64,000 nucleotides of DNA from Synechococcus sp. BIOS-E4-1 (GTDB taxonomy: Bacteria > Cyanobacteriota > Cyanobacteriia > PCC-6307 > Cyanobiaceae): the NCBI RefSeq assembly GCF_014279995.1, contig NZ_CP047935.1, positions 3,245,494 through 3,309,493 on the forward strand, read 5' to 3'. A model generated the notes under the pieces. It was not told the origin of the DNA. It saw only the letters and a list, made by a program, of their open reading frames with translations, and searched no databases. The translations under genes and the position numbers were made by a program. Shown here piece by piece: positions 1 to 64,000 of the stretch (positions within the stretch are counted from its first letter, which is position 1; every line of letters begins with the position of its first letter).

Positions 1-744
1 CTGCTGGTGGTTCAGCACGTTGATCATGAGGGTCCTGATCTGATTCGTGAACTCGCGATTCAACGGGGAATGAGCATCCAGACGATCCGTCCAGATCTCG
101 GCGAAGTCCTGCTCGATCCAGCCAGCCTCCCGAACACGATTGCTGTGGTGCTTGGCGGCCCGATGGGGGTGAACGACCGCAATGAGCCACACATGAAGTG
201 GCTTCAACGCGAGCTGGAATGGTTATCGATCTGGCATCAGCAGAAAAAACCCGTGCTGGGAATCTGTCTGGGTGCCCAGCTGCTCGCTGTGGCGGCTGGA
301 GGATCGGTGGGACCACTCGAGGTGGGCGACCCACCACAGGCACTGAAAGAGCTGGGTATTGGCGCCATTCACTGGCTGCGGAATTCCAAAGAAGAACCCC
401 TGCTTGATGGCCTTGATCCAAGTGCACTGGTCCTGCACTGGCACGGCGATCGCATCCGACTACCCCATGACGCCACCTTGCTTGGTTCGTCATTGCACTG
501 CCCCGAACAGGTGTTCAGGATCGGCCGGCATGCCTTTGGCCTCCAGTGTCATCTCGAAATCTCAGGGCCAAACCTGGAGCGATGGATTCAATCCGACGCC
601 GCTTACATCGTTAGCGCGATGGGGAGTAATGGAGCCAATCGACTCCGCAGTGACTGGGAGCAACTCGGCGGATATCTGCAACAGAGTGGAAGCCAGTTGT
701 TCAGCAATATGTTCAATGAGCTACAAAACATCAGCAGCCACTGA
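1..744 (+). CDS. Type 1 glutamine amidotransferase, 5' end cut by window
   Basis: Class I glutamine amidotransferase domain, which hydrolyses glutamine and supplies ammonia to a synthetic reaction in the cytoplasm. Counting from the GTG at base 7, the nucleophile elbow GICLGAQ places Cys at about 87, and GLQCHLEI holds the His182/Glu184 part of the triad. The frame is open to base 1 and the residues before the GTG continue the first beta strand, so the true start is probably a few codons left of the window. It is a free-standing, GMP-synthase-like member whose substrate cannot be read from sequence. It lies upstream of the pirA-like unit and the ATP-grasp cluster; a functional link to either is only inference. 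Confidence 0.8.
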   Translation: MLVVQHVDHEGPDLIRELAIQRGMSIQTIRPDLGEVLLDPASLPNTIAVVLGGPMGVNDRNEPHMKWLQRELEWLSIWHQQKKPVLGICLGAQLLAVAAGGSVGPLEVGDPPQALKELGIGAIHWLRNSKEEPLLDGLDPSALVLHWHGDRIRLPHDATLLGSSLHCPEQVFRIGRHAFGLQCHLEISGPNLERWIQSDAAYIVSAMGSNGANRLRSDWEQLGGYLQQSGSQLFSNMFNELQNISSH

Positions 745-813
745 ATCCAAAACCTTTCGAAACTGGTATCAACACGAACACCAGAGCAACAAACCAATCA
801 ATCACAATCATCT

Positions 814-827
814 GTAGTCACAGCTAC
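814..827 (+). promoter_or_regulatory. NtcA box, perfect GTA-N8-TAC
   Basis: The sequence GTAgtcacagcTAC matches the cyanobacterial nitrogen regulator NtcA consensus GTA-N8-TAC at all six fixed positions. It ends four bases before the riboswitch-like RNA and 84 bases before the pirA-like ATG. Activating NtcA sites normally lie about 22 bases upstream of the -10 box, but that would put the -10 inside the RNA structure. The position therefore fits repression by NtcA over the core promoter, as is known for the gif genes. The repression reading is inference. Confidence 0.7.
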
Positions 828-830
828 ACA

Positions 831-892
831 TCGTTCACTTCATCCTTGAATGAAGCGCAGTACGACTCAGGCCATGGAACGGGGACCTGAGC
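831..892 (+). ncRNA. Glutamine-riboswitch-like leader (glnA/downstream-peptide type)
   Basis: The leader of the pirA-like gene can form a closing helix P1 between CGTTC (832-836) and GAACG (877-881). A six-pair hairpin CTTCAT/ATGAAG (838-843 with 850-855) lies inside it, followed by CGCAGTACG, which resembles the conserved CGGAAGUAGG of the glnA and downstream-peptide RNA families. The 3' GGAACG also matches those families. A competing six-pair stem CTCAGG/CCTGAG (866-871 with 886-891) would exclude P1. Family consensus was recalled, not searched, and some conserved positions differ, so this is a strong candidate rather than a proven riboswitch. Confidence 0.55.
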
Positions 893-911
893 TTGCTTCG
901 GAGAACCGATC

Positions 912-1079
912 ATGAGCGCACTTCTCTATCGCGGTCACACCTACAATCAGCACAAAGATTTTGTAAAAAAGCCAACTGTTCAACTCACCTATCGCAGGCA
1001 GACTTATCGGGCACGTCAGGCAGAGGCTCGCCCGATTGTGGTCGAGCTGAAATATCGGGGTGTAGCTTACAGCCACTGA
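912..1079 (+). CDS. pirA: PirA-like small PII-interacting regulator (DUF4278)
   Basis: Protein of 55 residues with three spaced copies of the DUF4278 signature: LLYRGHTY near the start, LTYRRQTY in the middle and LKYRGVAY at the end. In Synechocystis the DUF4278 protein PirA binds the PII signal protein and limits flux into arginine synthesis. It is made when nitrogen becomes sufficient. The ATG at 912 has CGGAG eight bases upstream. Upstream lie a perfect NtcA box and a glutamine-riboswitch-like RNA, which is the arrangement expected for this role. The PirA name rests on domain, size and leader; other small DUF4278 proteins exist, so orthology is probable but not proven. Confidence 0.65.
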   Translation: MSALLYRGHTYNQHKDFVKKPTVQLTYRRQTYRARQAEARPIVVELKYRGVAYSH

Positions 1080-1116
1080 GCAATCCATTCTTTTGAATGC
1101 GGCCAAATCGAAAGAT

Positions 1117-1140
1117 CTGAGTGGCTAAAACTCAGTTTCT
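1117..1140 (+). terminator. Weak terminator candidate after pirA
   Basis: CTGAGT (1117-1122) pairs with ACTCAG (1130-1135) around a seven-base loop and is followed by TTTCT. The stem is short and the U-tract imperfect, so termination efficiency would be modest. It lies 38 bases past the pirA-like stop codon. Confidence 0.35.
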
Positions 1141-1471
1141 ACTTGGATCAGAGTTGATGTGGTTCAATCGAACATCGGGCAAAGCTGCAAGCAATCCCTT
1201 TCAAGCTCCAGGGAGTCCTCCGGCTGCAAACAGAAAAACCATCCGGTTTCGACTGCCTGGTCATCAGCTCTCTTTTCACTGCAACAGCTGAGAACATTTC
1301 AGCAACGCGTGGTGATCTGCTGATCGAGCTCGTATCAGTGAATTGCGTACCGAGCACTACACAAATTTTGTGATCTTTGGAGATCAGATCACCCTCAACA
1401 AGGATTCGTAGCAACAGTCACAAGACGTGGCTGGAGCGAGCTCTTGGATCAAGTAAACCCGCCTTGAAGGG
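1141..1471. other. Intergenic, no gene recognised
   Basis: About 330 bases between the terminator candidate and the ATP-grasp gene. Open frames here on both strands look like chance frames with no recognisable motif. The promoter of the downstream three-gene cluster should lie in this stretch, but no convincing -35/-10 pair or NtcA box was seen. Confidence 0.5.
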
Positions 1472-2947
1472 ATGTTCACCGACTACAGACCATCGGTCGG
1501 CTACGACGAATATTTCTGCAGTGGTACAGCCTGTCCCCGTAAGAATCTGGCCCCCCTGCTCAGTTCACTGGGACAGATTGGCCTGCCGGAACTGAAACGC
1601 AACCATGCCTCTGCAAGCAACTTGCTACGCCGGCTTGGAGCCACCTTTCGCCTCAATGACTCTGGCCAGGAGGGTAGCGAACGGATTCTTCCATTCGATC
1701 CCCTGCCTCGACTGATTGCCCTTAGCGAATGGAAGGCCCTGGAGCAGGGACTGCTGCAACGATTGGAGGCCATCGACTGCTTCCTCGCCGACGTCTATGG
1801 CTCTCAGCTGATCATTCGTGACGGCGTCATCGACCGTGAGGACGTGGAGAGTTCATCAGGCTGGCTCCCCCAGATGCAGGGCATTGAACTGCCGTTCAAT
1901 CGTTGGTGCCACATCTCAGGCCTGGACCTGATTCGCGATGGCGACGGCCACTGGCGTGTACTGGAAGACAACCTGCGCTGTCCGTCAGGCGTTGCCTACT
2001 TCCTCGAAAACAGACGGGTCATGAAACGCCTTTTCCCCAGCCTGTTCGAGGGGCGCACCGTCAAACCCATTGACGATTACCCGTCCCACCTGTTTCGAAC
2101 CCTCCAGGACCTGGCTCCCTGGAGCGATTCACCACAGGTTGTGATCCTGACTCCAGGGGTTTTGAACAGTGCTTACTTCGAGCACAGCTACCTGGCCCAG
2201 CAAATGGGCATCCCATTAGTCGAAGGAAGGGATCTGATCTGCGAGGACAATAGTGTTTGGATGCGCAGCACGAACGGTCGCACGCGAGTGGATGTGATCT
2301 ATCGCCGCATCGACGACGACTTCCTCGATCCAACCGTTTTTCGCAAAGACTCCATGCTGGGAGTCTCCGGCCTCATGGATGTGCTGCGTCAGGGCAGGCT
2401 CTCCATCGCCAATGCGCCGGGAACAGGAGTTGCCGATGACAAGCTCATCTATGCCCATGTGCCGGCAATGATTCGCTACTACCTCGGTGAGGAGCCAGTC
2501 ATCGAGAACGTTCACACCTATCTGTGCGCACGGTCAGAGGATCGCCAGTTCGTCCTCGACAACCTTGAACAGCTAGTGGTGAAATCCGTTGCCGAAGCAG
2601 GGGGCTACGGGATGCTGATCGGACCGCAGGCAAGCCGCTCAGAATTGGCCGACTTCGATTCGAAGATCAGGGAGAATCCACGCAACTTCATCGCCCAGCC
2701 AACGCTTCAGCTCTCCACCGTGCCATCGCTCAGCGAGGGGGAGCTTTACCCATGTCATGTGGATCTTCGCCCTTACGTGCTGCGTGGAAAAAGCAATTGG
2801 GTCAGCCCAGGTGGACTCACCCGTGTTGCCCTAAAGCGAGGTTCTCTAGTGGTGAATTCCTCCCAGGGTGGCGGCTGCAAGGACACCTGGATTCTGGATG
2901 AACAGCGGGTCACAACGGAGCAGAAAAGGGAGGCCGCCCTGTGCTGA
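1472..2947 (+). CDS. Circularly permuted ATP-grasp ligase (DUF404/DUF407)
   Basis: A 491-residue member of the circularly permuted ATP-grasp family, usually annotated DUF404 plus DUF407. Family landmarks include LFDPLPR-type text near residue 75 (here ILPFDPLPRLIALSEW), a DVYG segment, the EDNLRCPSG stretch, RVDVIYRRIDDDFLDP, and VKSVAEAGGYGMLIGP near the ATP-binding core. Such proteins are predicted to form peptide or isopeptide bonds using ATP. It opens a compact cluster: its last seven bases overlap the alpha-E gene, and a transglutaminase follows. The same trio recurs in many bacteria and has been proposed to make and trim a small peptide or protein tag. The substrate is unknown. Confidence 0.85.
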   Translation: MFTDYRPSVGYDEYFCSGTACPRKNLAPLLSSLGQIGLPELKRNHASASNLLRRLGATFRLNDSGQEGSERILPFDPLPRLIALSEWKALEQGLLQRLEAIDCFLADVYGSQLIIRDGVIDREDVESSSGWLPQMQGIELPFNRWCHISGLDLIRDGDGHWRVLEDNLRCPSGVAYFLENRRVMKRLFPSLFEGRTVKPIDDYPSHLFRTLQDLAPWSDSPQVVILTPGVLNSAYFEHSYLAQQMGIPLVEGRDLICEDNSVWMRSTNGRTRVDVIYRRIDDDFLDPTVFRKDSMLGVSGLMDVLRQGRLSIANAPGTGVADDKLIYAHVPAMIRYYLGEEPVIENVHTYLCARSEDRQFVLDNLEQLVVKSVAEAGGYGMLIGPQASRSELADFDSKIRENPRNFIAQPTLQLSTVPSLSEGELYPCHVDLRPYVLRGKSNWVSPGGLTRVALKRGSLVVNSSQGGGCKDTWILDEQRVTTEQKREAALC

Positions 2948-3936
2948 GCCGGGTCGCCGACTCCCTCTACTGGATCAATCGCTATCTGGAACGAGCAGAA
3001 AACATCTCGCGCTTTCTCGAGGTCAGCGAAGCGATGGCTCTCGACTGCCCTCCAGGCAGTGCCGAACCGTGGCTGCCTTTGGTGGATGCCACCGGCGACC
3101 GCCGCAGTTTCGACAAGGCTTATCCATCTGGATCATCCAAAGATGTCATCCACTTCCTGCTCCTGGATCAGGACAACCGCAACAGCATTGTGAGCTGCAT
3201 CGCGATGGCTCGCGAGAACGCACGGCAGATCCGCGACGTCATCACCACGGAGATGTGGGAGCAGATCAATGATCTTCACTGGAGCCTGCAGAAAGGCGAA
3301 ACGATCTGGGAGGAACCACCTCAGGAACAATTGAGGATCATCCGACGAGGCTGCCAGATCTTTTATGGCATCACTGATGCCACGCTCAGTCGCGATCTGA
3401 GCTGGTTATTCAGCCAGCTGGGACGACTCATGGAACGAGCGGATAAAACCTCTCGGATCCTCGATGTGAAGTACTTCCTGCTGTTGCCGATTCCCGAAGA
3501 GATCGGAGGAGTGCTCGACGAGCTGCAATGGATCACCCTGCTACGCACCGCCGGGGCTTATCAGATGTACAGACAAAGTATGCAGAAGGGAATCACACCA
3601 ACATCCGTCGCCCAATTCCTGCTGCTCGATCCGATCTTTCCGCGATCGGTCCGGTTCTGCCTGCAAGGAATCAGCGACACGTTGCAACAGATCCAAACCC
3701 AACCGGTCTTGAAACAACCGGATGACCTGGATTGTTTGCGTGGTCAACTGCTTGCCCGCTGGAGCTACGTCCGAATCGACAACCTCATCGAAAACGGTCT
3801 TCACGAAGCGATCGATCAACTGCAGCAGGACCTCAATCGGCTCCATGGCCTCATCGAAAAGCGCTATTTCATGAGCACTGACTTTCCTCGCACATCATCT
3901 GAATCGGCATGCGCGCTTTCATCATTCACCGCTTGA
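2941..3936 (+). CDS. Alpha-E domain protein (DUF403)
   Basis: A 331-residue, largely helical protein. Its opening LSRVADSLYWINRYLERAEN is the hallmark of the alpha-E (DUF403) family. Repeated acidic and arginine-containing helices follow, for example NARQIRDVITTEMWEQIND and LMERADKTSRILDVKYF. The start is GTG at 2941, overlapping the ATP-grasp gene by seven bases, and the 3' end overlaps the transglutaminase start by 28 bases, so the three are surely one transcript. The biochemical role of alpha-E proteins is unproven. Constant pairing with the permuted ATP-grasp ligase suggests a partner or second catalytic step in peptide ligation. Confidence 0.85.
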   Translation: MLSRVADSLYWINRYLERAENISRFLEVSEAMALDCPPGSAEPWLPLVDATGDRRSFDKAYPSGSSKDVIHFLLLDQDNRNSIVSCIAMARENARQIRDVITTEMWEQINDLHWSLQKGETIWEEPPQEQLRIIRRGCQIFYGITDATLSRDLSWLFSQLGRLMERADKTSRILDVKYFLLLPIPEEIGGVLDELQWITLLRTAGAYQMYRQSMQKGITPTSVAQFLLLDPIFPRSVRFCLQGISDTLQQIQTQPVLKQPDDLDCLRGQLLARWSYVRIDNLIENGLHEAIDQLQQDLNRLHGLIEKRYFMSTDFPRTSSESACALSSFTA

Positions 3937-4802
3937 GCTATCGCTACGAGGCGCCAGTTAATCTCGGCGATCACAGGCTTTGCCTCAAGCCCCGGGGGCA
4001 GGGTTTCCAGACATTGCTGCACCATGAACTCATCGTTTTGCCTGAGCCCCATCTGCAACGTGAGGTGCTCACTGCCAGTGGCGATGAGGTCCAGCGACTC
4101 AACTTTGTCGGCAGCACCAATCAGTTGTGTTTCGAAGCCCGAAGCCAGGTGCAGACACGCCCTGCTCCATCTCTGGAACTCTGCTTTAACGACCTCGAGC
4201 CACCGCTGCCCTATCCCCGTGGCCAGCTGAATGTTGACCTGCTGGGAGCGCTGGAGGGCTGGCTGCCCAATGGCCAGCACGAACCCTCTGCCATTGACCT
4301 GACCCAGGAGGCACTGATGGGTAGCAACCAGCAAATGCTGGCCTTTCTCAACCATTTGCTGGAGCTGATTCAGGAGCGGGTGATGTATACACAACGGCAC
4401 GTTGGTCCGGCATGGACGGCAGGCCGCACACTTCGGGAACGAATCGGTTCTTGCCGTGATCTGGCGATGTTGATGGTGGCCTGCTGTCGCGTTGCGGGAC
4501 TGCCGGCTCGCTTCGTAAGCGGTTATCAGATTCAGCAACCGGCACCGGAGAAGTACGACCTGCATGCCTGGGCTGAGGTCTACCTTCCAGGAGCAGGGTG
4601 GCGAGGATTCGACCCAAGCGCCGGTCACGAGGTCAACGAGCGCTATGTGGTCTTGGCCACATCGTCGAAGCCCGAGCTCACGGCAGCAGTGAGTGGAACA
4701 TTCAGTGGTCCACCTAACACCGACAGCGAACTCAGCTGGACGATCAACGTCGAGGAAGAGACCAGCGAAACGACTTCGCAGTCCTTGATTCAGGCAGCTT
4801 GA
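3909..4802 (+). CDS. Transglutaminase-like cysteine peptidase family protein
   Basis: A 297-residue protein with the bacterial transglutaminase N-terminal domain followed by a transglutaminase/protease core. The catalytic triad is visible: Cys182 in IGSCRDLAMLM, His219 in YDLHAWAEVYLP and Asp235 in WRGFDPSAGH. No signal peptide is seen, so it is probably cytoplasmic. It is the last gene of the ATP-grasp/alpha-E cluster and starts inside the alpha-E gene. Members are predicted to hydrolyse or transfer amide bonds, possibly reversing the ATP-grasp product. Its 3' end overlaps the convergent cupin-like gene by 13 bases. Confidence 0.85.
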   Translation: MRAFIIHRLSYRYEAPVNLGDHRLCLKPRGQGFQTLLHHELIVLPEPHLQREVLTASGDEVQRLNFVGSTNQLCFEARSQVQTRPAPSLELCFNDLEPPLPYPRGQLNVDLLGALEGWLPNGQHEPSAIDLTQEALMGSNQQMLAFLNHLLELIQERVMYTQRHVGPAWTAGRTLRERIGSCRDLAMLMVACCRVAGLPARFVSGYQIQQPAPEKYDLHAWAEVYLPGAGWRGFDPSAGHEVNERYVVLATSSKPELTAAVSGTFSGPPNTDSELSWTINVEEETSETTSQSLIQAA

Positions 4803-5287
4803 GGCAAGGGCATGACCCCATGCAGCTGCGGTTTCGGAGCCGAAGTCGTCGTTGCGTCCATCAGCGAAGGAATCCGTGCACTGTTGTACACGCGGAATTC
4901 CTGCACCAGAGACACTCCTGGCTTTCGAACAGCCTGGTTCAACACCACAGAGCCCTCCTGATCGGAGATGGATCGGTGAAACGTCCTCGGCGGGATACGC
5001 AGGATGTCACCACCGCTATCAAGCCGGACGATATGAAAAGGCTGATCCCAGGCAAGATTGACCAGATAAAAGGTTCGTCCTCCACTGGCAGCCAAAAGAT
5101 TGTCTTCCTGATTGGGATGCATATAAAACTGCCAGGCTCCCGTCTCCCGGTCATCCGGGGGACTCACTGCAGGGCCTGAGTGAATGACCAGATCGCGGGC
5201 ATTGGACGTCTCGACCGTCACGTCAAAAAAACGCACGGATGGCGTATCGCGAAACCGCTCGAAGGACAACAGTTCGAACATCACCAA
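4790..5287 (-). CDS. Cupin-like conserved cyanobacterial protein
   Basis: A 165-residue soluble protein without signal peptide. The central part, including TGAWQFYMHPNQEDNLLAASGGRTFYLV and the following GDILRIPPRTFHRS, looks like a small double-stranded beta helix with an HxxxxD/E-type metal or ligand pocket, so cupin-like is the best fold guess. No enzyme family is recognised. It converges on the transglutaminase with a 13-base overlap. Its 5' end abuts the moaA duplication scar, and the few bases around its start codon are repeated downstream of intact moaA. Before the island formed it was therefore probably the immediate downstream neighbour of moaA. Confidence 0.6.
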   Translation of the reverse strand: MVMFELLSFERFRDTPSVRFFDVTVETSNARDLVIHSGPAVSPPDDRETGAWQFYMHPNQEDNLLAASGGRTFYLVNLAWDQPFHIVRLDSGGDILRIPPRTFHRSISDQEGSVVLNQAVRKPGVSLVQEFRVYNSARIPSLMDATTTSAPKPQLHGVMPLPQAA

Positions 5288-5735
5288 TGGGCCTGATCCC
5301 GGCCCGAACTCTGCACTCTTCTAGCGAGCTATCTCTGCTTAAACGGTGGCGTCGATAACGGTTCAACCACCCAGATCCGCCATCTCTGCATGAGCTGCGC
5401 TCCCGGAAGCCGACCGGCCCTCTTCGCTGTACTGGTCAAGCCTCTGTTGCCCGAGAGAGCTGATTGTTGGCTCCAGCTCGGCGTCACTGATCAAAGCCGG
5501 TTTCAGATCTGTTCCACGGGATGTAAACAGACAAATGAAGGCTTGCCCATCAGCGGTGATGTGCAGGCGGTTACCGTCTCCGCAGAACGACTCACTGATT
5601 GAGGCGATCACACCGATGCCTGCAGCACCGACATCACAAAAAAATCAACTCATCGTCGTTGACGAACCGTTGAGCAGCTTACGGATAGATCCCAAAGAGG
5701 TGCTGCAGCCTTCTGAAAGCCTTGCGATGTGAGGC
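5277..5735 (-). pseudogene. moaA: Decayed duplicate of moaA 3' end plus moaA/mobA scraps
   Basis: This stretch is a degenerate direct repeat of the intact moaA locus. Bases 5277-5640 align with 9006-9360: the moaA downstream spacer, the stop region and the last 82 codons. The residual reading frame at 5363-5611 matches MoaA at about 66 of 82 residues by eye, but the cluster-binding CGDC is now CGDG. Shorter pieces then match inner moaA (5641-5662 with 9556-9578) and inner mobA (about 5680-5708 with 10290-10317), with the DNA between them deleted. The copy cannot encode MoaA. It shows that at least moaA to mid-mobA was once duplicated on the far side of the 5.7-9.0 kb insert. Confidence 0.85.
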
Positions 5736-6050
5736 TCCGCAGTAAAGCAGAACTTCAACACCGATCAAAGAAGTGATGGAGGACGGTAAAGCGGCTAACC
5801 TGTCAAAATCTTTCGATCTTAGAATTGATCGACAACTACAGCACTAACGGCAAAAAGCAAGAATGATCTGAACAACCGAAAGAAAGAAAGAAAGAAAGAT
5901 GGATGACAGAAAGGCGGCCATAAAAAATACAGACTTACTCAATGCATCAAAGAACAGATATTGTCAAATCAACCAGAAACATCCGGCGGCTGATGTCAGG
6001 GTCATTAACCAGCCAATGGAAGTTGTTGAATCATTCAATTCATAATGGCG
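5736..6050. other. AT-rich spacer, no gene
   Basis: About 315 bases between the moaA/mobA scar and the glycosyltransferase 3' end. Base composition is visibly AT-richer than the flanking genes. Apart from the tetranucleotide tract listed separately, nothing coding or regulatory was recognised. Confidence 0.5.
5878..5899. repeat. GAAA tetranucleotide tract
   Basis: Five and a half tandem copies of GAAA. Such simple repeats are uncommon in compact marine Synechococcus chromosomes and can vary in copy number by slippage. It lies in the non-coding part of the insert, about 150 bases from the glycosyltransferase stop codon, so it is not an obvious phase-variation switch for a coding frame. Confidence 0.8.
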
Positions 6051-7808
6051 TCATGAGGGAATTGATAGAAGTCCATACTTACAAAGCCAACTAAGCGTCA
6101 GCAAAACGTGTTCACTGCGCGATGGCAGAAACAGATCCTTCAATTCACGAACAGAACAACAGGTCTTACGATGCAAATGTGATCTCAGGAGCATCAGCTC
6201 TTGCTGATTTAAACGAAAACTAGGGTAAACGCTGTTGAGCTTCACATCCTGAAGCTGATCCCAAACGAATAACCACTGATCGGGTTCAACACGACATTGA
6301 ACAAAATCATCATCACCAAGACTGGAAGAAGCGAACGCCAGGAAGTCGACAAATGGATTTCCACGGGAAGGATGAACTCTGGCAGGCCTGGACTCTGAAT
6401 GAGCATGTTCGAGCTGATAATGTTGACGATATGCGTCAAGCTCTGAGAACAATTCTCTATATTGACTAACAACCACAGGCCAGGAAAAAGTTGTTTCGAC
6501 CCTGGCACGACCGGCTTCCCCCATCTTTTTACGCAAGGATGGTGATTCAATAAGAGAAAGAAGCGCACGAGAAGCAAGCTTCACATCGACAGAAGTGTGC
6601 TGCGCTAAAGAACCAACATAATCTTGATATGCCATGAGCTCAAGCGCATGACTGTTTGCCAGTAACACACCCAGATCCTGCAAATCTGGAAACAACGTAG
6701 GAATGAGAAAACCATCAACTCCATCACGAATTGTCATCCGGTAGCCATCCCAGTCGCTGGCAACAACTGGCAATCCTGAAGCCATCGCCTCAAGGGGAGT
6801 TAAACCGAAAGTCTCCTGAATATTATCAACTAGAGACAAAAAGATATCAGCAAGATTCCAGGCAGCAGAAACCACTTTTGGCTGATTACCATCAAGAAAT
6901 GATACTTTTACATTGGGTGCTAATTTTTGAGCAGCCTCTAAATAAAGACTGTAGTCACTATCACCTCGAGGAAACCATCCAACCATCAAGAAATGCACAG
7001 TCTTAGATGTCTGCGATGCTGCTTGTTCAAGGGCAAGAAACATACTCTGAGGAAATGCCTTTTCGAAAAAAGAAAGCCTTCCAACCCACAACACAACAAT
7101 ATCGTCGGATTCAACCTGCAATTTTGATCTGAACAGAGAAGCAAACTCGAGCGACACACCTGAAGAACGTTCGGGAAGATCAACGGCCAGAGGAATCAAT
7201 GGCAACTGAGGACGTTGAATGCAACGACCTCCAAACCGCTCAAGAACATATTCCTCATAGGCATCAAAAAGACGCCCAACATTGTCCTGCACTGCAGGTG
7301 ATGTGCAGATCAAGGCATCCCATGACTGAACAGGCGCAAACAACGACTGACCAATACGCTCGCGTATCTGAGCTGGTGCAACCGTATGAATTAAGCCTGC
7401 AAGACTAAAATCTGAATCCGAACATTGAGATCGTCTCAACCAGGCAAGCTCACTGAGATAAGGTTGACCGCGAAGCAAAATTCCCGATGATTTAAGCGCT
7501 TCGATCTCACTGGTTGGCACCGAGAGAATATCAGTACTCTCGAGATCACGAGCATACAAATCCTCACGAAGATCATCCGAAGAAACATTAATCTGGTTAA
7601 GGATATGAACTTTTTCGAAATCTCCCCAGCGCACCAAAGCTCGATACAAGGCTGCGTTGGCGATATCCTTACCAAAAGGATTATTGACATCCACCAAGCG
7701 CCCTGGAGGATGAAAAATGGCTACATGATTCAACGACAAAGGACCCTTTGGAAGCTTTACTTTAATGTAATTATGCTTGATCAGCACCAGATCGGCCACA
7801 CTGAGCAA
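6051..7808 (-). CDS. GT4-type glycosyltransferase
   Basis: A 585-residue protein with a GT-B fold core of the glycosyltransferase family 4 type. The C-terminal Rossmann half carries VLWVGRLSFFEKAFP, then NIQETFGLTPLEAMASGLPVVASDWDG and RDGVDGFLIP. This is the family's E-x7-E donor-sugar motif. A roughly 140-residue C-terminal extension follows the catalytic part, rich in leucine and without recognised motifs. Substrates are not deducible; cell-surface polysaccharide or glycoprotein decoration is typical. It is transcribed away from the DUF5672 gene. Codon use and composition are AT-richer than the neighbours, in keeping with acquisition by transfer. Confidence 0.8.
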   Translation of the reverse strand: MLSVADLVLIKHNYIKVKLPKGPLSLNHVAIFHPPGRLVDVNNPFGKDIANAALYRALVRWGDFEKVHILNQINVSSDDLREDLYARDLESTDILSVPTSEIEALKSSGILLRGQPYLSELAWLRRSQCSDSDFSLAGLIHTVAPAQIRERIGQSLFAPVQSWDALICTSPAVQDNVGRLFDAYEEYVLERFGGRCIQRPQLPLIPLAVDLPERSSGVSLEFASLFRSKLQVESDDIVVLWVGRLSFFEKAFPQSMFLALEQAASQTSKTVHFLMVGWFPRGDSDYSLYLEAAQKLAPNVKVSFLDGNQPKVVSAAWNLADIFLSLVDNIQETFGLTPLEAMASGLPVVASDWDGYRMTIRDGVDGFLIPTLFPDLQDLGVLLANSHALELMAYQDYVGSLAQHTSVDVKLASRALLSLIESPSLRKKMGEAGRARVETTFSWPVVVSQYRELFSELDAYRQHYQLEHAHSESRPARVHPSRGNPFVDFLAFASSSLGDDDFVQCRVEPDQWLFVWDQLQDVKLNSVYPSFRLNQQELMLLRSHLHRKTCCSVRELKDLFLPSRSEHVLLTLSWLCKYGLLSIPS

Positions 7809-7942
7809 CCTTGCAACATTTTTAAATCGAACCCCACTACACCCTGAGATCTGATCAAGTCAAACAATCAGCGCGCAAGGAGAATATCTTTTTGATCCAA
7901 GCTAAACTTGATTAAAAGTCCACGTCAACTCCAAGATTCACC

Positions 7943-8878
7943 ATGCCCCAACGCTTGAGAAGCTTAGAACTATACCGCGTGAACGCTTTCCAAGCTCACT
8001 GCCAAATCATCAAAATGCAGTTTCTCGAGCCTTGGGTTCAATCAATACAAAACAAACCGACCGAGGATATAAATATGCTCCCAGAAATTTGGTCCAAAGA
8101 GAACATTGGAGCAATCATCATTGATGATCGACCGACACCCCAATTAAGAGCCTGCGTTCTCAATACTTTATTAATGGGGATGCGACGGTGGCAAGTCTCT
8201 GTTTACACGACTTCCAAGGCACTGGATGCCATGAAGACCTTATTCAAGGATCTCGAACCATTCGTGAAAATCAATTGCCTTGAGCAAACTGATTCTGAAT
8301 TTGGCTGGAACGGATACAATCAACTTTTGAAAAACGCCGATTTCTGGCAAAGCCTCGATCACGATAAAATTCTTATCTTTCAAACCGACACTTTGCTCAT
8401 CAAACCTGTCGATTTCGAATATTTTAAATATGACTATGTTGGATCTCCTTGGGCTAAAAATCGCTATGACTCGCATTCATTCCCAAGGTATTCAAAGACA
8501 TTAAATCGAATTGAAGCGGCTATAGAATCTCGCATCTATTGCAATTCCGTACCTGACGGACTGATCAACGGCAATGGTGGATTAAGCATCAGGAATCCAA
8601 AGCTTATGGCTGAGATATGCATCAAACACTCCAACAAATCCCCCTCGGATGAAGCTGAAGACATCTTTTTTGCACAGCACATCAACTCCCATAGTCGTGC
8701 CATTGCTCCACCAGAGATTGTAGAAAGCTTTTGTTGCGAGACGGAGTATCGGGGCACATGCGGAGCCCATGCAGCATGGCGATACATCGATGCAAGAGAC
8801 TGCGCTGCTCTTTATGAAGAGCATTGCAAACATGTCATGGCACTGGTCGAAGCCTCGACAACCACGACAGAGAATTAA
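7943..8878 (+). CDS. DUF5672 family protein, probable glycosyltransferase-like
   Basis: A 311-residue protein. The segment KILIFQTDTLLIKP followed by YDYVGSPW and NGNGGLSIRNP is the signature of DUF5672 proteins, which resemble small GT-A glycosyltransferases. QTD stands where a metal-binding DxD would be, and NGNGGLS is the acceptor-site loop. No signal peptide or membrane segment is seen. It is divergent from the GT4 gene across a 134-base spacer, and both genes lie in the AT-rich insert next to moaA, so a shared role in surface glycan synthesis is likely. The exact start is uncertain because no clear ribosome binding site precedes the ATG. Confidence 0.75.
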   Translation: MPQRLRSLELYRVNAFQAHCQIIKMQFLEPWVQSIQNKPTEDINMLPEIWSKENIGAIIIDDRPTPQLRACVLNTLLMGMRRWQVSVYTTSKALDAMKTLFKDLEPFVKINCLEQTDSEFGWNGYNQLLKNADFWQSLDHDKILIFQTDTLLIKPVDFEYFKYDYVGSPWAKNRYDSHSFPRYSKTLNRIEAAIESRIYCNSVPDGLINGNGGLSIRNPKLMAEICIKHSNKSPSDEAEDIFFAQHINSHSRAIAPPEIVESFCCETEYRGTCGAHAAWRYIDARDCAALYEEHCKHVMALVEASTTTTEN

Positions 8879-9005
8879 ACAATCGACGGATAACATCGCT
8901 AATTAATAATCACAGCATGGTGAAATTACCCTCCAGCTCAACTGTGAAAGAAAGTTAGTAGTAAACCAGTCTCGATGACTTTCGTGGCTTCGGCAGGGTT
9001 ACTGA

Positions 9006-9360
9006 AAACATCACCAATGAGCCGGATCATGGCCCGAACTCTGTAGTTTTCACCGAGCTTTCTCTGCTGAAACGGTGGCGTCGATAACGGTTCAGCCCCC
9101 CAGATAAGCCATCTCTGCATGAGCGGCGCTCCCGGAAGCCGCCCGGCCCTCTTCGCTGTACTGGTCGAGTCTCTGCTGCCAGAGAGAGCAAATTGCTCGC
9201 TCCAGGTCGTCGTCACTGGTCAGAGCCGGTTTCAGATCTGTTCCACAGGATGCAAACAGACAAGTGAAGGCTTGCCCATCAGCGGTGATGCGCAGGCGGT
9301 TGCAGTCTCCACAAAAGGGCTCACTGATTGAGGCGATCACACCGATGTCTGCGGCGCCAT
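9006..9360. repeat. Right copy of the direct repeat flanking the insert
   Basis: Spacer downstream of intact moaA plus the moaA 3' end. It aligns without large gaps to 5277-5640. The left boundary of similarity falls at AACATCACCAATG, the bases around the cupin-like start codon in the other copy; left of that the two copies have no similarity. Same orientation in both places, so the pair brackets the 5.7-9.0 kb insert as a direct repeat. Confidence 0.85.
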
Positions 9361-10135
9361 CGCGATAACGCCAGCGCAGGGCGGTGCCACCTGGGGAGCG
9401 CCCGAGTGACAACAACGGCCAATGGCGGCTGATGCGATCAATCATCACGGCGGCAGGCAGAACCTGCTCCATGGCCCAGCCGTTGCGATTACCCACATCC
9501 ATATATTCGATCAAGCGCAGCTCCAGCCCTTGCTGACGCGCCAACATCGCCAGAGGAATCAACTGATCGTCGTTGACGCCCCGCTGGATCACCGCATTGA
9601 GCTTTAGGGCCCCAGAAGCAGGGTCAAATCCTGCAGAACGAGCTGCCTCAAGACCAGCCAGCACCTGCTGAATCAGGCGGGCTCCGGCTGGTTCCCCACC
9701 GCGCAGACCAGCCATACGCGCCACCACCACAGCCTCGACCGCATCGAGACTGATAGTGATCCGATCAAGACCAGCAGCGCGCAGAGCAAGAGCCCGTTCC
9801 TGCGTCAGCAACACACCGTTGCTGGTGAGTGCCACCTGACGCAAACCCTGCAAGGGGTCTCCAGGAGTGGCACGCCCGCAAGCCACCTGCTCAAGTAGCG
9901 GCAGCAACCGATCACTCAGCAACGGTTCGCCTCCAGTGAGCCGAAGGGTGTGTGCTCCCAGCCTGGAAGCAACCCGGATGAGGCGCAATTGCTGCTCAAG
10001 ACTGAGCAGCCCAGGAGGATCCTCAGCATCAGGGCAGCAATAGGGACAGGCCAGATTGCAGCGGGCCGTGAGCGACAACCGCAGCACCCCGAGCGCTCGA
10101 GCCCGCTGGTCAATCGGGGGAAATGCGGCAATCAT
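9092..10135 (-). CDS. moaA: GTP 3',8-cyclase MoaA
   Basis: Radical SAM enzyme that, with MoaC, converts GTP to cyclic pyranopterin monophosphate, the first step of molybdenum cofactor synthesis. At 347 residues it is full length. The N-terminal SAM cluster motif is Cys26, Cys30 and Cys33 in ARCNLACPYCC. The C-terminal substrate cluster is Cys275, Cys278 and Cys292 in FCGDCNRLR and TCLF. The protein ends in the GG tail needed for activity. Its ATG overlaps the mobA stop as ATGA, so the two genes are translationally coupled. The cofactor serves nitrate reductase NarB encoded nearby. Confidence 0.97.
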   Translation of the reverse strand: MIAAFPPIDQRARALGVLRLSLTARCNLACPYCCPDAEDPPGLLSLEQQLRLIRVASRLGAHTLRLTGGEPLLSDRLLPLLEQVACGRATPGDPLQGLRQVALTSNGVLLTQERALALRAAGLDRITISLDAVEAVVVARMAGLRGGEPAGARLIQQVLAGLEAARSAGFDPASGALKLNAVIQRGVNDDQLIPLAMLARQQGLELRLIEYMDVGNRNGWAMEQVLPAAVMIDRISRHWPLLSLGRSPGGTALRWRYRDGAADIGVIASISEPFCGDCNRLRITADGQAFTCLFASCGTDLKPALTSDDDLERAICSLWQQRLDQYSEEGRAASGSAAHAEMAYLGG

Positions 10136-10716
10136 CCAGTCAACGCTTTCAGATCAAGGGGCCGATTGACATTGACCAGCTGATCAGGAGGTAATTTCAG
10201 CGTGTCATGAGGAATGCACCCAAGCCACTCGCGCCAACGGCCCTTCCCCTCCGTCAGCTCGTCATCAAGCGCCTTGCGATACGAAGCACCGCACGGATAG
10301 ATCCCAAAGAGGTGCTGGAGCCTGGAGCCGTCATCGGCAACAAGCGCCCTGGCTGGCTGCTGTCTCCAGCGAAGGATCAATTGCTGCAATGCATCCAGAC
10401 GTAGGCCCGGCATATCCACAGGCAGTGTGAGCAGCGCTTCATCATCACGATCATGCAGAACACAGCTCAAAGCCCAGAGGGGGCCTGCAGGCTGCCAGGG
10501 CTCCGCTTGAACAGTCACTCCCTTGCGCGTGCTGAGCAACGCGTGATGCGTGTCATGACCCGTCATCACACACACATCAAGACCCGCTGAGCGCACCAAC
10601 TGGACCTGAGCCTCAAGCCAGCTCGATCCATCCGGATGGGTCAGCAAAGCTTTGTCGGCACCCATGCGACGACTGGCACCACCGGCAAGAACAACGCCCA
10701 GAAGACGACGAGACAT
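10132..10716 (-). CDS. mobA: Molybdenum cofactor guanylyltransferase MobA
   Basis: Transfers GMP from GTP to molybdopterin to give the bis-MGD form of the cofactor used by nitrate reductase. The nucleotide-binding motif LAGGASRRMGADKALL lies at the N-terminus, followed by TLPVDMPGL, where the Asp binds metal. Length is 194 residues from the ATG at 10716, in the usual MobA range; a GTG at 10746 would add ten residues that do not look conserved. It is upstream of moaA with a four-base overlap and divergent from nrtP, so the spacer at 10717-10972 must hold promoters for both directions. Confidence 0.92.
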   Translation of the reverse strand: MSRRLLGVVLAGGASRRMGADKALLTHPDGSSWLEAQVQLVRSAGLDVCVMTGHDTHHALLSTRKGVTVQAEPWQPAGPLWALSCVLHDRDDEALLTLPVDMPGLRLDALQQLILRWRQQPARALVADDGSRLQHLFGIYPCGASYRKALDDELTEGKGRWREWLGCIPHDTLKLPPDQLVNVNRPLDLKALTG

Positions 10717-10766
10717 AGGACCGAAGATCTTGGGCCTTGGTAACACCTCAAGCCAACGACTTTGCA

Positions 10767-10780
10767 GTTACAACGACTAC
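10767..10780. promoter_or_regulatory. NtcA-like box between mobA and nrtP
   Basis: GTTacaacgacTAC matches GTA-N8-TAC at five of six fixed positions. It is about 50 bases upstream of the mobA ATG on one strand and 190 upstream of nrtP on the other. No good -10 box stands 22 bases from it in the nrtP direction. Nitrogen control of both genes is expected from known biology, but this site is only a candidate. Confidence 0.35.
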
Positions 10781-10840
10781 CAAAAAGACTCAGGTCGCTG
10801 ATGCACGAAAGTAATGCTGAGGCCCCAACACTGCAATTTT

Positions 10841-10854
10841 GTAGCCAATGCAAC
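10841..10854 (+). promoter_or_regulatory. Second NtcA-like box upstream of nrtP
   Basis: GTAgccaatgcAAC matches the NtcA consensus at five of six fixed positions and sits 118 bases upstream of the nrtP ATG. A poor -10-like stretch (TGCAAT, 10877-10882) begins 22 bases after it, the spacing of activated NtcA promoters. Candidate only. Confidence 0.35.
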
Positions 10855-10972
10855 GATTCATGTAGCCGCCAAATGGTGCAATTATCAGGCGGTCTGCATG
10901 AGCGCCGCACCTTGAAATCCTGAGTGCCTTCGTTTCGACACCGGGGTTTGAATCTCCACACCAACAAACCCC

Positions 10973-12541
10973 ATGCTTGGCGAACTCTGGTCATTCCAGG
11001 GGAGATATCGAACACTCCATCTCACCTGGTTTGCATTCTTTTTAACTTTTGTCGTTTGGTTCAACCTGGCGCCACTGGCCACAACAGTGAAAGCTGATCT
11101 TGGCCTAACCGTCGGCCAGATCCGTACGGTTGCAATCTGCAATGTTGCGCTCACCATTCCCGCTCGTGTGCTGATTGGCATGTTGCTGGATAAATTCGGG
11201 CCTCGACTCACCTATTCCACCCTGCTGGTGTTCTCGGTGATTCCCTGCCTGATGTTTGCATCAGCACAGGATTTCAATCAACTGGTGGTGGCCCGTCTGC
11301 TGCTCTCCATCGTGGGCGCCGGCTTCGTGATCGGCATCCGCATGGTTGCCGAATGGTTCCCTCCCAAAGAGATCGGCCTGGCAGAGGGCATCTATGGCGG
11401 TTGGGGCAACTTCGGCTCAGCCTTCTCAGCACTGAGCCTGGTTGCGCTTGCTGGCTTTATTTCCTTCTCCGGGGGATTCGAACTGCCAACTGGTGCAACC
11501 CTGAACTGGAGAGGAGCGATTGCTTTAACGGGTATCATCTCCGCCGTTTATGGAGTGATTTACTTCTTCAACGTCAGCGATACCCCGCCAGGAAAAGAGT
11601 ATCAACGTCCCGAGAAGACTGCAGGTCTTGAAGTCACGTCGATGAGGGATTTCTGGGGACTACTCGGCATGAATGTTCCCTTCGCCGCAATCCTCTGTGT
11701 TCTGTGTTGGAGACTTCAGAAAGTTGGATTCCTGAACACTGGAACTTATCTACTGGCCCTGCTGGCTGTTCTCATCTGGTTCATCTTTCAAACCTGGGGA
11801 ATCATCCGAACCAACCGTGATCTGATCATGGGAACCAAGGTGTATCCCAAGGAAGATCGTTATGAGTTCCGTCAGGTGGCCATCCTCGAACTCACCTACA
11901 TCGTGAACTTCGGTTCTGAGCTGGCTGTTGTTTCGATGCTGCCAACATTCTTTGAAACCACTTTCGACCTGCCGAAGGCGACAGCTGGAATCCTGGCCTC
12001 CTGTTTCGCTTTCGTGAATTTAGTGGCGAGACCGGCCGGCGGATTGATTTCCGACAAGCTCGGCAGCCGAAAAAACACCATGGGCTTTCTCACAGCCGGA
12101 CTGGGCATCGGCTATCTGGTGATGAGCCTGATCAAACCAGGCACATTCAGCGGTTCCACAGGCATCTTCATTGCTGTGGTGATCACCATGCTTGCTTCCT
12201 TCTTCGTTCAATCCGGGGAAGGCGCAACATTCGCCCTCGTACCGCTGGTGAAGCGTCGCGTAACGGGTCAGGTGGCAGGCCTGGTTGGTGCCTACGGCAA
12301 TGTCGGCGCCGTGACTTACCTCACCATTTTCAGCCTGCTGCCGCTCTGGATGGGTGGAGGCAAAGATCCTTCCCCTGAGGTGATTGCAGCCTCCAACAGT
12401 GCCTTCTTCCAGATTCTGGGCATCGCAGGACTGATCGTGGCTTTCTTCTGCTTCTTCTTCCTCAAGGAACCCAAAGGATCCTTCGCTGAGTTGCACGAGG
12501 GCGAAAGTCCATCGCCATCCGCGCCTGCGATGGCTCGCTGA
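10973..12541 (+). CDS. nrtP: Nitrate/nitrite permease, MFS type (NrtP/NapA)
   Basis: Major facilitator superfamily importer of the nitrate/nitrite porter family, 522 residues with about twelve hydrophobic segments. The two glycine-rich nitrate signatures are present: GIYGGWGNFGSAFSAL in the first half and GAYGNVGAVTYLT in the second. It also has the loop-2 motif LDKFGPRL and a central soluble loop containing YPKEDRYEFRQ. It imports nitrate or nitrite across the plasma membrane. It lies directly upstream of narB in the same direction with a 77-base spacer containing a strong hairpin. This NrtP type is typical of marine cyanobacteria, whereas freshwater species mostly use the ABC system NrtABCD. 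Confidence 0.95.
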   Translation: MLGELWSFQGRYRTLHLTWFAFFLTFVVWFNLAPLATTVKADLGLTVGQIRTVAICNVALTIPARVLIGMLLDKFGPRLTYSTLLVFSVIPCLMFASAQDFNQLVVARLLLSIVGAGFVIGIRMVAEWFPPKEIGLAEGIYGGWGNFGSAFSALSLVALAGFISFSGGFELPTGATLNWRGAIALTGIISAVYGVIYFFNVSDTPPGKEYQRPEKTAGLEVTSMRDFWGLLGMNVPFAAILCVLCWRLQKVGFLNTGTYLLALLAVLIWFIFQTWGIIRTNRDLIMGTKVYPKEDRYEFRQVAILELTYIVNFGSELAVVSMLPTFFETTFDLPKATAGILASCFAFVNLVARPAGGLISDKLGSRKNTMGFLTAGLGIGYLVMSLIKPGTFSGSTGIFIAVVITMLASFFVQSGEGATFALVPLVKRRVTGQVAGLVGAYGNVGAVTYLTIFSLLPLWMGGGKDPSPEVIAASNSAFFQILGIAGLIVAFFCFFFLKEPKGSFAELHEGESPSPSAPAMAR

Positions 12542-12569
12542 TCAATCAGCACTCTCGACTGAGATCACG

Positions 12570-12598
12570 GATCCCTGGTGCTGTCTGCACCGGGGATC
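12570..12598 (+). other. Intercistronic hairpin between nrtP and narB
   Basis: GATCCCTGGTGC and GCACCGGGGATC form a 12-base-pair stem (one T.G pair) around the loop TGTCT. No U-tract follows, so it is not a standard terminator. It may stabilise the nrtP 3' end or set the ratio of permease to nitrate reductase message. Confidence 0.7.
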
Positions 12599-12621
12599 TC
12601 TCATTCCATCGGACTTCTTTG

Positions 12622-14850
12622 ATGACCAGTCCCTGCGCGAGCGTTAAGAGTCAGTGTCCTTACTGCGGCGTGGGTTGCGGTCTGGAACTGATGCCACCGG
12701 GAGAAGCGGGAAAATCCGTGAAACGGGACGCCGAAGGCAACCCGATGTGGACTGCGCGAGGCAACAAACAACATCCATCGAACCTGGGACAGGTCTGCAT
12801 CAAGGGGGCCACGGTGGGAGAGACCCTGGCCCGGGGAAGGCTCACTCAGCCTCTCTACCGGCCGACATTCAATGATGATTTCCAGCCGATCAGCTGGGAC
12901 AGTGCCTTTGACCTGCTGACAGGGCGCATTCGCAGCACCCTCAGCGGCAAAGGTGCCGATGCCATCGCCATGTACGGCTCAGGCCAGTTCCACACCGAGG
13001 ACTACTACATGGCCCAGAAGTTCTTGAAAGGAGCTCTGGGCACCAACAATTTCGATGCCAATTCACGCCTCTGCATGAGTTCAGCCGTGGCCGGGTATAC
13101 CCGCAGTCTTGGCTCGGACGGTCCTCCTTGCTGCTACGAGGATCTCGATCACTGTTCCGTGGCATTCCTGATCGGCACGAACACGGCCGAATGCCACCCC
13201 GTGCTGTTCCAGCGCCTGCTCAAACGCAAAAAACGTGATCCCAAGGGCCTCACCATCGTGGTGGTTGACCCTCGTTGCACAGACACGGCCAAGATTGCCG
13301 ATCATCATCTAGCCATTACCCCGGGCAGCGATCTCGCCCTGCTCCACGGGCTGGCTCGTCTCGTCATTGAAGACAACGGCTTCGACAGCGATTTCATCGA
13401 TGCCGCCACTGAAGGATTCTCGGACTACGCCAAGACCATCAACGCCTGGACAGCTGAAGAAACTGCCAAACTCTGCGGAATCACGGAACAACAACTTCGC
13501 GACGTTGGCAGGCTCTGGAGCCGCAGAGAAGGCATCCTCAGCCTCTGGTCCATGGGCGTGAACCAACGCAGGGAAGGCACCGCCGTGGTGAGTGGACTGA
13601 TCAACCTGCATTTACTCACCGGTGAAATCGGTAAACCCGGTGCTGGGCCCTTTTCACTGACTGGCCAGCCCAATGCCATGGGCGGCCGCGAAGCTGGAGG
13701 CCTGGCCCACCTGCTGCCGGGTTACAGGCTTGTGACCAACCCGGATCATCGCGCCGACGTGGAGCAGGCCTGGGGATTTGCCGGCGGATCCATCGCTGCA
13801 GAACCGGGACTGAGTGCCTGGCAGCAGGTGGAAGCCATGGAGCGTGGCGAACTGGATCTCTGGTGGGTCGCTGCCACAAACCCCCTTGTGAGCATGCCTG
13901 ATCTGGAGCGGGTGAAAGCAGCCATGGAGCGCTGCCCTCTGGTGGTGGTAAGCGAGGCCTACGCCGACACGGAAACGTCGCACTACGCGCATCTCCTACT
14001 GCCTGCATCGCAGTGGAGCGAAAAGTCAGGCGTCATGACCAATTCAGAGCGTCGCGTCACGCTCTGCCCGGCGTTCAGGCCGCAGCATGGCGACAGCCGA
14101 CCCGACTGGGAGGTCTTTGCCGAACTCGGACGCCGTCTTGGGTACGTCGATCAGTTCACCTATGCCACATCAGAAGAGGTGTACAGCGAATTCGCCGCTC
14201 TCACTGAAAGCCGTGTCTGTGATGTCTCAGGGCTGAGCCACCAACTGCTGAACGAGCATGGTCCCCAGCAATGGCCTTTCCCCCTTGGCCATGAGCCGAC
14301 GCAAGCAGCCAAGCGTCTGTACGTGGGCAAGCGATTCCCTACAGCCAGCGGTCGCGCCCGCTTTCAGGCGGATGCGCCTCTCGGACTGGCGGAGCCACCC
14401 TGTGAGATCTACCCGTTGGTGCTCACGGTTGGTCGCTATCTCGGCCAGTGGCACACGATGACGCGCACTGGAAAAGTGAAACGACTGAACAGCATGCATC
14501 CGGAACCTCGCCTGGAAATTCATCCCAGTGATGCCGAACGATTCGCCATCGAGGATGAAGGACTGGCGGCGATCACATCCAGGCGAGGCACACTCACAGC
14601 ACGTGTCAGCGTGACTGACCGGATCCGCAGGGGCTCAGTTTTTCTCCCAATGCACTGGGGTTTCACGCAACCTGAAGCCTGCGAGGCCAACACGCTGATG
14701 CACGATCAGGCCTGCCCGATCTCCAAACAACCTGAACTCAAGGCAACGGCAGTGGTTGTCGCCCCTGCCGTCTCGGTGATGCAACCGGTCGAACAACAGA
14801 GCGGACGACTGGAGAGGCTGCGCAGGATGCTCATCCCAGCACTTCGCTGA
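12622..14850 (+). CDS. narB: Ferredoxin-dependent assimilatory nitrate reductase NarB
   Basis: Molybdenum bis-MGD oxidoreductase that reduces nitrate to nitrite with ferredoxin as donor. Numbered from the ATG at 12622, the N-terminal [4Fe-4S] ligands are Cys12, Cys15 and Cys19 (QCPYCGVGCG) and Cys59 (GQVCIKG). Molybdopterin-binding blocks follow, including NANFDANSRLCMSS-type text and TGQPNAMGGREAGG, then the C-terminal cap domain with RYLGQWHTMTRTGKV. Length of 742 residues is normal for cyanobacterial NarB, with no FAD or cytochrome domain. A TTG one codon earlier is less likely. The 3' end overlaps convergent narM by 20 bases. Confidence 0.97.
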   Translation: MTSPCASVKSQCPYCGVGCGLELMPPGEAGKSVKRDAEGNPMWTARGNKQHPSNLGQVCIKGATVGETLARGRLTQPLYRPTFNDDFQPISWDSAFDLLTGRIRSTLSGKGADAIAMYGSGQFHTEDYYMAQKFLKGALGTNNFDANSRLCMSSAVAGYTRSLGSDGPPCCYEDLDHCSVAFLIGTNTAECHPVLFQRLLKRKKRDPKGLTIVVVDPRCTDTAKIADHHLAITPGSDLALLHGLARLVIEDNGFDSDFIDAATEGFSDYAKTINAWTAEETAKLCGITEQQLRDVGRLWSRREGILSLWSMGVNQRREGTAVVSGLINLHLLTGEIGKPGAGPFSLTGQPNAMGGREAGGLAHLLPGYRLVTNPDHRADVEQAWGFAGGSIAAEPGLSAWQQVEAMERGELDLWWVAATNPLVSMPDLERVKAAMERCPLVVVSEAYADTETSHYAHLLLPASQWSEKSGVMTNSERRVTLCPAFRPQHGDSRPDWEVFAELGRRLGYVDQFTYATSEEVYSEFAALTESRVCDVSGLSHQLLNEHGPQQWPFPLGHEPTQAAKRLYVGKRFPTASGRARFQADAPLGLAEPPCEIYPLVLTVGRYLGQWHTMTRTGKVKRLNSMHPEPRLEIHPSDAERFAIEDEGLAAITSRRGTLTARVSVTDRIRRGSVFLPMHWGFTQPEACEANTLMHDQACPISKQPELKATAVVVAPAVSVMQPVEQQSGRLERLRRMLIPALR

Positions 14851-15298
14851 ACGCAGCATCAAGGTTGTGATGATCGTGGCCCGGGCGCGCCAGCTTGCAG
14901 AGTGCGAAGCGATCCAGCTCACGCAACCTCATCCAGGCCTGGGAGGTCAGGTCGATCCCACGAAGCCGAGCAGCCTCAAGAAGCTGATCCGGAAGCCGAG
15001 CCGGCAATTGCCAGGGCTCCATCTCGGCTGGGGGCAGATCTTTGACCATGCCATCAGGCATCGCAGCGGTGCAGGCGCGCAAGTGATCGCGCATCTGAGC
15101 CAGGTGCTCGGGGGAATCATTCCAGTCGACCAGGTCCTGACGTTGCTCGTGACTCATCGCCAACCAGTGACTGAGCTTGAGCTTGATTCCCGCCAAATCA
15201 AGTTTGCGGCGAACACATAAAGGGATACATCGCCAGGAGCCGATGAAGTCCTGTTCGAATGCAAAACAGTGCCGCGACTGATCCAGCTGCGGATGCAT
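14831..15298 (-). CDS. narM: Nitrate-reductase-associated protein NarM
   Basis: A 155-residue soluble protein matching the nitrate reductase associated family. Landmarks are FAFEQDFIGSWRCIPLCVRRKLDLAGIKL near the N-terminus and DSPEHLAQMRDHL followed by a WxxLxELDRFALCKLARPGHDHHNL C-terminus. In Synechococcus elongatus narM is needed for active nitrate reductase, probably for maturation. The frame extends upstream to 15496, but the family's homology starts at the ATG at 15298. It is antisense to narB at its 3' end, so the two transcripts must overlap. This is odd for two proteins needed together. Confidence 0.85.
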   Translation of the reverse strand: MHPQLDQSRHCFAFEQDFIGSWRCIPLCVRRKLDLAGIKLKLSHWLAMSHEQRQDLVDWNDSPEHLAQMRDHLRACTAAMPDGMVKDLPPAEMEPWQLPARLPDQLLEAARLRGIDLTSQAWMRLRELDRFALCKLARPGHDHHNLDAAFSEVLG

Positions 15299-15593
15299 TG
15301 GTAGTAACAACAACGCTTTGCCTATCTCTAGCTGGAAACAGTGGCAACAACGACCAACGACATGGCGCAAAGCAGAGATGCTCAGCCCAACGTTGTTCAT
15401 TGCAATGCGTTTCGCCCTTTGTCTGGGAATGATTTTCGGCTCGGCCCATGGCTGGTTGGCCTCCGAAGGACTCGCTTCCGGCCTCCTATTAGTCAACTCC
15501 CCGCAAGAAAAGACATCACTGCAAAGTTTCAGTGAGCTCAGTAGCGGTTCTTACAGTTTTTATCCATAGTGAAAGGAGATCGTTCATCTCCGA

Positions 15594-15809
15594 ATGGGCC
15601 CTTCCTACTCAACCAGCAGCTCAAGCCGAAGCCCAATCACCGTTGCAGCAGGTTTCATCGGCGCCTTCATCGTGGCCTCCCTGGCCGTGCAGATGGTCCG
15701 CAGTCAGCGAGCTGCAGTCGCCCCTGTGGTGACGTCAGCGTCATCAACCCAGGTGGAGCCCGTGATCACCTCCCAGGCTGCAATGTGGTCGGTGCTGGGA
15801 GAGCGCTGA
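15594..15809 (+). CDS. Small single-span membrane protein, hypothetical
   Basis: A 71-residue open frame with one clear membrane segment, TVAAGFIGAFIVASLAVQMV (about residues 16-35), followed by a basic residue pair and a Ser/Thr/Val-rich tail. GGAGAT-like purines (AAGGAGAT, ending at 15580) stand 13 bases before the ATG, which is rather far. It is 37 bases upstream of moaC in the same direction, so it may be cotranscribed. No family recognised; the hydrophobic segment and codon use favour a real gene, but it could be spurious. Confidence 0.5.
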   Translation: MGPSYSTSSSSRSPITVAAGFIGAFIVASLAVQMVRSQRAAVAPVVTSASSTQVEPVITSQAAMWSVLGER

Positions 15810-15846
15810 TCAACACTGACGACCTCAGTCAGCACCTCATTCATCG

Positions 15847-16323
15847 ATGTCTGAACAGCTTTCGCACCTCACCAATCAGGGTGAGGTGCACATGGTTGAA
15901 GTCGGTGATCGCGCCATCACCAAACGCGAAGCGACCGCGACGGGTTCGCTGGTGATGAACACATCCACATTGGATCTGGTCCTGAGCGGCCAGACATCCA
16001 AAGGCGATCTGATGGCGGTAGCACGCGTTGCTGCCATTCAAGCGGCCAAGCGCACATCAGAGCTCATTCCTCTGTGCCACCATTTGCCCCTGAGCGGCAT
16101 CGACGTAACCATTGAACCGGACTCCTCGTTGCCTGGTCTGACTGTGCAGGTCAGCTGTCGCACGACCGGTCAAACCGGTGTGGAGATGGAAGCAATCACA
16201 GGGGTCTCGCTCGCGCTGGTCACCCTCTACGACATGTTGAAGTCGGTTGAACCAGGCATGACGATCAATCGAATTCAGCTGCTGCATAAAGACGGAGGTC
16301 GCCATGGCAGCTGGAGCTGCTGA
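15847..16323 (+). CDS. moaC: Cyclic pyranopterin monophosphate synthase MoaC
   Basis: Second enzyme of molybdenum cofactor synthesis; it converts the MoaA product 3',8-cyclo-GTP to cyclic pyranopterin monophosphate. The 158-residue protein shows the family blocks [33 protein letters not shown] and [23 protein letters not shown], and the catalytic lysine loop KDGGRHGSW at the C-terminus. The loop normally has GGKSG, so the R-H pair is a mild variation. The 3' end overlaps moeA by 20 bases, indicating coupling. Confidence 0.96.
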
Positions 16324-17575
16324 CCCCTATGGCCGCGAGGGGCTGCATCTTTCAGAGGCTCAACAACGTGTCCTGGCAGCCATCCAGGCGGGCAAAGCTC
16401 AACGTGCTGAAGGGTCGACTGAAGCAGTTCCACTGACAGACGCTCTGGAACGCGTGAACGCAGCCCCGGTGCTGGCAAGAGCCGATGTTCCCGGCTTCAG
16501 GGCCGCGATCATGGATGGCTATGCCCTGGGCCAGAGTCAGCAACCAGCCGTTGATGACACCTGGCGGTTGGTGGGCCGCTCCGCACCAGCCGCCCCTTAC
16601 CCCGCGGCGCTTGCCCACGGTGAAGCCATCCGAATTCTCACCGGTGCACCTTTACCTGAGGGGGCTGACTGGGTTCTCCCCCAGGAACTGGTGCAGAGGC
16701 TGAACGACACTCTTTGCTTGAAACACGAAGCCTCCGCCAACCCATGGATCCGGCCGGCTAACGAGGAATGCAGCCAAGGATTCACCTTGCTGAACCCTGG
16801 CCAGCGCCTCGGACTCGCAGATCTTGCCCAAGCTGCCAGCTGTGGCGTGGAGCAACTGCGTGTTCATAGGCAACCACGAATTGGACTGCTGATCAGTGGC
16901 GACGAGCTGGTTGCTCCGGGTGAACAGCGACCTGAGGGAGCCATCTGGGAAAGCAACAGCACCTTGCTCAAAGGTTTGCTGATGCAACTGGGCTATCGAG
17001 CATGGGATTGCCGAGTGGTGGCCGATCAACCGCAGGCACTGCGGGAGACAATCCTTGAACTCAGCGCTTGCTGCGATGTGTTGGTGAGTACAGGCGGTGT
17101 TTCCGCAGGTGACAGCGACTGGATCCGACCGTTGATGAAGGAGCTGGGTCAGGTCGACTTTTGGAAACTGTTCCTCAAACCAGGGCGGCCCTTCGCCTTT
17201 GGCTACGTGGGAGATCAGCTTCCGTTCTTTGGCCTGCCAGGCAATCCCGTTGCAGCAGCCATCACGGCATTGCAACTGCTCTGGCCAGCCCTCCAGCTGC
17301 TGGAGGGCCAGCAGGAACCGGAGTTGTTACCGCGACTGCTTGTGAGCCTTGAAACGCCTTTCAGGCGCAGGCCAGGACGGCCGGAACTGGCCAGGGCTTC
17401 GCTGATCTGCGCTGACGACGGACAACTGCGTGCCCGTATTGATGGATCCCAGGCCTCCTCACGAATCGGCTCACTGCGGAATGCGGATCTGCTGTTGGAG
17501 ATCCCTGCAGAGTCAGGCGAACTGGAATCTGGTGATCAGATCTGGGCACAACTGTTACGACGGCGAATCCTCTGA
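16304..17575 (+). CDS. moeA: Molybdopterin molybdotransferase MoeA
   Basis: Inserts molybdate into adenylylated molybdopterin. The 423-residue protein has the expected architecture: N-terminal helical and linker region with [12 protein letters not shown], the MoCF-binding core with [11 protein letters not shown] and [15 protein letters not shown], the loop [10 protein letters not shown], and the beta-barrel C-terminal domain IV from about residue 340. It begins inside moaC and ends 15 bases before convergent moaE. Confidence 0.96.
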
Positions 17576-17589
17576 GCCACCGTTCAGGC

Positions 17590-18042
17590 TCAAAGCGGTG
17601 TGTTCTCCGACAGCCAGGTCCCCTCTCCATGACTCCATTCCCGCTTCCAGAAGGGAGCGTCATGCTTGAGAGCCTCAAGCAACGCGGCACAGCAGCGTTG
17701 TGCGGGACCACGGCGATCAGCACTGATCGCCACCAGAACGATCAACTCCCCTGGCAGCAACCGGCCAACTCGGTGCAGCACAAGCGCGGAACGAGCACCG
17801 TGTTGCTGCAGCAGCTGGCGGGCGGAAGTTTCAATCAAACGTTCACACAAACCCGGATAGTGGCTGAGCTCAAGGACCTCCAGCGCTCGTCCATCCATGG
17901 CGACATCACGCACGCGCCCCATGAACATCGCTGTGGCGGCACCCCTCTGGGAACGCAACCAGGCGTCAAGCTCCAAGACACCCGAAGTGGGTTGGTCAAG
18001 AATGACAAGCTCCAAGTCGACCGACTTCGACACCACGGTCAA
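17590..18042 (-). CDS. moaE: Molybdopterin synthase large subunit MoaE
   Basis: Catalytic subunit that, with thiocarboxylated MoaD, adds the dithiolene sulfurs to make molybdopterin. The 150-residue protein contains GAATAMFMGRVRD, LELSHYPGL, and the C-terminal VLVAISADRRGPAQRCCAALLEALKHDAPFWKRE with the conserved KxxxxxWKxE-like lysines. The start is TTG at 18042 overlapping the moaD stop (TTGA), which keeps the pair coupled; an internal GTG at 18036 is an alternative. Confidence 0.93.
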   Translation of the reverse strand: MTVVSKSVDLELVILDQPTSGVLELDAWLRSQRGAATAMFMGRVRDVAMDGRALEVLELSHYPGLCERLIETSARQLLQQHGARSALVLHRVGRLLPGELIVLVAISADRRGPAQRCCAALLEALKHDAPFWKREWSHGEGTWLSENTPL

Positions 18043-18311
18043 CCTCCGGTGAATGGCGGCAGGAAAGCCAGTTCATCACCTGCATGCACAGGATGATCGG
18101 CGCTGACGATCTCCTGATTGATGGCAACAAGCACCACTCGAGGTAAGTCACCAAGTTCAAGCTGATTCCAGATCTCTCTGGCTGTCTGCACGACTGGATC
18201 ATTCAGTGGAAAACAACGATCAGACCAGCCCGCCTGGTCCCGCAATGAGGCAAACAGCAGGACTTGCACCGAATCAACCGGACCGGACTGCCTCCCTTTC
18301 ATGCATGCCAT
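18039..18311 (-). CDS. moaD: Molybdopterin synthase sulfur carrier MoaD
   Basis: Ubiquitin-like small subunit of molybdopterin synthase, 90 residues, ending in the functional PPFTGG tail whose terminal glycine carries the thiocarboxylate. VLLFASLRDQAG forms the first beta hairpin. It overlaps moaE by four bases. Two ATG codons are possible, at 18311 and 18302; both overlap the divergent moaB start region, so there is no room for separate promoters outside the coding DNA. Confidence 0.92.
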   Translation of the reverse strand: MACMKGRQSGPVDSVQVLLFASLRDQAGWSDRCFPLNDPVVQTAREIWNQLELGDLPRVVLVAINQEIVSADHPVHAGDELAFLPPFTGG

Positions 18312-18879
18312 GAGAAACCATCACGGTTCTAGCGTTGCTGCTCACATCCCCAATCAACGCTGCGTGCTGTCCATTGCCCTGCTGACGATTTCAGACAGTC
18401 GGACCCTGGAGAACGATCCAAGCGGAGATCTGCTTCAGGAACGCGTGCTCGGAGCTGGTCATCAGTTGCACAGCCGCGAAATCTGTCCGGACGACCGCTA
18501 TCGGATCCGAGCAGCGGTGAGCCAATGGATCGTGGATTCCGCCGTTGACGTGGTGATCACCACAGGCGGCACAGGCCTGACCGGACGCGACGGCAGCCCT
18601 GAAGCCATCGCCCCCTTGCTGGATAAGACCATCGATGGATTCGGTGAACTGTTCCGGATGCTCTCCTTCCAGACCATCGGCACGAGCAGCCTGCAGAGCC
18701 GCTGCATCGCCGGGGTGGCCAACGGCACATTCCTCTTTGTTCTGCCTGGATCTCAGGATGCCGTCACCACAGCCTGGGAGCGACTGATCTCAGCCCAGCT
18801 GAACAGCGAGACACGCCCCTGCAACTTGGCGCAGCTCAAATCACGACTGAAGGAATCTGCAGAAAGGCCGGCAATCTGA
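18301..18879 (+). CDS. moaB: Molybdopterin adenylyltransferase, MoaB/MogA type
   Basis: Adenylylates molybdopterin before MoeA inserts molybdenum. The 192-residue protein shows SIALLTISDSRTLENDPSGDLL, VVITTGGTGLTGRDGSPEA and FLFVLPGSQDAVTTAWE, the MoaB/MogA fold with its TGGTG loop. The first about 20 residues (MHAMRNHHGSS) look unconserved, so the true start could be further in, for example the GTG at 18364. The ATG at 18301 shares the tetramer CATG with a possible moaD start on the other strand. Confidence 0.92.
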   Translation: MHAMRNHHGSSVAAHIPNQRCVLSIALLTISDSRTLENDPSGDLLQERVLGAGHQLHSREICPDDRYRIRAAVSQWIVDSAVDVVITTGGTGLTGRDGSPEAIAPLLDKTIDGFGELFRMLSFQTIGTSSLQSRCIAGVANGTFLFVLPGSQDAVTTAWERLISAQLNSETRPCNLAQLKSRLKESAERPAI

Positions 18880-18882
18880 TCG

Positions 18883-19671
18883 TCAGAAGGGGATCGGCAT
18901 CGTGACATCCGCCGGCCGAGGCGCACAGGACTCCACCTGCTGATTGACCACTTCTCCCACCACAATCACAGAAGGGGAGGCAAAGCCTTCGCTGCGAGTG
19001 CGTGCAGCCACATCGGAGAGAGTTGCCTTGAGGCAGCGCTGCCCGGCGACGGTCCCCTGCTGAATCACAGCCACTGGAGTCTCGGCACTGAGACCACCTG
19101 CCTCAAGCTCAGCAGCGATCCGAGGCAGGTTATGAAGGCCCATATAAATCACCAGCCCATCACTGGCTGTTGCCAGAGACCGCCAGTTCACCGTGGGACG
19201 TCGCTTGTCGATCTCCTCATGACCGGTCACAAAGGTGACGGAAGAACCGGCACGACGATGGGTCACTGGAATCCCTGCGTATGCGGGTGCCGCGATTCCG
19301 GCGGTCACCCCTGGCACCACCTGAACCGACACGCCGTGTTTAACGAGATGCGCAGCCTCCTCACCACCGCGCCCGAACAGAAAAGGATCACCACCCTTCA
19401 AACGCACAATGCAGCGGTGCCGAGCTGCCAACTTCACGAGAACCGCATTGGTGCTTGGCTGTGGAACGGAATGATGCCCACGACGCTTGCCAACGAAATG
19501 GCGCTCGCAGTTCTCGGGCACCAGATCAAGAACCTCTCGAGGAACCAGGGAGTCGTAAACCAGTGCATCACAGCGACCCAAAAGGCGATGGGCCCTCACC
19601 GTGAGTAGATCGGGGTCTCCAGGGCCTGCACCAACGAGATAAACGGTTCCGGTGAGTTCAGCAGTCTTCAC
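18883..19671 (-). CDS. cobA: Uroporphyrinogen-III C-methyltransferase (SUMT)
   Basis: Methylates uroporphyrinogen III twice to give precorrin-2, the branch point to siroheme and cobalamin. The 262-residue single-domain enzyme contains VYLVGAGPGDPDLLTVRA, the family signature, and RLKGGDPFLFGRGGEEA and GIPVTHRR. It lacks the CysG dehydrogenase/chelatase domain. Its ATG overlaps the next gene's stop by four bases, and that gene encodes a CbiX-like chelatase, so the pair supplies siroheme for nitrite reductase NirA. Confidence 0.95.
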   Translation of the reverse strand: MKTAELTGTVYLVGAGPGDPDLLTVRAHRLLGRCDALVYDSLVPREVLDLVPENCERHFVGKRRGHHSVPQPSTNAVLVKLAARHRCIVRLKGGDPFLFGRGGEEAAHLVKHGVSVQVVPGVTAGIAAPAYAGIPVTHRRAGSSVTFVTGHEEIDKRRPTVNWRSLATASDGLVIYMGLHNLPRIAAELEAGGLSAETPVAVIQQGTVAGQRCLKATLSDVAARTRSEGFASPSVIVVGEVVNQQVESCAPRPADVTMPIPF

Positions 19672-20327
19672 GGCAGAGCGGCAAGCAAGTCGATCAGGCC
19701 CTGACGAATCAGAGCCAGATCAAGAAGCGGTGGAATACTCCCAGCCTCGCTCAGTGCCTCCGTCATGCGATTGGGGGCGAGCGCAAGCATCAGTGGATGT
19801 GCCTCCGGGTGCCTCTTGCGATAGTCAGACCAATGGTCGAAAGACAGCAGCGGTAGCCCCATGCGATCGGACAACTCCAGGAGGAAACGATCCGCCTCCT
19901 CGGAACTCAACGGGTGATGAACGAGAACCGAGCCTTCAGCAGCGAAGGGCTGAAGCGCTTCAGCCACGAGAACCCACCAACATGGCCAGGAGCCGAGAAA
20001 AGGAAGCAACTCAACGTCCGCACCTTCACGCTGCATGCGACTTTTAATCTCAGGCACATCCGCGCGAGCATGAGAACCCGGCCATAACAACAAAGGGACC
20101 AACCAGCTCGCTTGTTCTGGGCATACCGGAGGTGAATCGGCCGTGAGCACTTCAAGCTGCACAGGAGCCTGACGGCGCTGCTGGAGCGCCTGCTGGAGCT
20201 CGAGCAAGGATTCAGGAACAACACCACCTGAACGTCCATGCACAACCAACCTGATCGCCCGCTGACAACCCAAATCACGGTTCCGTAGCAATGGCCACGG
20301 ATCGATGGCCGAGCTGGCTGTTGTCAT
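19668..20327 (-). CDS. CbiX/SirB-like sirohydrochlorin chelatase
   Basis: A 219-residue protein from the ATG at 20327; the open frame runs further upstream but those residues look unconserved. The segment RAIRLVVHGRSGG carries the first active-site His of the CbiX class II chelatases, and SWLVPLLLWPGSHARADVPE carries the second, metal-binding His. It probably inserts iron into sirohydrochlorin to make siroheme. Translationally coupled to SUMT. Divergence from SirB is considerable in the C-terminal half, so cobalt chelation remains possible. Confidence 0.7.
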   Translation of the reverse strand: MTTASSAIDPWPLLRNRDLGCQRAIRLVVHGRSGGVVPESLLELQQALQQRRQAPVQLEVLTADSPPVCPEQASWLVPLLLWPGSHARADVPEIKSRMQREGADVELLPFLGSWPCWWVLVAEALQPFAAEGSVLVHHPLSSEEADRFLLELSDRMGLPLLSFDHWSDYRKRHPEAHPLMLALAPNRMTEALSEAGSIPPLLDLALIRQGLIDLLAALP

Positions 20328-20354
20328 CAGTTGTTCATCATTCCCCCTGGTGCC

Positions 20355-20603
20355 ATGTCCCGCCGTCGATCCCTTGATCGCACTGTCTCTGAAGGTCGAT
20401 TCCAGCGCGAGAACACTGTCCAAAGCTATCGCTCGGCAAGGGTTCTCCGTCAGAGGCATGGCGAAGGAAGACGGAGCGTTCGTCGGGGAGATGGACAACT
20501 CAGAAGTGAACTCGACAGAGATTTCGCCGCCATGAAACGCGTCTGGCAGATGCTTCGCTATGGAGCGATACGAATGATCGGCGAAGTTGGACGTCAATAC
20601 TGA
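20355..20603 (+). CDS. Small basic protein, hypothetical
   Basis: An 82-residue frame beginning MSRRRSLDRTV and ending RMIGEVGRQY, strongly basic with about a fifth arginine and a predicted helical C-terminal half. It starts 27 bases from the divergent chelatase start and ends 250 bases before nirA. Codon choice resembles the neighbouring genes. No family is recognised and no hydrophobic segment is seen. It could be a nucleic-acid-binding small protein, but that is only a composition argument; a chance frame antisense to the chelatase leader is not excluded. Confidence 0.45.
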   Translation: MSRRRSLDRTVSEGRFQRENTVQSYRSARVLRQRHGEGRRSVRRGDGQLRSELDRDFAAMKRVWQMLRYGAIRMIGEVGRQY

Positions 20604-20648
20604 GTCCGCGAAAGCAAGCCTTCTAGGGCTCCGTCGGGCGGATGAGAT

Positions 20649-20662
20649 GTAGTCACAGTCAC
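20649..20662 (+). promoter_or_regulatory. NtcA-like box, distal, upstream of nirA
   Basis: GTAgtcacagtCAC matches GTA-N8-TAC at five of six fixed positions. Its first eleven bases, GTAGTCACAG plus C/T, are nearly identical to the perfect box before the pirA-like gene. It is 192 bases upstream of the nirA ATG. Confidence 0.4.
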
Positions 20663-20707
20663 CAATTCGCCCATCCCATTTGATTTCAAGAGTCAGCAGG
20701 GGAAATT

Positions 20708-20721
20708 GTTTGATCCACTAC
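20708..20721 (+). promoter_or_regulatory. NtcA-activated promoter candidate of nirA
   Basis: GTTtgatccacTAC matches the NtcA consensus at five of six positions. Exactly 22 bases later stands TTAACT (20744-20749), an acceptable -10 box, which is the geometry of NtcA-activated class II promoters. Transcription would then begin near 20756, giving a leader of about 100 bases before the nirA ATG. Confidence 0.5.
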
Positions 20722-20853
20722 GGACAACCCCCTGACAAGCCTCTTAACTGCTGCAAAAGCGCTCCCGTTCTTTTTGAAGCGCTGGTCCTCCGACCACTTT
20801 GATTGACCAACACCAATTCTTGATCAATCATCCGCCCCTCGCAGAACAAGATC

Positions 20854-22410
20854 ATGACAGTTAGCTCTCCTTCCAGGCCTTATCTGGACGGCAAGAAGCT
20901 GAATAAGATCGAGCAGAACAAGTCGGCCAAAGATGGCCTTCTTGTCGGCAGTGAAATTGAAAAATTCGCCGAAATGGGTTGGGAGCAGGTTGATGAAACC
21001 GATCTTCAACTTCGCCTCAAGTGGTATGGAATGTTTTGGCGGCCAAAAACTCCAGGCAAATTCATGTTGCGCCTGCGAGTCCCCAATGGTGTGCTCTCAG
21101 CTCAGCAATTGCGTGTCGTGGGCTCCATTGTTGAACGCTACGGCGATAACGGCAGCTGTGACATCACCACAAGACAAAATCTGCAGCTAAGAGGGGTGCT
21201 GCTTGGCGATCTGCCGGAAATTCTGAAGCGGCTTGAGGAAGCTGGTCTGAGTACGATTCAATCAGGATTTGACAATCCTCGGAATGTCACCGGAAACCCA
21301 ATTGCTGGAATCGATCCCAATGAAATTGTCGACACCAGGCCTTACACAGACGAACTTGAACAGTTTTTAACAAATAACCGCAAAGGAAATCCTGAGTATT
21401 CCAATCTGCCTAGAAAGTGGAATACCGCCGTTGCCGGCGCAAAAGACAACTTCCTGCTTCACAACGACATTGCCTTCCACCCGGTTGAGAAGGAGGGGGT
21501 GATGGGCTTTGGTGTCTGGATTGGCGGCATTCTTTCATCCCAGATGAATGCCTATGCAATTCCCCTGAATGCCTGGGTGAGGCCTGAGGAAATCTGTCGA
21601 ATGACAGACACGGTGATTCGCCTCTGGAGGGATAACGGCGAGCGCAATAAGCGTCCCAAGGGTCGATTCAGGATGTATCTCGATGAAGTGGGCCATGAAA
21701 ACTTCCGTAATCAGGTTGAAGAGCTTTTTGGACCGCTGACACCCGACCCCGGGTCTGTCTTCGACACCACACCCCGGTCGCATTACGGCATTCACCCGCA
21801 GAAACAGGAAGGGCTTGTTTTCGCAGGTCTGCACGTGCCGGTTGGTCGCCTGACAGCACAGGATCTCCATGATCTGGCCACAGCGAGCATCACCTATGGA
21901 GGCGCAGAAGTTCGACTGACCGAAGATCAGAACGTGATCATTGTCGGATTGCCACAAGCAAAGGTCGAATCGTTTGAAAGTGATCCGCTGCTCAAACGAT
22001 TTCCGCTTGAACCCGGCGCAATTTCTGCAGGCACCGTGTCATGCACAGGCAGCACCTACTGCGGATTTGCACTGACCAACACCAAGGATCAGGCTCTGGC
22101 TGCCGCCAAGGAACTTGATCAGGAGCTGGAGCTGCCTGAGGAATTGAAAATCCACTGGACCGGATGTCCAAACAGTTGCGGACAGGCCTATATGGGGGCA
22201 ATCGGCCTGACGGGCGCCAAGGCCAAAAACAGTGAGGGCAAAACAGATGATGGGTACACGATGACTCTTGGAGGGTCCCAGGGTCCCAATCCAACAGTGG
22301 GTGAATTACATCAGAAAGCAATCCCTGCGGAAAAGATCAAAGAGGTCCTGAAGGAAGTTCTCATCGAACGCTTCGGTGCAAAGCCACGGCGTGAAATGTC
22401 GAACACATAA
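20854..22410 (+). CDS. nirA: Ferredoxin-nitrite reductase NirA
   Basis: Siroheme [4Fe-4S] enzyme that reduces nitrite to ammonium with six electrons from ferredoxin. The 518-residue length is typical. The four cluster cysteines are Cys397 and Cys403 in SCTGSTYCG and Cys438 and Cys442 in GCPNSCGQ. The N-terminal ferrodoxin-like repeat contains RQNLQLRG, a sulfite/nitrite reductase siroheme contact. It is followed by a small protein gene and a formate/nitrite channel gene, making a nitrite utilisation operon. Confidence 0.97.
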   Translation: MTVSSPSRPYLDGKKLNKIEQNKSAKDGLLVGSEIEKFAEMGWEQVDETDLQLRLKWYGMFWRPKTPGKFMLRLRVPNGVLSAQQLRVVGSIVERYGDNGSCDITTRQNLQLRGVLLGDLPEILKRLEEAGLSTIQSGFDNPRNVTGNPIAGIDPNEIVDTRPYTDELEQFLTNNRKGNPEYSNLPRKWNTAVAGAKDNFLLHNDIAFHPVEKEGVMGFGVWIGGILSSQMNAYAIPLNAWVRPEEICRMTDTVIRLWRDNGERNKRPKGRFRMYLDEVGHENFRNQVEELFGPLTPDPGSVFDTTPRSHYGIHPQKQEGLVFAGLHVPVGRLTAQDLHDLATASITYGGAEVRLTEDQNVIIVGLPQAKVESFESDPLLKRFPLEPGAISAGTVSCTGSTYCGFALTNTKDQALAAAKELDQELELPEELKIHWTGCPNSCGQAYMGAIGLTGAKAKNSEGKTDDGYTMTLGGSQGPNPTVGELHQKAIPAEKIKEVLKEVLIERFGAKPRREMSNT

Positions 22411-22500
22411 TCGGTTCAGGAACGACACAAGTGTTGGTGCTGACTTTTTGAGACCACCACGGCACAACTGATCTGATTACCAATCTGTACGAGGTTATTT

Positions 22501-22635
22501 ATGTCTGACAACAAAGACTTCTTCTCACGTTTTGTCAACTGGTTCACAAAAACCGGTCAAGACAAACAACCGATTTCACGTACAGAAAGTCAACGAGATC
22601 CATTCTCTAAATTAATGAACAAAATAAGCGGCTAA
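22501..22635 (+). CDS. 44-residue protein between nirA and focA
   Basis: A small frame beginning ATG at 22501 with GAGG seven bases upstream, the best-placed ribosome binding site in this operon. The product is polar, with a short amphipathic aromatic helix (DFFSRFVNWFTK) and a charged tail ending in MNKISG. It has no signal peptide or full membrane segment. It is 90 bases after nirA and 58 bases before the nitrite channel gene, in the same direction. No family recognised. Size and context suggest an accessory or regulator of NirA or the channel, but this is inference. Confidence 0.6.
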   Translation: MSDNKDFFSRFVNWFTKTGQDKQPISRTESQRDPFSKLMNKISG

Positions 22636-22693
22636 TCGTTGATCATCGCGCTTCAACTCAATCACTTCATTCCCTATCAAAAGAATTGAAATC

Positions 22694-23605
22694 ATGAGTG
22701 TTACTGCTTCGCAGATGGACTACGTCCTGCCCAATGAACTTGTCGACGGCATGATCGGCGCCGGAGGCAAAAAATCCACTGTCAGCGTCAAAAACCTGTT
22801 GCTGAGAGGATTCTATTCCGGCGCAATTCTCGGCTTGGCTGTGATCCTTGCGCTCACGGTTGGACTCAAAAGCGGTCAACCTTGGCTCGGTTCTCTGCTC
22901 TTCCCATTTGGTTTCGCCAGCATCGTGCTGTTCGGCATGGAACTGGTGACAGGCAACTTTGCCCTTCTGCCGATGGCCACCTGGGCAGGCAAAAGCACCT
23001 GGGGGGCAACCTTTCGAAACTGGGCATGGGTATGGCTCGGCAACTGGATCGGAACTGCCGTTGTGGCAGTGCTGATGGCAATCAGCCTCACGAGTGGAGG
23101 AACTGTTGAGCCAGCCTCGGCTGCTGACGGTGGTGGTATGTGGCAGCAGGTGGCAGCAAAAATCGTCGGGTTAAATCAAACCAACGTTGTTACCAAATAT
23201 GAGAATCTTCAATCTCTTGGTTTCTTCCTGGCCATTGTGAGGGGCTTGATTGCCAACTGGCTGGTCTGTCTGGGTGTGACGATGGCCCTGGTCAGCAAAA
23301 GTGTTCCGGGCAAGATCCTGGCTTGCTGGTTACCGATCACCGCTTTCCAATCAATGGGCATGGAACACATTGTGGTCAACCAGTTTCTACACACCGCCGG
23401 GCCAATCCTCGGATCTGGGGTTCCCTTCTGGAAATGCATTTTCTGGAATTTCCTGCCCGTCACCATTGGCAACATCATTGGTGGCATGGTGTTTATCGGA
23501 ATGCTCTTTTACAGCACCCACCGCACCGACATCGGCAACGTACTGCCCAGCGAGCACGATGACAAACTGGAACGCGAACTAGCCGCTGAGCTCGGCGCCC
23601 GCTGA
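22694..23605 (+). CDS. focA: Formate/nitrite transporter family channel (FocA/NirC)
   Basis: Pentameric FNT channel protein of 303 residues with six hydrophobic helices. Typical FNT stretches include LLRGFYSGAILGLAVILAL, FGMELVTGNFALLPMA, NWLVCLGVTMA, and the second-half GMEHIVVNQF and NIIGGMVFIG. Its position downstream of nirA makes nitrite the likely substrate, either uptake or recapture of leaked nitrite. FNT proteins also carry formate, so symbol and substrate are from context. Confidence 0.88.
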   Translation: MSVTASQMDYVLPNELVDGMIGAGGKKSTVSVKNLLLRGFYSGAILGLAVILALTVGLKSGQPWLGSLLFPFGFASIVLFGMELVTGNFALLPMATWAGKSTWGATFRNWAWVWLGNWIGTAVVAVLMAISLTSGGTVEPASAADGGGMWQQVAAKIVGLNQTNVVTKYENLQSLGFFLAIVRGLIANWLVCLGVTMALVSKSVPGKILACWLPITAFQSMGMEHIVVNQFLHTAGPILGSGVPFWKCIFWNFLPVTIGNIIGGMVFIGMLFYSTHRTDIGNVLPSEHDDKLERELAAELGAR

Positions 23606-23615
23606 TTGACGTTCT

Positions 23616-24347
23616 GTGTCACAACCGGTGAACGAAGCCGCTCTCTGGGATCGGCTTTCCAGATCACGCCGTGCTCCGTTGGAGCCCGAATGGCTGGGGG
23701 AGGTCTACTCCCCCAGCTTTTCTGTTGAGCTTCGCCGTGCTCTCTGCGAAAAACTGGGAATGCTGGCTGAACAAGGCTGGCCAATCATTGAACAATTGAT
23801 TCAGCAGCATGGCCCTCTACCTGATCTGGTACTGGCGGCCGGGCTGTGTCACCAGCCAGAAGCAAGGGATTGGCTTCTGGACCAACTGAGGAACAGTTCC
23901 GAATTAGCTGAAGTGAACCTCTGCATCATTGAAGCCTTGTCCTGCTGGGGCGCAGATGTTCCAGAACGTGTCGTGCAGGAGTGCTTACATCATCCGGGTC
24001 AGCACCATCGCTTAGCGGGATTACAGCTACTTGGTTTCCGGTCTCACTGCCTGAGCGACGACGCATTGCTCACATTGTGCACAGAACCGCTGAACGATTT
24101 CCGTGATCCAGTGGTGATTGCCGCGGTTCGGGTGTTGCAACGCCGGGATGGCGCAACGATCAGTGAACGCTTGTCGGATCTATGCAAAACCGGATCCGAC
24201 AATGTGGCCATCGCAGCGTTCAGAGCCCTCGGCTGCATCGCAACCCCAGTCAGTCAACGTTGCCTGAAAGAGCTCAGTGAAACGCTAAACATTGAATCTC
24301 GCAAACAACTTGCCTGTCAGCAGTTGGAGCAACAGTTTCGAACCTGA
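23616..24347 (+). CDS. HEAT-like repeat protein
   Basis: A 243-residue all-helical protein starting at GTG. Consecutive roughly 30-residue helix pairs such as EARDWLLDQLRNSSELAEVNLCIIEALSCWG, HHRLAGLQLLGF, VVIAAVRVLQRR and NVAIAAFRALGC have the spacing of HEAT/armadillo repeats. It starts ten bases after the FNT channel, so it belongs to the nirA operon. HEAT proteins in cyanobacteria include phycobilin lyases and assembly factors; with this context an assembly or docking role in nitrite assimilation is plausible but unproven. Confidence 0.65.
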   Translation: MSQPVNEAALWDRLSRSRRAPLEPEWLGEVYSPSFSVELRRALCEKLGMLAEQGWPIIEQLIQQHGPLPDLVLAAGLCHQPEARDWLLDQLRNSSELAEVNLCIIEALSCWGADVPERVVQECLHHPGQHHRLAGLQLLGFRSHCLSDDALLTLCTEPLNDFRDPVVIAAVRVLQRRDGATISERLSDLCKTGSDNVAIAAFRALGCIATPVSQRCLKELSETLNIESRKQLACQQLEQQFRT

Positions 24348-24355
24348 ACATGCAA

Positions 24356-24377
24356 AAGCCCGACATCTGTCGGGCTT
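24356..24377 (-). terminator. Terminator of cynS, possibly bidirectional
   Basis: AAGCCCGAC and GTCGGGCTT form a perfect nine-pair stem with a four-base loop. On the minus strand it is followed by TTGC, giving a TTTT run from the stem end, so it suits the cynS transcript ending at 24420. It also lies just after the HEAT gene stop and may end that operon from the other side, though no U-tract follows on the plus strand. Confidence 0.75.
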
Positions 24378-24419
24378 GAAGCTTGATCGAAAAATATCAG
24401 TTAAAACAAATCGATGAGA

Positions 24420-24902
24420 TCACCATTTCTTGTATGGCAGGAATTTGCCACACATTGTGATTTCCACACGATCACCTTTGGGGTCTTCAACCTTCTCCAC
24501 ATCCAGAGTGAAATCGATGGCGCTCATGATTCCATCACCAAACTTTTCCTGAATCACATCTTTCAGTGGCATTCCGTAAACCTGCATAATCTCGTAAAAA
24601 CGATAAATCAGGGGATCAGTCGGAATCACTGGCTCCAGGCTGCCTTTGGTCGGAAATTCCTGAATCGCAGCTGTGATCGCTGGATCCAACGCCAGCAGGG
24701 ATGCCAGCTTCTCGGCCTCCTCAGCTGATGCTGTGGCCTGTCCATAGAAAAGCGAAGCGATCCACACTTCATCGAGTCCAAGGGCCGACTCAAGATCTGC
24801 AAAACTCATATCTTTTGCCTTCTTTGCAGCCATCAACGAAGCAGTCAGCGTGGCCTGCGAAGGAGCCGCCAGAGATGGGGTGGACATCGACGAAACAGTC
24901 AT
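24420..24902 (-). CDS. cynS: Cyanate hydratase (cyanase) CynS
   Basis: Converts cyanate and bicarbonate to ammonia and carbon dioxide. From the ATG at 24902 the protein has 160 residues; a second ATG at 24887 gives 155, nearer the usual length, and the open frame further upstream is not conserved. The N-terminal helix-turn-helix-like domain ([20 protein letters not shown]) is followed by the catalytic domain with Arg and Glu in [15 protein letters not shown] and Ser in [10 protein letters not shown], the conserved active-site trio, ending in GKFLPYKKW. No cyanate ABC transporter genes are adjacent. Confidence 0.95.
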
Positions 24903-24965
24903 AAAAAACACTGAAATCTGGAAAAGCCTGTCGCGCTTCATGCCAGAAAACAGCAACAAAGACAA

Positions 24966-24987
24966 CCAAACTCAAAACTGAGTTTGG
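24966..24987. other. Perfect inverted repeat upstream of cynS
   Basis: CCAAACTCA and TGAGTTTGG form a nine-pair stem with a four-base loop, 64 bases upstream of the cynS ATG at 24902. It is either an operator in the cynS promoter region, a leader hairpin, or a terminator for transcripts entering from the right (a T-rich stretch TTGTCTTTG follows on the minus strand). Confidence 0.6.
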
Positions 24988-25050
24988 AGTCATTGACTAC
25001 AACTTCACGAATACAGAACTGCTCTATTGAGTTCATCGATCGTGGACCCA

Positions 25051-25215
25051 ATGAGCACCATTTTCCGCAGACTCACTTCACTTCTGAACAACCCGACTCT
25101 TTCCTCCAGCGTGAGCGCCAGTCTGGTACTTGAGCGCCTCTATTACGCCGATGGCCGCCACAACCCCAGCCATCCAAAACATGGAAGCTTCCAGGGTCTT
25201 TCCGTGCTTGCGTGA
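25051..25215 (+). CDS. Small conserved-looking protein, 54 residues
   Basis: Begins MSTIFRRLTSLL at the ATG at 25051 (a TTG at 25027 would add eight residues). The C-terminal half, LERLYYADGRHNPSHPKHGSF, is rich in the kind of compact polar motif seen in small cyanobacterial conserved proteins. No signal peptide or membrane helix. It is divergent from cynS and 73 bases upstream of the TrpD-like gene. No function is assignable. Confidence 0.55.
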   Translation: MSTIFRRLTSLLNNPTLSSSVSASLVLERLYYADGRHNPSHPKHGSFQGLSVLA

Positions 25216-25288
25216 GCTGATCGGTAGCAATGGCTACCCCTGAAGGTGACCCCACTGCTGAACACTGCCCTAAGCGGGGGTAACGCTC

Positions 25289-26359
25289 TTGACAAGTCAT
25301 GTCTTAAGCGGTCGCGACCGCTTCAAGCAGCACCTGCGCAAAGTCGGAAGCGGTGAGCACACCAGCAAAGGTCTGAGTCGAGAGGAAGCTGCCGATGCTC
25401 TAGCACTGATGCTTCGGGAGGAAGCCACTGCGGCACAGATTGGGGCCTTTCTGATCGCCCATCGCATCCGCCGGCCTGAGCCCCAGGAACTCACTGGCAT
25501 GCTCGACACCTACAGAACGATGGGGCCCGTTCTTCACAGCCCTGCTGATCAGAAAAGACCTCTCTGCTTCGGCATGCCGTTTGACGGTCGCACAAGAACT
25601 GCGCCCATCTACCCCCTGACCAGCCTGGTGTTGGTGGCCTGCGGTCAACCGGTCGTCCTGCAGGGAGGTGACCGGATGCCGATCAAGTACGGCATTACCG
25701 CCCTCGACCTATACCGCCTTCTGGATCTCAATCTGGGTGGACTGCCCATGAGCACTGTTCAGGAAGGGTTCAACACGCATGGCTTCGCGCTCATCCACCA
25801 GCCTGATCACTTCCGTATCGCGGAAACCCTGATTGATTACCGGGAGCAGCTGGGGAAGCGGCCTCCGGTTGCCAGCCTTGAGCTCATGTGGACAGCCCAC
25901 CGGGGAGAGCACCTCCTGGTGAGTGGATTTGTGCACCCTCCAACCGAAAGCCGTGCCTGGGAAGCACTCAGGCTCGCCGGCGAAACCGACCTGCTCACCG
26001 TGAAAGGCCTCGAAGGGGGGACGGATCTTCCCATCGGCCGAGCCTGCATCACGGCCCGTGTCCGCAATGGGAAGGCGGAACGCATGATCCTTCACCCGCG
26101 CGACCACGGATGCCACAACGCAGATGTGGAATGGACATCGGAAAGCACCTGGCAGAGCCAGGCCTTCGAGGCACTCAGAAACCGTGGGCCCCTCAGCGAA
26201 GCTCTGCGCTGGAATGCCGGCGTCTATCTCTGGAACGCGGGCCTGAGCGACAGTCTTGACTCGGGCATAGAGATGGCCACCACAGTGCTCGAACAAGGTC
26301 GAACACTGGATCAGCTGGATCAGCTGCGCAGCTTGCCCAGTGCTTTGTGCATCCGATAG
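25289..26359 (+). CDS. TrpD2-like family 3 glycosyltransferase with altered PRPP site
   Basis: A 356-residue member of the anthranilate phosphoribosyltransferase superfamily: N-terminal helical domain with LSREEAADALALMLREEATAAQIGAFLIAHR, then an alpha/beta domain. The usual PRPP-binding GTGGD is replaced by FGMPFDGR and KHGNR by LQGGDR, so it is unlikely to be the tryptophan pathway TrpD. TrpD2/YbiB relatives bind nucleic acid, and this may be of that kind. The start is TTG at 25289, with no better in-frame codon before the conserved region. Its 3' end overlaps the convergent acetyltransferase by 40 bases. Confidence 0.75.
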   Translation: MTSHVLSGRDRFKQHLRKVGSGEHTSKGLSREEAADALALMLREEATAAQIGAFLIAHRIRRPEPQELTGMLDTYRTMGPVLHSPADQKRPLCFGMPFDGRTRTAPIYPLTSLVLVACGQPVVLQGGDRMPIKYGITALDLYRLLDLNLGGLPMSTVQEGFNTHGFALIHQPDHFRIAETLIDYREQLGKRPPVASLELMWTAHRGEHLLVSGFVHPPTESRAWEALRLAGETDLLTVKGLEGGTDLPIGRACITARVRNGKAERMILHPRDHGCHNADVEWTSESTWQSQAFEALRNRGPLSEALRWNAGVYLWNAGLSDSLDSGIEMATTVLEQGRTLDQLDQLRSLPSALCIR

Positions 26360-26787
26360 CGCTCAAAGGGCACTCCGGCGATCGTGATCGTTTCCGGAGC
26401 AACGAGCCTCCAGCCATAGCGCTCGAACAACGGGCGACTGAACTGACTGGCTTCGGTGCGCAGAAATGAAACTCCATCCGCGATCGCATCGGCTTCAATC
26501 CTCTCCAGGAGTGTTTTGCCGTGGCCCTGACGCGCCGCGCGGCCACGGCAATACAGAAGAGCAAGCCTGTCCAGCGGATAGCGAATCGCAAAGGCGGCAT
26601 CCTCGCCACTGATCCAACCGGATCCCTCCCTCAGGGTTTGATCCAGCACACCTGGCAACCAGGCAAGTGCTGCCCAGGACTTCACTTGCTGATCCGAATA
26701 CAACTGGGGAGCCTGACTCTCGATGGCATCGGCATAGATCTCCCTCAGGAGAATCTCGTCAGCTGGAACGATCAAACGCAGGACCAT
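26320..26787 (-). CDS. GNAT family N-acetyltransferase
   Basis: A 155-residue GCN5-related acetyltransferase. The acetyl-CoA pyrophosphate loop is RGRAARQGHGKTLL (motif A, R/Q-x-x-G-x-G/A), with LRTEASQFSRPLFERYGWRLV as motif B. The substrate is unknown. The ATG at 26787 shares CATG with the divergent MFS gene's start, and the 3' end runs 40 bases into the TrpD-like gene. Confidence 0.85.
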   Translation of the reverse strand: MVLRLIVPADEILLREIYADAIESQAPQLYSDQQVKSWAALAWLPGVLDQTLREGSGWISGEDAAFAIRYPLDRLALLYCRGRAARQGHGKTLLERIEADAIADGVSFLRTEASQFSRPLFERYGWRLVAPETITIAGVPFERYRMHKALGKLRS

Positions 26788-28057
26788 GGCCGATGCCTAT
26801 GGGAATGTGAGTCTCACCTGCCCAGCGGCTGCCTTGCAGCGACCACGCATTCCCACCCTGCTCAGCGCCTTCCTGACGCTGCTGAATGACCGACTCAGCG
26901 AAAGCATCGTTTTCCCACTGCTGCCGTTCCTGTTGGCAAGCTTCAACGCCGACGGGCGCACACTGGGTCTGCTTGCCGGCAGCTACGCACTCGCGCAATT
27001 TGCAGCCACTCCCCTGATCGGAGCCCTGAGTGATCGCTTCGGTCGCCGGCCCGTGATCGCTACCTGCGTTGCCGGCTCGGTGCTGGGCCTGGGCCTGTTT
27101 GCCATCACCGTCAGCATGGAATGGCCCAAGGGCGCCCTTCTGCCGCTGATGCTGCTGTTCGGCGCTCGCCTGATCGATGGTTTTAGCGGCGGTACCGCCG
27201 CAACAGCTGGAGCTGTCCTGGCAGATATCACCCCGGAGGAACAACGGGCACGCGCCTTCGGTCTGATCGGGGTGGCCTTCGGTCTCGGTTTCATCATCGG
27301 GCCGTTCGTGGGAGGACAACTGGCCCGTATCAACGTGACGGTACCGATCTGGGTGGCTACAGGCTTCGCCCTGGTGAACCTGCTGGTGGTGCTGGGTTTA
27401 CTGCCGGAGACCCATCCCCGCACAGCCCGTCAGGCCATGCCGCGCAAACGGGACCTCAACCCCTTCGCCCAGATCGCCAAGGTGATCGGCAACCCCGCCG
27501 TCGGCCGACTCTGTCTCAGCTTCTTCCTGTTCTTTCTGGCCTTCAACGGCTTCACCGCCATCCTGGTGCTCTATTTCAAACAGCGCTTCAACTGGGGGCC
27601 AGAGCTGGCCACAACCGCTTTTCTGATTGTGGGCGTAGTCGCCACCGTGGTGCAGGGGGGCCTGATCGGCCCACTGGTGAAACGGCTGGGAGAGTGGAAA
27701 CTGACGCTGATCGGTCTGGGGTTGGTGATCGTCGGATGTCTGCTTATTCCCTCGACCGATCCTCAACAGGCCCAGGCCGGTGTGTTCAGCTCCGTGGCAA
27801 TCCTGGCCACTGGCACTGGCCTGGTCACCCCAAGCTTGCGCAGCCTTGTGTCACGCCGCCTCGACTCCGAAGGACAAGGCACGGCATTGGGCAGTCTTCA
27901 GGCACTGCAGAGCCTGGGAAGTTTCCTGGGACCACCCTTGGCGGGACTGAGTTACGACCTGTTGGGACAGATCAGTCCCTTCGTTGGCAGTGCCTGCCTG
28001 CTGATCATGGTGATGCTGCTGGTGGGAGGCAGCCCGCTGCCCTCCAGAACGCAATGA
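26786..28057 (+). CDS. MFS transporter, TetA-like exporter
   Basis: A 423-residue, twelve-helix major facilitator protein resembling drug:proton antiporters. It has the loop-2 motif GALSDRFGRRPVI, the antiporter-type motif GFIIGPFVGG in helix 5, and the central loop RQAMPRKRDLNPF. The substrate cannot be told; such proteins are often called tetracycline-resistance-like without evidence. An internal GTG at 26807 is an alternative start that would leave a small gap to the divergent acetyltransferase gene. Confidence 0.85.
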   Translation: MADAYGNVSLTCPAAALQRPRIPTLLSAFLTLLNDRLSESIVFPLLPFLLASFNADGRTLGLLAGSYALAQFAATPLIGALSDRFGRRPVIATCVAGSVLGLGLFAITVSMEWPKGALLPLMLLFGARLIDGFSGGTAATAGAVLADITPEEQRARAFGLIGVAFGLGFIIGPFVGGQLARINVTVPIWVATGFALVNLLVVLGLLPETHPRTARQAMPRKRDLNPFAQIAKVIGNPAVGRLCLSFFLFFLAFNGFTAILVLYFKQRFNWGPELATTAFLIVGVVATVVQGGLIGPLVKRLGEWKLTLIGLGLVIVGCLLIPSTDPQQAQAGVFSSVAILATGTGLVTPSLRSLVSRRLDSEGQGTALGSLQALQSLGSFLGPPLAGLSYDLLGQISPFVGSACLLIMVMLLVGGSPLPSRTQ

Positions 28058-28150
28058 CTGAACCATCTGAGCCACATCGGGCTGACTGCAGTCCTGCCTC
28101 AGGACGATTGCTACGTTGCGCGAGTCGGTTCATGCACACCTGGTCACCCG

Positions 28151-30286
28151 ATGAGTGACAACGTTCTTTCCACCGACCTCTACATCAACCGAGAGCTCAG
28201 CTGGATCGCCTTTAACGAGCGGGTGCTGATTCAAGCGCTGGATGAACGGACCCCTCTGCTGGAGCAGGCCAAATTCAGCGCCATCTTCAGCAACAACCTC
28301 GACGAATTTTTCATGGTGAGGGTGGCCTCCCTCAAGGCCCAGGTGGAAGCAGGCATTGACAAACGCAGTGAGGACGGCCGCACTCCTCTGGAACAACTGC
28401 AGGCGATACGAGACCGTCTCACTCCTCTGCTTGAACGTCAGCAAGAGCACTACCGCAGGCAACTCAGGTGTGAACTGCTCAGCCATGGCGCCCATCTGCT
28501 CGATTACGAGCAGCTCAACGAACGCCAGCGACTTTGGGTTGACAACTACTTCCAGACAGCGATCTTCCCTGTGCTGACTCCCCTGGCAGTGGATCCGGCT
28601 CATCCATTTCCATTCGTGAGCAACCTCAGCCTGAATGTGGCGGCTCTGATTGATGACCCGGAAACCGGTCAAAGACTGCTCGCCCGCGTGAAGGTGCCCC
28701 AGACCATCCTGCCCCGATTTGTCACCATCCCGATCGACCTCGCAGCTGAACAGTCAGAGCCTGTACACACAGCTGTTCCTCTGGAACAGGTGGTGGCTTT
28801 CAACCTCGGCCTTCTCTTCCCGGGCATGAGCATCGAAGGGCACTACTTCTTCCGGGTCACCCGAGACGCGGATCTGGAACTGCGCGACCTGGAAGCCGAC
28901 GATCTGATGATCGCCATCGAGCAGGGCCTGCGCAAGCGCCGTATGGGCGGCGAAGTGGTGCGGCTCGAGGTCGCCGATGGAATGCCGCAGGACGTTATCG
29001 AAATGCTGATGGATGGCATGTCCGTTGAGGAAGCGGATCTCTACAGAGTCAACGGTCCACTCGGCCTCGACGATCTGTTTGGTCTGATGGGAATCCCATT
29101 GCCCAATCTCAAAAACGAGTCACACTCAGGCCAGACACCCTCAGTTCTGCGTCGCGCCCAGCGCAACATGCTCGAAGACGGCTCCATCAAAGAGGAGGAA
29201 TTTGAAAGCATTTTCTCGGTGGTTCGCCGCCGCGATGTGCTTCTGCATCACCCCTATGACCTCTTTTCCACATCGGTGGAGGAATTCATCAACCAGGCCG
29301 CAGACGATCCTCTTGTGATGGGGATCAAGATGACGCTCTATCGCACCTCCAAGGATTCACCGATCATCGCCGCGTTGATCCGCGCTGCGGAAAACGGCAA
29401 GCAGGTGATGGCACTGGTGGAACTCAAAGCACGCTTCGATGAAGACAACAACATCCAGTGGGCCAAACACCTGGAGAGCTCAGGAGTGCATGTCGTCTAT
29501 GGGGTTTTGGGCCTCAAAACTCACACCAAGATCGTGCTGGTGGTCCGTAAGGAAAAGGAACGTCTCCGAAGTTATGTCCATATCGGCACCGGCAACTACA
29601 ACTCGAAGACATCACGTCTTTACACCGATCTTGGCCTGCTTTCCGCACGCCCCGAACTCGGGCAGGATCTGGTTGAGCTGTTCAATTACCTCACCGGATT
29701 CTCCAAACAGCAGGAGTTTCGAAAGTTGCTGGTGGCACCGGTATCACTGCGTAAAGGCATGGAACATCTGATTCGCCGAGAGATCGAACACGCGCAGAAC
29801 GGCCGTGGCGGCCATATCCGGGCCAAGATGAATTCTCTGGTGGATCCAAGCATCATCGCCCTGCTGTATGAAGCCTCACAGGCAGGTGTGAAGATCGAAC
29901 TGATCGTGCGCGGGATGTGCTGCCTGTACCCCGGGCGCGAGGGCGTAAGCGACAACATCAGCGTGGTCAGTATCATCGGTCGCTTCCTTGAACACTCACG
30001 CCTGTTTTGGTTCGCCAATCACGACGAACCCGAGGTTTACATCGGCAGCGCTGATTGGATGCCAAGAAATCTGGACCGACGCGTTGAGGCAGTAACACCC
30101 GTTGAAGAACCTGCACTTCGCGAACAACTGGAACGTTTGATGCAGATCTATCTCGATGACAACCGTGGATCATTTGATATGCAGGCCGATGGATCCTTCA
30201 GCCAGCGCCATCCGGAGGGCGAGGAGCGCAATTCGCAGCTGAGCCTGATTGAAACCTGGAGAAAAGGACTGGTAGCGAAAAACTGA
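28151..30286 (+). CDS. ppk1: Polyphosphate kinase PPK1
   Basis: Polymerises the ATP gamma-phosphate into polyphosphate, the phosphate and energy store. The 711-residue protein opens with INRELSWIAFNERVL, the family hallmark. It has the catalytic phospho-histidine in YVHIGTGNYNSKTSRLYTD (His477) and the second conserved region NHDEPEVYIGSADWMPRNLDRRVE. Domain order N, head, C1, C2 is complete. It is followed by a 178-base spacer and the sigma factor gene. Confidence 0.97.
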   Translation: MSDNVLSTDLYINRELSWIAFNERVLIQALDERTPLLEQAKFSAIFSNNLDEFFMVRVASLKAQVEAGIDKRSEDGRTPLEQLQAIRDRLTPLLERQQEHYRRQLRCELLSHGAHLLDYEQLNERQRLWVDNYFQTAIFPVLTPLAVDPAHPFPFVSNLSLNVAALIDDPETGQRLLARVKVPQTILPRFVTIPIDLAAEQSEPVHTAVPLEQVVAFNLGLLFPGMSIEGHYFFRVTRDADLELRDLEADDLMIAIEQGLRKRRMGGEVVRLEVADGMPQDVIEMLMDGMSVEEADLYRVNGPLGLDDLFGLMGIPLPNLKNESHSGQTPSVLRRAQRNMLEDGSIKEEEFESIFSVVRRRDVLLHHPYDLFSTSVEEFINQAADDPLVMGIKMTLYRTSKDSPIIAALIRAAENGKQVMALVELKARFDEDNNIQWAKHLESSGVHVVYGVLGLKTHTKIVLVVRKEKERLRSYVHIGTGNYNSKTSRLYTDLGLLSARPELGQDLVELFNYLTGFSKQQEFRKLLVAPVSLRKGMEHLIRREIEHAQNGRGGHIRAKMNSLVDPSIIALLYEASQAGVKIELIVRGMCCLYPGREGVSDNISVVSIIGRFLEHSRLFWFANHDEPEVYIGSADWMPRNLDRRVEAVTPVEEPALREQLERLMQIYLDDNRGSFDMQADGSFSQRHPEGEERNSQLSLIETWRKGLVAKN

Positions 30287-30464
30287 TCCGTCGAGACCCG
30301 TGTTCATCGATACAGCGAAATCGTGCTTTTTGTCTTTATTTCATATTCGATCCATATGACTTAACACTGCATCATTGATTCGTAAAAACTTTCGATTTAA
30401 TCAGCTCACTCTTTGCTCTGGGTGCTAAATTTTTCCCAAATCTAATTTTCAGGAGGCCAGGGTG

Positions 30465-31484
30465 ATGGGGATCCCTCTGGAATCTGAAGGAGTAACCCAA
30501 AAGGTTGCTTCATCAGAGCCTGTGTTGCCGACCACTGGTCGTCGTGACAACAGTGCACGTTCACGCTCAACTTCCAATCGTTCAACCCGTCAGGGCGGGC
30601 GCTTGGCGACCGACTCGATTGGCTATTACCTGAGCAGCATTGGACGAGTTCCATTGCTCACTGCGGCTGAAGAAATCGAACTTGCACATCATGTGCAAGC
30701 CATGAAGGAACTGCTGGAGATTGCCGAAGAGGATCGCACTCCCAGGCAACGTCACCGCATCCGCATGGGTAAGCGTGCCCGGGATCGGATGATGGCCGCC
30801 AATCTCCGCCTGGTCGTGAGCGTTGCCAAGAAGTATCAGAACCAGGGCCTGGAGCTGCTCGATCTGGTTCAGGAAGGAGCCATCGGCCTGGAGCGAGCGG
30901 TTGACAAGTTCGACCCGGCCATGGGCTACAAGTTTTCGACCTATGCCTACTGGTGGATTCGCCAGGGCATGACTCGCGCGATTGACAACAGCGCACGCAC
31001 CATTCGCCTGCCGATTCACATCAGTGAAAAGCTCTCCAAGATGCGCCGCATCACACGTGAGCTCTCCCACCGCTTCGGTCGTCAGCCGAATCGACTGGAA
31101 CTGGCGAACGCGATGGGAATCGAACCACGCGATCTCGAAGACCTCATCGCCCAGAGTGCGCCCTGTGCATCCCTTGATGCCCATGCCCGTGGCGAAGAAG
31201 ATCGCAGCACGCTCGGCGAACTGATTCCGGACCCCAATGGTGCTGAGCCAATGGAGGGAATGGATCGCAGCATTCAGAAGGAGCACCTGGGAGGGTGGCT
31301 CTCTCAGCTGAATGAGCGAGAGCAAAAAATCCTCAAATTGCGCTTCGGACTGGATGGAGCCGAGCCACTGACACTTGCCGAAATCGGACGTCAGATCAAT
31401 GTGTCGCGTGAGCGGGTGCGACAGCTGGAAGCCAAGGCCATCTTGAAGTTGCGTGTCATGACCAACCATCAGCAGGCAGCCTGA
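30465..31484 (+). CDS. Group 2 RNA polymerase sigma-70 factor
   Basis: Non-essential RpoD-like sigma factor of 339 residues from the ATG at 30465, which has AGGAGG eight bases upstream. Region 1.2 is DSIGYYLSSIGRVPLLTAAEE. Region 2 includes ANLRLVVSVAKKYQNQGLELLDLVQEG and KFSTYAYWWIRQ for -10 recognition and melting. Region 4.2 is TLAEIGRQINVSRERVRQLEAKA. It lacks the long N-terminal region 1.1 and spacer of the principal sigma. Several paralogues of this kind exist in cyanobacteria, so a specific letter name cannot be given. Confidence 0.93.
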   Translation: MGIPLESEGVTQKVASSEPVLPTTGRRDNSARSRSTSNRSTRQGGRLATDSIGYYLSSIGRVPLLTAAEEIELAHHVQAMKELLEIAEEDRTPRQRHRIRMGKRARDRMMAANLRLVVSVAKKYQNQGLELLDLVQEGAIGLERAVDKFDPAMGYKFSTYAYWWIRQGMTRAIDNSARTIRLPIHISEKLSKMRRITRELSHRFGRQPNRLELANAMGIEPRDLEDLIAQSAPCASLDAHARGEEDRSTLGELIPDPNGAEPMEGMDRSIQKEHLGGWLSQLNEREQKILKLRFGLDGAEPLTLAEIGRQINVSRERVRQLEAKAILKLRVMTNHQQAA

Positions 31485-31488
31485 GTTT

Positions 31489-32133
31489 TTGCTCTCGTCC
31501 CTGCTGATCATCGGAATCTGGATGCTGCTGGTGCTCTCAGCAGCTGTGATCTGTCGGAAGCAATGGCCGGACCAACAAGAACTCAGTCGCAAGATCGTGC
31601 ACATCGGCACCGGTCCAATTGTTGTTCTGGCTTGGTGGCTCTCAATTCCAGCATCGATTGCTGTGCCAGTGGCCCTCACGGTCACCGTGATCACAGCTGT
31701 CAATCGCCGCTTGCAACTCCTACCTGCAGTTGAGGATATTGACCGCAACAGCTACGGAACCGTGGCGTATGGACTGGCGATCAGTCTGCTACTGATCCTA
31801 TTCTGGCCCGACCAAGCGGTTGCAGTTTGCGCCGGAGTGCTGGTGATGGCCTTTGCCGACGGGCTTGCGGGGCTTATTGGCCGTGGCATGACATCTCCCA
31901 GCTGGACCGTGTGGCAACAGCGAAAATCCGTCGCTGGCACCCTCACGATGGGCTTGGTCACCGCCTTGGTGTTGCTTCCGCTGGTGCTGATCAGCGAGAG
32001 TCCCTTGCACCCTCTGCGGCTGATCGCTGTCTGTGCTCTGGCCGTCGGCCTGGAGCAATTGGGACGCTGGGGAATCGACAATCTCAGTGTGCCGATGGCG
32101 GTAGGCCTGAGCTGGACGTGGATGACCGTTTAA
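31489..32133 (+). CDS. Phytol/dolichol kinase-like membrane protein
   Basis: A 214-residue integral membrane protein with six or seven hydrophobic segments. SRKIVHIGTGPIVVLAW near residue 37 and the NSYGTVAYG...FADGLAGLIGRG...KSVAGTLTMG...series are the signature of the phytol kinase VTE5/dolichol kinase CTP-dependent family. In cyanobacteria the family salvages phytol for tocopherol and chlorophyll. The start is a TTG five bases after the sigma gene stop, so cotranscription is likely. Confidence 0.8.
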   Translation: MLSSLLIIGIWMLLVLSAAVICRKQWPDQQELSRKIVHIGTGPIVVLAWWLSIPASIAVPVALTVTVITAVNRRLQLLPAVEDIDRNSYGTVAYGLAISLLLILFWPDQAVAVCAGVLVMAFADGLAGLIGRGMTSPSWTVWQQRKSVAGTLTMGLVTALVLLPLVLISESPLHPLRLIAVCALAVGLEQLGRWGIDNLSVPMAVGLSWTWMTV

Positions 32134-32156
32134 GCGGCCTCCACCTCACTCACAGC

Positions 32157-33236
32157 TCAGGACACCGGTATTGCGGATGCAGGAATGCCGGCTTTGCTCA
32201 CGGATTCAGCCAGTTCAGCCAGCAACTCAGCCGTTGATTCAATACTGATGCAGGCATCGGTGACACTCTGCCCGTAGGTGAGTGAGGAGCGATCAGCACT
32301 GATCTTCTGATTGCCTTCAACCAGATGGCTTTCCAGCATCACACCCATCACATGGGTTGATCCCTTCTGGACTTGAGCAGCCACAGCCCTGAGAACCTCC
32401 CCCTGGCGGCGATAGTCCTTGTTGGAATTGGCATGACTGCAGTCGACCATCAAACGATCCGGCAGGCCAGCTGCAGCCAGTTCCGCGGATGCCTCCTGAA
32501 TCGCTTCCAAGTGATAGTTGCTGCCGCTGTTGCCTCCTCTCAACACCAGATGACCATCCGGATTACCGGTAGTGCTCACAATGGAGGCGTGCCCCTGGCA
32601 GTTGATCCCCAGAAAGTGATGGGGACTCGAGGCTGACTGCATCGCATTGATCGCGATGGTGGCACTGCCATCGGTGCCGTTCTTGTAGCCAACGGGCATG
32701 GAAAGTCCTGAGGCCATTTCTCTGTGGGTCTGACTCTCTGTGGTGCGGGCACCGATGGCAGCCCAGCTGATCAGGTCGGCGATGTACTGCGGAACCACAG
32801 GGTCGAGGAGTTCCGTCGCAGTAGGCATGCCGTCACGAGCGAGATCCAGCAGCAGTGAACGCGCCAGACGCAGGCCCGTGTTGATGTCGTAGGAACCGTC
32901 GAGATGGGGATCGTTGATCAATCCTTTCCAGCCCACTGTCGTTCGGGGCTTCTCGAAGTACACCCGCATCACGATCTCAAGCTCCCCAGCATGACGGGCC
33001 CTCAGGGGCGCGAGCTGGCGGGCGTAATCCAGGGCCGCATCCACATCGTGCACCGAACAGGGCCCAACGACCACCAGCAAGCGATGGTCCTGGCCCCGGA
33101 GAATGGCCTGAATGCGATGTCTGGCGCTGGCAACGGTTTCTGTGGCCCTGGCATCCGTGGGTAGATCACCCTGCAGCAAGGCGGGAGGGACCAGTGGTCG
33201 GGTCTCCACCACATGCAGATCGTGAGTGGTGGTCAT
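32157..33236 (-). CDS. 3-deoxy-7-phosphoheptulonate (DAHP) synthase, class I
   Basis: First enzyme of the shikimate pathway, joining phosphoenolpyruvate and erythrose 4-phosphate. At 359 residues from the ATG at 33236 it matches the AroF/AroG/AroH type. Motifs include YFEKPRTTVGWKGLINDP, GARTTESQTHRE and DCSHANSNKD. A TTG eleven codons earlier is possible but less likely. Which feedback amino acid it responds to cannot be judged from sequence. It is divergent from acnB across about 114 bases. Confidence 0.94.
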   Translation of the reverse strand: MTTTHDLHVVETRPLVPPALLQGDLPTDARATETVASARHRIQAILRGQDHRLLVVVGPCSVHDVDAALDYARQLAPLRARHAGELEIVMRVYFEKPRTTVGWKGLINDPHLDGSYDINTGLRLARSLLLDLARDGMPTATELLDPVVPQYIADLISWAAIGARTTESQTHREMASGLSMPVGYKNGTDGSATIAINAMQSASSPHHFLGINCQGHASIVSTTGNPDGHLVLRGGNSGSNYHLEAIQEASAELAAAGLPDRLMVDCSHANSNKDYRRQGEVLRAVAAQVQKGSTHVMGVMLESHLVEGNQKISADRSSLTYGQSVTDACISIESTAELLAELAESVSKAGIPASAIPVS

Positions 33237-33350
33237 GCCCCGACTGATCAGTGGCTTCAGGTTACGCAAGCTTGTTCAGAGCGCATGCCGTCGGCACGGA
33301 ACGGTGACGCAGGAGAATGAAGTGCGTTTGCCGTTCCTGCGCCGATTCCG

Positions 33351-35933
33351 ATGCTGAGCACCTACCGCGAGAACGCTGCAGAACGCCTGGCCCAGGGGAT
33401 CCCAGCGCTGCCACTCGATGCCAGCCAGACCCAAGCGCTCACCGAGCTGCTGCAGGACCCGCCTGCCGGGGAAGAGCAGGAACTGCTGCATCTGCTGAGT
33501 GAACGCATTCCACCTGGGGTGGATGAAGCCGCCTACGTGAAGGCAACTTGGCTGAGTGCTGTGGCGCAGGGCGAAGCGACCAGCCCATTGGTATCACCGC
33601 TCGAAGCGATCCGCCTGCTGGGAACGATGGTGGGGGGCTACAACGTGGCCGCCCTGATTGAGCTGCTCAAACACAGCAATGAGGAGCTGGCTGGATGTGC
33701 CGCTGAGGGCCTCAGCCGCACCTTGCTCGTGTACGACGCCTTCAACGAACTGATGGAGCTGGCGGCAGACAACCGCTTCGCCAAACAGGTGGTGGACAGC
33801 TGGGCAGCTGCGGAGTGGTTCACCTCCAAACCGGAGCTGGCTGAATCCATCACCGTGACCGTCTTCAAGATCGAAGGCGAAACCAACACCGACGATCTGT
33901 CTCCGGCAACCCATGCCACGACCCGTCCGGACATTCCCATGCATGCCCTGGCGATGCTGGAGACCCGAGACCCTGACGGCCTTCAGACGATCACAACACT
34001 GAAACAAGGTGAGCATCCCGTTGTTTACGTAGGAGATGTTGTTGGTACGGGAAGCTCACGCAAGAGCGCCATCAACTCGGTGCTCTGGCATACGGGTGAA
34101 GACATTCCCCACGTGCCGAACAAACGGGCCGGCGGAGTGATTCTGGGCGGCAAGATCGCCCCAATCTTCTTCAACACTGCGGAAGACTCGGGTGCACTGC
34201 CGATCGAATGTGATGTGACCGGTCTGAACACCGGTGATGTGATCACCATTCGCCCCTACCAAGGCACGATCGAACGGGATGGTGAGCTGGTGAGCCGCTT
34301 CGAACTCAAGCCAGCCACGATCAGTGATGAGGTGCGCGCCGGTGGCCGCATTCCATTGATGATCGGCCGGGCCCTCACCGACAAGGTGCGCGCCAAGCTT
34401 GGTTTGCCCCCTTCCGAACTGTTCATCCGCCCCAGCGCTCCGGAGGACACCGGCAAGGGATTCACCCTCGCGCAGAAAATGGTGGGCAAGGCCTGCGGCC
34501 TCACGGGTGTGCGCCCCGGCACCAGTTGCGAGCCGCTGATGACCACGGTCGGATCCCAGGACACGACCGGGCCGATGACCCGTGACGAAATGAAGGAGCT
34601 GGCCTGTCTGGGCTTCTCCTCCGACCTGGTGATGCAGAGCTTCTGCCACACCGCGGCCTATCCCAAGCCTGTGGATCTTCAGACCCAGAAGGACTTGCCC
34701 GACTTCTTCGCTCAGCGCGGCGGCGTTGCGCTGCGGCCCGGCGATGGCATCATCCACAGCTGGCTGAACCGCATGCTGCTGCCCGACACGGTGGGCACCG
34801 GTGGTGACAGCCACACCCGCTTTCCTCTCGGCATCTCCTTCCCGGCCGGGTCAGGACTAGTGGCCTTCGCTGCGGCCATTGGCGCCATGCCCCTCGACAT
34901 GCCGGAGTCGGTGCTGGTCCGATTCAGCGGCTCCCTGCAGCCCGGAGTGACCCTGCGCGACGTGGTGAACGCCATTCCCTGGGTCGCCATTCAACGCGGC
35001 CTGCTGACGGTCGAGAAAGCCAACAAAAAGAATCTGTTCAATGGCCGGATCATGGAGATTGAAGGCCTCCCTGATCTGAAGCTTGAGCAGGCTTTCGAAC
35101 TCACCGACGCCAGCGCCGAGCGCTCCTGTGCCGGCTGCACGATCAAGCTCTCCGAGGAAACGGTGAGCGAATACCTGCGCAGCAACGTGGCCCTGCTCAA
35201 GAACATGATTGCCCGCGGCTACAGCGATGCGCGCACCCTGGCCCGCCGCATCAAGGAGATGGAGGCATGGCTGTCCAATCCCCAGCTGCTCAGCGCTGAC
35301 GCCGATGCCGAGTACGCCGAAGTGCTGGAGATCAACCTCGATGAACTCAGCGAACCCGTTTTGGCCTGCCCGAACGATCCCGACAATGTGAAGCTGCTCA
35401 GCGAGGTGGCTGGAGCTCCGGTGCAGGAGGTGTTCATCGGCTCCTGCATGACCAACATCGGCCATTACCGGGCCGCAGCCAAGGTGCTCGAGGGAGCCGG
35501 TGAGAACAAAGCGCGACTCTGGGTGTGTCCCCCCACCCGCATGGATGAGGAGACCCTCAAGACCGAGGGGTATTACGCCACCTTCGAAGCGGCCGGCTCA
35601 CGCATGGAGATGCCGGGCTGCTCGCTGTGCATGGGCAACCAGGCCAGAGTCGAGGACGACACCACCGTGTTCTCCACCAGCACCCGAAACTTCAACAACC
35701 GCCTCGGCAAAGGCGCCCAGGTGTACCTGGGCAGCGCCGAGCTGGCCGCAGTCTGTGCCCAGCTGGGCCGGATCCCCACAGCGGACGAATACCGCAGCAT
35801 CGCCGCCGAAAAGATCGATCCTCTTTCCGACGAGCTCTACCGCTATCTGAATTTTGACCAGATCAGCGGCTTCGAGGATCAGGGTCGGGTTGTGAGTGCG
35901 GATGAGGAGGCCCAGATGCTTGCCGGGGCCTGA
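33351..35933 (+). CDS. acnB: Aconitate hydratase B (2-methylisocitrate dehydratase)
   Basis: Isomerises citrate and isocitrate in the cytoplasm. The 860-residue protein has the AcnB order: N-terminal HEAT-like domain, swivel domain 4 early ([22 protein letters not shown]), then the catalytic domains with [37 protein letters not shown] and [14 protein letters not shown]. The last two groups hold the [4Fe-4S] cysteines. It has no truncation. This B type is the usual aconitase of cyanobacteria. Confidence 0.97.
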
Positions 35934-35951
35934 CCCCGGACAGGCAATGCA

Positions 35952-37445
35952 ATGGTCGCTCTGAGTGAACTAAAACAACGCCGCCATCAGCTCGGCTCCA
36001 GCCGCAGCATCCGACGCCTGCTGGAGCGACGCTGGTGGGTTGTGGTGCTGGCCCTGATGCTCACGGGCCTGGGCGCTGCCCTAACCGGTGTGCTGTTCAA
36101 GGCCGGCATCAAAGTGTTGGGCGGCTGGCGACTGGAACTGCTGGCAGATCTGCCGGCCTGGGCTGTTTTGCCAGGACTCGGAGCCATGGGCGGCCTGATT
36201 TCAGGCCTGATGGTGGCCTACCTGGCCCCAGCGGCTGGTGGCTCAGGCATCACCCACATCATGGGATTTCTGAAACACAGAGCGGTGCCGATGGGGCTCC
36301 AGGTGGGCCTGGTGAAGCTGGTGGCTGGAATCGTGGCCATCGGCAGCGGCTTCCCGCTCGGCCCGGAAGGACCTGCGGTTCAAATGGGCGGCTCCGTGGC
36401 ATGGCAGATGGCGCGCTGGCTGAAAGCACCTGTGGCCTTTCGCCGCTTGATCGTTGCTGCCGGCGGCGGAGCCGGTATCGCAGCGGTGTTCAGTGCCCCC
36501 ATCGGAGGCTTCGTCTACGCAGTGGAGGAATTGCTGCACTCCGCCAGACCGGTGGTGTTGCTGCTGGTGATTGTTACCACCTTCTGGGCCGATGCCTGGG
36601 CTGACGTGTTGGGTCTGGCCGGCCTCAATTCCAGTGGAGGGGGCCTCGATGCCACGCAGGGATTCCAGCTGGAACGGGAATACACACCACTGGTGAACTT
36701 CCTGCCGATCGATCTTGGCTATCTGATCGGGCTTGGCGTCGTGGTTGGGGTGCTGGCGGAGCTGTACTGCCGCTATGTGCTCGCCATGCAACGCAAGGGC
36801 AACGCATGGTTCGGCGATCACCTGGTGATGCGCATGGTGATCAGTGGTGCTGTGCTGGGGGGCGTCTACGCCTTTTTGCCTGAGGCTTTTCACAACCTGG
36901 AGGGGCTGCAGCACCTGATCGCTGATGGCAAGGCCGATATCCCCATGGCGCTCGGCACCTTCATCGTGCTGTTCTTCAGCACCGGCCTGGCTGCAGCGTC
37001 GGGAGCTCCAGGCGGATTGTTCTACCCGATGCTCACCCTTGGCGGCGCCATCGGTCTGGCCTGCGGCATCTGGGTGGAAGCGCTCACCGGACACGTGCCA
37101 AGCACCTACGTGTTCGCCGGCATGGGTGCCTTCGTGGCCAGCTGTTCGCGCACACCGATCACGGCCATGTTCCTGGCCTTCGCACTCACCAAAGATCTGC
37201 TGATCCTTAAGCCGATCCTGGTGGCCTGCCTGGCCAGCTTCCTCGTGGCACGTCTGTTTGATGACCGCTCGATCTATGAGCGCCAGCTGGGCATGGAGTT
37301 GCTGGAGGAAGATCACCTGGAAGCCCGCAGGGAACGACGGGGCGGCATTCACCACGCTTGGGAGGGATCGATTCGACGCAGAAAGTTTGACCCTCCCAAA
37401 CCATCCACTCCTCCTAAAGACAAAACCAAAAAACCTGATCCATAG
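35952..37445 (+). CDS. ClC family chloride channel/transporter
   Basis: A 497-residue membrane protein of the voltage-gated chloride channel family. Selectivity-filter elements are GSGITHI (for GSGIP), GSGFPLGPEGPAVQMGG with the gating glutamate, and SGAPGGLFYPMLTLGGAIG. The C-terminal tail is soluble, lysine/proline-rich and lacks CBS domains. It starts 18 bases after acnB and may be read from the same message. Whether it is a channel or a proton-coupled exchanger is not certain. Confidence 0.92.
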   Translation: MVALSELKQRRHQLGSSRSIRRLLERRWWVVVLALMLTGLGAALTGVLFKAGIKVLGGWRLELLADLPAWAVLPGLGAMGGLISGLMVAYLAPAAGGSGITHIMGFLKHRAVPMGLQVGLVKLVAGIVAIGSGFPLGPEGPAVQMGGSVAWQMARWLKAPVAFRRLIVAAGGGAGIAAVFSAPIGGFVYAVEELLHSARPVVLLLVIVTTFWADAWADVLGLAGLNSSGGGLDATQGFQLEREYTPLVNFLPIDLGYLIGLGVVVGVLAELYCRYVLAMQRKGNAWFGDHLVMRMVISGAVLGGVYAFLPEAFHNLEGLQHLIADGKADIPMALGTFIVLFFSTGLAAASGAPGGLFYPMLTLGGAIGLACGIWVEALTGHVPSTYVFAGMGAFVASCSRTPITAMFLAFALTKDLLILKPILVACLASFLVARLFDDRSIYERQLGMELLEEDHLEARRERRGGIHHAWEGSIRRRKFDPPKPSTPPKDKTKKPDP

Positions 37446-37511
37446 GAGCAATCTTCATTCCATGGCTAAGACAAACAACATTTGGCTAAGGAGTTTCTGC
37501 CGCTGCCGAGG

Positions 37512-37622
37512 ATGAGCAATTCTTCACGTCGCGGGGCAACAGCATTGATGGCCTTGGCAGGAGCCTCTGAATCATTGATCCTTCAGGATGAAGATGATCA
37601 TCTGAGGCCCAGGCCCTCCTGA
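37512..37622 (+). CDS. Short upstream frame, 36 residues, uncertain
   Basis: Frame starting ATG at 37512 and ending TGA at 37620-37622, just where the radical SAM frame may begin with CTG at 37619 (CTGA overlap). The product starts MSNSSRRGATALMALAGA and has an acidic middle. A still shorter frame (17 residues, ATG at 37462) ends on the same ATGA that opens this one. These could be leader peptides, or chance frames in a 200-base spacer. Confidence 0.25.
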   Translation: MSNSSRRGATALMALAGASESLILQDEDDHLRPRPS

Positions 37623-39247
37623 ACCAGGAAACCCTGCTGTTTGATCCGGCTGTGCCGGAAACCGGAGCCCTGCGTGCGGTGATGGCCTTTCCCAGCACTT
37701 ACACGGTGGGGATCACCAGCCTCGGTTACCAAATCGTGTGGGCGACTCTGGCCATGCGCTCGGATCTGGATGTGCGTCGCCTGTTCACCGATCAGTGCGA
37801 TCCACCGCATCGACAGTGCGATCTGTTCGGACTCTCCCTCAGCTGGGAACTGGATGGTCCGGTGCTGCTGGATCTGCTAGAGCAACAGCGGATTCCCATC
37901 TGGAGCGAGCAGCGCTCGGATCAGGATCCAATCGTGTTTGGTGGAGGTCCTGTGCTGACCGCAAACCCCGAACCTCTGGCTCCCTTTTTCGATGTGATCC
38001 TGCTGGGGGATGGCGAAGAACTGCTGCCCAACTTCATCGACGCACTTCAGGAGGTGCGGTCTGAATCACGATCCGTGCGCCTGCGGCGGTTGGCTCAGGT
38101 GCCTGGGATTTATGTGCCATCGCTGTACGCCCCCCGCTACAGCAATGACGGCAGTCTGCAAAGCATCGACCCGATCGAAGCAGATCTTCCAGCAACGATC
38201 ACCAAGCAAACCTGGCGCGGTAACAGCCTTAGCCATTCAACGGTGATCACCCCGGAATCCGCCTGGCCCGATATCCACATGGTGGAGGTGGTCCGCAGCT
38301 GCCCGGAACTGTGCCGTTTCTGTCTGGCCAGTTATCTCACGCTTCCCTTCCGCACGCCCTCTCTAGACGACGGCCTGATCCCTGCTGTCGAGAAAGGTCT
38401 GGTGGCAACGCGCAGGCTGGGACTACTGGGTGCATCGGTGACTCAGCATCCACAGTTCGCAGACCTGCTCAGCTGGCTCGGTCATGAGCGCTTTGATGAC
38501 GTGCGGGTGAGTGTGAGTTCGGTGCGGGCAGCCACCGTGACCACAGAACTTGCCAGTGGACTGGCCAGGCGCGGCAGCAAATCACTCACGATCGCCATCG
38601 AAAGCGGCAGCGAACGCATGCGCGAGGTGGTGAATAAAAAATTAAGCAACGAAGAGATCAGCGCCGCTGCACGCCATGCCAAAGACGGGGGGCTGCGTGC
38701 CCTCAAGCTCTACGGAATGGTGGGGCTCCCCAGCGAAGAAGAAGAAGATGTGGAATTAACTGCTGATCTGCTGCTTCAGCTCAAAAAGAGCACCCCTGGC
38801 TTGCGTTTCACCCTGGGCGTGAGCACTTTCGTCCCCAAGGCTCAAACCCCGTTCCAATGGCAGGGCGTCAGGCCTGAAGCCGACAAACGACTGAAACGAC
38901 TGGCCAAACGCCTGAAGCCAAAAGGGATTGATCTGAGGCCCGAGAGTTACGGCTGGAGTGTGATCCAGGCTTTGCTCTCCCGCAGTGACCGCCGCCTGGC
39001 ACCTGTGATCGCTGCAGTACGCGGCTCGCAGGAAAGCCTCGGGGGTTGGAAGAAGGCCTACAGAGCGGCGTTAGCAGGCGATCTTCCAAAAGCCCAGAGC
39101 GGGGGCGTCACTCTGCCTTTACCCGCAAGCTGGGAACATGTCGTGCACGACGTTTGGGATACCGAATCAGAGCTACCTTGGGGGCACCTCAACGGTCCTT
39201 TAACCAAGGACCGTCTGATCAAGGATCGAGAGAAGTCGATCAGTTAA
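37619..39247 (+). CDS. B12-binding-domain radical SAM protein
   Basis: A cobalamin-type radical SAM protein without assigned substrate. An N-terminal B12-binding-like domain has FPSTYTVGITSLGYQIVW and PIVFGGGPVLTANPEPLAPFFDVILLGDGEE. The SAM cluster motif is SCPELCRFC with its three cysteines, followed by IAIESGSERMREVVNKKLS and LKLYGMVGLPSEEEED. The conserved N-terminal text LLFDPAVPETGAL begins before the first GTG (37652), and the only in-frame candidates after the upstream stop are CTG codons, best at 37619. A perfect nine-pair hairpin ACGGTCCTT/AAGGACCGT at 39192-39214 lies within its last codons. Confidence 0.85.
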   Translation: MNQETLLFDPAVPETGALRAVMAFPSTYTVGITSLGYQIVWATLAMRSDLDVRRLFTDQCDPPHRQCDLFGLSLSWELDGPVLLDLLEQQRIPIWSEQRSDQDPIVFGGGPVLTANPEPLAPFFDVILLGDGEELLPNFIDALQEVRSESRSVRLRRLAQVPGIYVPSLYAPRYSNDGSLQSIDPIEADLPATITKQTWRGNSLSHSTVITPESAWPDIHMVEVVRSCPELCRFCLASYLTLPFRTPSLDDGLIPAVEKGLVATRRLGLLGASVTQHPQFADLLSWLGHERFDDVRVSVSSVRAATVTTELASGLARRGSKSLTIAIESGSERMREVVNKKLSNEEISAAARHAKDGGLRALKLYGMVGLPSEEEEDVELTADLLLQLKKSTPGLRFTLGVSTFVPKAQTPFQWQGVRPEADKRLKRLAKRLKPKGIDLRPESYGWSVIQALLSRSDRRLAPVIAAVRGSQESLGGWKKAYRAALAGDLPKAQSGGVTLPLPASWEHVVHDVWDTESELPWGHLNGPLTKDRLIKDREKSIS

Positions 39248-39599
39248 AAGAAGCACAAGTAAAAACACCTAGAAGCGTGATGCAATCTGAAACTCAAAAG
39301 TTGTTGCGGTATTTACAGAGACGAACGTCTCACTTTGAAAGGCCACCACAAACTGGTCAATTCAGTCGCACATCTCAGCCAAGACCAACAGCCTCTCACC
39401 GTTTTTTAAGGCTGATTACAGAGAACACTTCCACAAGGGGCGAAGTCCGGCAGCAAACTAAAAGCGGTTATTTGAAACCTGTAATCAAGATCACAGGATT
39501 AGTGGATCTCAGTCACAGATCACAACCTGAGATTAAGTCAAACTCAATGCATAGAATCGTCAATGCATGGAATTAAATTAAACCTATAGATGTTTCACC
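39248..39599. other. Intergenic region before the calpain-like gene
   Basis: About 350 bases, AT-richer towards the right. No protein-like frame or RNA gene is convincing. Promoter elements for the calpain-like gene should lie here, but no clear box was found. Confidence 0.5.
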
Positions 39600-41831
39600 A
39601 TGGAAGACCTCAATACACCTCAATTATCTTCGACCTCCGGAAAAGTAGACGATATTATTAGCGCTTCGTCTTCTGCAGCTATTCATTCGAATGTGGGTTA
39701 TGGGTTTGGACAGGATATCAACAATTACTCAGAGAACAATGCAGCACTGTCCCTGATTAGCAGCGATACTGAAATCAATCTAGACGGGGCTCTAAATGAG
39801 CAAACCTTGATTGAAGAGAAAGAATATAGTGGAGGAATTGCTTCAACTATTACCGACTCCACAACAACACCTGAGGACGGATTTGAGACAAGCAAAACTC
39901 ATCAATTTGATGGCTGCAACATAGAGCAGAGCGGTAATGCACAAAATCAATTCCACAGTTCTTACGGATGGATTGAAGAACAGGGTAACGCCAGTCTCTA
40001 CAACTACTGGGGCAATTATTATGTCTACGACGAAGCTGGGTACAACTTCATTGACTACACCGACTCCAACGGATGGAGCATCATTGGCGCCGAAAGAGTT
40101 AACGAAATCAATCAACTGGCTTTCGGGAGCTCTTTATATGAATCATTTTATAGATACAACATGGATAGCGATTGGAATCCCGTTGATGGCGATTGGCTGA
40201 CGGGAGCATCTCTTTATCAGGCTGAATCTGATTTTCAGCAAGATTTCAATGAAGATGGCGTCACTGGTGCTCCTCTGACCACAACCGAATCTGCTGGTTC
40301 AATCAACCTGCTCAAAGATTCTGACGGTTACGGCTATGTACAAGATTCAACGGGCAACTCCGTCTCCATCACACACTCCGATGGCACGCAATGGGGTGAT
40401 AGCACCTGGACCGGATGGACACTCGTCGGCGCTGAAACCATCGATGGTATCAATACCTCCTCTTGGGAATTTTCCGACGGCAAGCTTTGGCTTGGACGGC
40501 ATGATTCCAACTGGGCTTACACAATTTCAGAAGGCTATGCATCTGCTGGCTCATCTACTTACTTCCAGGCTGAATCTAATTTTCAGCAAGATTTCAATGG
40601 CGATTCCATTATTGGAAGCACAAACAAAATCAACGGCATCTCAAACAGCTCAATCATTAACAATGTAAACATCGCTTTAAGCGACGAACTGTTCACCCAC
40701 CAGGAGCTCAGATCACTGTTGGCTGACGTTGCCAGTGGAGGCGTCACTGCAACAGAACTGACCGACCTGCAAACCATTGAAACCAATCTCGGTGGATACC
40801 TTTCGGCGACAGAAGCTTCGTACCAAAGTTATATCTTTGATGCCGTCGTCAATGGCAATAGCGCAAATCAGTGGTGGACTGGAGGCGAGTCAAGCCGTAT
40901 CAATCTTGGCAACCTCTACGAGGGCTCCACTGAAGCTCATCTCAATTCACTCGTGGATAAGTGGTATGGCGGTCTTGATCGCCCCACAAACTTCGTCCAA
41001 GGCGACTCTGCCGCAAGTGCAAGCGCGATGACATTTGCTTACGACGAAATGGTTGGTGATCTGTTTGTCGATGGAGTTAACTTTGACGATATCAGACAAG
41101 GACAAGCAGGAACTTGCTATGTCTTAGCAGCTGCTTGCTCCTACGCAGACGCTGATTCAAGCATCATCACAGAGATGTTTAAAGACAATGGTGATGGTAC
41201 CTATGGCGTTCGGTTTTATGACAACAGCCTCAGCGAAGTCTGGGTCACCGTCGATTCTTACGTGCCAAGCACGAACGGCTACAGCACAGCACTTGCAGGC
41301 AACGCATCTTGGGGGCTAACAGGCGAAAAGTGGGTGGCCTTACTGGAAAAAGGCTATGCACAAGCCAATGAAACAGAGGCTTTCTCGAGAGGTAGCGACA
41401 GCTCCAAAAACAGTTATGCGGCTGTAGAAGGAGGTTGGATGGATGCTCTGACACACCTTTCAGGAAATACAAGTACAACTGTTTCCTTCTACTACACAGG
41501 AACTGGTGGTTCTGGAACAGGCCTGAATGGCTGGTCCAGTGCCTATAGGAGCCAAACAAGCTGGAATGCATTTGAATCTCAAGCGATTGCTGCACTTAAC
41601 AACAACAAAGCACTTTGGCTGGGGTCATTAGGTAACACCTGGGGGAGTAACGGCCGAAGGGATTTCGTGGATGGACATGCTTTTGCAATTACTGACTACA
41701 ACGCCAGCACTGGGTTATTCACGATCGTGAATCCTTGGGGATCCAGCAGTAGCAGCAGCAATCACACATTCACAGCCCGCTGGAGCGAACTTGCCAGCCA
41801 TGGAATCATGCCCATCTTGAGCTGGGCTTGA
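39600..41831 (+). CDS. Calpain-family (C2) cysteine peptidase with N-terminal repeats
   Basis: A 743-residue protein. The C-terminal domain is a C2 peptidase with a complete catalytic set: Cys506 in DIRQGQAGTCYVLAA, His693 in DGHAFAI and Asn711 in NPWGS. Two related blocks of about 105 residues (121-223 and 235-340) each end in YxQAES-x-FQQDFN followed by an Asp-rich, dockerin or EF-hand-like loop (FNEDGVTG, FNGDSIIG). The first 115 residues are Ser/Thr/Asn-rich and lack a signal peptide, as in type I secreted RTX-like proteins. Composition is AT-richer than neighbours, hinting at transfer. Substrates and localisation are unknown; an extracellular Ca-dependent protease is the best inference. 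Confidence 0.85.
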   Translation: MEDLNTPQLSSTSGKVDDIISASSSAAIHSNVGYGFGQDINNYSENNAALSLISSDTEINLDGALNEQTLIEEKEYSGGIASTITDSTTTPEDGFETSKTHQFDGCNIEQSGNAQNQFHSSYGWIEEQGNASLYNYWGNYYVYDEAGYNFIDYTDSNGWSIIGAERVNEINQLAFGSSLYESFYRYNMDSDWNPVDGDWLTGASLYQAESDFQQDFNEDGVTGAPLTTTESAGSINLLKDSDGYGYVQDSTGNSVSITHSDGTQWGDSTWTGWTLVGAETIDGINTSSWEFSDGKLWLGRHDSNWAYTISEGYASAGSSTYFQAESNFQQDFNGDSIIGSTNKINGISNSSIINNVNIALSDELFTHQELRSLLADVASGGVTATELTDLQTIETNLGGYLSATEASYQSYIFDAVVNGNSANQWWTGGESSRINLGNLYEGSTEAHLNSLVDKWYGGLDRPTNFVQGDSAASASAMTFAYDEMVGDLFVDGVNFDDIRQGQAGTCYVLAAACSYADADSSIITEMFKDNGDGTYGVRFYDNSLSEVWVTVDSYVPSTNGYSTALAGNASWGLTGEKWVALLEKGYAQANETEAFSRGSDSSKNSYAAVEGGWMDALTHLSGNTSTTVSFYYTGTGGSGTGLNGWSSAYRSQTSWNAFESQAIAALNNNKALWLGSLGNTWGSNGRRDFVDGHAFAITDYNASTGLFTIVNPWGSSSSSSNHTFTARWSELASHGIMPILSWA

Positions 41832-41908
41832 GAATTAAAAGAAACAACTGCCCCATCTTTGTTCTCATCGCGTGAACACAAACTTCACCTGCTGAGCTAA
41901 GCCAGAGG

Positions 41909-43165
41909 TCAATGTTGGGCATGAGCCCGCTCACTAAAACTGCTACGCAGCCCTGCCAACAGAATCCAGCCGGCAATGTTCAACCGGCTGTCAAAGAAGG
42001 GCAGATCTGTGCCGTGCAGAACCATCAGCACGAACAACGCCGTCCACCAGGCCCGGTCGAACAAGCCGGACAGTCCTCGGCGCAGGCTGACCACCAACAG
42101 GGCTAAGACAAAACCCACCATCAGCACTGCCACCGGCAGACCATGGCTGATGGCCAGCTCCAGCGGCAGGTTGTGGGCATGGCCATGCCACTGACCGGTG
42201 CGCAGGGGATAGATCACTGAGAACGCCGCCGCTCCCCAGCCAAGCCAGGGCCGTTCAACAATCAATTGCAGCGCAACATTCCATTGACTGATGCGCGTAG
42301 AAGCCAGAACTCTTTCCCCGCCGTACTGGCTGTCGTTGAGACGAGCCCAGAGACCTTCAGGCACCAGAGTCCGGGCTGGATCCTGAAGCATAAGCGGCAC
42401 CCCTGGGAGCACGGACAGCAATACCGGCAGAAGCGCTAGCGCCAGCAGAGGAATCAACCAGGGCCAACTGGGTGGACCCAGAACGATCGGCACCACCAAC
42501 ACCAATGAACCCCAGCCGTTACGGGATTCCGTGAGCACCAACGCCACCACCAACAACACGGCCAGGATCACCACCACGACACGGCGCCAGCGGTTCAACC
42601 CCTGCTGCACGAGGGCAGCCAGGGTCAGTGGCCAGACCAGAGCCAACCAGGCAGAAGCGATGTTGGCGTAATCAAACAAACCGGAAAGGCGCCCTTCAGG
42701 ACGACCCCCTGCGGCCACAAACCACACGATCAATCCACCCAACAGCTGCCAAGGTCCCTGCCATCCCCACCACAGCTGACCGAGACCGGTCACCACCACA
42801 GGCACACTGCCGGCCACCAACCAGAGGGCAGAGCGGCGGCGGGACTCAGGGTTCATCAAATAGGGCTGAAAACCCCAGAAACCCCAGAAAAAAGGCAGCC
42901 AATTGGCCAGCCCCACCCAGGCAAGCCCCTGGTCATAGGCCCCAAAGCAACCAAGCACCATCAGGCCGGCAGCCGCCAGCAGCGGAGCATTCCAGGGGTC
43001 ACGCCAGTAGGGCCGATCACGCCCGGCACAGCCGAACAACAGCGCTGGGAACAGCAACAGACTTCCCAGCAGAGCTGACGACGGCAGCAGAAACAGGCCG
43101 AGCTGAAAGCAGCGCCAACCACGTGACGATGCCAGGGAGGGACGGCCCTGATCCAGCCAGGCCAT
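41909..43165 (-). CDS. O-antigen ligase/IctB-like polytopic membrane protein
   Basis: About 418 residues and ten or more hydrophobic segments, with the Wzy/O-antigen ligase region near residues 285-350 (LASTRISQWNVALQLIVERPWLGWGAAAFSVIYP and GHAHNLPLELAISHGLP). In cyanobacteria this family includes IctB, once proposed as a bicarbonate transport factor. Polymer ligase or polymerase activity is the other possibility, and the sequence does not decide. The ATG at 43165 overlaps the purU stop by one base (TGATG); a GTG one codon earlier is also possible. Confidence 0.8.
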   Translation of the reverse strand: MAWLDQGRPSLASSRGWRCFQLGLFLLPSSALLGSLLLFPALLFGCAGRDRPYWRDPWNAPLLAAAGLMVLGCFGAYDQGLAWVGLANWLPFFWGFWGFQPYLMNPESRRRSALWLVAGSVPVVVTGLGQLWWGWQGPWQLLGGLIVWFVAAGGRPEGRLSGLFDYANIASAWLALVWPLTLAALVQQGLNRWRRVVVVILAVLLVVALVLTESRNGWGSLVLVVPIVLGPPSWPWLIPLLALALLPVLLSVLPGVPLMLQDPARTLVPEGLWARLNDSQYGGERVLASTRISQWNVALQLIVERPWLGWGAAAFSVIYPLRTGQWHGHAHNLPLELAISHGLPVAVLMVGFVLALLVVSLRRGLSGLFDRAWWTALFVLMVLHGTDLPFFDSRLNIAGWILLAGLRSSFSERAHAQH

Positions 43166-44019
43166 CACGCGAACACTGCCGTACGGCCCCGATAGACCAT
43201 CACTTGACGGCAGAGGTGAAGGCGTAGAGCCCTGGCCAAAGCAAGTCGTTCGGTGTCACGACCCTTGCGGATCAGATCCTGCACCTCATCGCGATGGCTC
43301 ACATGGGCGATGGTCTGCTCAATGATCGGGCCATCGTCCAGTTCCTCGGTCACGTAGTGGGACGTTGCACCGATCAGTTTCACGCCCCGTTCCCAGGCAC
43401 GGTGATACGGCTGTGCACCCTTGAAGGCAGGCAGAAATGAGTGGTGGATATTGATCACATTGGGAAATTGCTCAAGGAAACTACCGCTGAGCACCTGCAT
43501 GTACTTAGCCAGCACCGCCAGCTCCACGCGATGTTCGATCAGCAGCTCAAGGATGGTGTGCTCAGCTTCAGCCTTGGTCTCTCGGGTTAGCGGAACATGC
43601 ACAAACGGGACTCCGAACTCTTTGCAGCTGCCCTCCAAATCAGGGTGATTGGCAATCACGATGGGAACCTGCATGGGCAGTTCTCCACTGCGAGCCCGCC
43701 AGAGCAGATCCAGCAGGCAGTGACTTTGCTTGCTCACCAGAATCGCCACACGGGGATGCTCATCAGAGAAGTGCAGCTGAGCCTCACCCACGAGCCGTTG
43801 CGCCAGTGACTCCACCGCTGGTGCAATCGCCTGGCGCGGTAGTCCGAAGCCCTCCAGACCCCACTCAATTCTGCTGAGAAACAGGCCGGCACCGGAATCG
43901 GTGTGGTGATCGGCATGACGGATGTTGCCCCCGTTCGCAGCCACCCAGCCGGCGAGCTCACTCACGAGTGCCGGACGGTCGGGACAGATCAGCTGAAGGA
44001 TGACCGAAGCGGAGGACAA
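43165..44019 (-). CDS. purU: Formyltetrahydrofolate deformylase PurU
   Basis: Hydrolyses 10-formyl-tetrahydrofolate to formate and tetrahydrofolate, balancing one-carbon pools and feeding formate to PurT. The 284-residue protein has an N-terminal ACT domain (ILQLICPDRPALVSELAGWVAANGG) and the formyltransferase domain with INIHHSFLPAFKGAQPYHRA and EELDDGPIIEQ. These carry the Asn-His-Asp catalytic set. purT, encoded at 55 kb, is the natural consumer of the formate. Confidence 0.95.
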   Translation of the reverse strand: MSSASVILQLICPDRPALVSELAGWVAANGGNIRHADHHTDSGAGLFLSRIEWGLEGFGLPRQAIAPAVESLAQRLVGEAQLHFSDEHPRVAILVSKQSHCLLDLLWRARSGELPMQVPIVIANHPDLEGSCKEFGVPFVHVPLTRETKAEAEHTILELLIEHRVELAVLAKYMQVLSGSFLEQFPNVINIHHSFLPAFKGAQPYHRAWERGVKLIGATSHYVTEELDDGPIIEQTIAHVSHRDEVQDLIRKGRDTERLALARALRLHLCRQVMVYRGRTAVFA

Positions 44020-44071
44020 GACTCTGAGAAAGATGAAGCGTTGATTCTGGGCCCGGATGGTTGCTTACCTG

Positions 44072-44331
44072 TCAGCGAAGATGCAGGTTCACGTCCCTGG
44101 AGATGGCCTGTCAGATCCGAGCACGAATGGTTGTCAGTCCAAGACGTTCATGGGCCGCAACCCTGTGACAGTTGTTGAACCCACTGAGCTGACTATCCAC
44201 CTCCAAGAGATCGATCGGTTCGTGCAATCCCTCCTCACGAATGGAGGCCATCAGAGCTTCCAGCTTGTCGTCGTCAAGACATCACTCCGAGATCTGCGGA
44301 CGGAAGCCAACGGCACCATGTCCACCCGCAT
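44072..44331 (-). pseudogene. srx: Sulfiredoxin gene broken by a frameshift and a stop
   Basis: Reading the minus strand from ATG at 44331 gives MRVDMVPLASVRRSRSDVL, the sulfiredoxin N-terminus. One base then appears missing at about 44275. The next frame continues DDKLEALMASIREEGLHEPIDLLEV, then GFNNCHRVAAHERLGLTTIRARI with the catalytic Cys-His-Arg. A TGA at 44111-44113 then stands where Arg is expected (CGA to TGA), and the last residues QAISRDVNLHLR follow in frame before a natural stop. Restored length is about 86 residues, normal for the family. Sulfiredoxin repairs over-oxidised peroxiredoxin using ATP. Either a recent pseudogene or two sequencing errors. Confidence 0.75.
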
Positions 44332-44406
44332 GAGAGCACTCGTAACGATGGTGTTTCAACCAAATTTAGATGGCGGTTAAAGTCGCCTCGATTCTTGTGA
44401 ACCCCG

Positions 44407-44865
44407 ATGCTGAGCGCCCTGCGCCGCGTGGCCGCCTTCTGCCTCTGCCTCGCCCTCTGTTTCGGCCTCGCAGCTTGTGATGGCAGTGCCAATGCCAATC
44501 CCGCAACCATCAGCCCTGAAGATATGGCTGTGATCCGCCGGCAGGTGGAAGGCTTCACGGCTGCCAGGGACCGACTGCCTGAACTGGCCAAGCTCGTTGA
44601 AGAACGCGACTGGACCTTCACTCGCAACCTGATCCATGGCCCCATGCAGGAAGTGGGCCGCGAAATGCTGTACATCAACCAACGGCTGCTTCCCCAGGAC
44701 AGAGCAGAAGCCAACAAATTGGCGACGTCCCTGAAGGACGCCATGGCTGATCTCGATGAAGCCGCTCGTCTCCAGGACGACGGCAAACTTCAGAAGTCAT
44801 TGGACGAGCTGGAATCAGGCTTCAGCAATTACGCAGCCGTCATCCCCGAGCAGGCTCTGAGCTGA
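44407..44865 (+). CDS. psbQ: Photosystem II lipoprotein PsbQ
   Basis: Lumenal extrinsic subunit of photosystem II that stabilises the oxygen-evolving complex. The 152-residue precursor has a lipoprotein signal ending at the lipobox LAAC (Cys24), then a four-helix bundle with EDMAVIRRQVEGFTAARDRLPELAKLVEERDWTFTRNLIHGPM. It is followed by an oxidoreductase frame whose probable CTG start overlaps the stop as CTGA, so the two may be coupled even though no functional link is known. Confidence 0.95.
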   Translation: MLSALRRVAAFCLCLALCFGLAACDGSANANPATISPEDMAVIRRQVEGFTAARDRLPELAKLVEERDWTFTRNLIHGPMQEVGREMLYINQRLLPQDRAEANKLATSLKDAMADLDEAARLQDDGKLQKSLDELESGFSNYAAVIPEQALS

Positions 44866-45968
44866 TCGCCTCCATCGCCGTCATTGGTGCCGGAGTCACC
44901 GGCACTGGCACCGCTTGGCATCTTGCTGGGCAAGGGCATAAAGTTTTGCTTGCGGACCCATTGCTGGCCAGGCCGATCCCGTCCAAGCCAGCTGATCGTG
45001 ATCTGAATGGCAGCACCGCATCTCTTGGCGTGCTGATGGGCCATGCCTTCCGGCGTTCGAGCGGCCGGGCCTGGAGGCTGCGTCAACGCAGCATGACGCT
45101 TTGGCCGTCGTGGGTTGAGCAACTGAATCATCCGGAGTCGCCGCTGCAGCTGGAGACTCCGTTGATTCAACTCGCCAGCGACGCGGAAGAAGCACAGCGG
45201 ATGCAACAGCTTGCAGATTCAAGACCCGATTCAGGACTGCAGTTCATCACCAACAAAAAGCTTGAGCAGGCTGATCCGCCATGGCCACAGGCTGGTCATG
45301 GGGCGATGCTGTCGAAACGTGATGGACGGATCGATCCGCTGCAGCTGCTTCGAGCCCTGAGACGAAGCCTGGTTGAGCACAACATCGAACTACGAGCGAC
45401 AGAGGTTGTGGAACTGCTGCGGCAAAGCAGCTCAGATCGGAGCCAGTGGAGGCTCCTCACTGCAGACGGAGGGATCGACGACTTCGATGTGGTGGTGATC
45501 TGTTCTGCTTTGGGCAGCACCAAACTGCTGCAGAGCCTTGGGCATCAACGTCCCATGGATGCCGTGCTCGGACAGGTGCTTGAACTTCAGCTCAACAAGC
45601 CAGCCAAGCCATGGTCAGGGTGGCCAGCAGTGCTCACCTGCGGCGGCATCAATCTGATTCCCCAGGGGCAGAACCGCCTGTGGATCGGAGCCACGCTGGA
45701 GCCTGGCGTGACAGCGGATCCTGCAGCCCAAGAGACCATGAAACGGCTCAACGACCTGGCCCCGGCATGGCTGGAAGACTCCCAGCTGCTCGGCCAATGG
45801 CATGGCTTGCGTGCACGACCACGAGAACGACCTGCTCCACTGTTGGAAGAGCTCGAACCTGGGCTGCTGCTGGCGTCAGGGCACTACCGCAACGGCGTGT
45901 TGCTGACACCCGCAACCGCTGAATGGGTTGGCCAGCACGTTGATCAACAATCGATAACCAGCCCTTAA
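44862..45968 (+). CDS. FAD-dependent DAO-type oxidoreductase, CTG start
   Basis: A 368-residue D-amino-acid/glycine-oxidase-like flavoprotein. The FAD-binding Rossmann motif IAVIGAGVTGTGTAWHLAGQGHKVLLAD lies right at the N-terminus, and the middle has the substrate-binding DAO fold with VVVICSALGS and C-terminal SGHYRNGVLLTPATAEWVG. The first ordinary start codon (TTG at 44946) would remove the GxGxxG loop, so translation most likely begins at CTG 44862, overlapping the psbQ stop. The closest role may be a thiamin-pathway ThiO-type glycine oxidase, but this is unproven. Confidence 0.82.
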   Translation: MIASIAVIGAGVTGTGTAWHLAGQGHKVLLADPLLARPIPSKPADRDLNGSTASLGVLMGHAFRRSSGRAWRLRQRSMTLWPSWVEQLNHPESPLQLETPLIQLASDAEEAQRMQQLADSRPDSGLQFITNKKLEQADPPWPQAGHGAMLSKRDGRIDPLQLLRALRRSLVEHNIELRATEVVELLRQSSSDRSQWRLLTADGGIDDFDVVVICSALGSTKLLQSLGHQRPMDAVLGQVLELQLNKPAKPWSGWPAVLTCGGINLIPQGQNRLWIGATLEPGVTADPAAQETMKRLNDLAPAWLEDSQLLGQWHGLRARPRERPAPLLEELEPGLLLASGHYRNGVLLTPATAEWVGQHVDQQSITSP

Positions 45969-46041
45969 ATCGGGTCTCATCGCATTGCAATAAGTTCAAT
46001 CCGGGTGTTCTTCACTCTCCATCGATTTTTTAGAAGAGTTC

Positions 46042-47043
46042 ATGCAACGCTCTTTTCTCACGAGAACGCTCACTGTCATCTCGGGTATGGCCGCAGGACT
46101 CAGCCTGGCTGCTTGCTCCACAGGTGGTGGTGGTGATGAAAAAGTCCAGGGCCAGCTCTCCGCAGCAGGCGCTTCCTTCCCTGCGGCTATTTACCAGCGA
46201 TGGTTTCAGGGATTGTCGTCCCATGGTGTGAATGTCAATTACCAGTCAGTGGGTTCAGGTGCTGGTGTCCGTCAATTCACCGCAGAAACGGTCGATTTCG
46301 GCGCCTCCGACAAACCGATGAAGCCCGAAGCCATTGCCAAGGTGAGTCGCGGTGTGGTGCAGATCCCCATGACCGCCGGGGCGATCGCCGTGGCTTACAA
46401 CAACCCCGGCTGCGATTTATCACTCACCCAAAAGCAACTGGCAGGGATTTTTCTCGGGCAGATCACGAACTACAGCGCACTCGGATGTGATGACAAGGCG
46501 ATCAACATTGTTCACCGTTCCGACGGCTCCGGCACCACCTACAACTTCACGAAACATCTGGAAGCCATTAGCCCTGAGTGGAAAAAGGATGTTGGCGCAG
46601 ACAAGTCGGTCAAATGGCCAACCGGTGTTGGAGCCAAAGGCAATGAGGGTGTCTCCGCCCAGCTGAATCAAATCGCTGGAGGCATCGGTTACGTGGAATT
46701 GGCCTATGTGAAGGGTGATCTGCAGGCCGCTGCAGTGCAGAACGCTTCGGGTGAACAGGTGAAGCCCACCAATGCCACGGCCAGCGAAGCTCTGGGTTCC
46801 ATTGACCTCGGCCCCGATCTGATCGGAGGTAATCCCAATCCCAAAGCGGGCTATCCGATCGTCACCTTCACCTGGGTGCTGGCCTACAAAACTGGCAACG
46901 ACGACAAAACGACAATGTTGAGGAAGACCTTCAACTACATGCTGTCCGAAGAAGCACAGTCGCAGGCTCCCGAGCTGGGCTACGTCTCATTGCCACCTGA
47001 TGTGGTGAACCAATCCAAAGCCGCAGCCGATTCCATCAACTGA
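46042..47043 (+). CDS. pstS: Phosphate ABC transporter substrate-binding protein PstS
   Basis: Periplasmic phosphate-binding lipoprotein of 333 residues. The signal peptide ends at lipobox SLAACST (Cys25). The phosphate-binding shells show GAGASFPA-like text (AAGASFPAAIYQRWF), GSGAGVRQF, FGASDKPM, and HRSDGSGTTYNFTKHL. Marine Synechococcus strains carry several pstS copies, and no pstCAB follows here, so this is an orphan paralogue. It ends at a strong bidirectional terminator before dnaK. No clear PhoB box was found upstream. Confidence 0.94.
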   Translation: MQRSFLTRTLTVISGMAAGLSLAACSTGGGGDEKVQGQLSAAGASFPAAIYQRWFQGLSSHGVNVNYQSVGSGAGVRQFTAETVDFGASDKPMKPEAIAKVSRGVVQIPMTAGAIAVAYNNPGCDLSLTQKQLAGIFLGQITNYSALGCDDKAINIVHRSDGSGTTYNFTKHLEAISPEWKKDVGADKSVKWPTGVGAKGNEGVSAQLNQIAGGIGYVELAYVKGDLQAAAVQNASGEQVKPTNATASEALGSIDLGPDLIGGNPNPKAGYPIVTFTWVLAYKTGNDDKTTMLRKTFNYMLSEEAQSQAPELGYVSLPPDVVNQSKAAADSIN

Positions 47044-47090
47044 ACGATCGCAACCTCTCGATCAACTGCGTCTAGACCAACTTGCAAATC

Positions 47091-47114
47091 AAAAGGGAGC
47101 GAATGCTCCCTTTT
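47091..47114. terminator. Bidirectional terminator between pstS and dnaK
   Basis: AAAAGGGAGC and GCTCCCTTTT form a perfect ten-pair stem around GAAT. The run of A on one side and T on the other gives a U-tract in both directions, serving pstS (stop 47043) and the convergent dnaK (stop 47195). Confidence 0.88.
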
Positions 47115-47194
47115 GATGCAACAAACAACTCCGTCTGATCACAGACGGGGGGAAAACAAGAGGATTCAGACCACGTGTGATTGGCCTTAAAAAA

Positions 47195-49111
47195 TCACTT
47201 GGATTCCGTGAATTCAGCGTCGATCACATCATCGCCGGACTCACCAGATCCAGAACCCCCTCCGGGAGTCGCGCCTGAGTCGCCACCAGGAGCAGCGCCG
47301 GCTTCAGCACCAGCCTGCTGATACACAGAGGCTCCCACGGTGTAAAGCTCCTGCTGCAGTTCCTCAAGCAGGGGCTTCATCGCGTCGTAATCCTCCTTCT
47401 CAGTGGCTTCCTTGAGCTTGGTGCGCTTCTCCTCCACCTTGGTCTTGGCATCTGCATCGACCTTGTCGCCCAGCTCCTCCATCTGCTTTTCAGCTTGATA
47501 AACGAGGGTTTCAGCCTGGTTCTTGAGATCGATCCGCTCGCGCTTCTCCTTGTCAGCGCTGGCGTTGGCTTCAGCATCCTTGACCATGGTTTCCACCTCG
47601 GAGTCGCTGAGGGTGGAGGCTCCGGTGATGGAGATGGATTGCTCCTTGCCGCTGCCCTTGTCCTTGGCGGTGACGCTGAGAATGCCGTTGGCATCAATGT
47701 CGAAGGTCACTTCGATCTGAGGCACACCGCGGGGAGCAGCGGGAATGCCATCAAGACGGAAGGTTCCAAGGCTCTTGTTGTCGGACGCCATCTCGCGCTC
47801 ACCCTGGAGCACGTGAATCTCCACGTTGGTCTGACCATCCACAGCAGTGGAGTAGGTCTCAGACTTCTTGGTGGGCACCGTGGTGTTGCGGGTGATCATC
47901 TTGGTCATCACACCACCGAGGGTCTCCACACCCAGAGAAAGAGGGGTGACGTCCAGCAACAGGATGTCCTTCACCTCACCGGCGAGCACACCGCCCTGGA
48001 TGGCAGCACCCACGGCCACCACCTCGTCAGGGTTCACCGTCTGATTGGGATCCTTACCAGTCACTCGCTTGACCAGCTCGAGCACCGCCGGAATCCGGGT
48101 GGATCCGCCCACCATCACAATCTCGTCCAGCTCACCGGACGACAACTTGGCGTCCTTGAGTGACTGCTCAACAGGGACGCGGCAGCGATCAATCAACTTG
48201 GAGGCCAGCTCCTCGAACTTGCCACGGGTCAGGGTGAGGTCGAGATGCTTGGGCCCTTCTGGGGTGGCCGTGATGAACGGCAGATTGATCTCACTCTGGG
48301 TGGCGCTGGAAAGTTCAATCTTGGCTTTTTCAGCAGCTTCGGTGAGGCGCTGGAGAGCCTGCTTGTCCTGACGCAGATCGATGCCTTCATTCGACTTGAA
48401 GGTGTCGGCCAGGTGATCGACGATCACCTTGTCAAAGTCATCACCGCCGAGGTGGGTGTCACCCGAGGTGGACAGAACCTCAAAAACGCCATCGCCAACC
48501 TCGAGAACCGAAACGTCGAAGGTGCCGCCGCCAAGGTCGAAGACCAGGATCCGCTCATTGCTCTTTTTGTCGAGCCCGTAAGCCAAAGCCGCTGCGGTGG
48601 GCTCGTTGATGATGCGCAGCACCTCAAGGCCGGCAATCTTGCCCGCATCCTTGGTGGCCTGACGCTGGGAATCATTGAAGTAGGCGGGAACGGTGATCAC
48701 CGCCTGGGTCACAGACTCTCCGAGGTACTTGCCGGCATCCTCTGCCAGCTTGCGCAGCACCTGGGCGGACACCTCCTCAGGGGCGAACTGCTTCTCGAGA
48801 ACCGGACACTTCACCTTCACATTGGAGCCGGCTTTCTCAACCGAATAACTCACTTCCTTCGACTCTTCGTTCACCTCATCGACCCGACGGCCGATGAAAC
48901 GTTTCACGGAATAGAACGTGTTGTCGGGATTCATGACCGCCTGACGCTTGGCGATCTGACCCACCAGTTGATCCTGGTTCTTGGTGTAGGCCACCACCGA
49001 CGGCGTGGTGCGGAAGCCCTCGGCATTGGCGATCACAGTGGGCTTGCCACCCTCCATCACCGACACACAACTGTTGGTGGTTCCGAGATCGATTCCGACA
49101 ACCTTGCCCAT
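47195..49111 (-). CDS. dnaK: Chaperone DnaK (Hsp70)
   Basis: Hsp70 chaperone, 638 residues: ATPase domain with [16 protein letters not shown], the phosphate-2 loop [16 protein letters not shown] and the adenosine motif [15 protein letters not shown]; linker [14 protein letters not shown]; substrate-binding domain; and a glycine-rich C-terminus with DDVIDAEF. It resembles the main heat-responsive DnaK2 type of cyanobacteria in length. Long mirror frames on the opposite strand are the well-known antisense artefact of dnaK and are not genes. Confidence 0.97.
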
Positions 49112-49246
49112 CCGTGCCTCCTTGCTTCGCGTAGTGACTGATTAGATCCTCTGCATCTTCGGCAGAGGCAATGCCTCCAGGCGAGGTGTGGTTCCCGAAC
49201 AGGCCGATGAGGCAGCAGGCTGGTGCACAGGATTGTGCGACTCGCA

Positions 49247-50161
49247 ATGATCAGCGGAACCACAGGACTGATCGGCTTGCTCGGACAACCCGTGAGCCAT
49301 TCCCTGTCACCGGTGATGCATAACGCCGCGCTGAAAGCGATGCATCTCGATTGGCGTTACCTGGCGTTGCCCTGTGAAGCGGATGATCTGAAGACAGTGC
49401 TCAACGGACTGCAAGCCGTGGGTTGCCGCGGGCTGAACGTGACCATTCCGCACAAGCAGCAGGCAGCAGACCTCTGCCGGGAGCTGAGCCCTCTGGCCAA
49501 GCGACTGGGGGCCGTGAACACGCTCACGCCTCTTAAAGAGGGTGGATGGCATGGCCATAACACCGATGCCGAGGGTTTTCTGGCACCACTGCAGTCGTCT
49601 CCAGACCTGTGGCAAGGGGCGGAAGCTGTGGTGCTGGGCTGCGGTGGCAGCGCCCGAGCCGTGGTGGCCGGGCTGCAGCAACTTCCTCTGAGCACGATTC
49701 ATGTGGCCGGTAGACGCCCTGACGCGCTGGAAACCTTTCTGGGCGACCTGACGTCCGACCAGGGCAACGACAGCGTGCCGCTGATCGGTATGGCCCTCGA
49801 AGCAGACCCGCTCAACCGGATCTTGAAACGATCGAAGCTTGTGGTGAACACCACTCCCGTGGGGATGCAGGGTCACGGGGATGACAACGCCATGCCGCTC
49901 GGCAGAGATCTTTGGACAGGCGTTGATGCATCCATGACCTTCTATGACCTGATCTACACACCACGACCAACGCCTTGGCTGATGCTGGGGCAACAGCTTG
50001 GATGCCCCAGCATCGATGGACTGGAAATGCTGGTTCAACAGGGAGCTGCCGCCCTGCGTCGATGGTCGGGCCGCGCGGATGTCCCGGTTGCGCTGATGCG
50101 CGAAGAAGCGCTTCGAAGCCTGAATGCGGATCAGGTTCTACCTGAAAGATTCACGGACTGA
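49247..50161 (+). CDS. aroE: Shikimate dehydrogenase AroE
   Basis: Reduces 3-dehydroshikimate to shikimate with NADPH. From the ATG at 49247 the protein has 304 residues; the frame extends to a GTG at 49223 but family homology starts at GLIGLLGQPVSHSLSP. NVTIPHKQQA carries the catalytic Lys, LGCGGSARAVVAGL the NADP-binding loop, and NTTPVGM and SIDGLEMLVQQGA the substrate contacts. A companion DAHP synthase lies at 32-33 kb. Confidence 0.95.
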   Translation: MISGTTGLIGLLGQPVSHSLSPVMHNAALKAMHLDWRYLALPCEADDLKTVLNGLQAVGCRGLNVTIPHKQQAADLCRELSPLAKRLGAVNTLTPLKEGGWHGHNTDAEGFLAPLQSSPDLWQGAEAVVLGCGGSARAVVAGLQQLPLSTIHVAGRRPDALETFLGDLTSDQGNDSVPLIGMALEADPLNRILKRSKLVVNTTPVGMQGHGDDNAMPLGRDLWTGVDASMTFYDLIYTPRPTPWLMLGQQLGCPSIDGLEMLVQQGAAALRRWSGRADVPVALMREEALRSLNADQVLPERFTD

Positions 50162-50170
50162 AGCAACGTT

Positions 50171-50677
50171 GTGAGTCACAAGACCTACGCTCGGGCCACT
50201 GTTGAGGCTGCGATGCCCATTCCCGCCTGGCAACGGTTCCTGGGTGTACTGGTGTACGTCCTGCCCTGGAGCGATGCAATTCCGTTCGGCAGCCATCTGA
50301 TGGGTCAGTTCCCCTGGATGCAGTGGCTCACCCTGCCTGCATTGCCTCTCGTGCTGCTCGAACGGGGCATCCCCTTCGGAAATCTGCTGGTGTTCTTCCT
50401 GCTGTTCCTGGCTGTGGTGCGCAATCCAAACGTGCCCTACTTCCTACGCTTCAACACGCTCCAGGCCCTGCTGGTCGACATCATCGTGGTGCTGCTCGGC
50501 TACGCCTTTGGCATCCTGCTGCAACCACTCAGCAGTGGTCTGATGCTGCGCACCCTGTCGAGCACGGTGGTGGTGGCGGTGCTGGCTGTGGTGATCTTCG
50601 CTTTGATCGAATGCATCCGCGGCAGAGAACCTGATCTACCAGGATTGAGCCAGGCTGTTCGCATGCAGCTCTACTGA
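50171..50677 (+). CDS. Tic20 family protein (Ycf60)
   Basis: A 168-residue membrane protein with four hydrophobic segments. The family pattern is visible in [46 protein letters not shown] and [26 protein letters not shown]. Homologues form the Tic20 component of the chloroplast inner-envelope protein import channel; the cyanobacterial role is not established. It starts ten bases after the aroE stop. Confidence 0.9.
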
Positions 50678-50756
50678 ATGTGTCAACCCCAAGGAGATAG
50701 GCTGTTGGATCCGTCGCTCACGCAGTGAGCCTTCAGTCCCTGTCGGATCTGTCTCC

Positions 50757-51125
50757 ATGACCCAGACGCCTTACTACGAGACCATGTACATCCTTCGTCC
50801 GGACATTCCGGAAGAGGAAGTTGAGTCTCATCTCACCAAGTACCGCGACATCCTGGTCGAAACCGGTGCTGATGTCCTGGACAACCAGATGCGCGGCAAG
50901 CGTCGCCTCGCCTATCCGATCGCAAAGCACAAGGAAGGCATCTACGTTCAGCTGAGCCACAACGGTGATGGACAGCAGGTTGCTGTTCTTGAGAAAGCCA
51001 TGCGCCTCAGCGAAGACGTGATCCGTTATCTCACCGTCAAGCAAGACGGACCTCTGCCGGCTCCCCGCGTGGCTCCAGGCACTGAAGCCGCTGCACAGCC
51101 CGAAACAGCCGAAGCTTCCGCCTAA
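50757..51125 (+). CDS. rpsF: Small ribosomal subunit protein bS6
   Basis: 30S ribosomal protein S6, 122 residues. The core [46 protein letters not shown] and a final helix are followed by a roughly 20-residue Ala/Pro/Glu-rich tail common in cyanobacteria. It stands alone, without rpsR or rplI. Confidence 0.96.
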
Positions 51126-51148
51126 ATCCAAGGCATTGTTCAACTGCT

Positions 51149-51170
51149 GACCGAGCGATAGCGTTCGGTC
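51149..51170 (+). other. Hairpin ending on the base before a start codon
   Basis: GACCGAGCG and CGTTCGGTC-like bases (51149-51157 with 51162-51170) pair over nine positions, one of them G.T, around a four-base loop. The last paired base directly precedes the ATG at 51171. It may end the rpsF message or restrict ribosome entry at the next gene. Confidence 0.6.
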
Positions 51171-51554
51171 ATGCAGCCTCCCGACGCCAACCATCAGGCA
51201 CCATTACCTCTCTGGGATCCATCACCGGAGCCGGTTCAGGCTGATCCATACCAGGAAGACGACAACGATGCTCTGCGAGCGCGCATCGTTGAACTTGAGC
51301 AGATGGTTGAACACTATGAAGCACTGCTGAGTGAGCTCCCTGATCTGTTTGAGCGCAAGTTTCAGCAACGCCTGGAACCACTGATGGAGCGTTACCGCCT
51401 GCTGGCACGAGCTCAACAGATCCTGGGCGAACCTGCTCTGCCCCTGATTGAAGAGCCCTCAAAGCCGCTGCCAGAGATCCCCATTCCCCTTCTGGAGCGC
51501 TGGCGCAGCACAAGACACAACAATCGAAGGCGTGCCGATCGGCACGCCGCCTGA
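51171..51554 (+). CDS. Conserved cyanobacterial hypothetical, coiled-coil
   Basis: A 127-residue soluble protein. The middle third, ALRARIVELEQMVEHYEALLSELPDLFERKFQQRLEPLMERYRLL, has heptad-like hydrophobic spacing that predicts a coiled coil. It is flanked by proline-rich ends and a basic C-terminus (RRRADRHAA). Similar proteins occur across marine cyanobacteria but no function is known. A hairpin abuts its ATG, and a perfect palindrome covers its last codons. Confidence 0.65.
   Translation: MQPPDANHQAPLPLWDPSPEPVQADPYQEDDNDALRARIVELEQMVEHYEALLSELPDLFERKFQQRLEPLMERYRLLARAQQILGEPALPLIEEPSKPLPEIPIPLLERWRSTRHNNRRRADRHAA
51529..51548. terminator. Perfect 20-base palindrome between convergent genes
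   Basis: GGCGTGCCGA followed at once by its reverse complement. It lies in the final codons of the 127-residue hypothetical, 30 bases from the convergent argG stop. RNA from either strand would fold the same way, fitting a bidirectional terminator or a 3' stabiliser, though no U-tract follows. Confidence 0.55.
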
Positions 51555-51577
51555 TTCAGCAGGCAACTGCCTGACGG

Positions 51578-52783
51578 CTAACGGCGTCGCGCTGCCGACC
51601 AGATCCGGATGGGCAATCCCCAGATGTAGATGAAACCCTCTGCTGCGCGGTGATCGAATTGATCGTCGCTGCCGTAGGAGGCCATCTCAGGAACGTAAAG
51701 GCTGCTGTCGCTGGAGCTGCGCCCCGTGACGATGGCATTGCCCTTGTGCAGACGCAGGCGGACCGTGCCATTCACGTGGGTCTGGGTGCGATCCATGAAT
51801 CCATCAAGCGCTTCCTTGAGCGGTCCGAACCAGAGGCCCTGATACACCAGGTCCGCCCACTGCATCTCCAGCTGACGCTTGGTACGAAGCACATCGGCTG
51901 CCAGGGTGAGGCTCTCCAGTTCCTGATGGGCCTGGATCAGCAGCAGCAGACCGGGGGTTTCATAGATCTCACGGCTCTTGATGCCGACCACTCGGTTCTC
52001 GATCATGTCGAGCCTGCCGATGCCATGCATTCCAGCCAGTCGGTTGGCTTCACGGATCAGCTCAACCGGTGCCAGCCGCACGCCATCAATACTGACCGGA
52101 TTACCAGCCTCGAAGCCGATTTCAATCTCCTGAGCCTGAGACGGTGCCGCATCCACGGACACGCTCATGGCAAACACTTCTTCGGGAGGCGCAACCATCG
52201 GATCCTCAAGCGGACCCGCTTCAACGCTGCGGCCCAGCAGATTGAGGTCGATTGAATAGGGAGACTTCTTACTCACTGGAGCGGGAACCCCGCAACGCTC
52301 GCCATAGGCAATCGTTTCCTCACGGCTCATTCCCCATTCACGGGCAGGGGTGAGCACCTTCAGATCAGGAGCCAAGGCAGCGATCGCCACGTCAAATCGC
52401 ACCTGATCGTTTCCCTTGCCGGTGCACCCATGAGCCACGGCATCGGCGCCAACCTCCCGTGCCACCTCCACCAGACGTCGGGCAATCAGCGGACGCGCCA
52501 GTGCTGTGGATAGTGGATAACGACCCTCGTACAAAGCATTGGCCCGGATCGCTGGAAAAGCGAACTCCTCGATGAAGGGTTGAATGAGGTCACCAACCAG
52601 GGACTGACTTGCACCAGCGTCCAGAGCCTTGAGACGAATCGGCTCCAGCTCATCGCCCTGACCGAGGTCTGCAGCAAAGGTGATCACCTCGTCGACTCCC
52701 CACTCCTGCTTGAGGTAGGGAATGCAGACACTGGTGTCCACACCTCCGGAATACGCGAGCACAACCTTCTTGGCGCGTCCCAT
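51578..52783 (-). CDS. argG: Argininosuccinate synthase ArgG
   Basis: Joins citrulline and aspartate with ATP in arginine synthesis. The 401-residue protein begins [24 protein letters not shown], with the PP-loop SGGVDTS; other landmarks are [17 protein letters not shown] and [24 protein letters not shown] one codon earlier is ignored. Arginine synthesis is also the pathway controlled by PII and PirA, whose candidate gene lies at the other end of this window. Confidence 0.97.
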
Positions 52784-52810
52784 CAAGCGGACTCCTGATC
52801 TGTATCGGAA

Positions 52811-53008
52811 CTATTCCGATTCTCCACTCCCGCGGGACGACCACAGCAGCCATCCCGCCATCAGTCCTGAAGGCATCAACAGCAGAACCAGGATTGGAAT
52901 GGCACTGGGCTCAAGAGGCTGAGGATGTTGCTGTCCCCAAAATCGCAGCAACGCGCTGATCAGCAGAGAGATTCCCCAGACAGAAGCGAGAATCACCGCT
53001 TTCTTCAA
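52811..53008 (-). CDS. Small two-span membrane protein, hypothetical
   Basis: A 65-residue frame with two hydrophobic segments (about residues 4-22 and 36-55) separated by a polar loop containing QQHPQPLEP. It ends in a serine/glutamate tail. It starts 28 bases upstream of the argG ATG in the same direction. No family recognised. Confidence 0.55.
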   Translation of the reverse strand: MKKAVILASVWGISLLISALLRFWGQQHPQPLEPSAIPILVLLLMPSGLMAGWLLWSSRGSGESE

Positions 53009-53078
53009 GGACTGGAAATGCGCGGTCTTCTATGATGAAGGATTGGCTCTGAAGATTTTGTCCTCAGCTCTCACGGAC

Positions 53079-53327
53079 TTGAGCGCCCTCGACAACGTCA
53101 ACCCGGCCCTGACCCGCTACGGACGCAAGGAGCCTGCACCAGTGCTTCCGCTGCGCGAGGAGCCCGATCTGCTGAGCTGGCTTGAAACCAGTGGTCGCCT
53201 GGTGGAGGACGAAGAGTCCAATTCACCCGAGGTGAGCACGGTGGAAGAAGAGGAACTCTCCGCGCTGATGGGTGAAAAAGAGGACTACAAGGCTGACGAA
53301 GAGAACGAAGAAAACTGGGAAGACTGA
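53079..53327 (+). CDS. DUF3134 family protein
   Basis: A small acidic protein of 82 residues from the TTG at 53079 (a TTG at 53043 would give 94). The stretch VLPLREEPDLLSWLETSGRLVEDE is the conserved core of the cyanobacterial DUF3134 family. The C-terminus is strongly acidic (EEEELSALMGEKEDYKADEENEENWED). No function is known. It precedes mraY by 30 bases and probably shares its transcript. Confidence 0.7.
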   Translation: MSALDNVNPALTRYGRKEPAPVLPLREEPDLLSWLETSGRLVEDEESNSPEVSTVEEEELSALMGEKEDYKADEENEENWED

Positions 53328-53357
53328 CCTAGTGTCCCAGCGATTCGTCTTCGGGAC

Positions 53358-54455
53358 TTGAGCGCTTCTGCGGACCGATCCACCCGTCTCGACGGCCGGG
53401 TTCCAGCTGCTGTGTTGATCACAGTGGTGGTGATGGTGGCCTTTGCGTCAGATCGCTGGATTCCCAACAGCCTGCTGAGCCTGCCCCTGCTCACGGCCAC
53501 GCTGATTTCTGCCGTTGTGACCTGGTGGGGAGCACCTCGGCTGCGAGCTCTGAAGATGGGCCAGGTGATCCGAACAGAGGGTCCTGAAGCACATCAAAGT
53601 AAATCCGGCACTCCAACCATGGGAGGCCTTCTCGTCGTTCCCGTTGGAGTGATTGCGGGATGCCTGATCAGCTGGGAAGGACGCAGCGCCGAGCAGCTGC
53701 TGGCTGTTGGACTGGTCACGCTGGCTTACATGGTGATCGGTGGCATCGATGACTGGAGCAGCCTGACCAAACGCACCAACACAGGCCTAAAACCCAGAGG
53801 AAAAATTGTGCTGCAGAGTGCCGCGGCCATGCTGTTTCTTGGTTGGTCAGCCTGGCAGGGGTGGATCCCTGAGGCGGTCGTTCTGCCCCTCGGGATGGCC
53901 ATTCCTTTCGGCTTACTGATCTGGCCACTGGGATTGTTCGTTTTCCTTGCGGAAAGTAATGCCACCAATCTCACTGATGGACTGGACGGCCTGGCCTCAG
54001 GCTGTGGCGCCCTTGTGTTCACGGGTCTAGGACTGCAGTTAATGCTGCGCGGCAACGAGGGTGACCCTGCGTTGGCAGCGTTCTGCATGGCGATGGCCGG
54101 TTGCTGGCTCGGCTTTCTGATTCACAACCGCAACCCAGCAAGGGTGTTCATGGGAGATACGGGCTCCCTGGCAATGGGTGCCTCACTCAGTGCCGTGGCC
54201 TTGCTGTCCAACAGCCTCTGGCCCCTATTGGTGATGGGTGGCGTGTTCCTCGCTGAATCACTGTCGGTGATCATCCAGGTGTGGGTGTTCAAAGCGACCA
54301 AAGGGCCGGATGGTGTAGGTCGCAGGGTGTTCCGTATGGCCCCACTCCATCACCATTTCGAACTGGGTGGAATATCCGAGCAGATTGTGGTGCCGATGTT
54401 CTGGCTTGCGACAGCAGCTCTGGTCATTCTTGGTATCGTTCTCCGCCCTACCTGA
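53358..54455 (+). CDS. mraY: Phospho-N-acetylmuramoyl-pentapeptide-transferase MraY
   Basis: Integral membrane enzyme that makes lipid I, the first membrane step of peptidoglycan synthesis. The 365-residue protein has ten hydrophobic segments. Motifs include the conserved [30 protein letters not shown] (with DD), [17 protein letters not shown] (NLTDGLDG catalytic Asp), [13 protein letters not shown] and [11 protein letters not shown]. It starts at TTG. Confidence 0.96.
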
Positions 54456-54466
54456 GCCGGCCAACC

Positions 54467-54715
54467 ATGAGTTATTTCACCTGGAAGGAAGCAGGTCTGA
54501 CCTCCGACTGCTCCAGCCTTGAGGCGATGGCCTCGCGTTTCGAAGAGGCCGCCAGCCTGATGCGGCGCATGGCCGACAGGGGATTTGTGCTGGAACAACG
54601 CAATGGCGCACAACACATCACCCACACAGATGCCGACATCTTCCAATCGTGGGGATTTGTGAACGAAGAACCGGCGGAGCGCCAACTGACCCTAATGCAC
54701 GAACTTGAATCCTGA
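54467..54715 (+). CDS. Small conserved cyanobacterial protein, 82 residues
   Basis: Begins MSYFTWKEAGLT at 54467, eleven bases after the mraY stop. The body SLEAMASRFEEAASLMRRMADRGFVLEQRN is helical, followed by a short beta-like ITHTDADIFQSWGFVNEE. No signal or membrane segment. It resembles small conserved hypotheticals in marine Synechococcus; no function known. Confidence 0.65.
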   Translation: MSYFTWKEAGLTSDCSSLEAMASRFEEAASLMRRMADRGFVLEQRNGAQHITHTDADIFQSWGFVNEEPAERQLTLMHELES

Positions 54716-54726
54716 ACTGGTTGCAC

Positions 54727-54906
54727 TCAGACCCTCGTGCGCAAGGCTCCAACCAACCAGACGATGACAAAGGCCAAAAGCGACGCACCCAGATAAATCA
54801 AAGCCCATTTCTGGACTGTGGCGATCTCCCAGCCAAAGATCAGCCCATCAGCGGCATCTCCAGCCGTCGTGAAGGCGACGGGAGTGAAGCTCAGTGATGG
54901 GAGCAT
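54727..54906 (-). CDS. Small single-span membrane protein, 59 residues
   Basis: From ATG at 54906: a short N-terminal segment, then WALIYLGASLLAFVIVWLVGAL as a strong membrane helix and a basic RTRV end. The topology recalls the many tiny subunits of cyanobacterial photosynthetic complexes, but no specific one is recognised. It converges with the 82-residue gene (12-base gap) and diverges from purT, with its start only 44 bases from the purT ATG. Confidence 0.5.
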   Translation of the reverse strand: MLPSLSFTPVAFTTAGDAADGLIFGWEIATVQKWALIYLGASLLAFVIVWLVGALRTRV

Positions 54907-54950
54907 CAGGCGTGGAGCGAGGATCAATCCATGCTGCCCTGAAAAAGGCC

Positions 54951-56120
54951 ATGACGACGTTTCCCGCCACCGTGATGCTGTTAGGCAGTGGTGAACTGGG
55001 CAAAGAGGTGGCCATTGCCGCCCAGCGCCTGGGCTGCAGGGTGATCGCCTGCGATCGCTATGCCGGGGCACCGGCCATGCAGGTGGCAGATCTGGCGGAG
55101 GTGCTGCCGATGAACGAACCTGAGGCACTGCTGGAGGTGGTGCGGCGCCACAGACCCAGCGTGGTGATTCCAGAGATTGAGGCTCTGGCCGTGAATGCCC
55201 TGGCCGAACTGGAGGCGGAAGGCATCACCGTGATTCCCACGGCCCGCGCCACTGCCGTGACCATGAACCGTGATCGCATCCGCGACCTGGCAGCAGAAGA
55301 GCTCAAGCTGCGCACCGCTCGCTTCGCCTATGCGGCTAGTGCCGAAGACCTGCATCAAGCTGCAGCACCATTGGGCTGGCCGGTGGTTGTCAAACCGGTG
55401 ATGAGTTCCTCCGGGAAGGGGCAGAGCGTGGTGAGAAGCGCCGAGGATCTTGATCAAGCCTGGGAGGTGGCAATCGCCAACGCACGTGGCACCTCCAACC
55501 AGGTGATTGTGGAAGAGTTTCTGCGCTTTGATCAGGAGATCACACTGCTCACCATCCGCCAAAACGACGGTTCAACACTGTTCTGTCCACCGATCGGACA
55601 TGAACAGGCCAACGGTGACTATCAATGCAGCTGGCAGCCTGCCCAACTGAGCGAAGAGCAGTTGCAGCGTGCCCAGACCATGGCGCGCACGGTGACAGAC
55701 AACCTGGGAGGAACAGGTTTGTTCGGGGTGGAGTTCTTTCTCTGCGGCGACGAGGTGATTTTTTCAGAGCTGTCTCCTCGTCCCCATGACACGGGTCTGG
55801 TCACTCTGATCAGCCAGAACCTCAGTGAGTTCGAACTGCATCTGAGAGCTGTACTTGGTTTGCCCATCCCAACGATCCGCTGTGCCGCGGCCGCAGCCAG
55901 CAGAGTGATCCTCGCGGACCGCCATGGCAGCCAGGTGAGCTACAGCGGCCTGGAGTCAGCCCTGAGCGAACCCGACACCAGAGTGTTGTTGTTCGGAAAA
56001 GAGGAGGCCCGACCGGGTCGGCGCATGGGTGTGGCCCTGGCTTGCGGCGACCAAAGGGCTGATGCTCAGGCTAAAGCCGATCGCAGCGCTGGTGCTGTGA
56101 CGCTTCAGATCAAGGACTAA
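54951..56120 (+). CDS. purT: Formate-dependent GAR formyltransferase PurT
   Basis: ATP-grasp enzyme of purine synthesis that formylates glycinamide ribonucleotide directly from formate. From the ATG at 54951 it has 389 residues; upstream frame to 54894 would overlap the divergent small gene. VMLLGSGELGKEVAIAAQRLGC is the family start, VVKPVMSSSGKGQSVV the ATP loop, and FFLCGDEVIFSELSPRPHDTGLVTLISQ the metal site. PurU at 43 kb is a formate source. It overlaps the convergent SPS gene by four bases. Confidence 0.94.
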   Translation: MTTFPATVMLLGSGELGKEVAIAAQRLGCRVIACDRYAGAPAMQVADLAEVLPMNEPEALLEVVRRHRPSVVIPEIEALAVNALAELEAEGITVIPTARATAVTMNRDRIRDLAAEELKLRTARFAYAASAEDLHQAAAPLGWPVVVKPVMSSSGKGQSVVRSAEDLDQAWEVAIANARGTSNQVIVEEFLRFDQEITLLTIRQNDGSTLFCPPIGHEQANGDYQCSWQPAQLSEEQLQRAQTMARTVTDNLGGTGLFGVEFFLCGDEVIFSELSPRPHDTGLVTLISQNLSEFELHLRAVLGLPIPTIRCAAAAASRVILADRHGSQVSYSGLESALSEPDTRVLLFGKEEARPGRRMGVALACGDQRADAQAKADRSAGAVTLQIKD

Positions 56121-58273
56121 TCCAGCCGGGACCGTGCGCTGAGGAAGCGGTAGTGCTGGAGACCCTCCAGTACGCCCATCAGGCGGGAGCGATTGGCGAA
56201 ATAAACACGCTGCTGATGGCGACAACCATCCAGGCAGGGGTCATGGTCAGCGGTGACCACCGCCGCCGGCAGTCCTCGGAGCAGCTCCACATCGCCCTGC
56301 TGACTGGCCACCACCAGAATGTGTTCCAGAGGCAAACCCCAACGCAGCGAGAGAAAGCGAATCGCCTCACTGCGTGATGCCCGCATGGGCAGCACATCCA
56401 GGAACCAGTGGCAGAGCAGTTGAGGCCTTGCAGGCAGACCGCTCTGACGCAAACGCTGGCGGATCAATGGCAACACGGAAGGGCCCGGTTGCTGCAGCAG
56501 ATAGCTGACCTTGAACTGACCCTGATGCTCTCGTTTCTGCAGTTTGATGTGATCCCCAAGATCGGAGAGGGTCCGCTCCACAGACTCGCGTTGCCAGTCA
56601 ACACCGATCTGAGCCTGCCAGAAGCGATCCGCCTGCTCCTCCTGGCCGTAGTGAATCTGAGTGCCCGCCTGGGTGATCCAGACCTGCGGGTCAGGCAGAT
56701 GAAGCTCCGCAAAACGCTGCCGGGCCGCAGCGAGAGGCCGTCCGGTCACGATGCCGAAACCTGTCTGGGCAGCCTGGGCAGAGGGTGCCACCAGCTGTTG
56801 ACGCAGATTCTGCAGATCATTGAGATCCGGCTGTTCAAGACTGCTGTCGAGATCCAGAAGCAGCAGACGGGAACCGAAAGGACTCAGACCCGCTGGTGTC
56901 GCCAGCAGCTGCGAGGAAACAGTCACCGTGTTCGAGCGCTTCAGACGCTCTTGCATCAGCGCCAGGTAACTACAGACATGTACATCCCAGCTGTAGTGAC
57001 GACTGACAGCCTCCACGCCGTTGTCACTCCACCTCCGCCAACGATCGCGATCAGCACCGGCGCGCTCCAAACCATCCTGGAGTGATTCCCTGTCGGTCAC
57101 GTCAACCACAAGCCCGTTATCGCAACGGCTGAGAATCTCTCGAGGACCACCGTCATCGGTGGCCACCATCGGCAGACCTGATGCCGCAGCCTCCAGCAGC
57201 GTGAGACCGAAAGGCTCCGTCAGTGCTGGATTAACGAACAAGCCGCGTTGGGCCGCTGCCCAGCGATAAATGGCCGGAACCTGATCACGGCGATGGTGCT
57301 TGGGGTAGGCAACGAAGCCGTAGAGGTCATAACGGTCGACCAGATCAAAGATCTGTTGAAACACCTCCCGCTGCTGACGGTCCATCTGGCGGGAATCATC
57401 ACGATTGCCCAGCACGAGCACCAGGTTGTGGCGCTGCCGAAGGACCGCAGATCGACCAAAGGCTTCAACCAGCGCAGGAATGTTTTTGCGCCGGTCCGCA
57501 CGGCAGATGGCCAGCAGAGGTGGACGCTCAGGCTCTCTTAAAAACGAACTCAGCAGCTCTGAGACCTCGGAGAATTCATCCGGGTTGCCGTGAGGGTGAA
57601 AACGTCTGCTGTCGACACCCGGTGGCACAACCTCAGCATGCTCAGGCTTGAAGCATCCATAACGGGCGTATTGCTCATCACGCTCCTGTCGCGTGCTGGT
57701 GATCACCAGATCGGCATGGGCGAGAGCCAGCTCTTCGGCATCGATGCGCCGACTGATCGAATAATTCTGCTCGATCTGTTCATGCTCTCCACCCGCCGCA
57801 AGCAGACGACGCAATTTCTCACGTCCCAGGGAATGGCCCGTGTAGGCAAGAGGAATTCCCAGACGACGACTGACCAGGGCCCCCACATAGCCGGCATCGG
57901 CGTAATGGGCATGAATCCAGTCGGGGCGATTGTCACTTTCCCGAAGATGACGAACCAGCTGATCGGCCAGCTCATCCAGATACGGCCAAAGCTGTTCCTT
58001 ACGCAAGTAACGCCGAGGTCCAAAACTGAACCGACGGATCGATGCACCAGGTGCAATCGGCTCTTGAGATCTGGAATAGTCGAGAGACACGCGCCGATCC
58101 TGGATCAGACGTGTGACGACCTCGACATGATCCACCTCGGCTCTGTTGGCCAGGCTGCGGGCCAGTTCCAACACATAGAGGGTCTGACCTCCGGTGTCTG
58201 CGTCACGGCCAAGCTCCAGATCCTGGGAGCGAAACAAGCCGTGGAGATGAAGATGCAGCAGCTTCAGTCCCAC
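56117..58273 (-). CDS. spsA: Sucrose-phosphate synthase with phosphatase-like domain
   Basis: Makes sucrose 6-phosphate from UDP- or ADP-glucose and fructose 6-phosphate; sucrose is an osmolyte in these organisms. The 718-residue protein has an N-terminal GT-B catalytic half with LHLHGLFRSQDLELGRDADTGGQT, AHYADAGYVGALVSRRLGIPLAYTGHSLGREKL and EPFGLTLLEAAASGLPMVATDDGGP. From about residue 465 there is a HAD-type sucrose-phosphatase-like domain. There the nucleophile motif reads LLDLDSSLEQ, lacking the usual DxDxT form, so phosphatase activity is doubtful. Confidence 0.92.
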   Translation of the reverse strand: MGLKLLHLHLHGLFRSQDLELGRDADTGGQTLYVLELARSLANRAEVDHVEVVTRLIQDRRVSLDYSRSQEPIAPGASIRRFSFGPRRYLRKEQLWPYLDELADQLVRHLRESDNRPDWIHAHYADAGYVGALVSRRLGIPLAYTGHSLGREKLRRLLAAGGEHEQIEQNYSISRRIDAEELALAHADLVITSTRQERDEQYARYGCFKPEHAEVVPPGVDSRRFHPHGNPDEFSEVSELLSSFLREPERPPLLAICRADRRKNIPALVEAFGRSAVLRQRHNLVLVLGNRDDSRQMDRQQREVFQQIFDLVDRYDLYGFVAYPKHHRRDQVPAIYRWAAAQRGLFVNPALTEPFGLTLLEAAASGLPMVATDDGGPREILSRCDNGLVVDVTDRESLQDGLERAGADRDRWRRWSDNGVEAVSRHYSWDVHVCSYLALMQERLKRSNTVTVSSQLLATPAGLSPFGSRLLLLDLDSSLEQPDLNDLQNLRQQLVAPSAQAAQTGFGIVTGRPLAAARQRFAELHLPDPQVWITQAGTQIHYGQEEQADRFWQAQIGVDWQRESVERTLSDLGDHIKLQKREHQGQFKVSYLLQQPGPSVLPLIRQRLRQSGLPARPQLLCHWFLDVLPMRASRSEAIRFLSLRWGLPLEHILVVASQQGDVELLRGLPAAVVTADHDPCLDGCRHQQRVYFANRSRLMGVLEGLQHYRFLSARSRLD

Positions 58274-58511
58274 AAGACCTCCAACACGTTCAGGAACAGG
58301 TCCTGGTGTCCGATCAAGGATTAGGTGATATGGAACTTGGAAAAGATGAAAACAATCTGATAACTGAAAAAGCTCAACTCGGTGGCATGCCCAGATTGCT
58401 TGACTTCAACAGGCTTTAAGGCAGACCAGGACTACTACTTGCGATTTTTTTAGATGAAGAAATGCGGACAAAATTGGCTTGGTTACAACAGCGAGATGCC
58501 GTAAAGAATTT

Positions 58512-60014
58512 TCATAATTGACCAGTGACATCAATGAGTGGCACACGTTGATGACCCCAACCGCCGCCCTTGAAGCTGAGCGAATCGGTGATTCCGAGAT
58601 GGTCATTAATCCAGGCAAGAATCAGGGGCCCCAGCACCGGTGGTTGTTCGGCACCCACTGGAGCCCAGAGATTGAAGTGATCACCGCCTGCGGCCAGCAC
58701 GATGCGATGACCATTCGCCAGAGGCTGACCATTGCGAAGTGGAACGACCGCTTCAGGATCCGATGGAACAACCCAATCACGGGTGCCGCTCACCAACAGC
58801 GCCTTGGCATGCATCGAAGGACCGCTGGATTCATCAAACAACAGACGCAGAGGCGGACTTACCACAACCACGGATCGAACTCTCGTGTCACCCAGCGATC
58901 CCTGATCAGCACCTTTGAGCCAGCTGCACTGCAGAACCCAGCTCAGGTTGCGGTCTGGATCACGAGGATCCTGACAACGGGAGCTCAGCTTGCGGCTCGT
59001 GGTCTGAAGACCACCTAACTGCAAAGCCGCGGTGGCACCCCAGGAATGACCCACAACCGCCACTGAATCGGTTTGAACAGACGAACCAGAGAGCAAGCTG
59101 CCCGTTTCGACCGCATCAATCACGGCAGTGACGTCCAGGGGGCGCAAGCGCAGTTCCTCGGATGCCGGCGGTGGCTGTTTACCTTCAAGCAGTGACTCCT
59201 GCTGCTTGGAATCACTACCCGGGTGACCTGGGAGCACTACGGAATAACCATGGGCAGCGAGCAGATGGGCCCAGCCCTCGAAACTGGAAGGTGCATCCCA
59301 TAGCCCATGGGAAATCACCACCAGTCGACCATTGGACAATCCGGTCGGGGAAATCACCGTGACCTGCAGGGGCTGCGGACGATGGTTCACCGCAATGGAA
59401 CGTTGTCGGCGGGTCCAGCCGGATGCGGCCGCAGCGACGATCGTTGAAGCAACAGGCTCGGCTGCGCTGCCCTTGTGCACCAGGTCCCTTGCATCGTCCT
59501 GGTTGCCTCTCAGTCTCTTGGCGTAAAAAGCGAGCTCCTGGAGATTGATCGACAGCTCATCTCCCGGAACATGACGCAGGAATCCGAGCAGATGGGGCTC
59601 ATCATCCCGATAGGCCGCGGCCAAAGCCTCAGACACCATGCGCCCGCTGGTGTCGACCGGAAGACCCTTGACCTCCACCAATTCAGAGGCAGTGAGAAGA
59701 AGCTGCTCAAACAGAGGGTGCCCGAGGGATTGGCGGACAATGCTGCTGGTCTCTTCAGGGAGCGGTGCCGTCAGCAAAGCCTCGATCAGCTTCTGCACTG
59801 ATCCATCGCCTGCCCAATCCAGCTCCTGAAGATCTGGATTGGAGTCGATCAACTGCTGGGCATTGGTGGCCTGACTCAAATCCAGGCTGATGCTCTCATC
59901 CAGCAAAGGCAAGGTGAAGGTGAGGCGCTCAACTGCCGCCACCGGTTGAGCGACCAGCAGCGAAGCCAAGGCTGCAACCAGGCCACGCAAGCGGAAACAC
60001 GGGAAGGACGTCAT
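58512..60014 (-). CDS. Exported alpha/beta hydrolase (DUF1400 N-terminus)
   Basis: A 500-residue protein with a signal peptide (hydrophobic LVAALASLLVAQPVAA, cleavage near residue 27). A DUF1400-type alpha-helical region follows, then an alpha/beta hydrolase domain from about 210 with the nucleophile elbow VVGHSWGAT and the oxyanion-side VVISHGLWD. The catalytic His is probably in AAGGDHFNLWAP. The periplasmic substrate is unknown; related proteins are annotated as dienelactone-hydrolase-like or lipases. Its start overlaps the uvrA stop by four bases. Confidence 0.82.
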   Translation of the reverse strand: MTSFPCFRLRGLVAALASLLVAQPVAAVERLTFTLPLLDESISLDLSQATNAQQLIDSNPDLQELDWAGDGSVQKLIEALLTAPLPEETSSIVRQSLGHPLFEQLLLTASELVEVKGLPVDTSGRMVSEALAAAYRDDEPHLLGFLRHVPGDELSINLQELAFYAKRLRGNQDDARDLVHKGSAAEPVASTIVAAAASGWTRRQRSIAVNHRPQPLQVTVISPTGLSNGRLVVISHGLWDAPSSFEGWAHLLAAHGYSVVLPGHPGSDSKQQESLLEGKQPPPASEELRLRPLDVTAVIDAVETGSLLSGSSVQTDSVAVVGHSWGATAALQLGGLQTTSRKLSSRCQDPRDPDRNLSWVLQCSWLKGADQGSLGDTRVRSVVVVSPPLRLLFDESSGPSMHAKALLVSGTRDWVVPSDPEAVVPLRNGQPLANGHRIVLAAGGDHFNLWAPVGAEQPPVLGPLILAWINDHLGITDSLSFKGGGWGHQRVPLIDVTGQL

Positions 60015-62989
60015 GCCGCCAGAGAAACCGTCTGAGGGGGATGCTGCTCCAGAACCCTGGCGAGATAGCGACCGGTGTGACTGGTTGGGTGCTGGGCCAC
60101 CTCTTCCGGCGTTCCGCAGGCCACCAACTGTCCACCGCGATCACCACCCTCTGGACCAAGATCAATCAACCAGTCGGAACAACGGATCACATCGAGATTG
60201 TGCTCGATGCAGATGATCGAGTTTCCTTTATCCACAAGACGCTGCATCACATCCATCAGCTTGTGCACGTCATAGAAACTCAGGCCTGTGGTGGGCTCAT
60301 CGATCAGGTAAAGCGTCTTGCCGGTGGCCCTGCGGGACAGTTCAGTGGCCAACTTCACCCGTTGCGCCTCACCGCCGGAGAGCGTGGGTGCCGGCTGCCC
60401 AAGTTTCACGTAACCGAGACCCACATCCACCAGGGTCCGCAATCGGTCAGCCGCCTGCGGAATCGCAGAAAACACGTCGGCGGCCTGCTCAACGGTCATC
60501 TCCAGAACCTCCGCGATGGTGTGCCCCTTGTAGGTGACCTGAAGAGTCTCCCGATTGAATCGGGCGCCCTTGCAGACATCGCACTGCACATAAACATCCG
60601 GCAGGAAGTTCATTTCGATCACGTTGACCCCCTGTCCGCGGCAGGCTTCGCAGCGACCACCCTTGACATTGAAACTGAACTGACCCACCTGATAGCCGCG
60701 GGCCTTGGCTTCAACCGTGGCTGCAAACACCTGACGGATCGGATCAAACGCACCGGTGTAGGTGGCGGGGTTGGAGCGGGGAGTCCTGCCGATCGGTGAC
60801 TGATCGATCACGATCACCTTGTCGATCGACTTGAGTCCACGCAGCTCACCGAGGCCGTTGGGGAAAGGAACCTTATGGCCGAGGCCATGCTCAAGGGCAG
60901 GATGAAGCAACTCATTCACGAGCGTGCTCTTGCCACTGCCGCTCACCCCAGTGATGGAGACAAGACGTCCGAGCGGAAACTCCACGCTCAGATCTTGGAG
61001 GTTGTTGCGATTGCAGTTGAGCAGCTTGAGGCTGCGAGTGCCTGCCGAGCGACGTTCCGAAGGAGTGGGAATGCTGCGCTCTCCACTCAGGTAGGCACCG
61101 GTGATCGATTGATCGGCATCCAGCAGATCTTGCAGGGAACCCTCGGCCACGATGTGACCGCCATGCACCCCAGCTCCGGGGCCAATGTCCACGAGATGAT
61201 CGGCTGCGCGGATCGTGTCCTCATCGTGTTCGACCACAACCAGGGTGTTGCCTAGATCACGCAGCCGTTCAAGGGTGGCCAGCAGGCGGTCATTGTCCCT
61301 TTGGTGCAAACCGATGCTCGGCTCATCGAGCACGTAGAGCACTCCAGTGAGCCCAGCTCCGATCTGAGTCGCCAGACGGATCCGCTGTGCTTCACCGCCG
61401 GAGAGGGTCATCGCCGGCCGATCAAGGCTCAGATAGTCCAGACCGACATCCAGTAAAAAACGCAATCGCATGCGGATCTCCCGCAGCACGAGATCTCCGA
61501 TCTGAATCTGACGGTTCGTGAGCAGTGGTTCACTGCTCTCAAAGGCGCCCACGCCCATCAACTGCTCAATCCGTTCAAGGGTCTGGCCCACGCTCACAGC
61601 CGTGAGATCCGTGATTCGGAAGCAGCCCATGCGCACGGCCAATGCTTCCGGCCGCAGTCGTTTGCCGGCACAACTGGAACAGGGAACCAGTTCCAGAAAT
61701 TTCTCCAGCTTCTGACGCTGGGCCTCGCCACTGGCATCACGCAACTGGCGCTCAAGAATCGGCAGGATTCCCTCAAAGGGACGCTGATATCCGCCATTTC
61801 CCTTGCGATAACGGCTGTCAGCCTGAATCAGGATCGGTTCGCGACTGCCATTGAGCAGCACATCCTGCTGGTCTTCAGTCAGTTCCTTCCAGGGAGTCTT
61901 GATCTCGAAGCCAAAGGCCTCCCCGACGGAATAAAGCAGGGAGAAGTAATAGGAGTTGTCTTTTTCAGCCCAGGGAGCCACTGCGGCATAAACCGGCAGT
62001 GACGGATCCGGAACCACGCGCTCCGGAGTGAACTTGCGCAGGTGACCGATGCCATGGCAGGCCTCGCAAGCACCGTAAGGACTGTTGAAAGAGAACAGTC
62101 TCGGTGAAAGCTCTTCGATGATTGCCCCATGTTCGGGACAGGCGAAATTCTCGGAATACAAACGCTCCCGGTCGACTCCCTCAGGAAGTTGCTCGTCCTT
62201 TTTGGGCACCACCTCAACGATGGCTAAACCATCTCCGCGTTTCAGGGAGGTGCGCAAGGAGTCGGTGAGCCGTTCCTGAATTCCCTCGCGAGCAACAAGC
62301 CGATCCACCACCACTTCAATGTTGTGGCTTTGGTTCTTGTCGAGTTCGATGTTGTCGGCCAGCTCGCGCACTTCTCCATCGATCCGCACCCGGGCAAAAC
62401 CCTCAGCGGCCAACCCGCTGATCAGCTTGGCGTGGGTGCCCTTTTTGCCACGCACAACCGGAGCAAGCAGTTGATAACGCGTGGATTCAGGCAAGGTGAG
62501 GATCTGATCGACCATTTCATCAATGGTCTGGGGCCGGATCGGCCGATCACACTTCGGGCAATGGGGATCGCCGGCCCGACCGAACAACAGGCGCAGATAA
62601 TCCTGAATCTCAGTGACGGTTCCGACAGTCGAACGAGGGTTGTGACTGGTGGATTTCTGATCGATCGAGATCGCCGGGGAGAGCCCCTCGATGGCATCAA
62701 CATCAGGCTTGTCAACCTGGCCTAGAAACTGACGGGCATAGGCGGAAAGACTCTCGACATAGCGACGCTGACCCTCAGCGAAAATCGTGTCGAAAGCCAG
62801 GGAGCTTTTACCGCTACCGCTGACTCCGGTGAACACCACCATCTTGTTGCGAGGGATGGTGAGATCAACGTTCTTGAGATTGTGCTGACGAGCACCACGA
62901 ACGCGGATCACGTCCTCTTCTGATCCAGTCGTGAGTTTCACCGGCTCTGCCGAAGACGAGGCCTTTGATTTGGGAGCGGGTCGCCCCAT
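60011..62989 (-). CDS. uvrA: Excinuclease ABC subunit UvrA
   Basis: DNA damage sensor of nucleotide excision repair, 992 residues. Two ABC ATPase modules are visible: Walker A at residues 55-62 (GVSGSGKSS) and a second GVSGSGKST near 640, each with LSGGEAQR signatures. Zinc-binding cysteine pairs include CPKCDRPI and CRGQGVN...CDVCKGARFN. A signature helical insertion is present. Complete and typical; coupled to the downstream hydrolase gene. Confidence 0.97.
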   Translation of the reverse strand: MGRPAPKSKASSSAEPVKLTTGSEEDVIRVRGARQHNLKNVDLTIPRNKMVVFTGVSGSGKSSLAFDTIFAEGQRRYVESLSAYARQFLGQVDKPDVDAIEGLSPAISIDQKSTSHNPRSTVGTVTEIQDYLRLLFGRAGDPHCPKCDRPIRPQTIDEMVDQILTLPESTRYQLLAPVVRGKKGTHAKLISGLAAEGFARVRIDGEVRELADNIELDKNQSHNIEVVVDRLVAREGIQERLTDSLRTSLKRGDGLAIVEVVPKKDEQLPEGVDRERLYSENFACPEHGAIIEELSPRLFSFNSPYGACEACHGIGHLRKFTPERVVPDPSLPVYAAVAPWAEKDNSYYFSLLYSVGEAFGFEIKTPWKELTEDQQDVLLNGSREPILIQADSRYRKGNGGYQRPFEGILPILERQLRDASGEAQRQKLEKFLELVPCSSCAGKRLRPEALAVRMGCFRITDLTAVSVGQTLERIEQLMGVGAFESSEPLLTNRQIQIGDLVLREIRMRLRFLLDVGLDYLSLDRPAMTLSGGEAQRIRLATQIGAGLTGVLYVLDEPSIGLHQRDNDRLLATLERLRDLGNTLVVVEHDEDTIRAADHLVDIGPGAGVHGGHIVAEGSLQDLLDADQSITGAYLSGERSIPTPSERRSAGTRSLKLLNCNRNNLQDLSVEFPLGRLVSITGVSGSGKSTLVNELLHPALEHGLGHKVPFPNGLGELRGLKSIDKVIVIDQSPIGRTPRSNPATYTGAFDPIRQVFAATVEAKARGYQVGQFSFNVKGGRCEACRGQGVNVIEMNFLPDVYVQCDVCKGARFNRETLQVTYKGHTIAEVLEMTVEQAADVFSAIPQAADRLRTLVDVGLGYVKLGQPAPTLSGGEAQRVKLATELSRRATGKTLYLIDEPTTGLSFYDVHKLMDVMQRLVDKGNSIICIEHNLDVIRCSDWLIDLGPEGGDRGGQLVACGTPEEVAQHPTSHTGRYLARVLEQHPPQTVSLAA

Positions 62990-63036
62990 ACGGCTGGATC
63001 TCAGGAGCTGGTGATTCTACTGAGATCAGATGATGC

Positions 63037-64000
63037 TCACGCTGCTTTCTGATCCAGAAGGCTGGCTGCATAAGCCTCAGCTTCGCGGCGGTCACCGCCA
63101 GCCAGTTCAGCCAGCTCATGCTGACGCTCCTGAGTGTCCCGCAGATGGGACACTCGTGAATGGGTCACCCCATCGCAAACGTCTTTGCTGACGCGGAAAT
63201 GATGGTCAGCCGCTGCGGCCACCAGCGGCTGATGGGTGACACAGAACACCTGTCGATGGCGCGACAACATGCGCAGCAAATCGGCCATGGCACCGCTGAC
63301 ACGGCCGCTCACTCCGGTATCGATTTCATCGAAGAGCAAGGTGCTGGATCCATCCACATCCGCAAGGCAGGTCTTGAGAGCCAGTAAAAAACGCGACATC
63401 TCACCACCGGACGCCACTTCAGTCAGCGGAGCCATGGGCTGACCAGGGTTGGCTGAGAACAGGAAGCAGACCGTATCCGCACCGCTCTCTCCAGGTTCAG
63501 ACGGCTCCACAGCAACCTCAAATCTCACATTGGCTAATCCCATGGGCCTGAGATGGGCTATCAACCGCTCCTGCAGCTCAGCCGCCACGACCAGACGCTT
63601 TGAACGCAGAGAAGCGTTACTGCGATCACGGGCCAGACAAGCCGTCTTCTCCTGGCTGCGCAACTGCTCGAGCAGTGCATCAACACCACCGGACTGGTGA
63701 CGCCCACGCAGCTCATCACGACGCTGGATCAAATCGATCAGATCCTGCCCATGACGGCGTTCCAGGCGCTTGAGCTCGGCCAGACGCTCCTGAAGCAACG
63801 CCAGACGATGGGAATCACTGTCCAAGGAAGCGCCATAACCCTCAAGCTCTCGGATCAGATCATGAACACCTGATTCAAGGTCGAGACATCGTTCGCTCAG
63901 AGACTGCAGCGATGGGTCGAGACCCTGCATCTGCCGTAACTCATGGCTGCAGGCCTGCAGATGATCAAGCGTTGAGGGTGCCTGATCCGCTCCGTCCTGA
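63037..64000 (-). CDS. recN: DNA repair protein RecN, 5' end beyond window
   Basis: C-terminal half of the SMC-like repair ATPase RecN. The coiled-coil return segment is followed by RFEVAVEPSEPGESGADTVCFLFSANPGQPMAPLTEVASGGEMSRFLLALK (ABC signature), then TLLFDEIDTGVSGRVSGAMADLL (Walker B) and QVFCVTHQPLVAA. The frame stays open through base 64000, so the N-terminal Walker A half lies to the right, outside the window. Confidence 0.94.
   Translation of the reverse strand, partial: QDGADQAPSTLDHLQACSHELRQMQGLDPSLQSLSERCLDLESGVHDLIRELEGYGASLDSDSHRLALLQERLAELKRLERRHGQDLIDLIQRRDELRGRHQSGGVDALLEQLRSQEKTACLARDRSNASLRSKRLVVAAELQERLIAHLRPMGLANVRFEVAVEPSEPGESGADTVCFLFSANPGQPMAPLTEVASGGEMSRFLLALKTCLADVDGSSTLLFDEIDTGVSGRVSGAMADLLRMLSRHRQVFCVTHQPLVAAAADHHFRVSKDVCDGVTHSRVSHLRDTQERQHELAELAGGDRREAEAYAASLLDQKAA

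What the first reader, a model, noticed from the sequence alone, without database searches (positions are those of the whole stretch)
866..891. Mutually exclusive helix in the pirA leader
CTCAGG (866-871) can pair with CCTGAG (886-891), enclosing GAACG (877-881), which is also the 3' arm of the ligand-type helix P1. The two folds compete, which is what an expression platform needs. No U-tract follows, so control might be at translation or stability rather than termination.
Basis: seen in the sequence. Interest (0 to 1): 0.5.

Follow-up and report, generated by a model that had tools for sequence, protein, structure and literature searches.

The report
Known glutamine-II riboswitch, helix P2
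The paired hexamers are one helix of an already described glutamine-sensing RNA switch in front of a tiny cyanobacterial protein gene, and they fold together with, not against, the neighbouring helix.

Summary
The hexamers are real: CTCAGG 866-871 can pair with CCTGAG 886-891 around GAACG 877-881. But they are not one of two competing folds. Window 829-891 is a full-length match to Rfam RF01704, the Glutamine-II riboswitch aptamer (70.3 bits). PK and P2 share no nucleotide and stack on each other in the published structure. In 87 diverse copies PK is paired in 100% and P2 in 94.1% of cells, with 136 compensatory P2 cells against 34.5 in shuffles. So this is the aptamer, not the expression platform. 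Control is most likely an ON switch at translation, as published for the class; the ATG lies 20 nt after P2 and no terminator-like site lies between. The true competing fold is unidentified. A candidate, the PK 5' strand pairing with GAAC beside the Shine-Dalgarno sequence, is enriched as a motif but not supported by folding energies. The name pirA is doubtful: the product is a 55-aa DUF4278 protein.

The parts
814..827 (+). NtcA-type palindrome GTA-N8-TAC just upstream of the aptamer
   Evidence: Sequence; the same pattern lies within 45 nt upstream of PK in 184 of 214 copies and in 0 of 82 background upstream stretches of 40 nt. NtcA identity rests on the recalled consensus only.
829..891 (+). 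Glutamine-II riboswitch aptamer
   Evidence: Rfam RF01704, 70.3 bits against a gathering score of 33, positions 1-60 of 60
832..836 (+).
   Evidence: Pairs with 877-881; all 5 pairs in 87 of 87 aligned rows, double changes in 12 cells; PK helix of Huang 2019
838..855 (+). P1 hairpin, CUUCA 838-842 with UGAAG 851-855
   Evidence: 96.0% of cells paired; each of the 5 pairs has changes on both sides
856..860 (+). Linking strand; C858 pairs with G882
   Evidence: C-G in 87 of 87 rows; C19:G41 of the crystal
866..871 (+). P2 5' strand CUCAGG (first half of the finding)
   Evidence: the same hexamer pair was used for P2 in the published homology model
877..881 (+). PK 3' strand GAACG
886..891 (+). 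P2 3' strand CCUGAG (second half of the finding)
900..903 (+). Likely Shine-Dalgarno sequence GGAG
   Evidence: Sequence, 8 nt before the ATG
903..906 (+). GAAC overlapping the Shine-Dalgarno sequence; candidate alternative partner of the PK 5' strand
   Evidence: GAAC in the P2-to-ATG spacer of 60 of 126 distinct CGTTC-class leaders against 3 of 82 background upstream 22-mers; not supported by folding energies
912..1079 (+).
   Evidence: ORF; Pfam PF14105, 44.5 bits against a cut-off of 25.3; no NCBIfam match

Best explanation
866-871/886-891 is helix P2 of a glutamine-II riboswitch aptamer (829-891). P1, PK and P2 stack into one column and glutamine binds in the PK groove (shown for the class, PMC6698751). 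With glutamine bound, PK is stabilised and translation of the small DUF4278 protein starting at 912 rises (ON switch: shown for a Prochlorococcus member with a reporter, inferred here). The alternative fold that hides the ribosome binding site without glutamine is not P2 and has not been identified; most likely it uses the PK strands, in line with the proposal in the structure paper. An NtcA-type box next to the aptamer probably adds repression under nitrogen starvation (inferred).
For: RF01704 full-length match. Huang 2019 built P2 of its homology model from cucagg/ccugag, the same letters as here, and describes coaxial P1-PK-P2, with P1 and P2 stems fully formed and PK weakly reactive without glutamine and protected with it. 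87 diverse copies: PK 100%, P1 96.0%, P2 94.1% of cells paired; 267 cells changed on both sides against 68.2 shuffled, 0 of 500 shuffles as high; sliding the partners by one column drops pairing from 96.7% to about 50%. P2 alone: 136 double-changed cells against 34.5. RNAalifold on the same rows predicts P1 and P2 by itself (it cannot show PK). 215 of 215 copies carry an exact PK of one of three types together with at least 5 of 6 P2 pairs. P2-to-ATG distance 15-22 nt in 208 of 211 leaders, starts chosen by my rule. No terminator-like site in the leader.
Against: Single-sequence folding of 820-960 is no more stable than shuffles (z -0.42, 66 of 200 shuffles at least as good), though that model cannot form the pseudoknot. 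One of the covariation measures does not discriminate for P2 (pairs with a change on both sides: 6 against 4.9, 140 of 500 shuffles as high). P2 is unchanged in the five closest held leaders. The copies are related, so counts are not independent. Ligand binding and switching of this copy are untested.
Confidence: 0.97

Rival explanations
1. One reading: P2 and PK are two competing folds, and the choice between them is the expression platform.
For: The helices cross, so a folding program limited to nested pairs cannot show both; one search shows P2 without PK.
Against: They share no nucleotide; both are kept together in 215 of 215 copies and in the crystal; the structure paper describes P2 as fully formed while PK responds to ligand.
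Confidence: 0.02
2. Decoy model of the true platform: without glutamine the PK 5' strand (GUUC 833-836) pairs with GAAC 903-906 at the Shine-Dalgarno sequence and blocks the ribosome; glutamine pulls the strand into PK and frees the site.
For: GAAC in the spacer of 60 of 126 distinct CGTTC-class leaders against 3 of 82 background. In the CGTTG class 0 of 11 have GAAC and 6 of 11 have TCAAC or TCAGC, which fits the changed strand, against 1 of 126 in the CGTTC class; two CGTTG protein groups (7 leaders) have duplex medians of -10.5 and -10.8 against -5.0 and -5.6 shuffled. Agrees with the published idea that PK competes with a structure hiding the ribosome site.
Against: Ease of opening the site gained by forming PK is 0.08 kcal/mol on average over 126 leaders against 0.0 for 180 grafted background sites. 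The Shine-Dalgarno sequence pairs with the PK 5' strand with probability 0.043 against 0.015. Over 138 leaders duplex energy beats shuffles at P<=0.05 in only 12%, and background sites pair better with the consensus 5' arm than the leaders do (-6.47 against -5.01). Swapping strands between classes changes the mean energy by only about 0.5, and the CGTCC strand pairs worse with its own spacers (-2.33) than with others (-4.85, -3.85). The looser motif GAAC or GGAC contrasts less: 80 of 126 against 15 of 82. 0 of 3 CGTCC leaders and the Prochlorococcus-like leaders lack GAAC. The leaders are related.
Confidence: 0.25
3. No dedicated platform: the ribosome binds better next to a rigid, stacked aptamer, or mRNA stability changes.
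For: No region of the aptamer stands out as partner of the Shine-Dalgarno sequence in 126 leaders; the distance to P2 is tight.
Against: The enriched spacer motif suggests a sequence-specific role for the spacer.
Confidence: 0.3

Closest known systems
Glutamine-II riboswitch (Rfam RF01704, Downstream-peptide motif; PDB 6QN3; PMC6698751)
   Same: Full-length match, P1-PK-P2 layout, linking-strand pair C858:G882, short gene downstream; the P2 letters equal those of the published homology model
   Different: No difference found in the aptamer; spacer and ribosome site are this leader's own.
Glutamine-I riboswitch (Rfam RF01739, glnA motif)
   Same: Same ligand and a partly shared arrangement according to the papers seen
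   Different: Three-way junction instead of the pseudoknot layout. A copy below cut-off sits elsewhere in the same genome (28.9 bits, gathering 35).
PirA (Ssr0692) of Synechocystis, PMC8092223
   Same: Small protein of similar length (51 against 55 aa), NtcA-type control
   Different: The paper reports PirA absent from marine picocyanobacteria and its main text does not hold the term DUF4278; the PirA sequence was not at hand, so none was compared.

Membership tests
Glutamine-II riboswitch | Covariance model score above the gathering cut-off over the whole model | tested here: met
   70.3 against 33 bits, positions 1-60 of 60
Glutamine-II riboswitch | PK helix of five pairs plus the linking-strand C-G pair | tested here: met
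   832-836 with 877-881, C858 with G882
Glutamine-II riboswitch | P1 and P2 stems with covariation | tested here: met
Glutamine-II riboswitch | Place upstream of a short ORF | tested here: met
   55-aa ORF, ATG 20 nt after P2; the transcript start is not known
Glutamine-II riboswitch | Binds L-glutamine and switches expression on | not testable with these tools
   Published for other members
PirA | Orthology to Ssr0692 and binding of PII | tested here: inconclusive
   DUF4278 match, no NCBIfam hit; reference sequence not at hand; the paper reports absence from marine picocyanobacteria

The most novel reading that the evidence does not exclude
The unidentified expression platform of glutamine-II riboswitches is a decoy: a copy of the PK 3' strand (GAAC or GGAC, or TCAAC/TCAGC where the PK letters differ) overlaps the Shine-Dalgarno sequence and captures the PK 5' strand when glutamine is absent.
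Probability: 0.22. Interest if true: 0.4.

Novelty: already known. Interest (0 to 1): 0.1.

Why it matters
It removes a false lead: crossing helices are not necessarily competing helices, and this pair is part of the published ligand-binding pseudoknot. Still open for the class, as far as the papers I could see, is how glutamine binding reaches the ribosome site; the leaders gathered here give one testable candidate and a negative result from folding energies.

Tried and rejected
Competition between P2 and PK: rejected.

Transcription terminator: none found between aptamer and gene by a simple consensus scan.

Decoy platform: motif counts positive, energy tests mostly negative. The 82 background genes were required to hold a 4-letter Shine-Dalgarno core and the leaders were not, which by itself makes background sites pair better with a CACCUC-like arm; their starts follow my own rule, not annotation. 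Leader spacers and background windows differ a little in length. Energies use nested folds, and the bound state is imitated by forbidding pairing of the PK strands, which is crude. The strand swap used an unseeded random sample.

What was sampled: listings were capped ('more matches are not listed'), so the 215 copies held are part of all matches and lean to the higher scores. Rows dropped: 4 of 215 leaders had no start by my rule (L061, L101, L103, L161); 1 of 215 was cut short before alignment, and of the other 214 rows with N or with a similarity score of 0.90 or more to one already taken were left out, giving 87; 14 of 140 distinct leaders had no Shine-Dalgarno core by my rule; 2 of 140 had too short a spacer. 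Several aligned rows have P2 shifted by one column and count as unpaired.

An earlier count gave the same idea without PK coordinates checked: it puts the PK 5' strand at 834-838; the right place is 832-836.

PDB search with the protein: no match up to E 1.

Papers: PMC6698751, parts 1 and 2 of 5 and passages; PMC8092223, PMC2864571, PMC6316151 and PMC7357161, passages only; the other papers listed, listing only. Klahn 2018 and Ames and Breaker 2011 are not held and were not seen, so whether either already names the alternative fold is unknown to me.

Full report
What is there. The window lies near the end of a single-contig genome of 3,314,220 bases (G000:C1:3245494-3309493). Rfam's Glutamine-II model matches 829-891 over its full length with 70.3 bits; it is the only Rfam match at or above a gathering score in the 64 kb. 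The real P1 is the hairpin 838-855.

Why the two helices do not exclude each other. They use different nucleotides. The crystal structure of the class has P1, PK and P2 stacked coaxially, the chain going up P2, through the pseudoknot loop, down PK and back into P2. The authors' homology model used cucagg/ccugag for P2, the same letters as this window. The same paper describes the P1 and P2 stems as fully formed, and PK as weakly reactive without glutamine and protected with it.

Comparative test. RF01704 was found in 51 of 386 genomes sampled across the phylum; all 51 are the window's own genome, genus or family. It was found in 31 of 31 genomes of the genus and in 33 of 34, 4 of 5 and 17 of 25 genomes of three related genera. 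The listings were capped; I held 215 copies. All 215 have an exact five-pair PK of one of three types, 200 CGTTC, 12 CGTTG and 3 CGTCC, and all 215 have 5 or 6 of 6 P2 pairs in the best register. On 87 of them, chosen for diversity, the joint structure pairs in 96.7% of cells against 80.0% shuffled, with 267 double changes against 68.2. P2 alone has 136 double changes against 34.5, and sliding it by one column drops pairing from 94.1% to 41-49%; the count of P2 pairs with any double change does not discriminate (6 against 4.9, 140 of 500 shuffles as high). RNAalifold finds P1 and P2 unprompted. Copies are related, so these counts are not independent events. In the five held leaders whose protein is at least 65% identical to this one, P2 is unchanged.

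How it works. For the class, a reporter fusion showed an ON switch, and closeness to the start codon suggested control of translation. Here the ATG begins 20 nt after P2; by my start rule the distance is 15-22 nt in 208 of 211 leaders; and there is no terminator-like site before the gene. The structure paper proposes that PK competes with an unnamed fold that hides the ribosome site. I looked for that fold. The spacer often carries GAAC (60 of 126 distinct CGTTC leaders; 3 of 82 background sites), complementary to the PK 5' strand, and 6 of 11 CGTTG leaders carry TCAAC or TCAGC instead, with strong duplexes in 7 of them by group. Against it: in a nested energy model forming PK does not free the site beyond background (mean 0.08 against 0.0 kcal/mol; this window 0.54, where 23% of background exceeds 0.5); no region of the aptamer is a general partner; duplex energies are only slightly better than shuffles (-4.92 against -3.88) while background sites pair more strongly with the consensus arm (-6.47 against -5.01); and strand swaps between PK types change little, with the CGTCC type going the wrong way. 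I keep it as a candidate only.

The gene. The 55-aa product is a DUF4278 protein. DUF4278 proteins behind this riboswitch are a published association, likened to the N-terminus of the inactivating factor IF17. The PirA paper reports no PirA in marine picocyanobacteria. I would not call the gene pirA.

Verdict. A correctly seen helix in a known riboswitch, with a wrong reading of its role. Ordinary; interest low.

Noticed in passing
814-827: NtcA-type GTA-N8-TAC box a few bases before the aptamer; the same pattern in 184 of 214 copies, 3-10 nt before PK in 178 of these, and in 0 of 82 background stretches. It fits double control by NtcA and glutamine.
   Followed up: partly
L236:560-922 (-) and 838-911 (-), same genome: A fourth DUF4278 gene of the genome has a glutamine-I aptamer match below cut-off at its start (28.9 bits, gathering 35), so both glutamine riboswitch classes may occur in one genome.
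   Followed up: partly
L004:1502-1557 (-) and L085, L087, L088, L139, L143-L146, L150, L153, L154: A divergent glutamine-II group with PK letters CGTTG/CAACG precedes small proteins starting MNTL or similar; some of those printed have a YRG motif near the C-terminus.
   Followed up: partly
L009, L010, L020-L024, L028, L029, L031: In these leaders the end of P2 and the bases at the Shine-Dalgarno sequence (TTAAGC ... GCTTAA) could form a hairpin around the ribosome site, a possible lineage-specific platform.
   Followed up: no
898-909: In the predicted fold of this leader TCGG-AGAA-CCGA forms a small hairpin over the Shine-Dalgarno sequence; the close relatives L040 and L130 do not keep it.
   Followed up: no
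7-744 and 1472-2947: Neighbouring genes: a class-I glutamine amidotransferase-like protein upstream and a circularly permuted ATP-grasp protein downstream.
   Followed up: no
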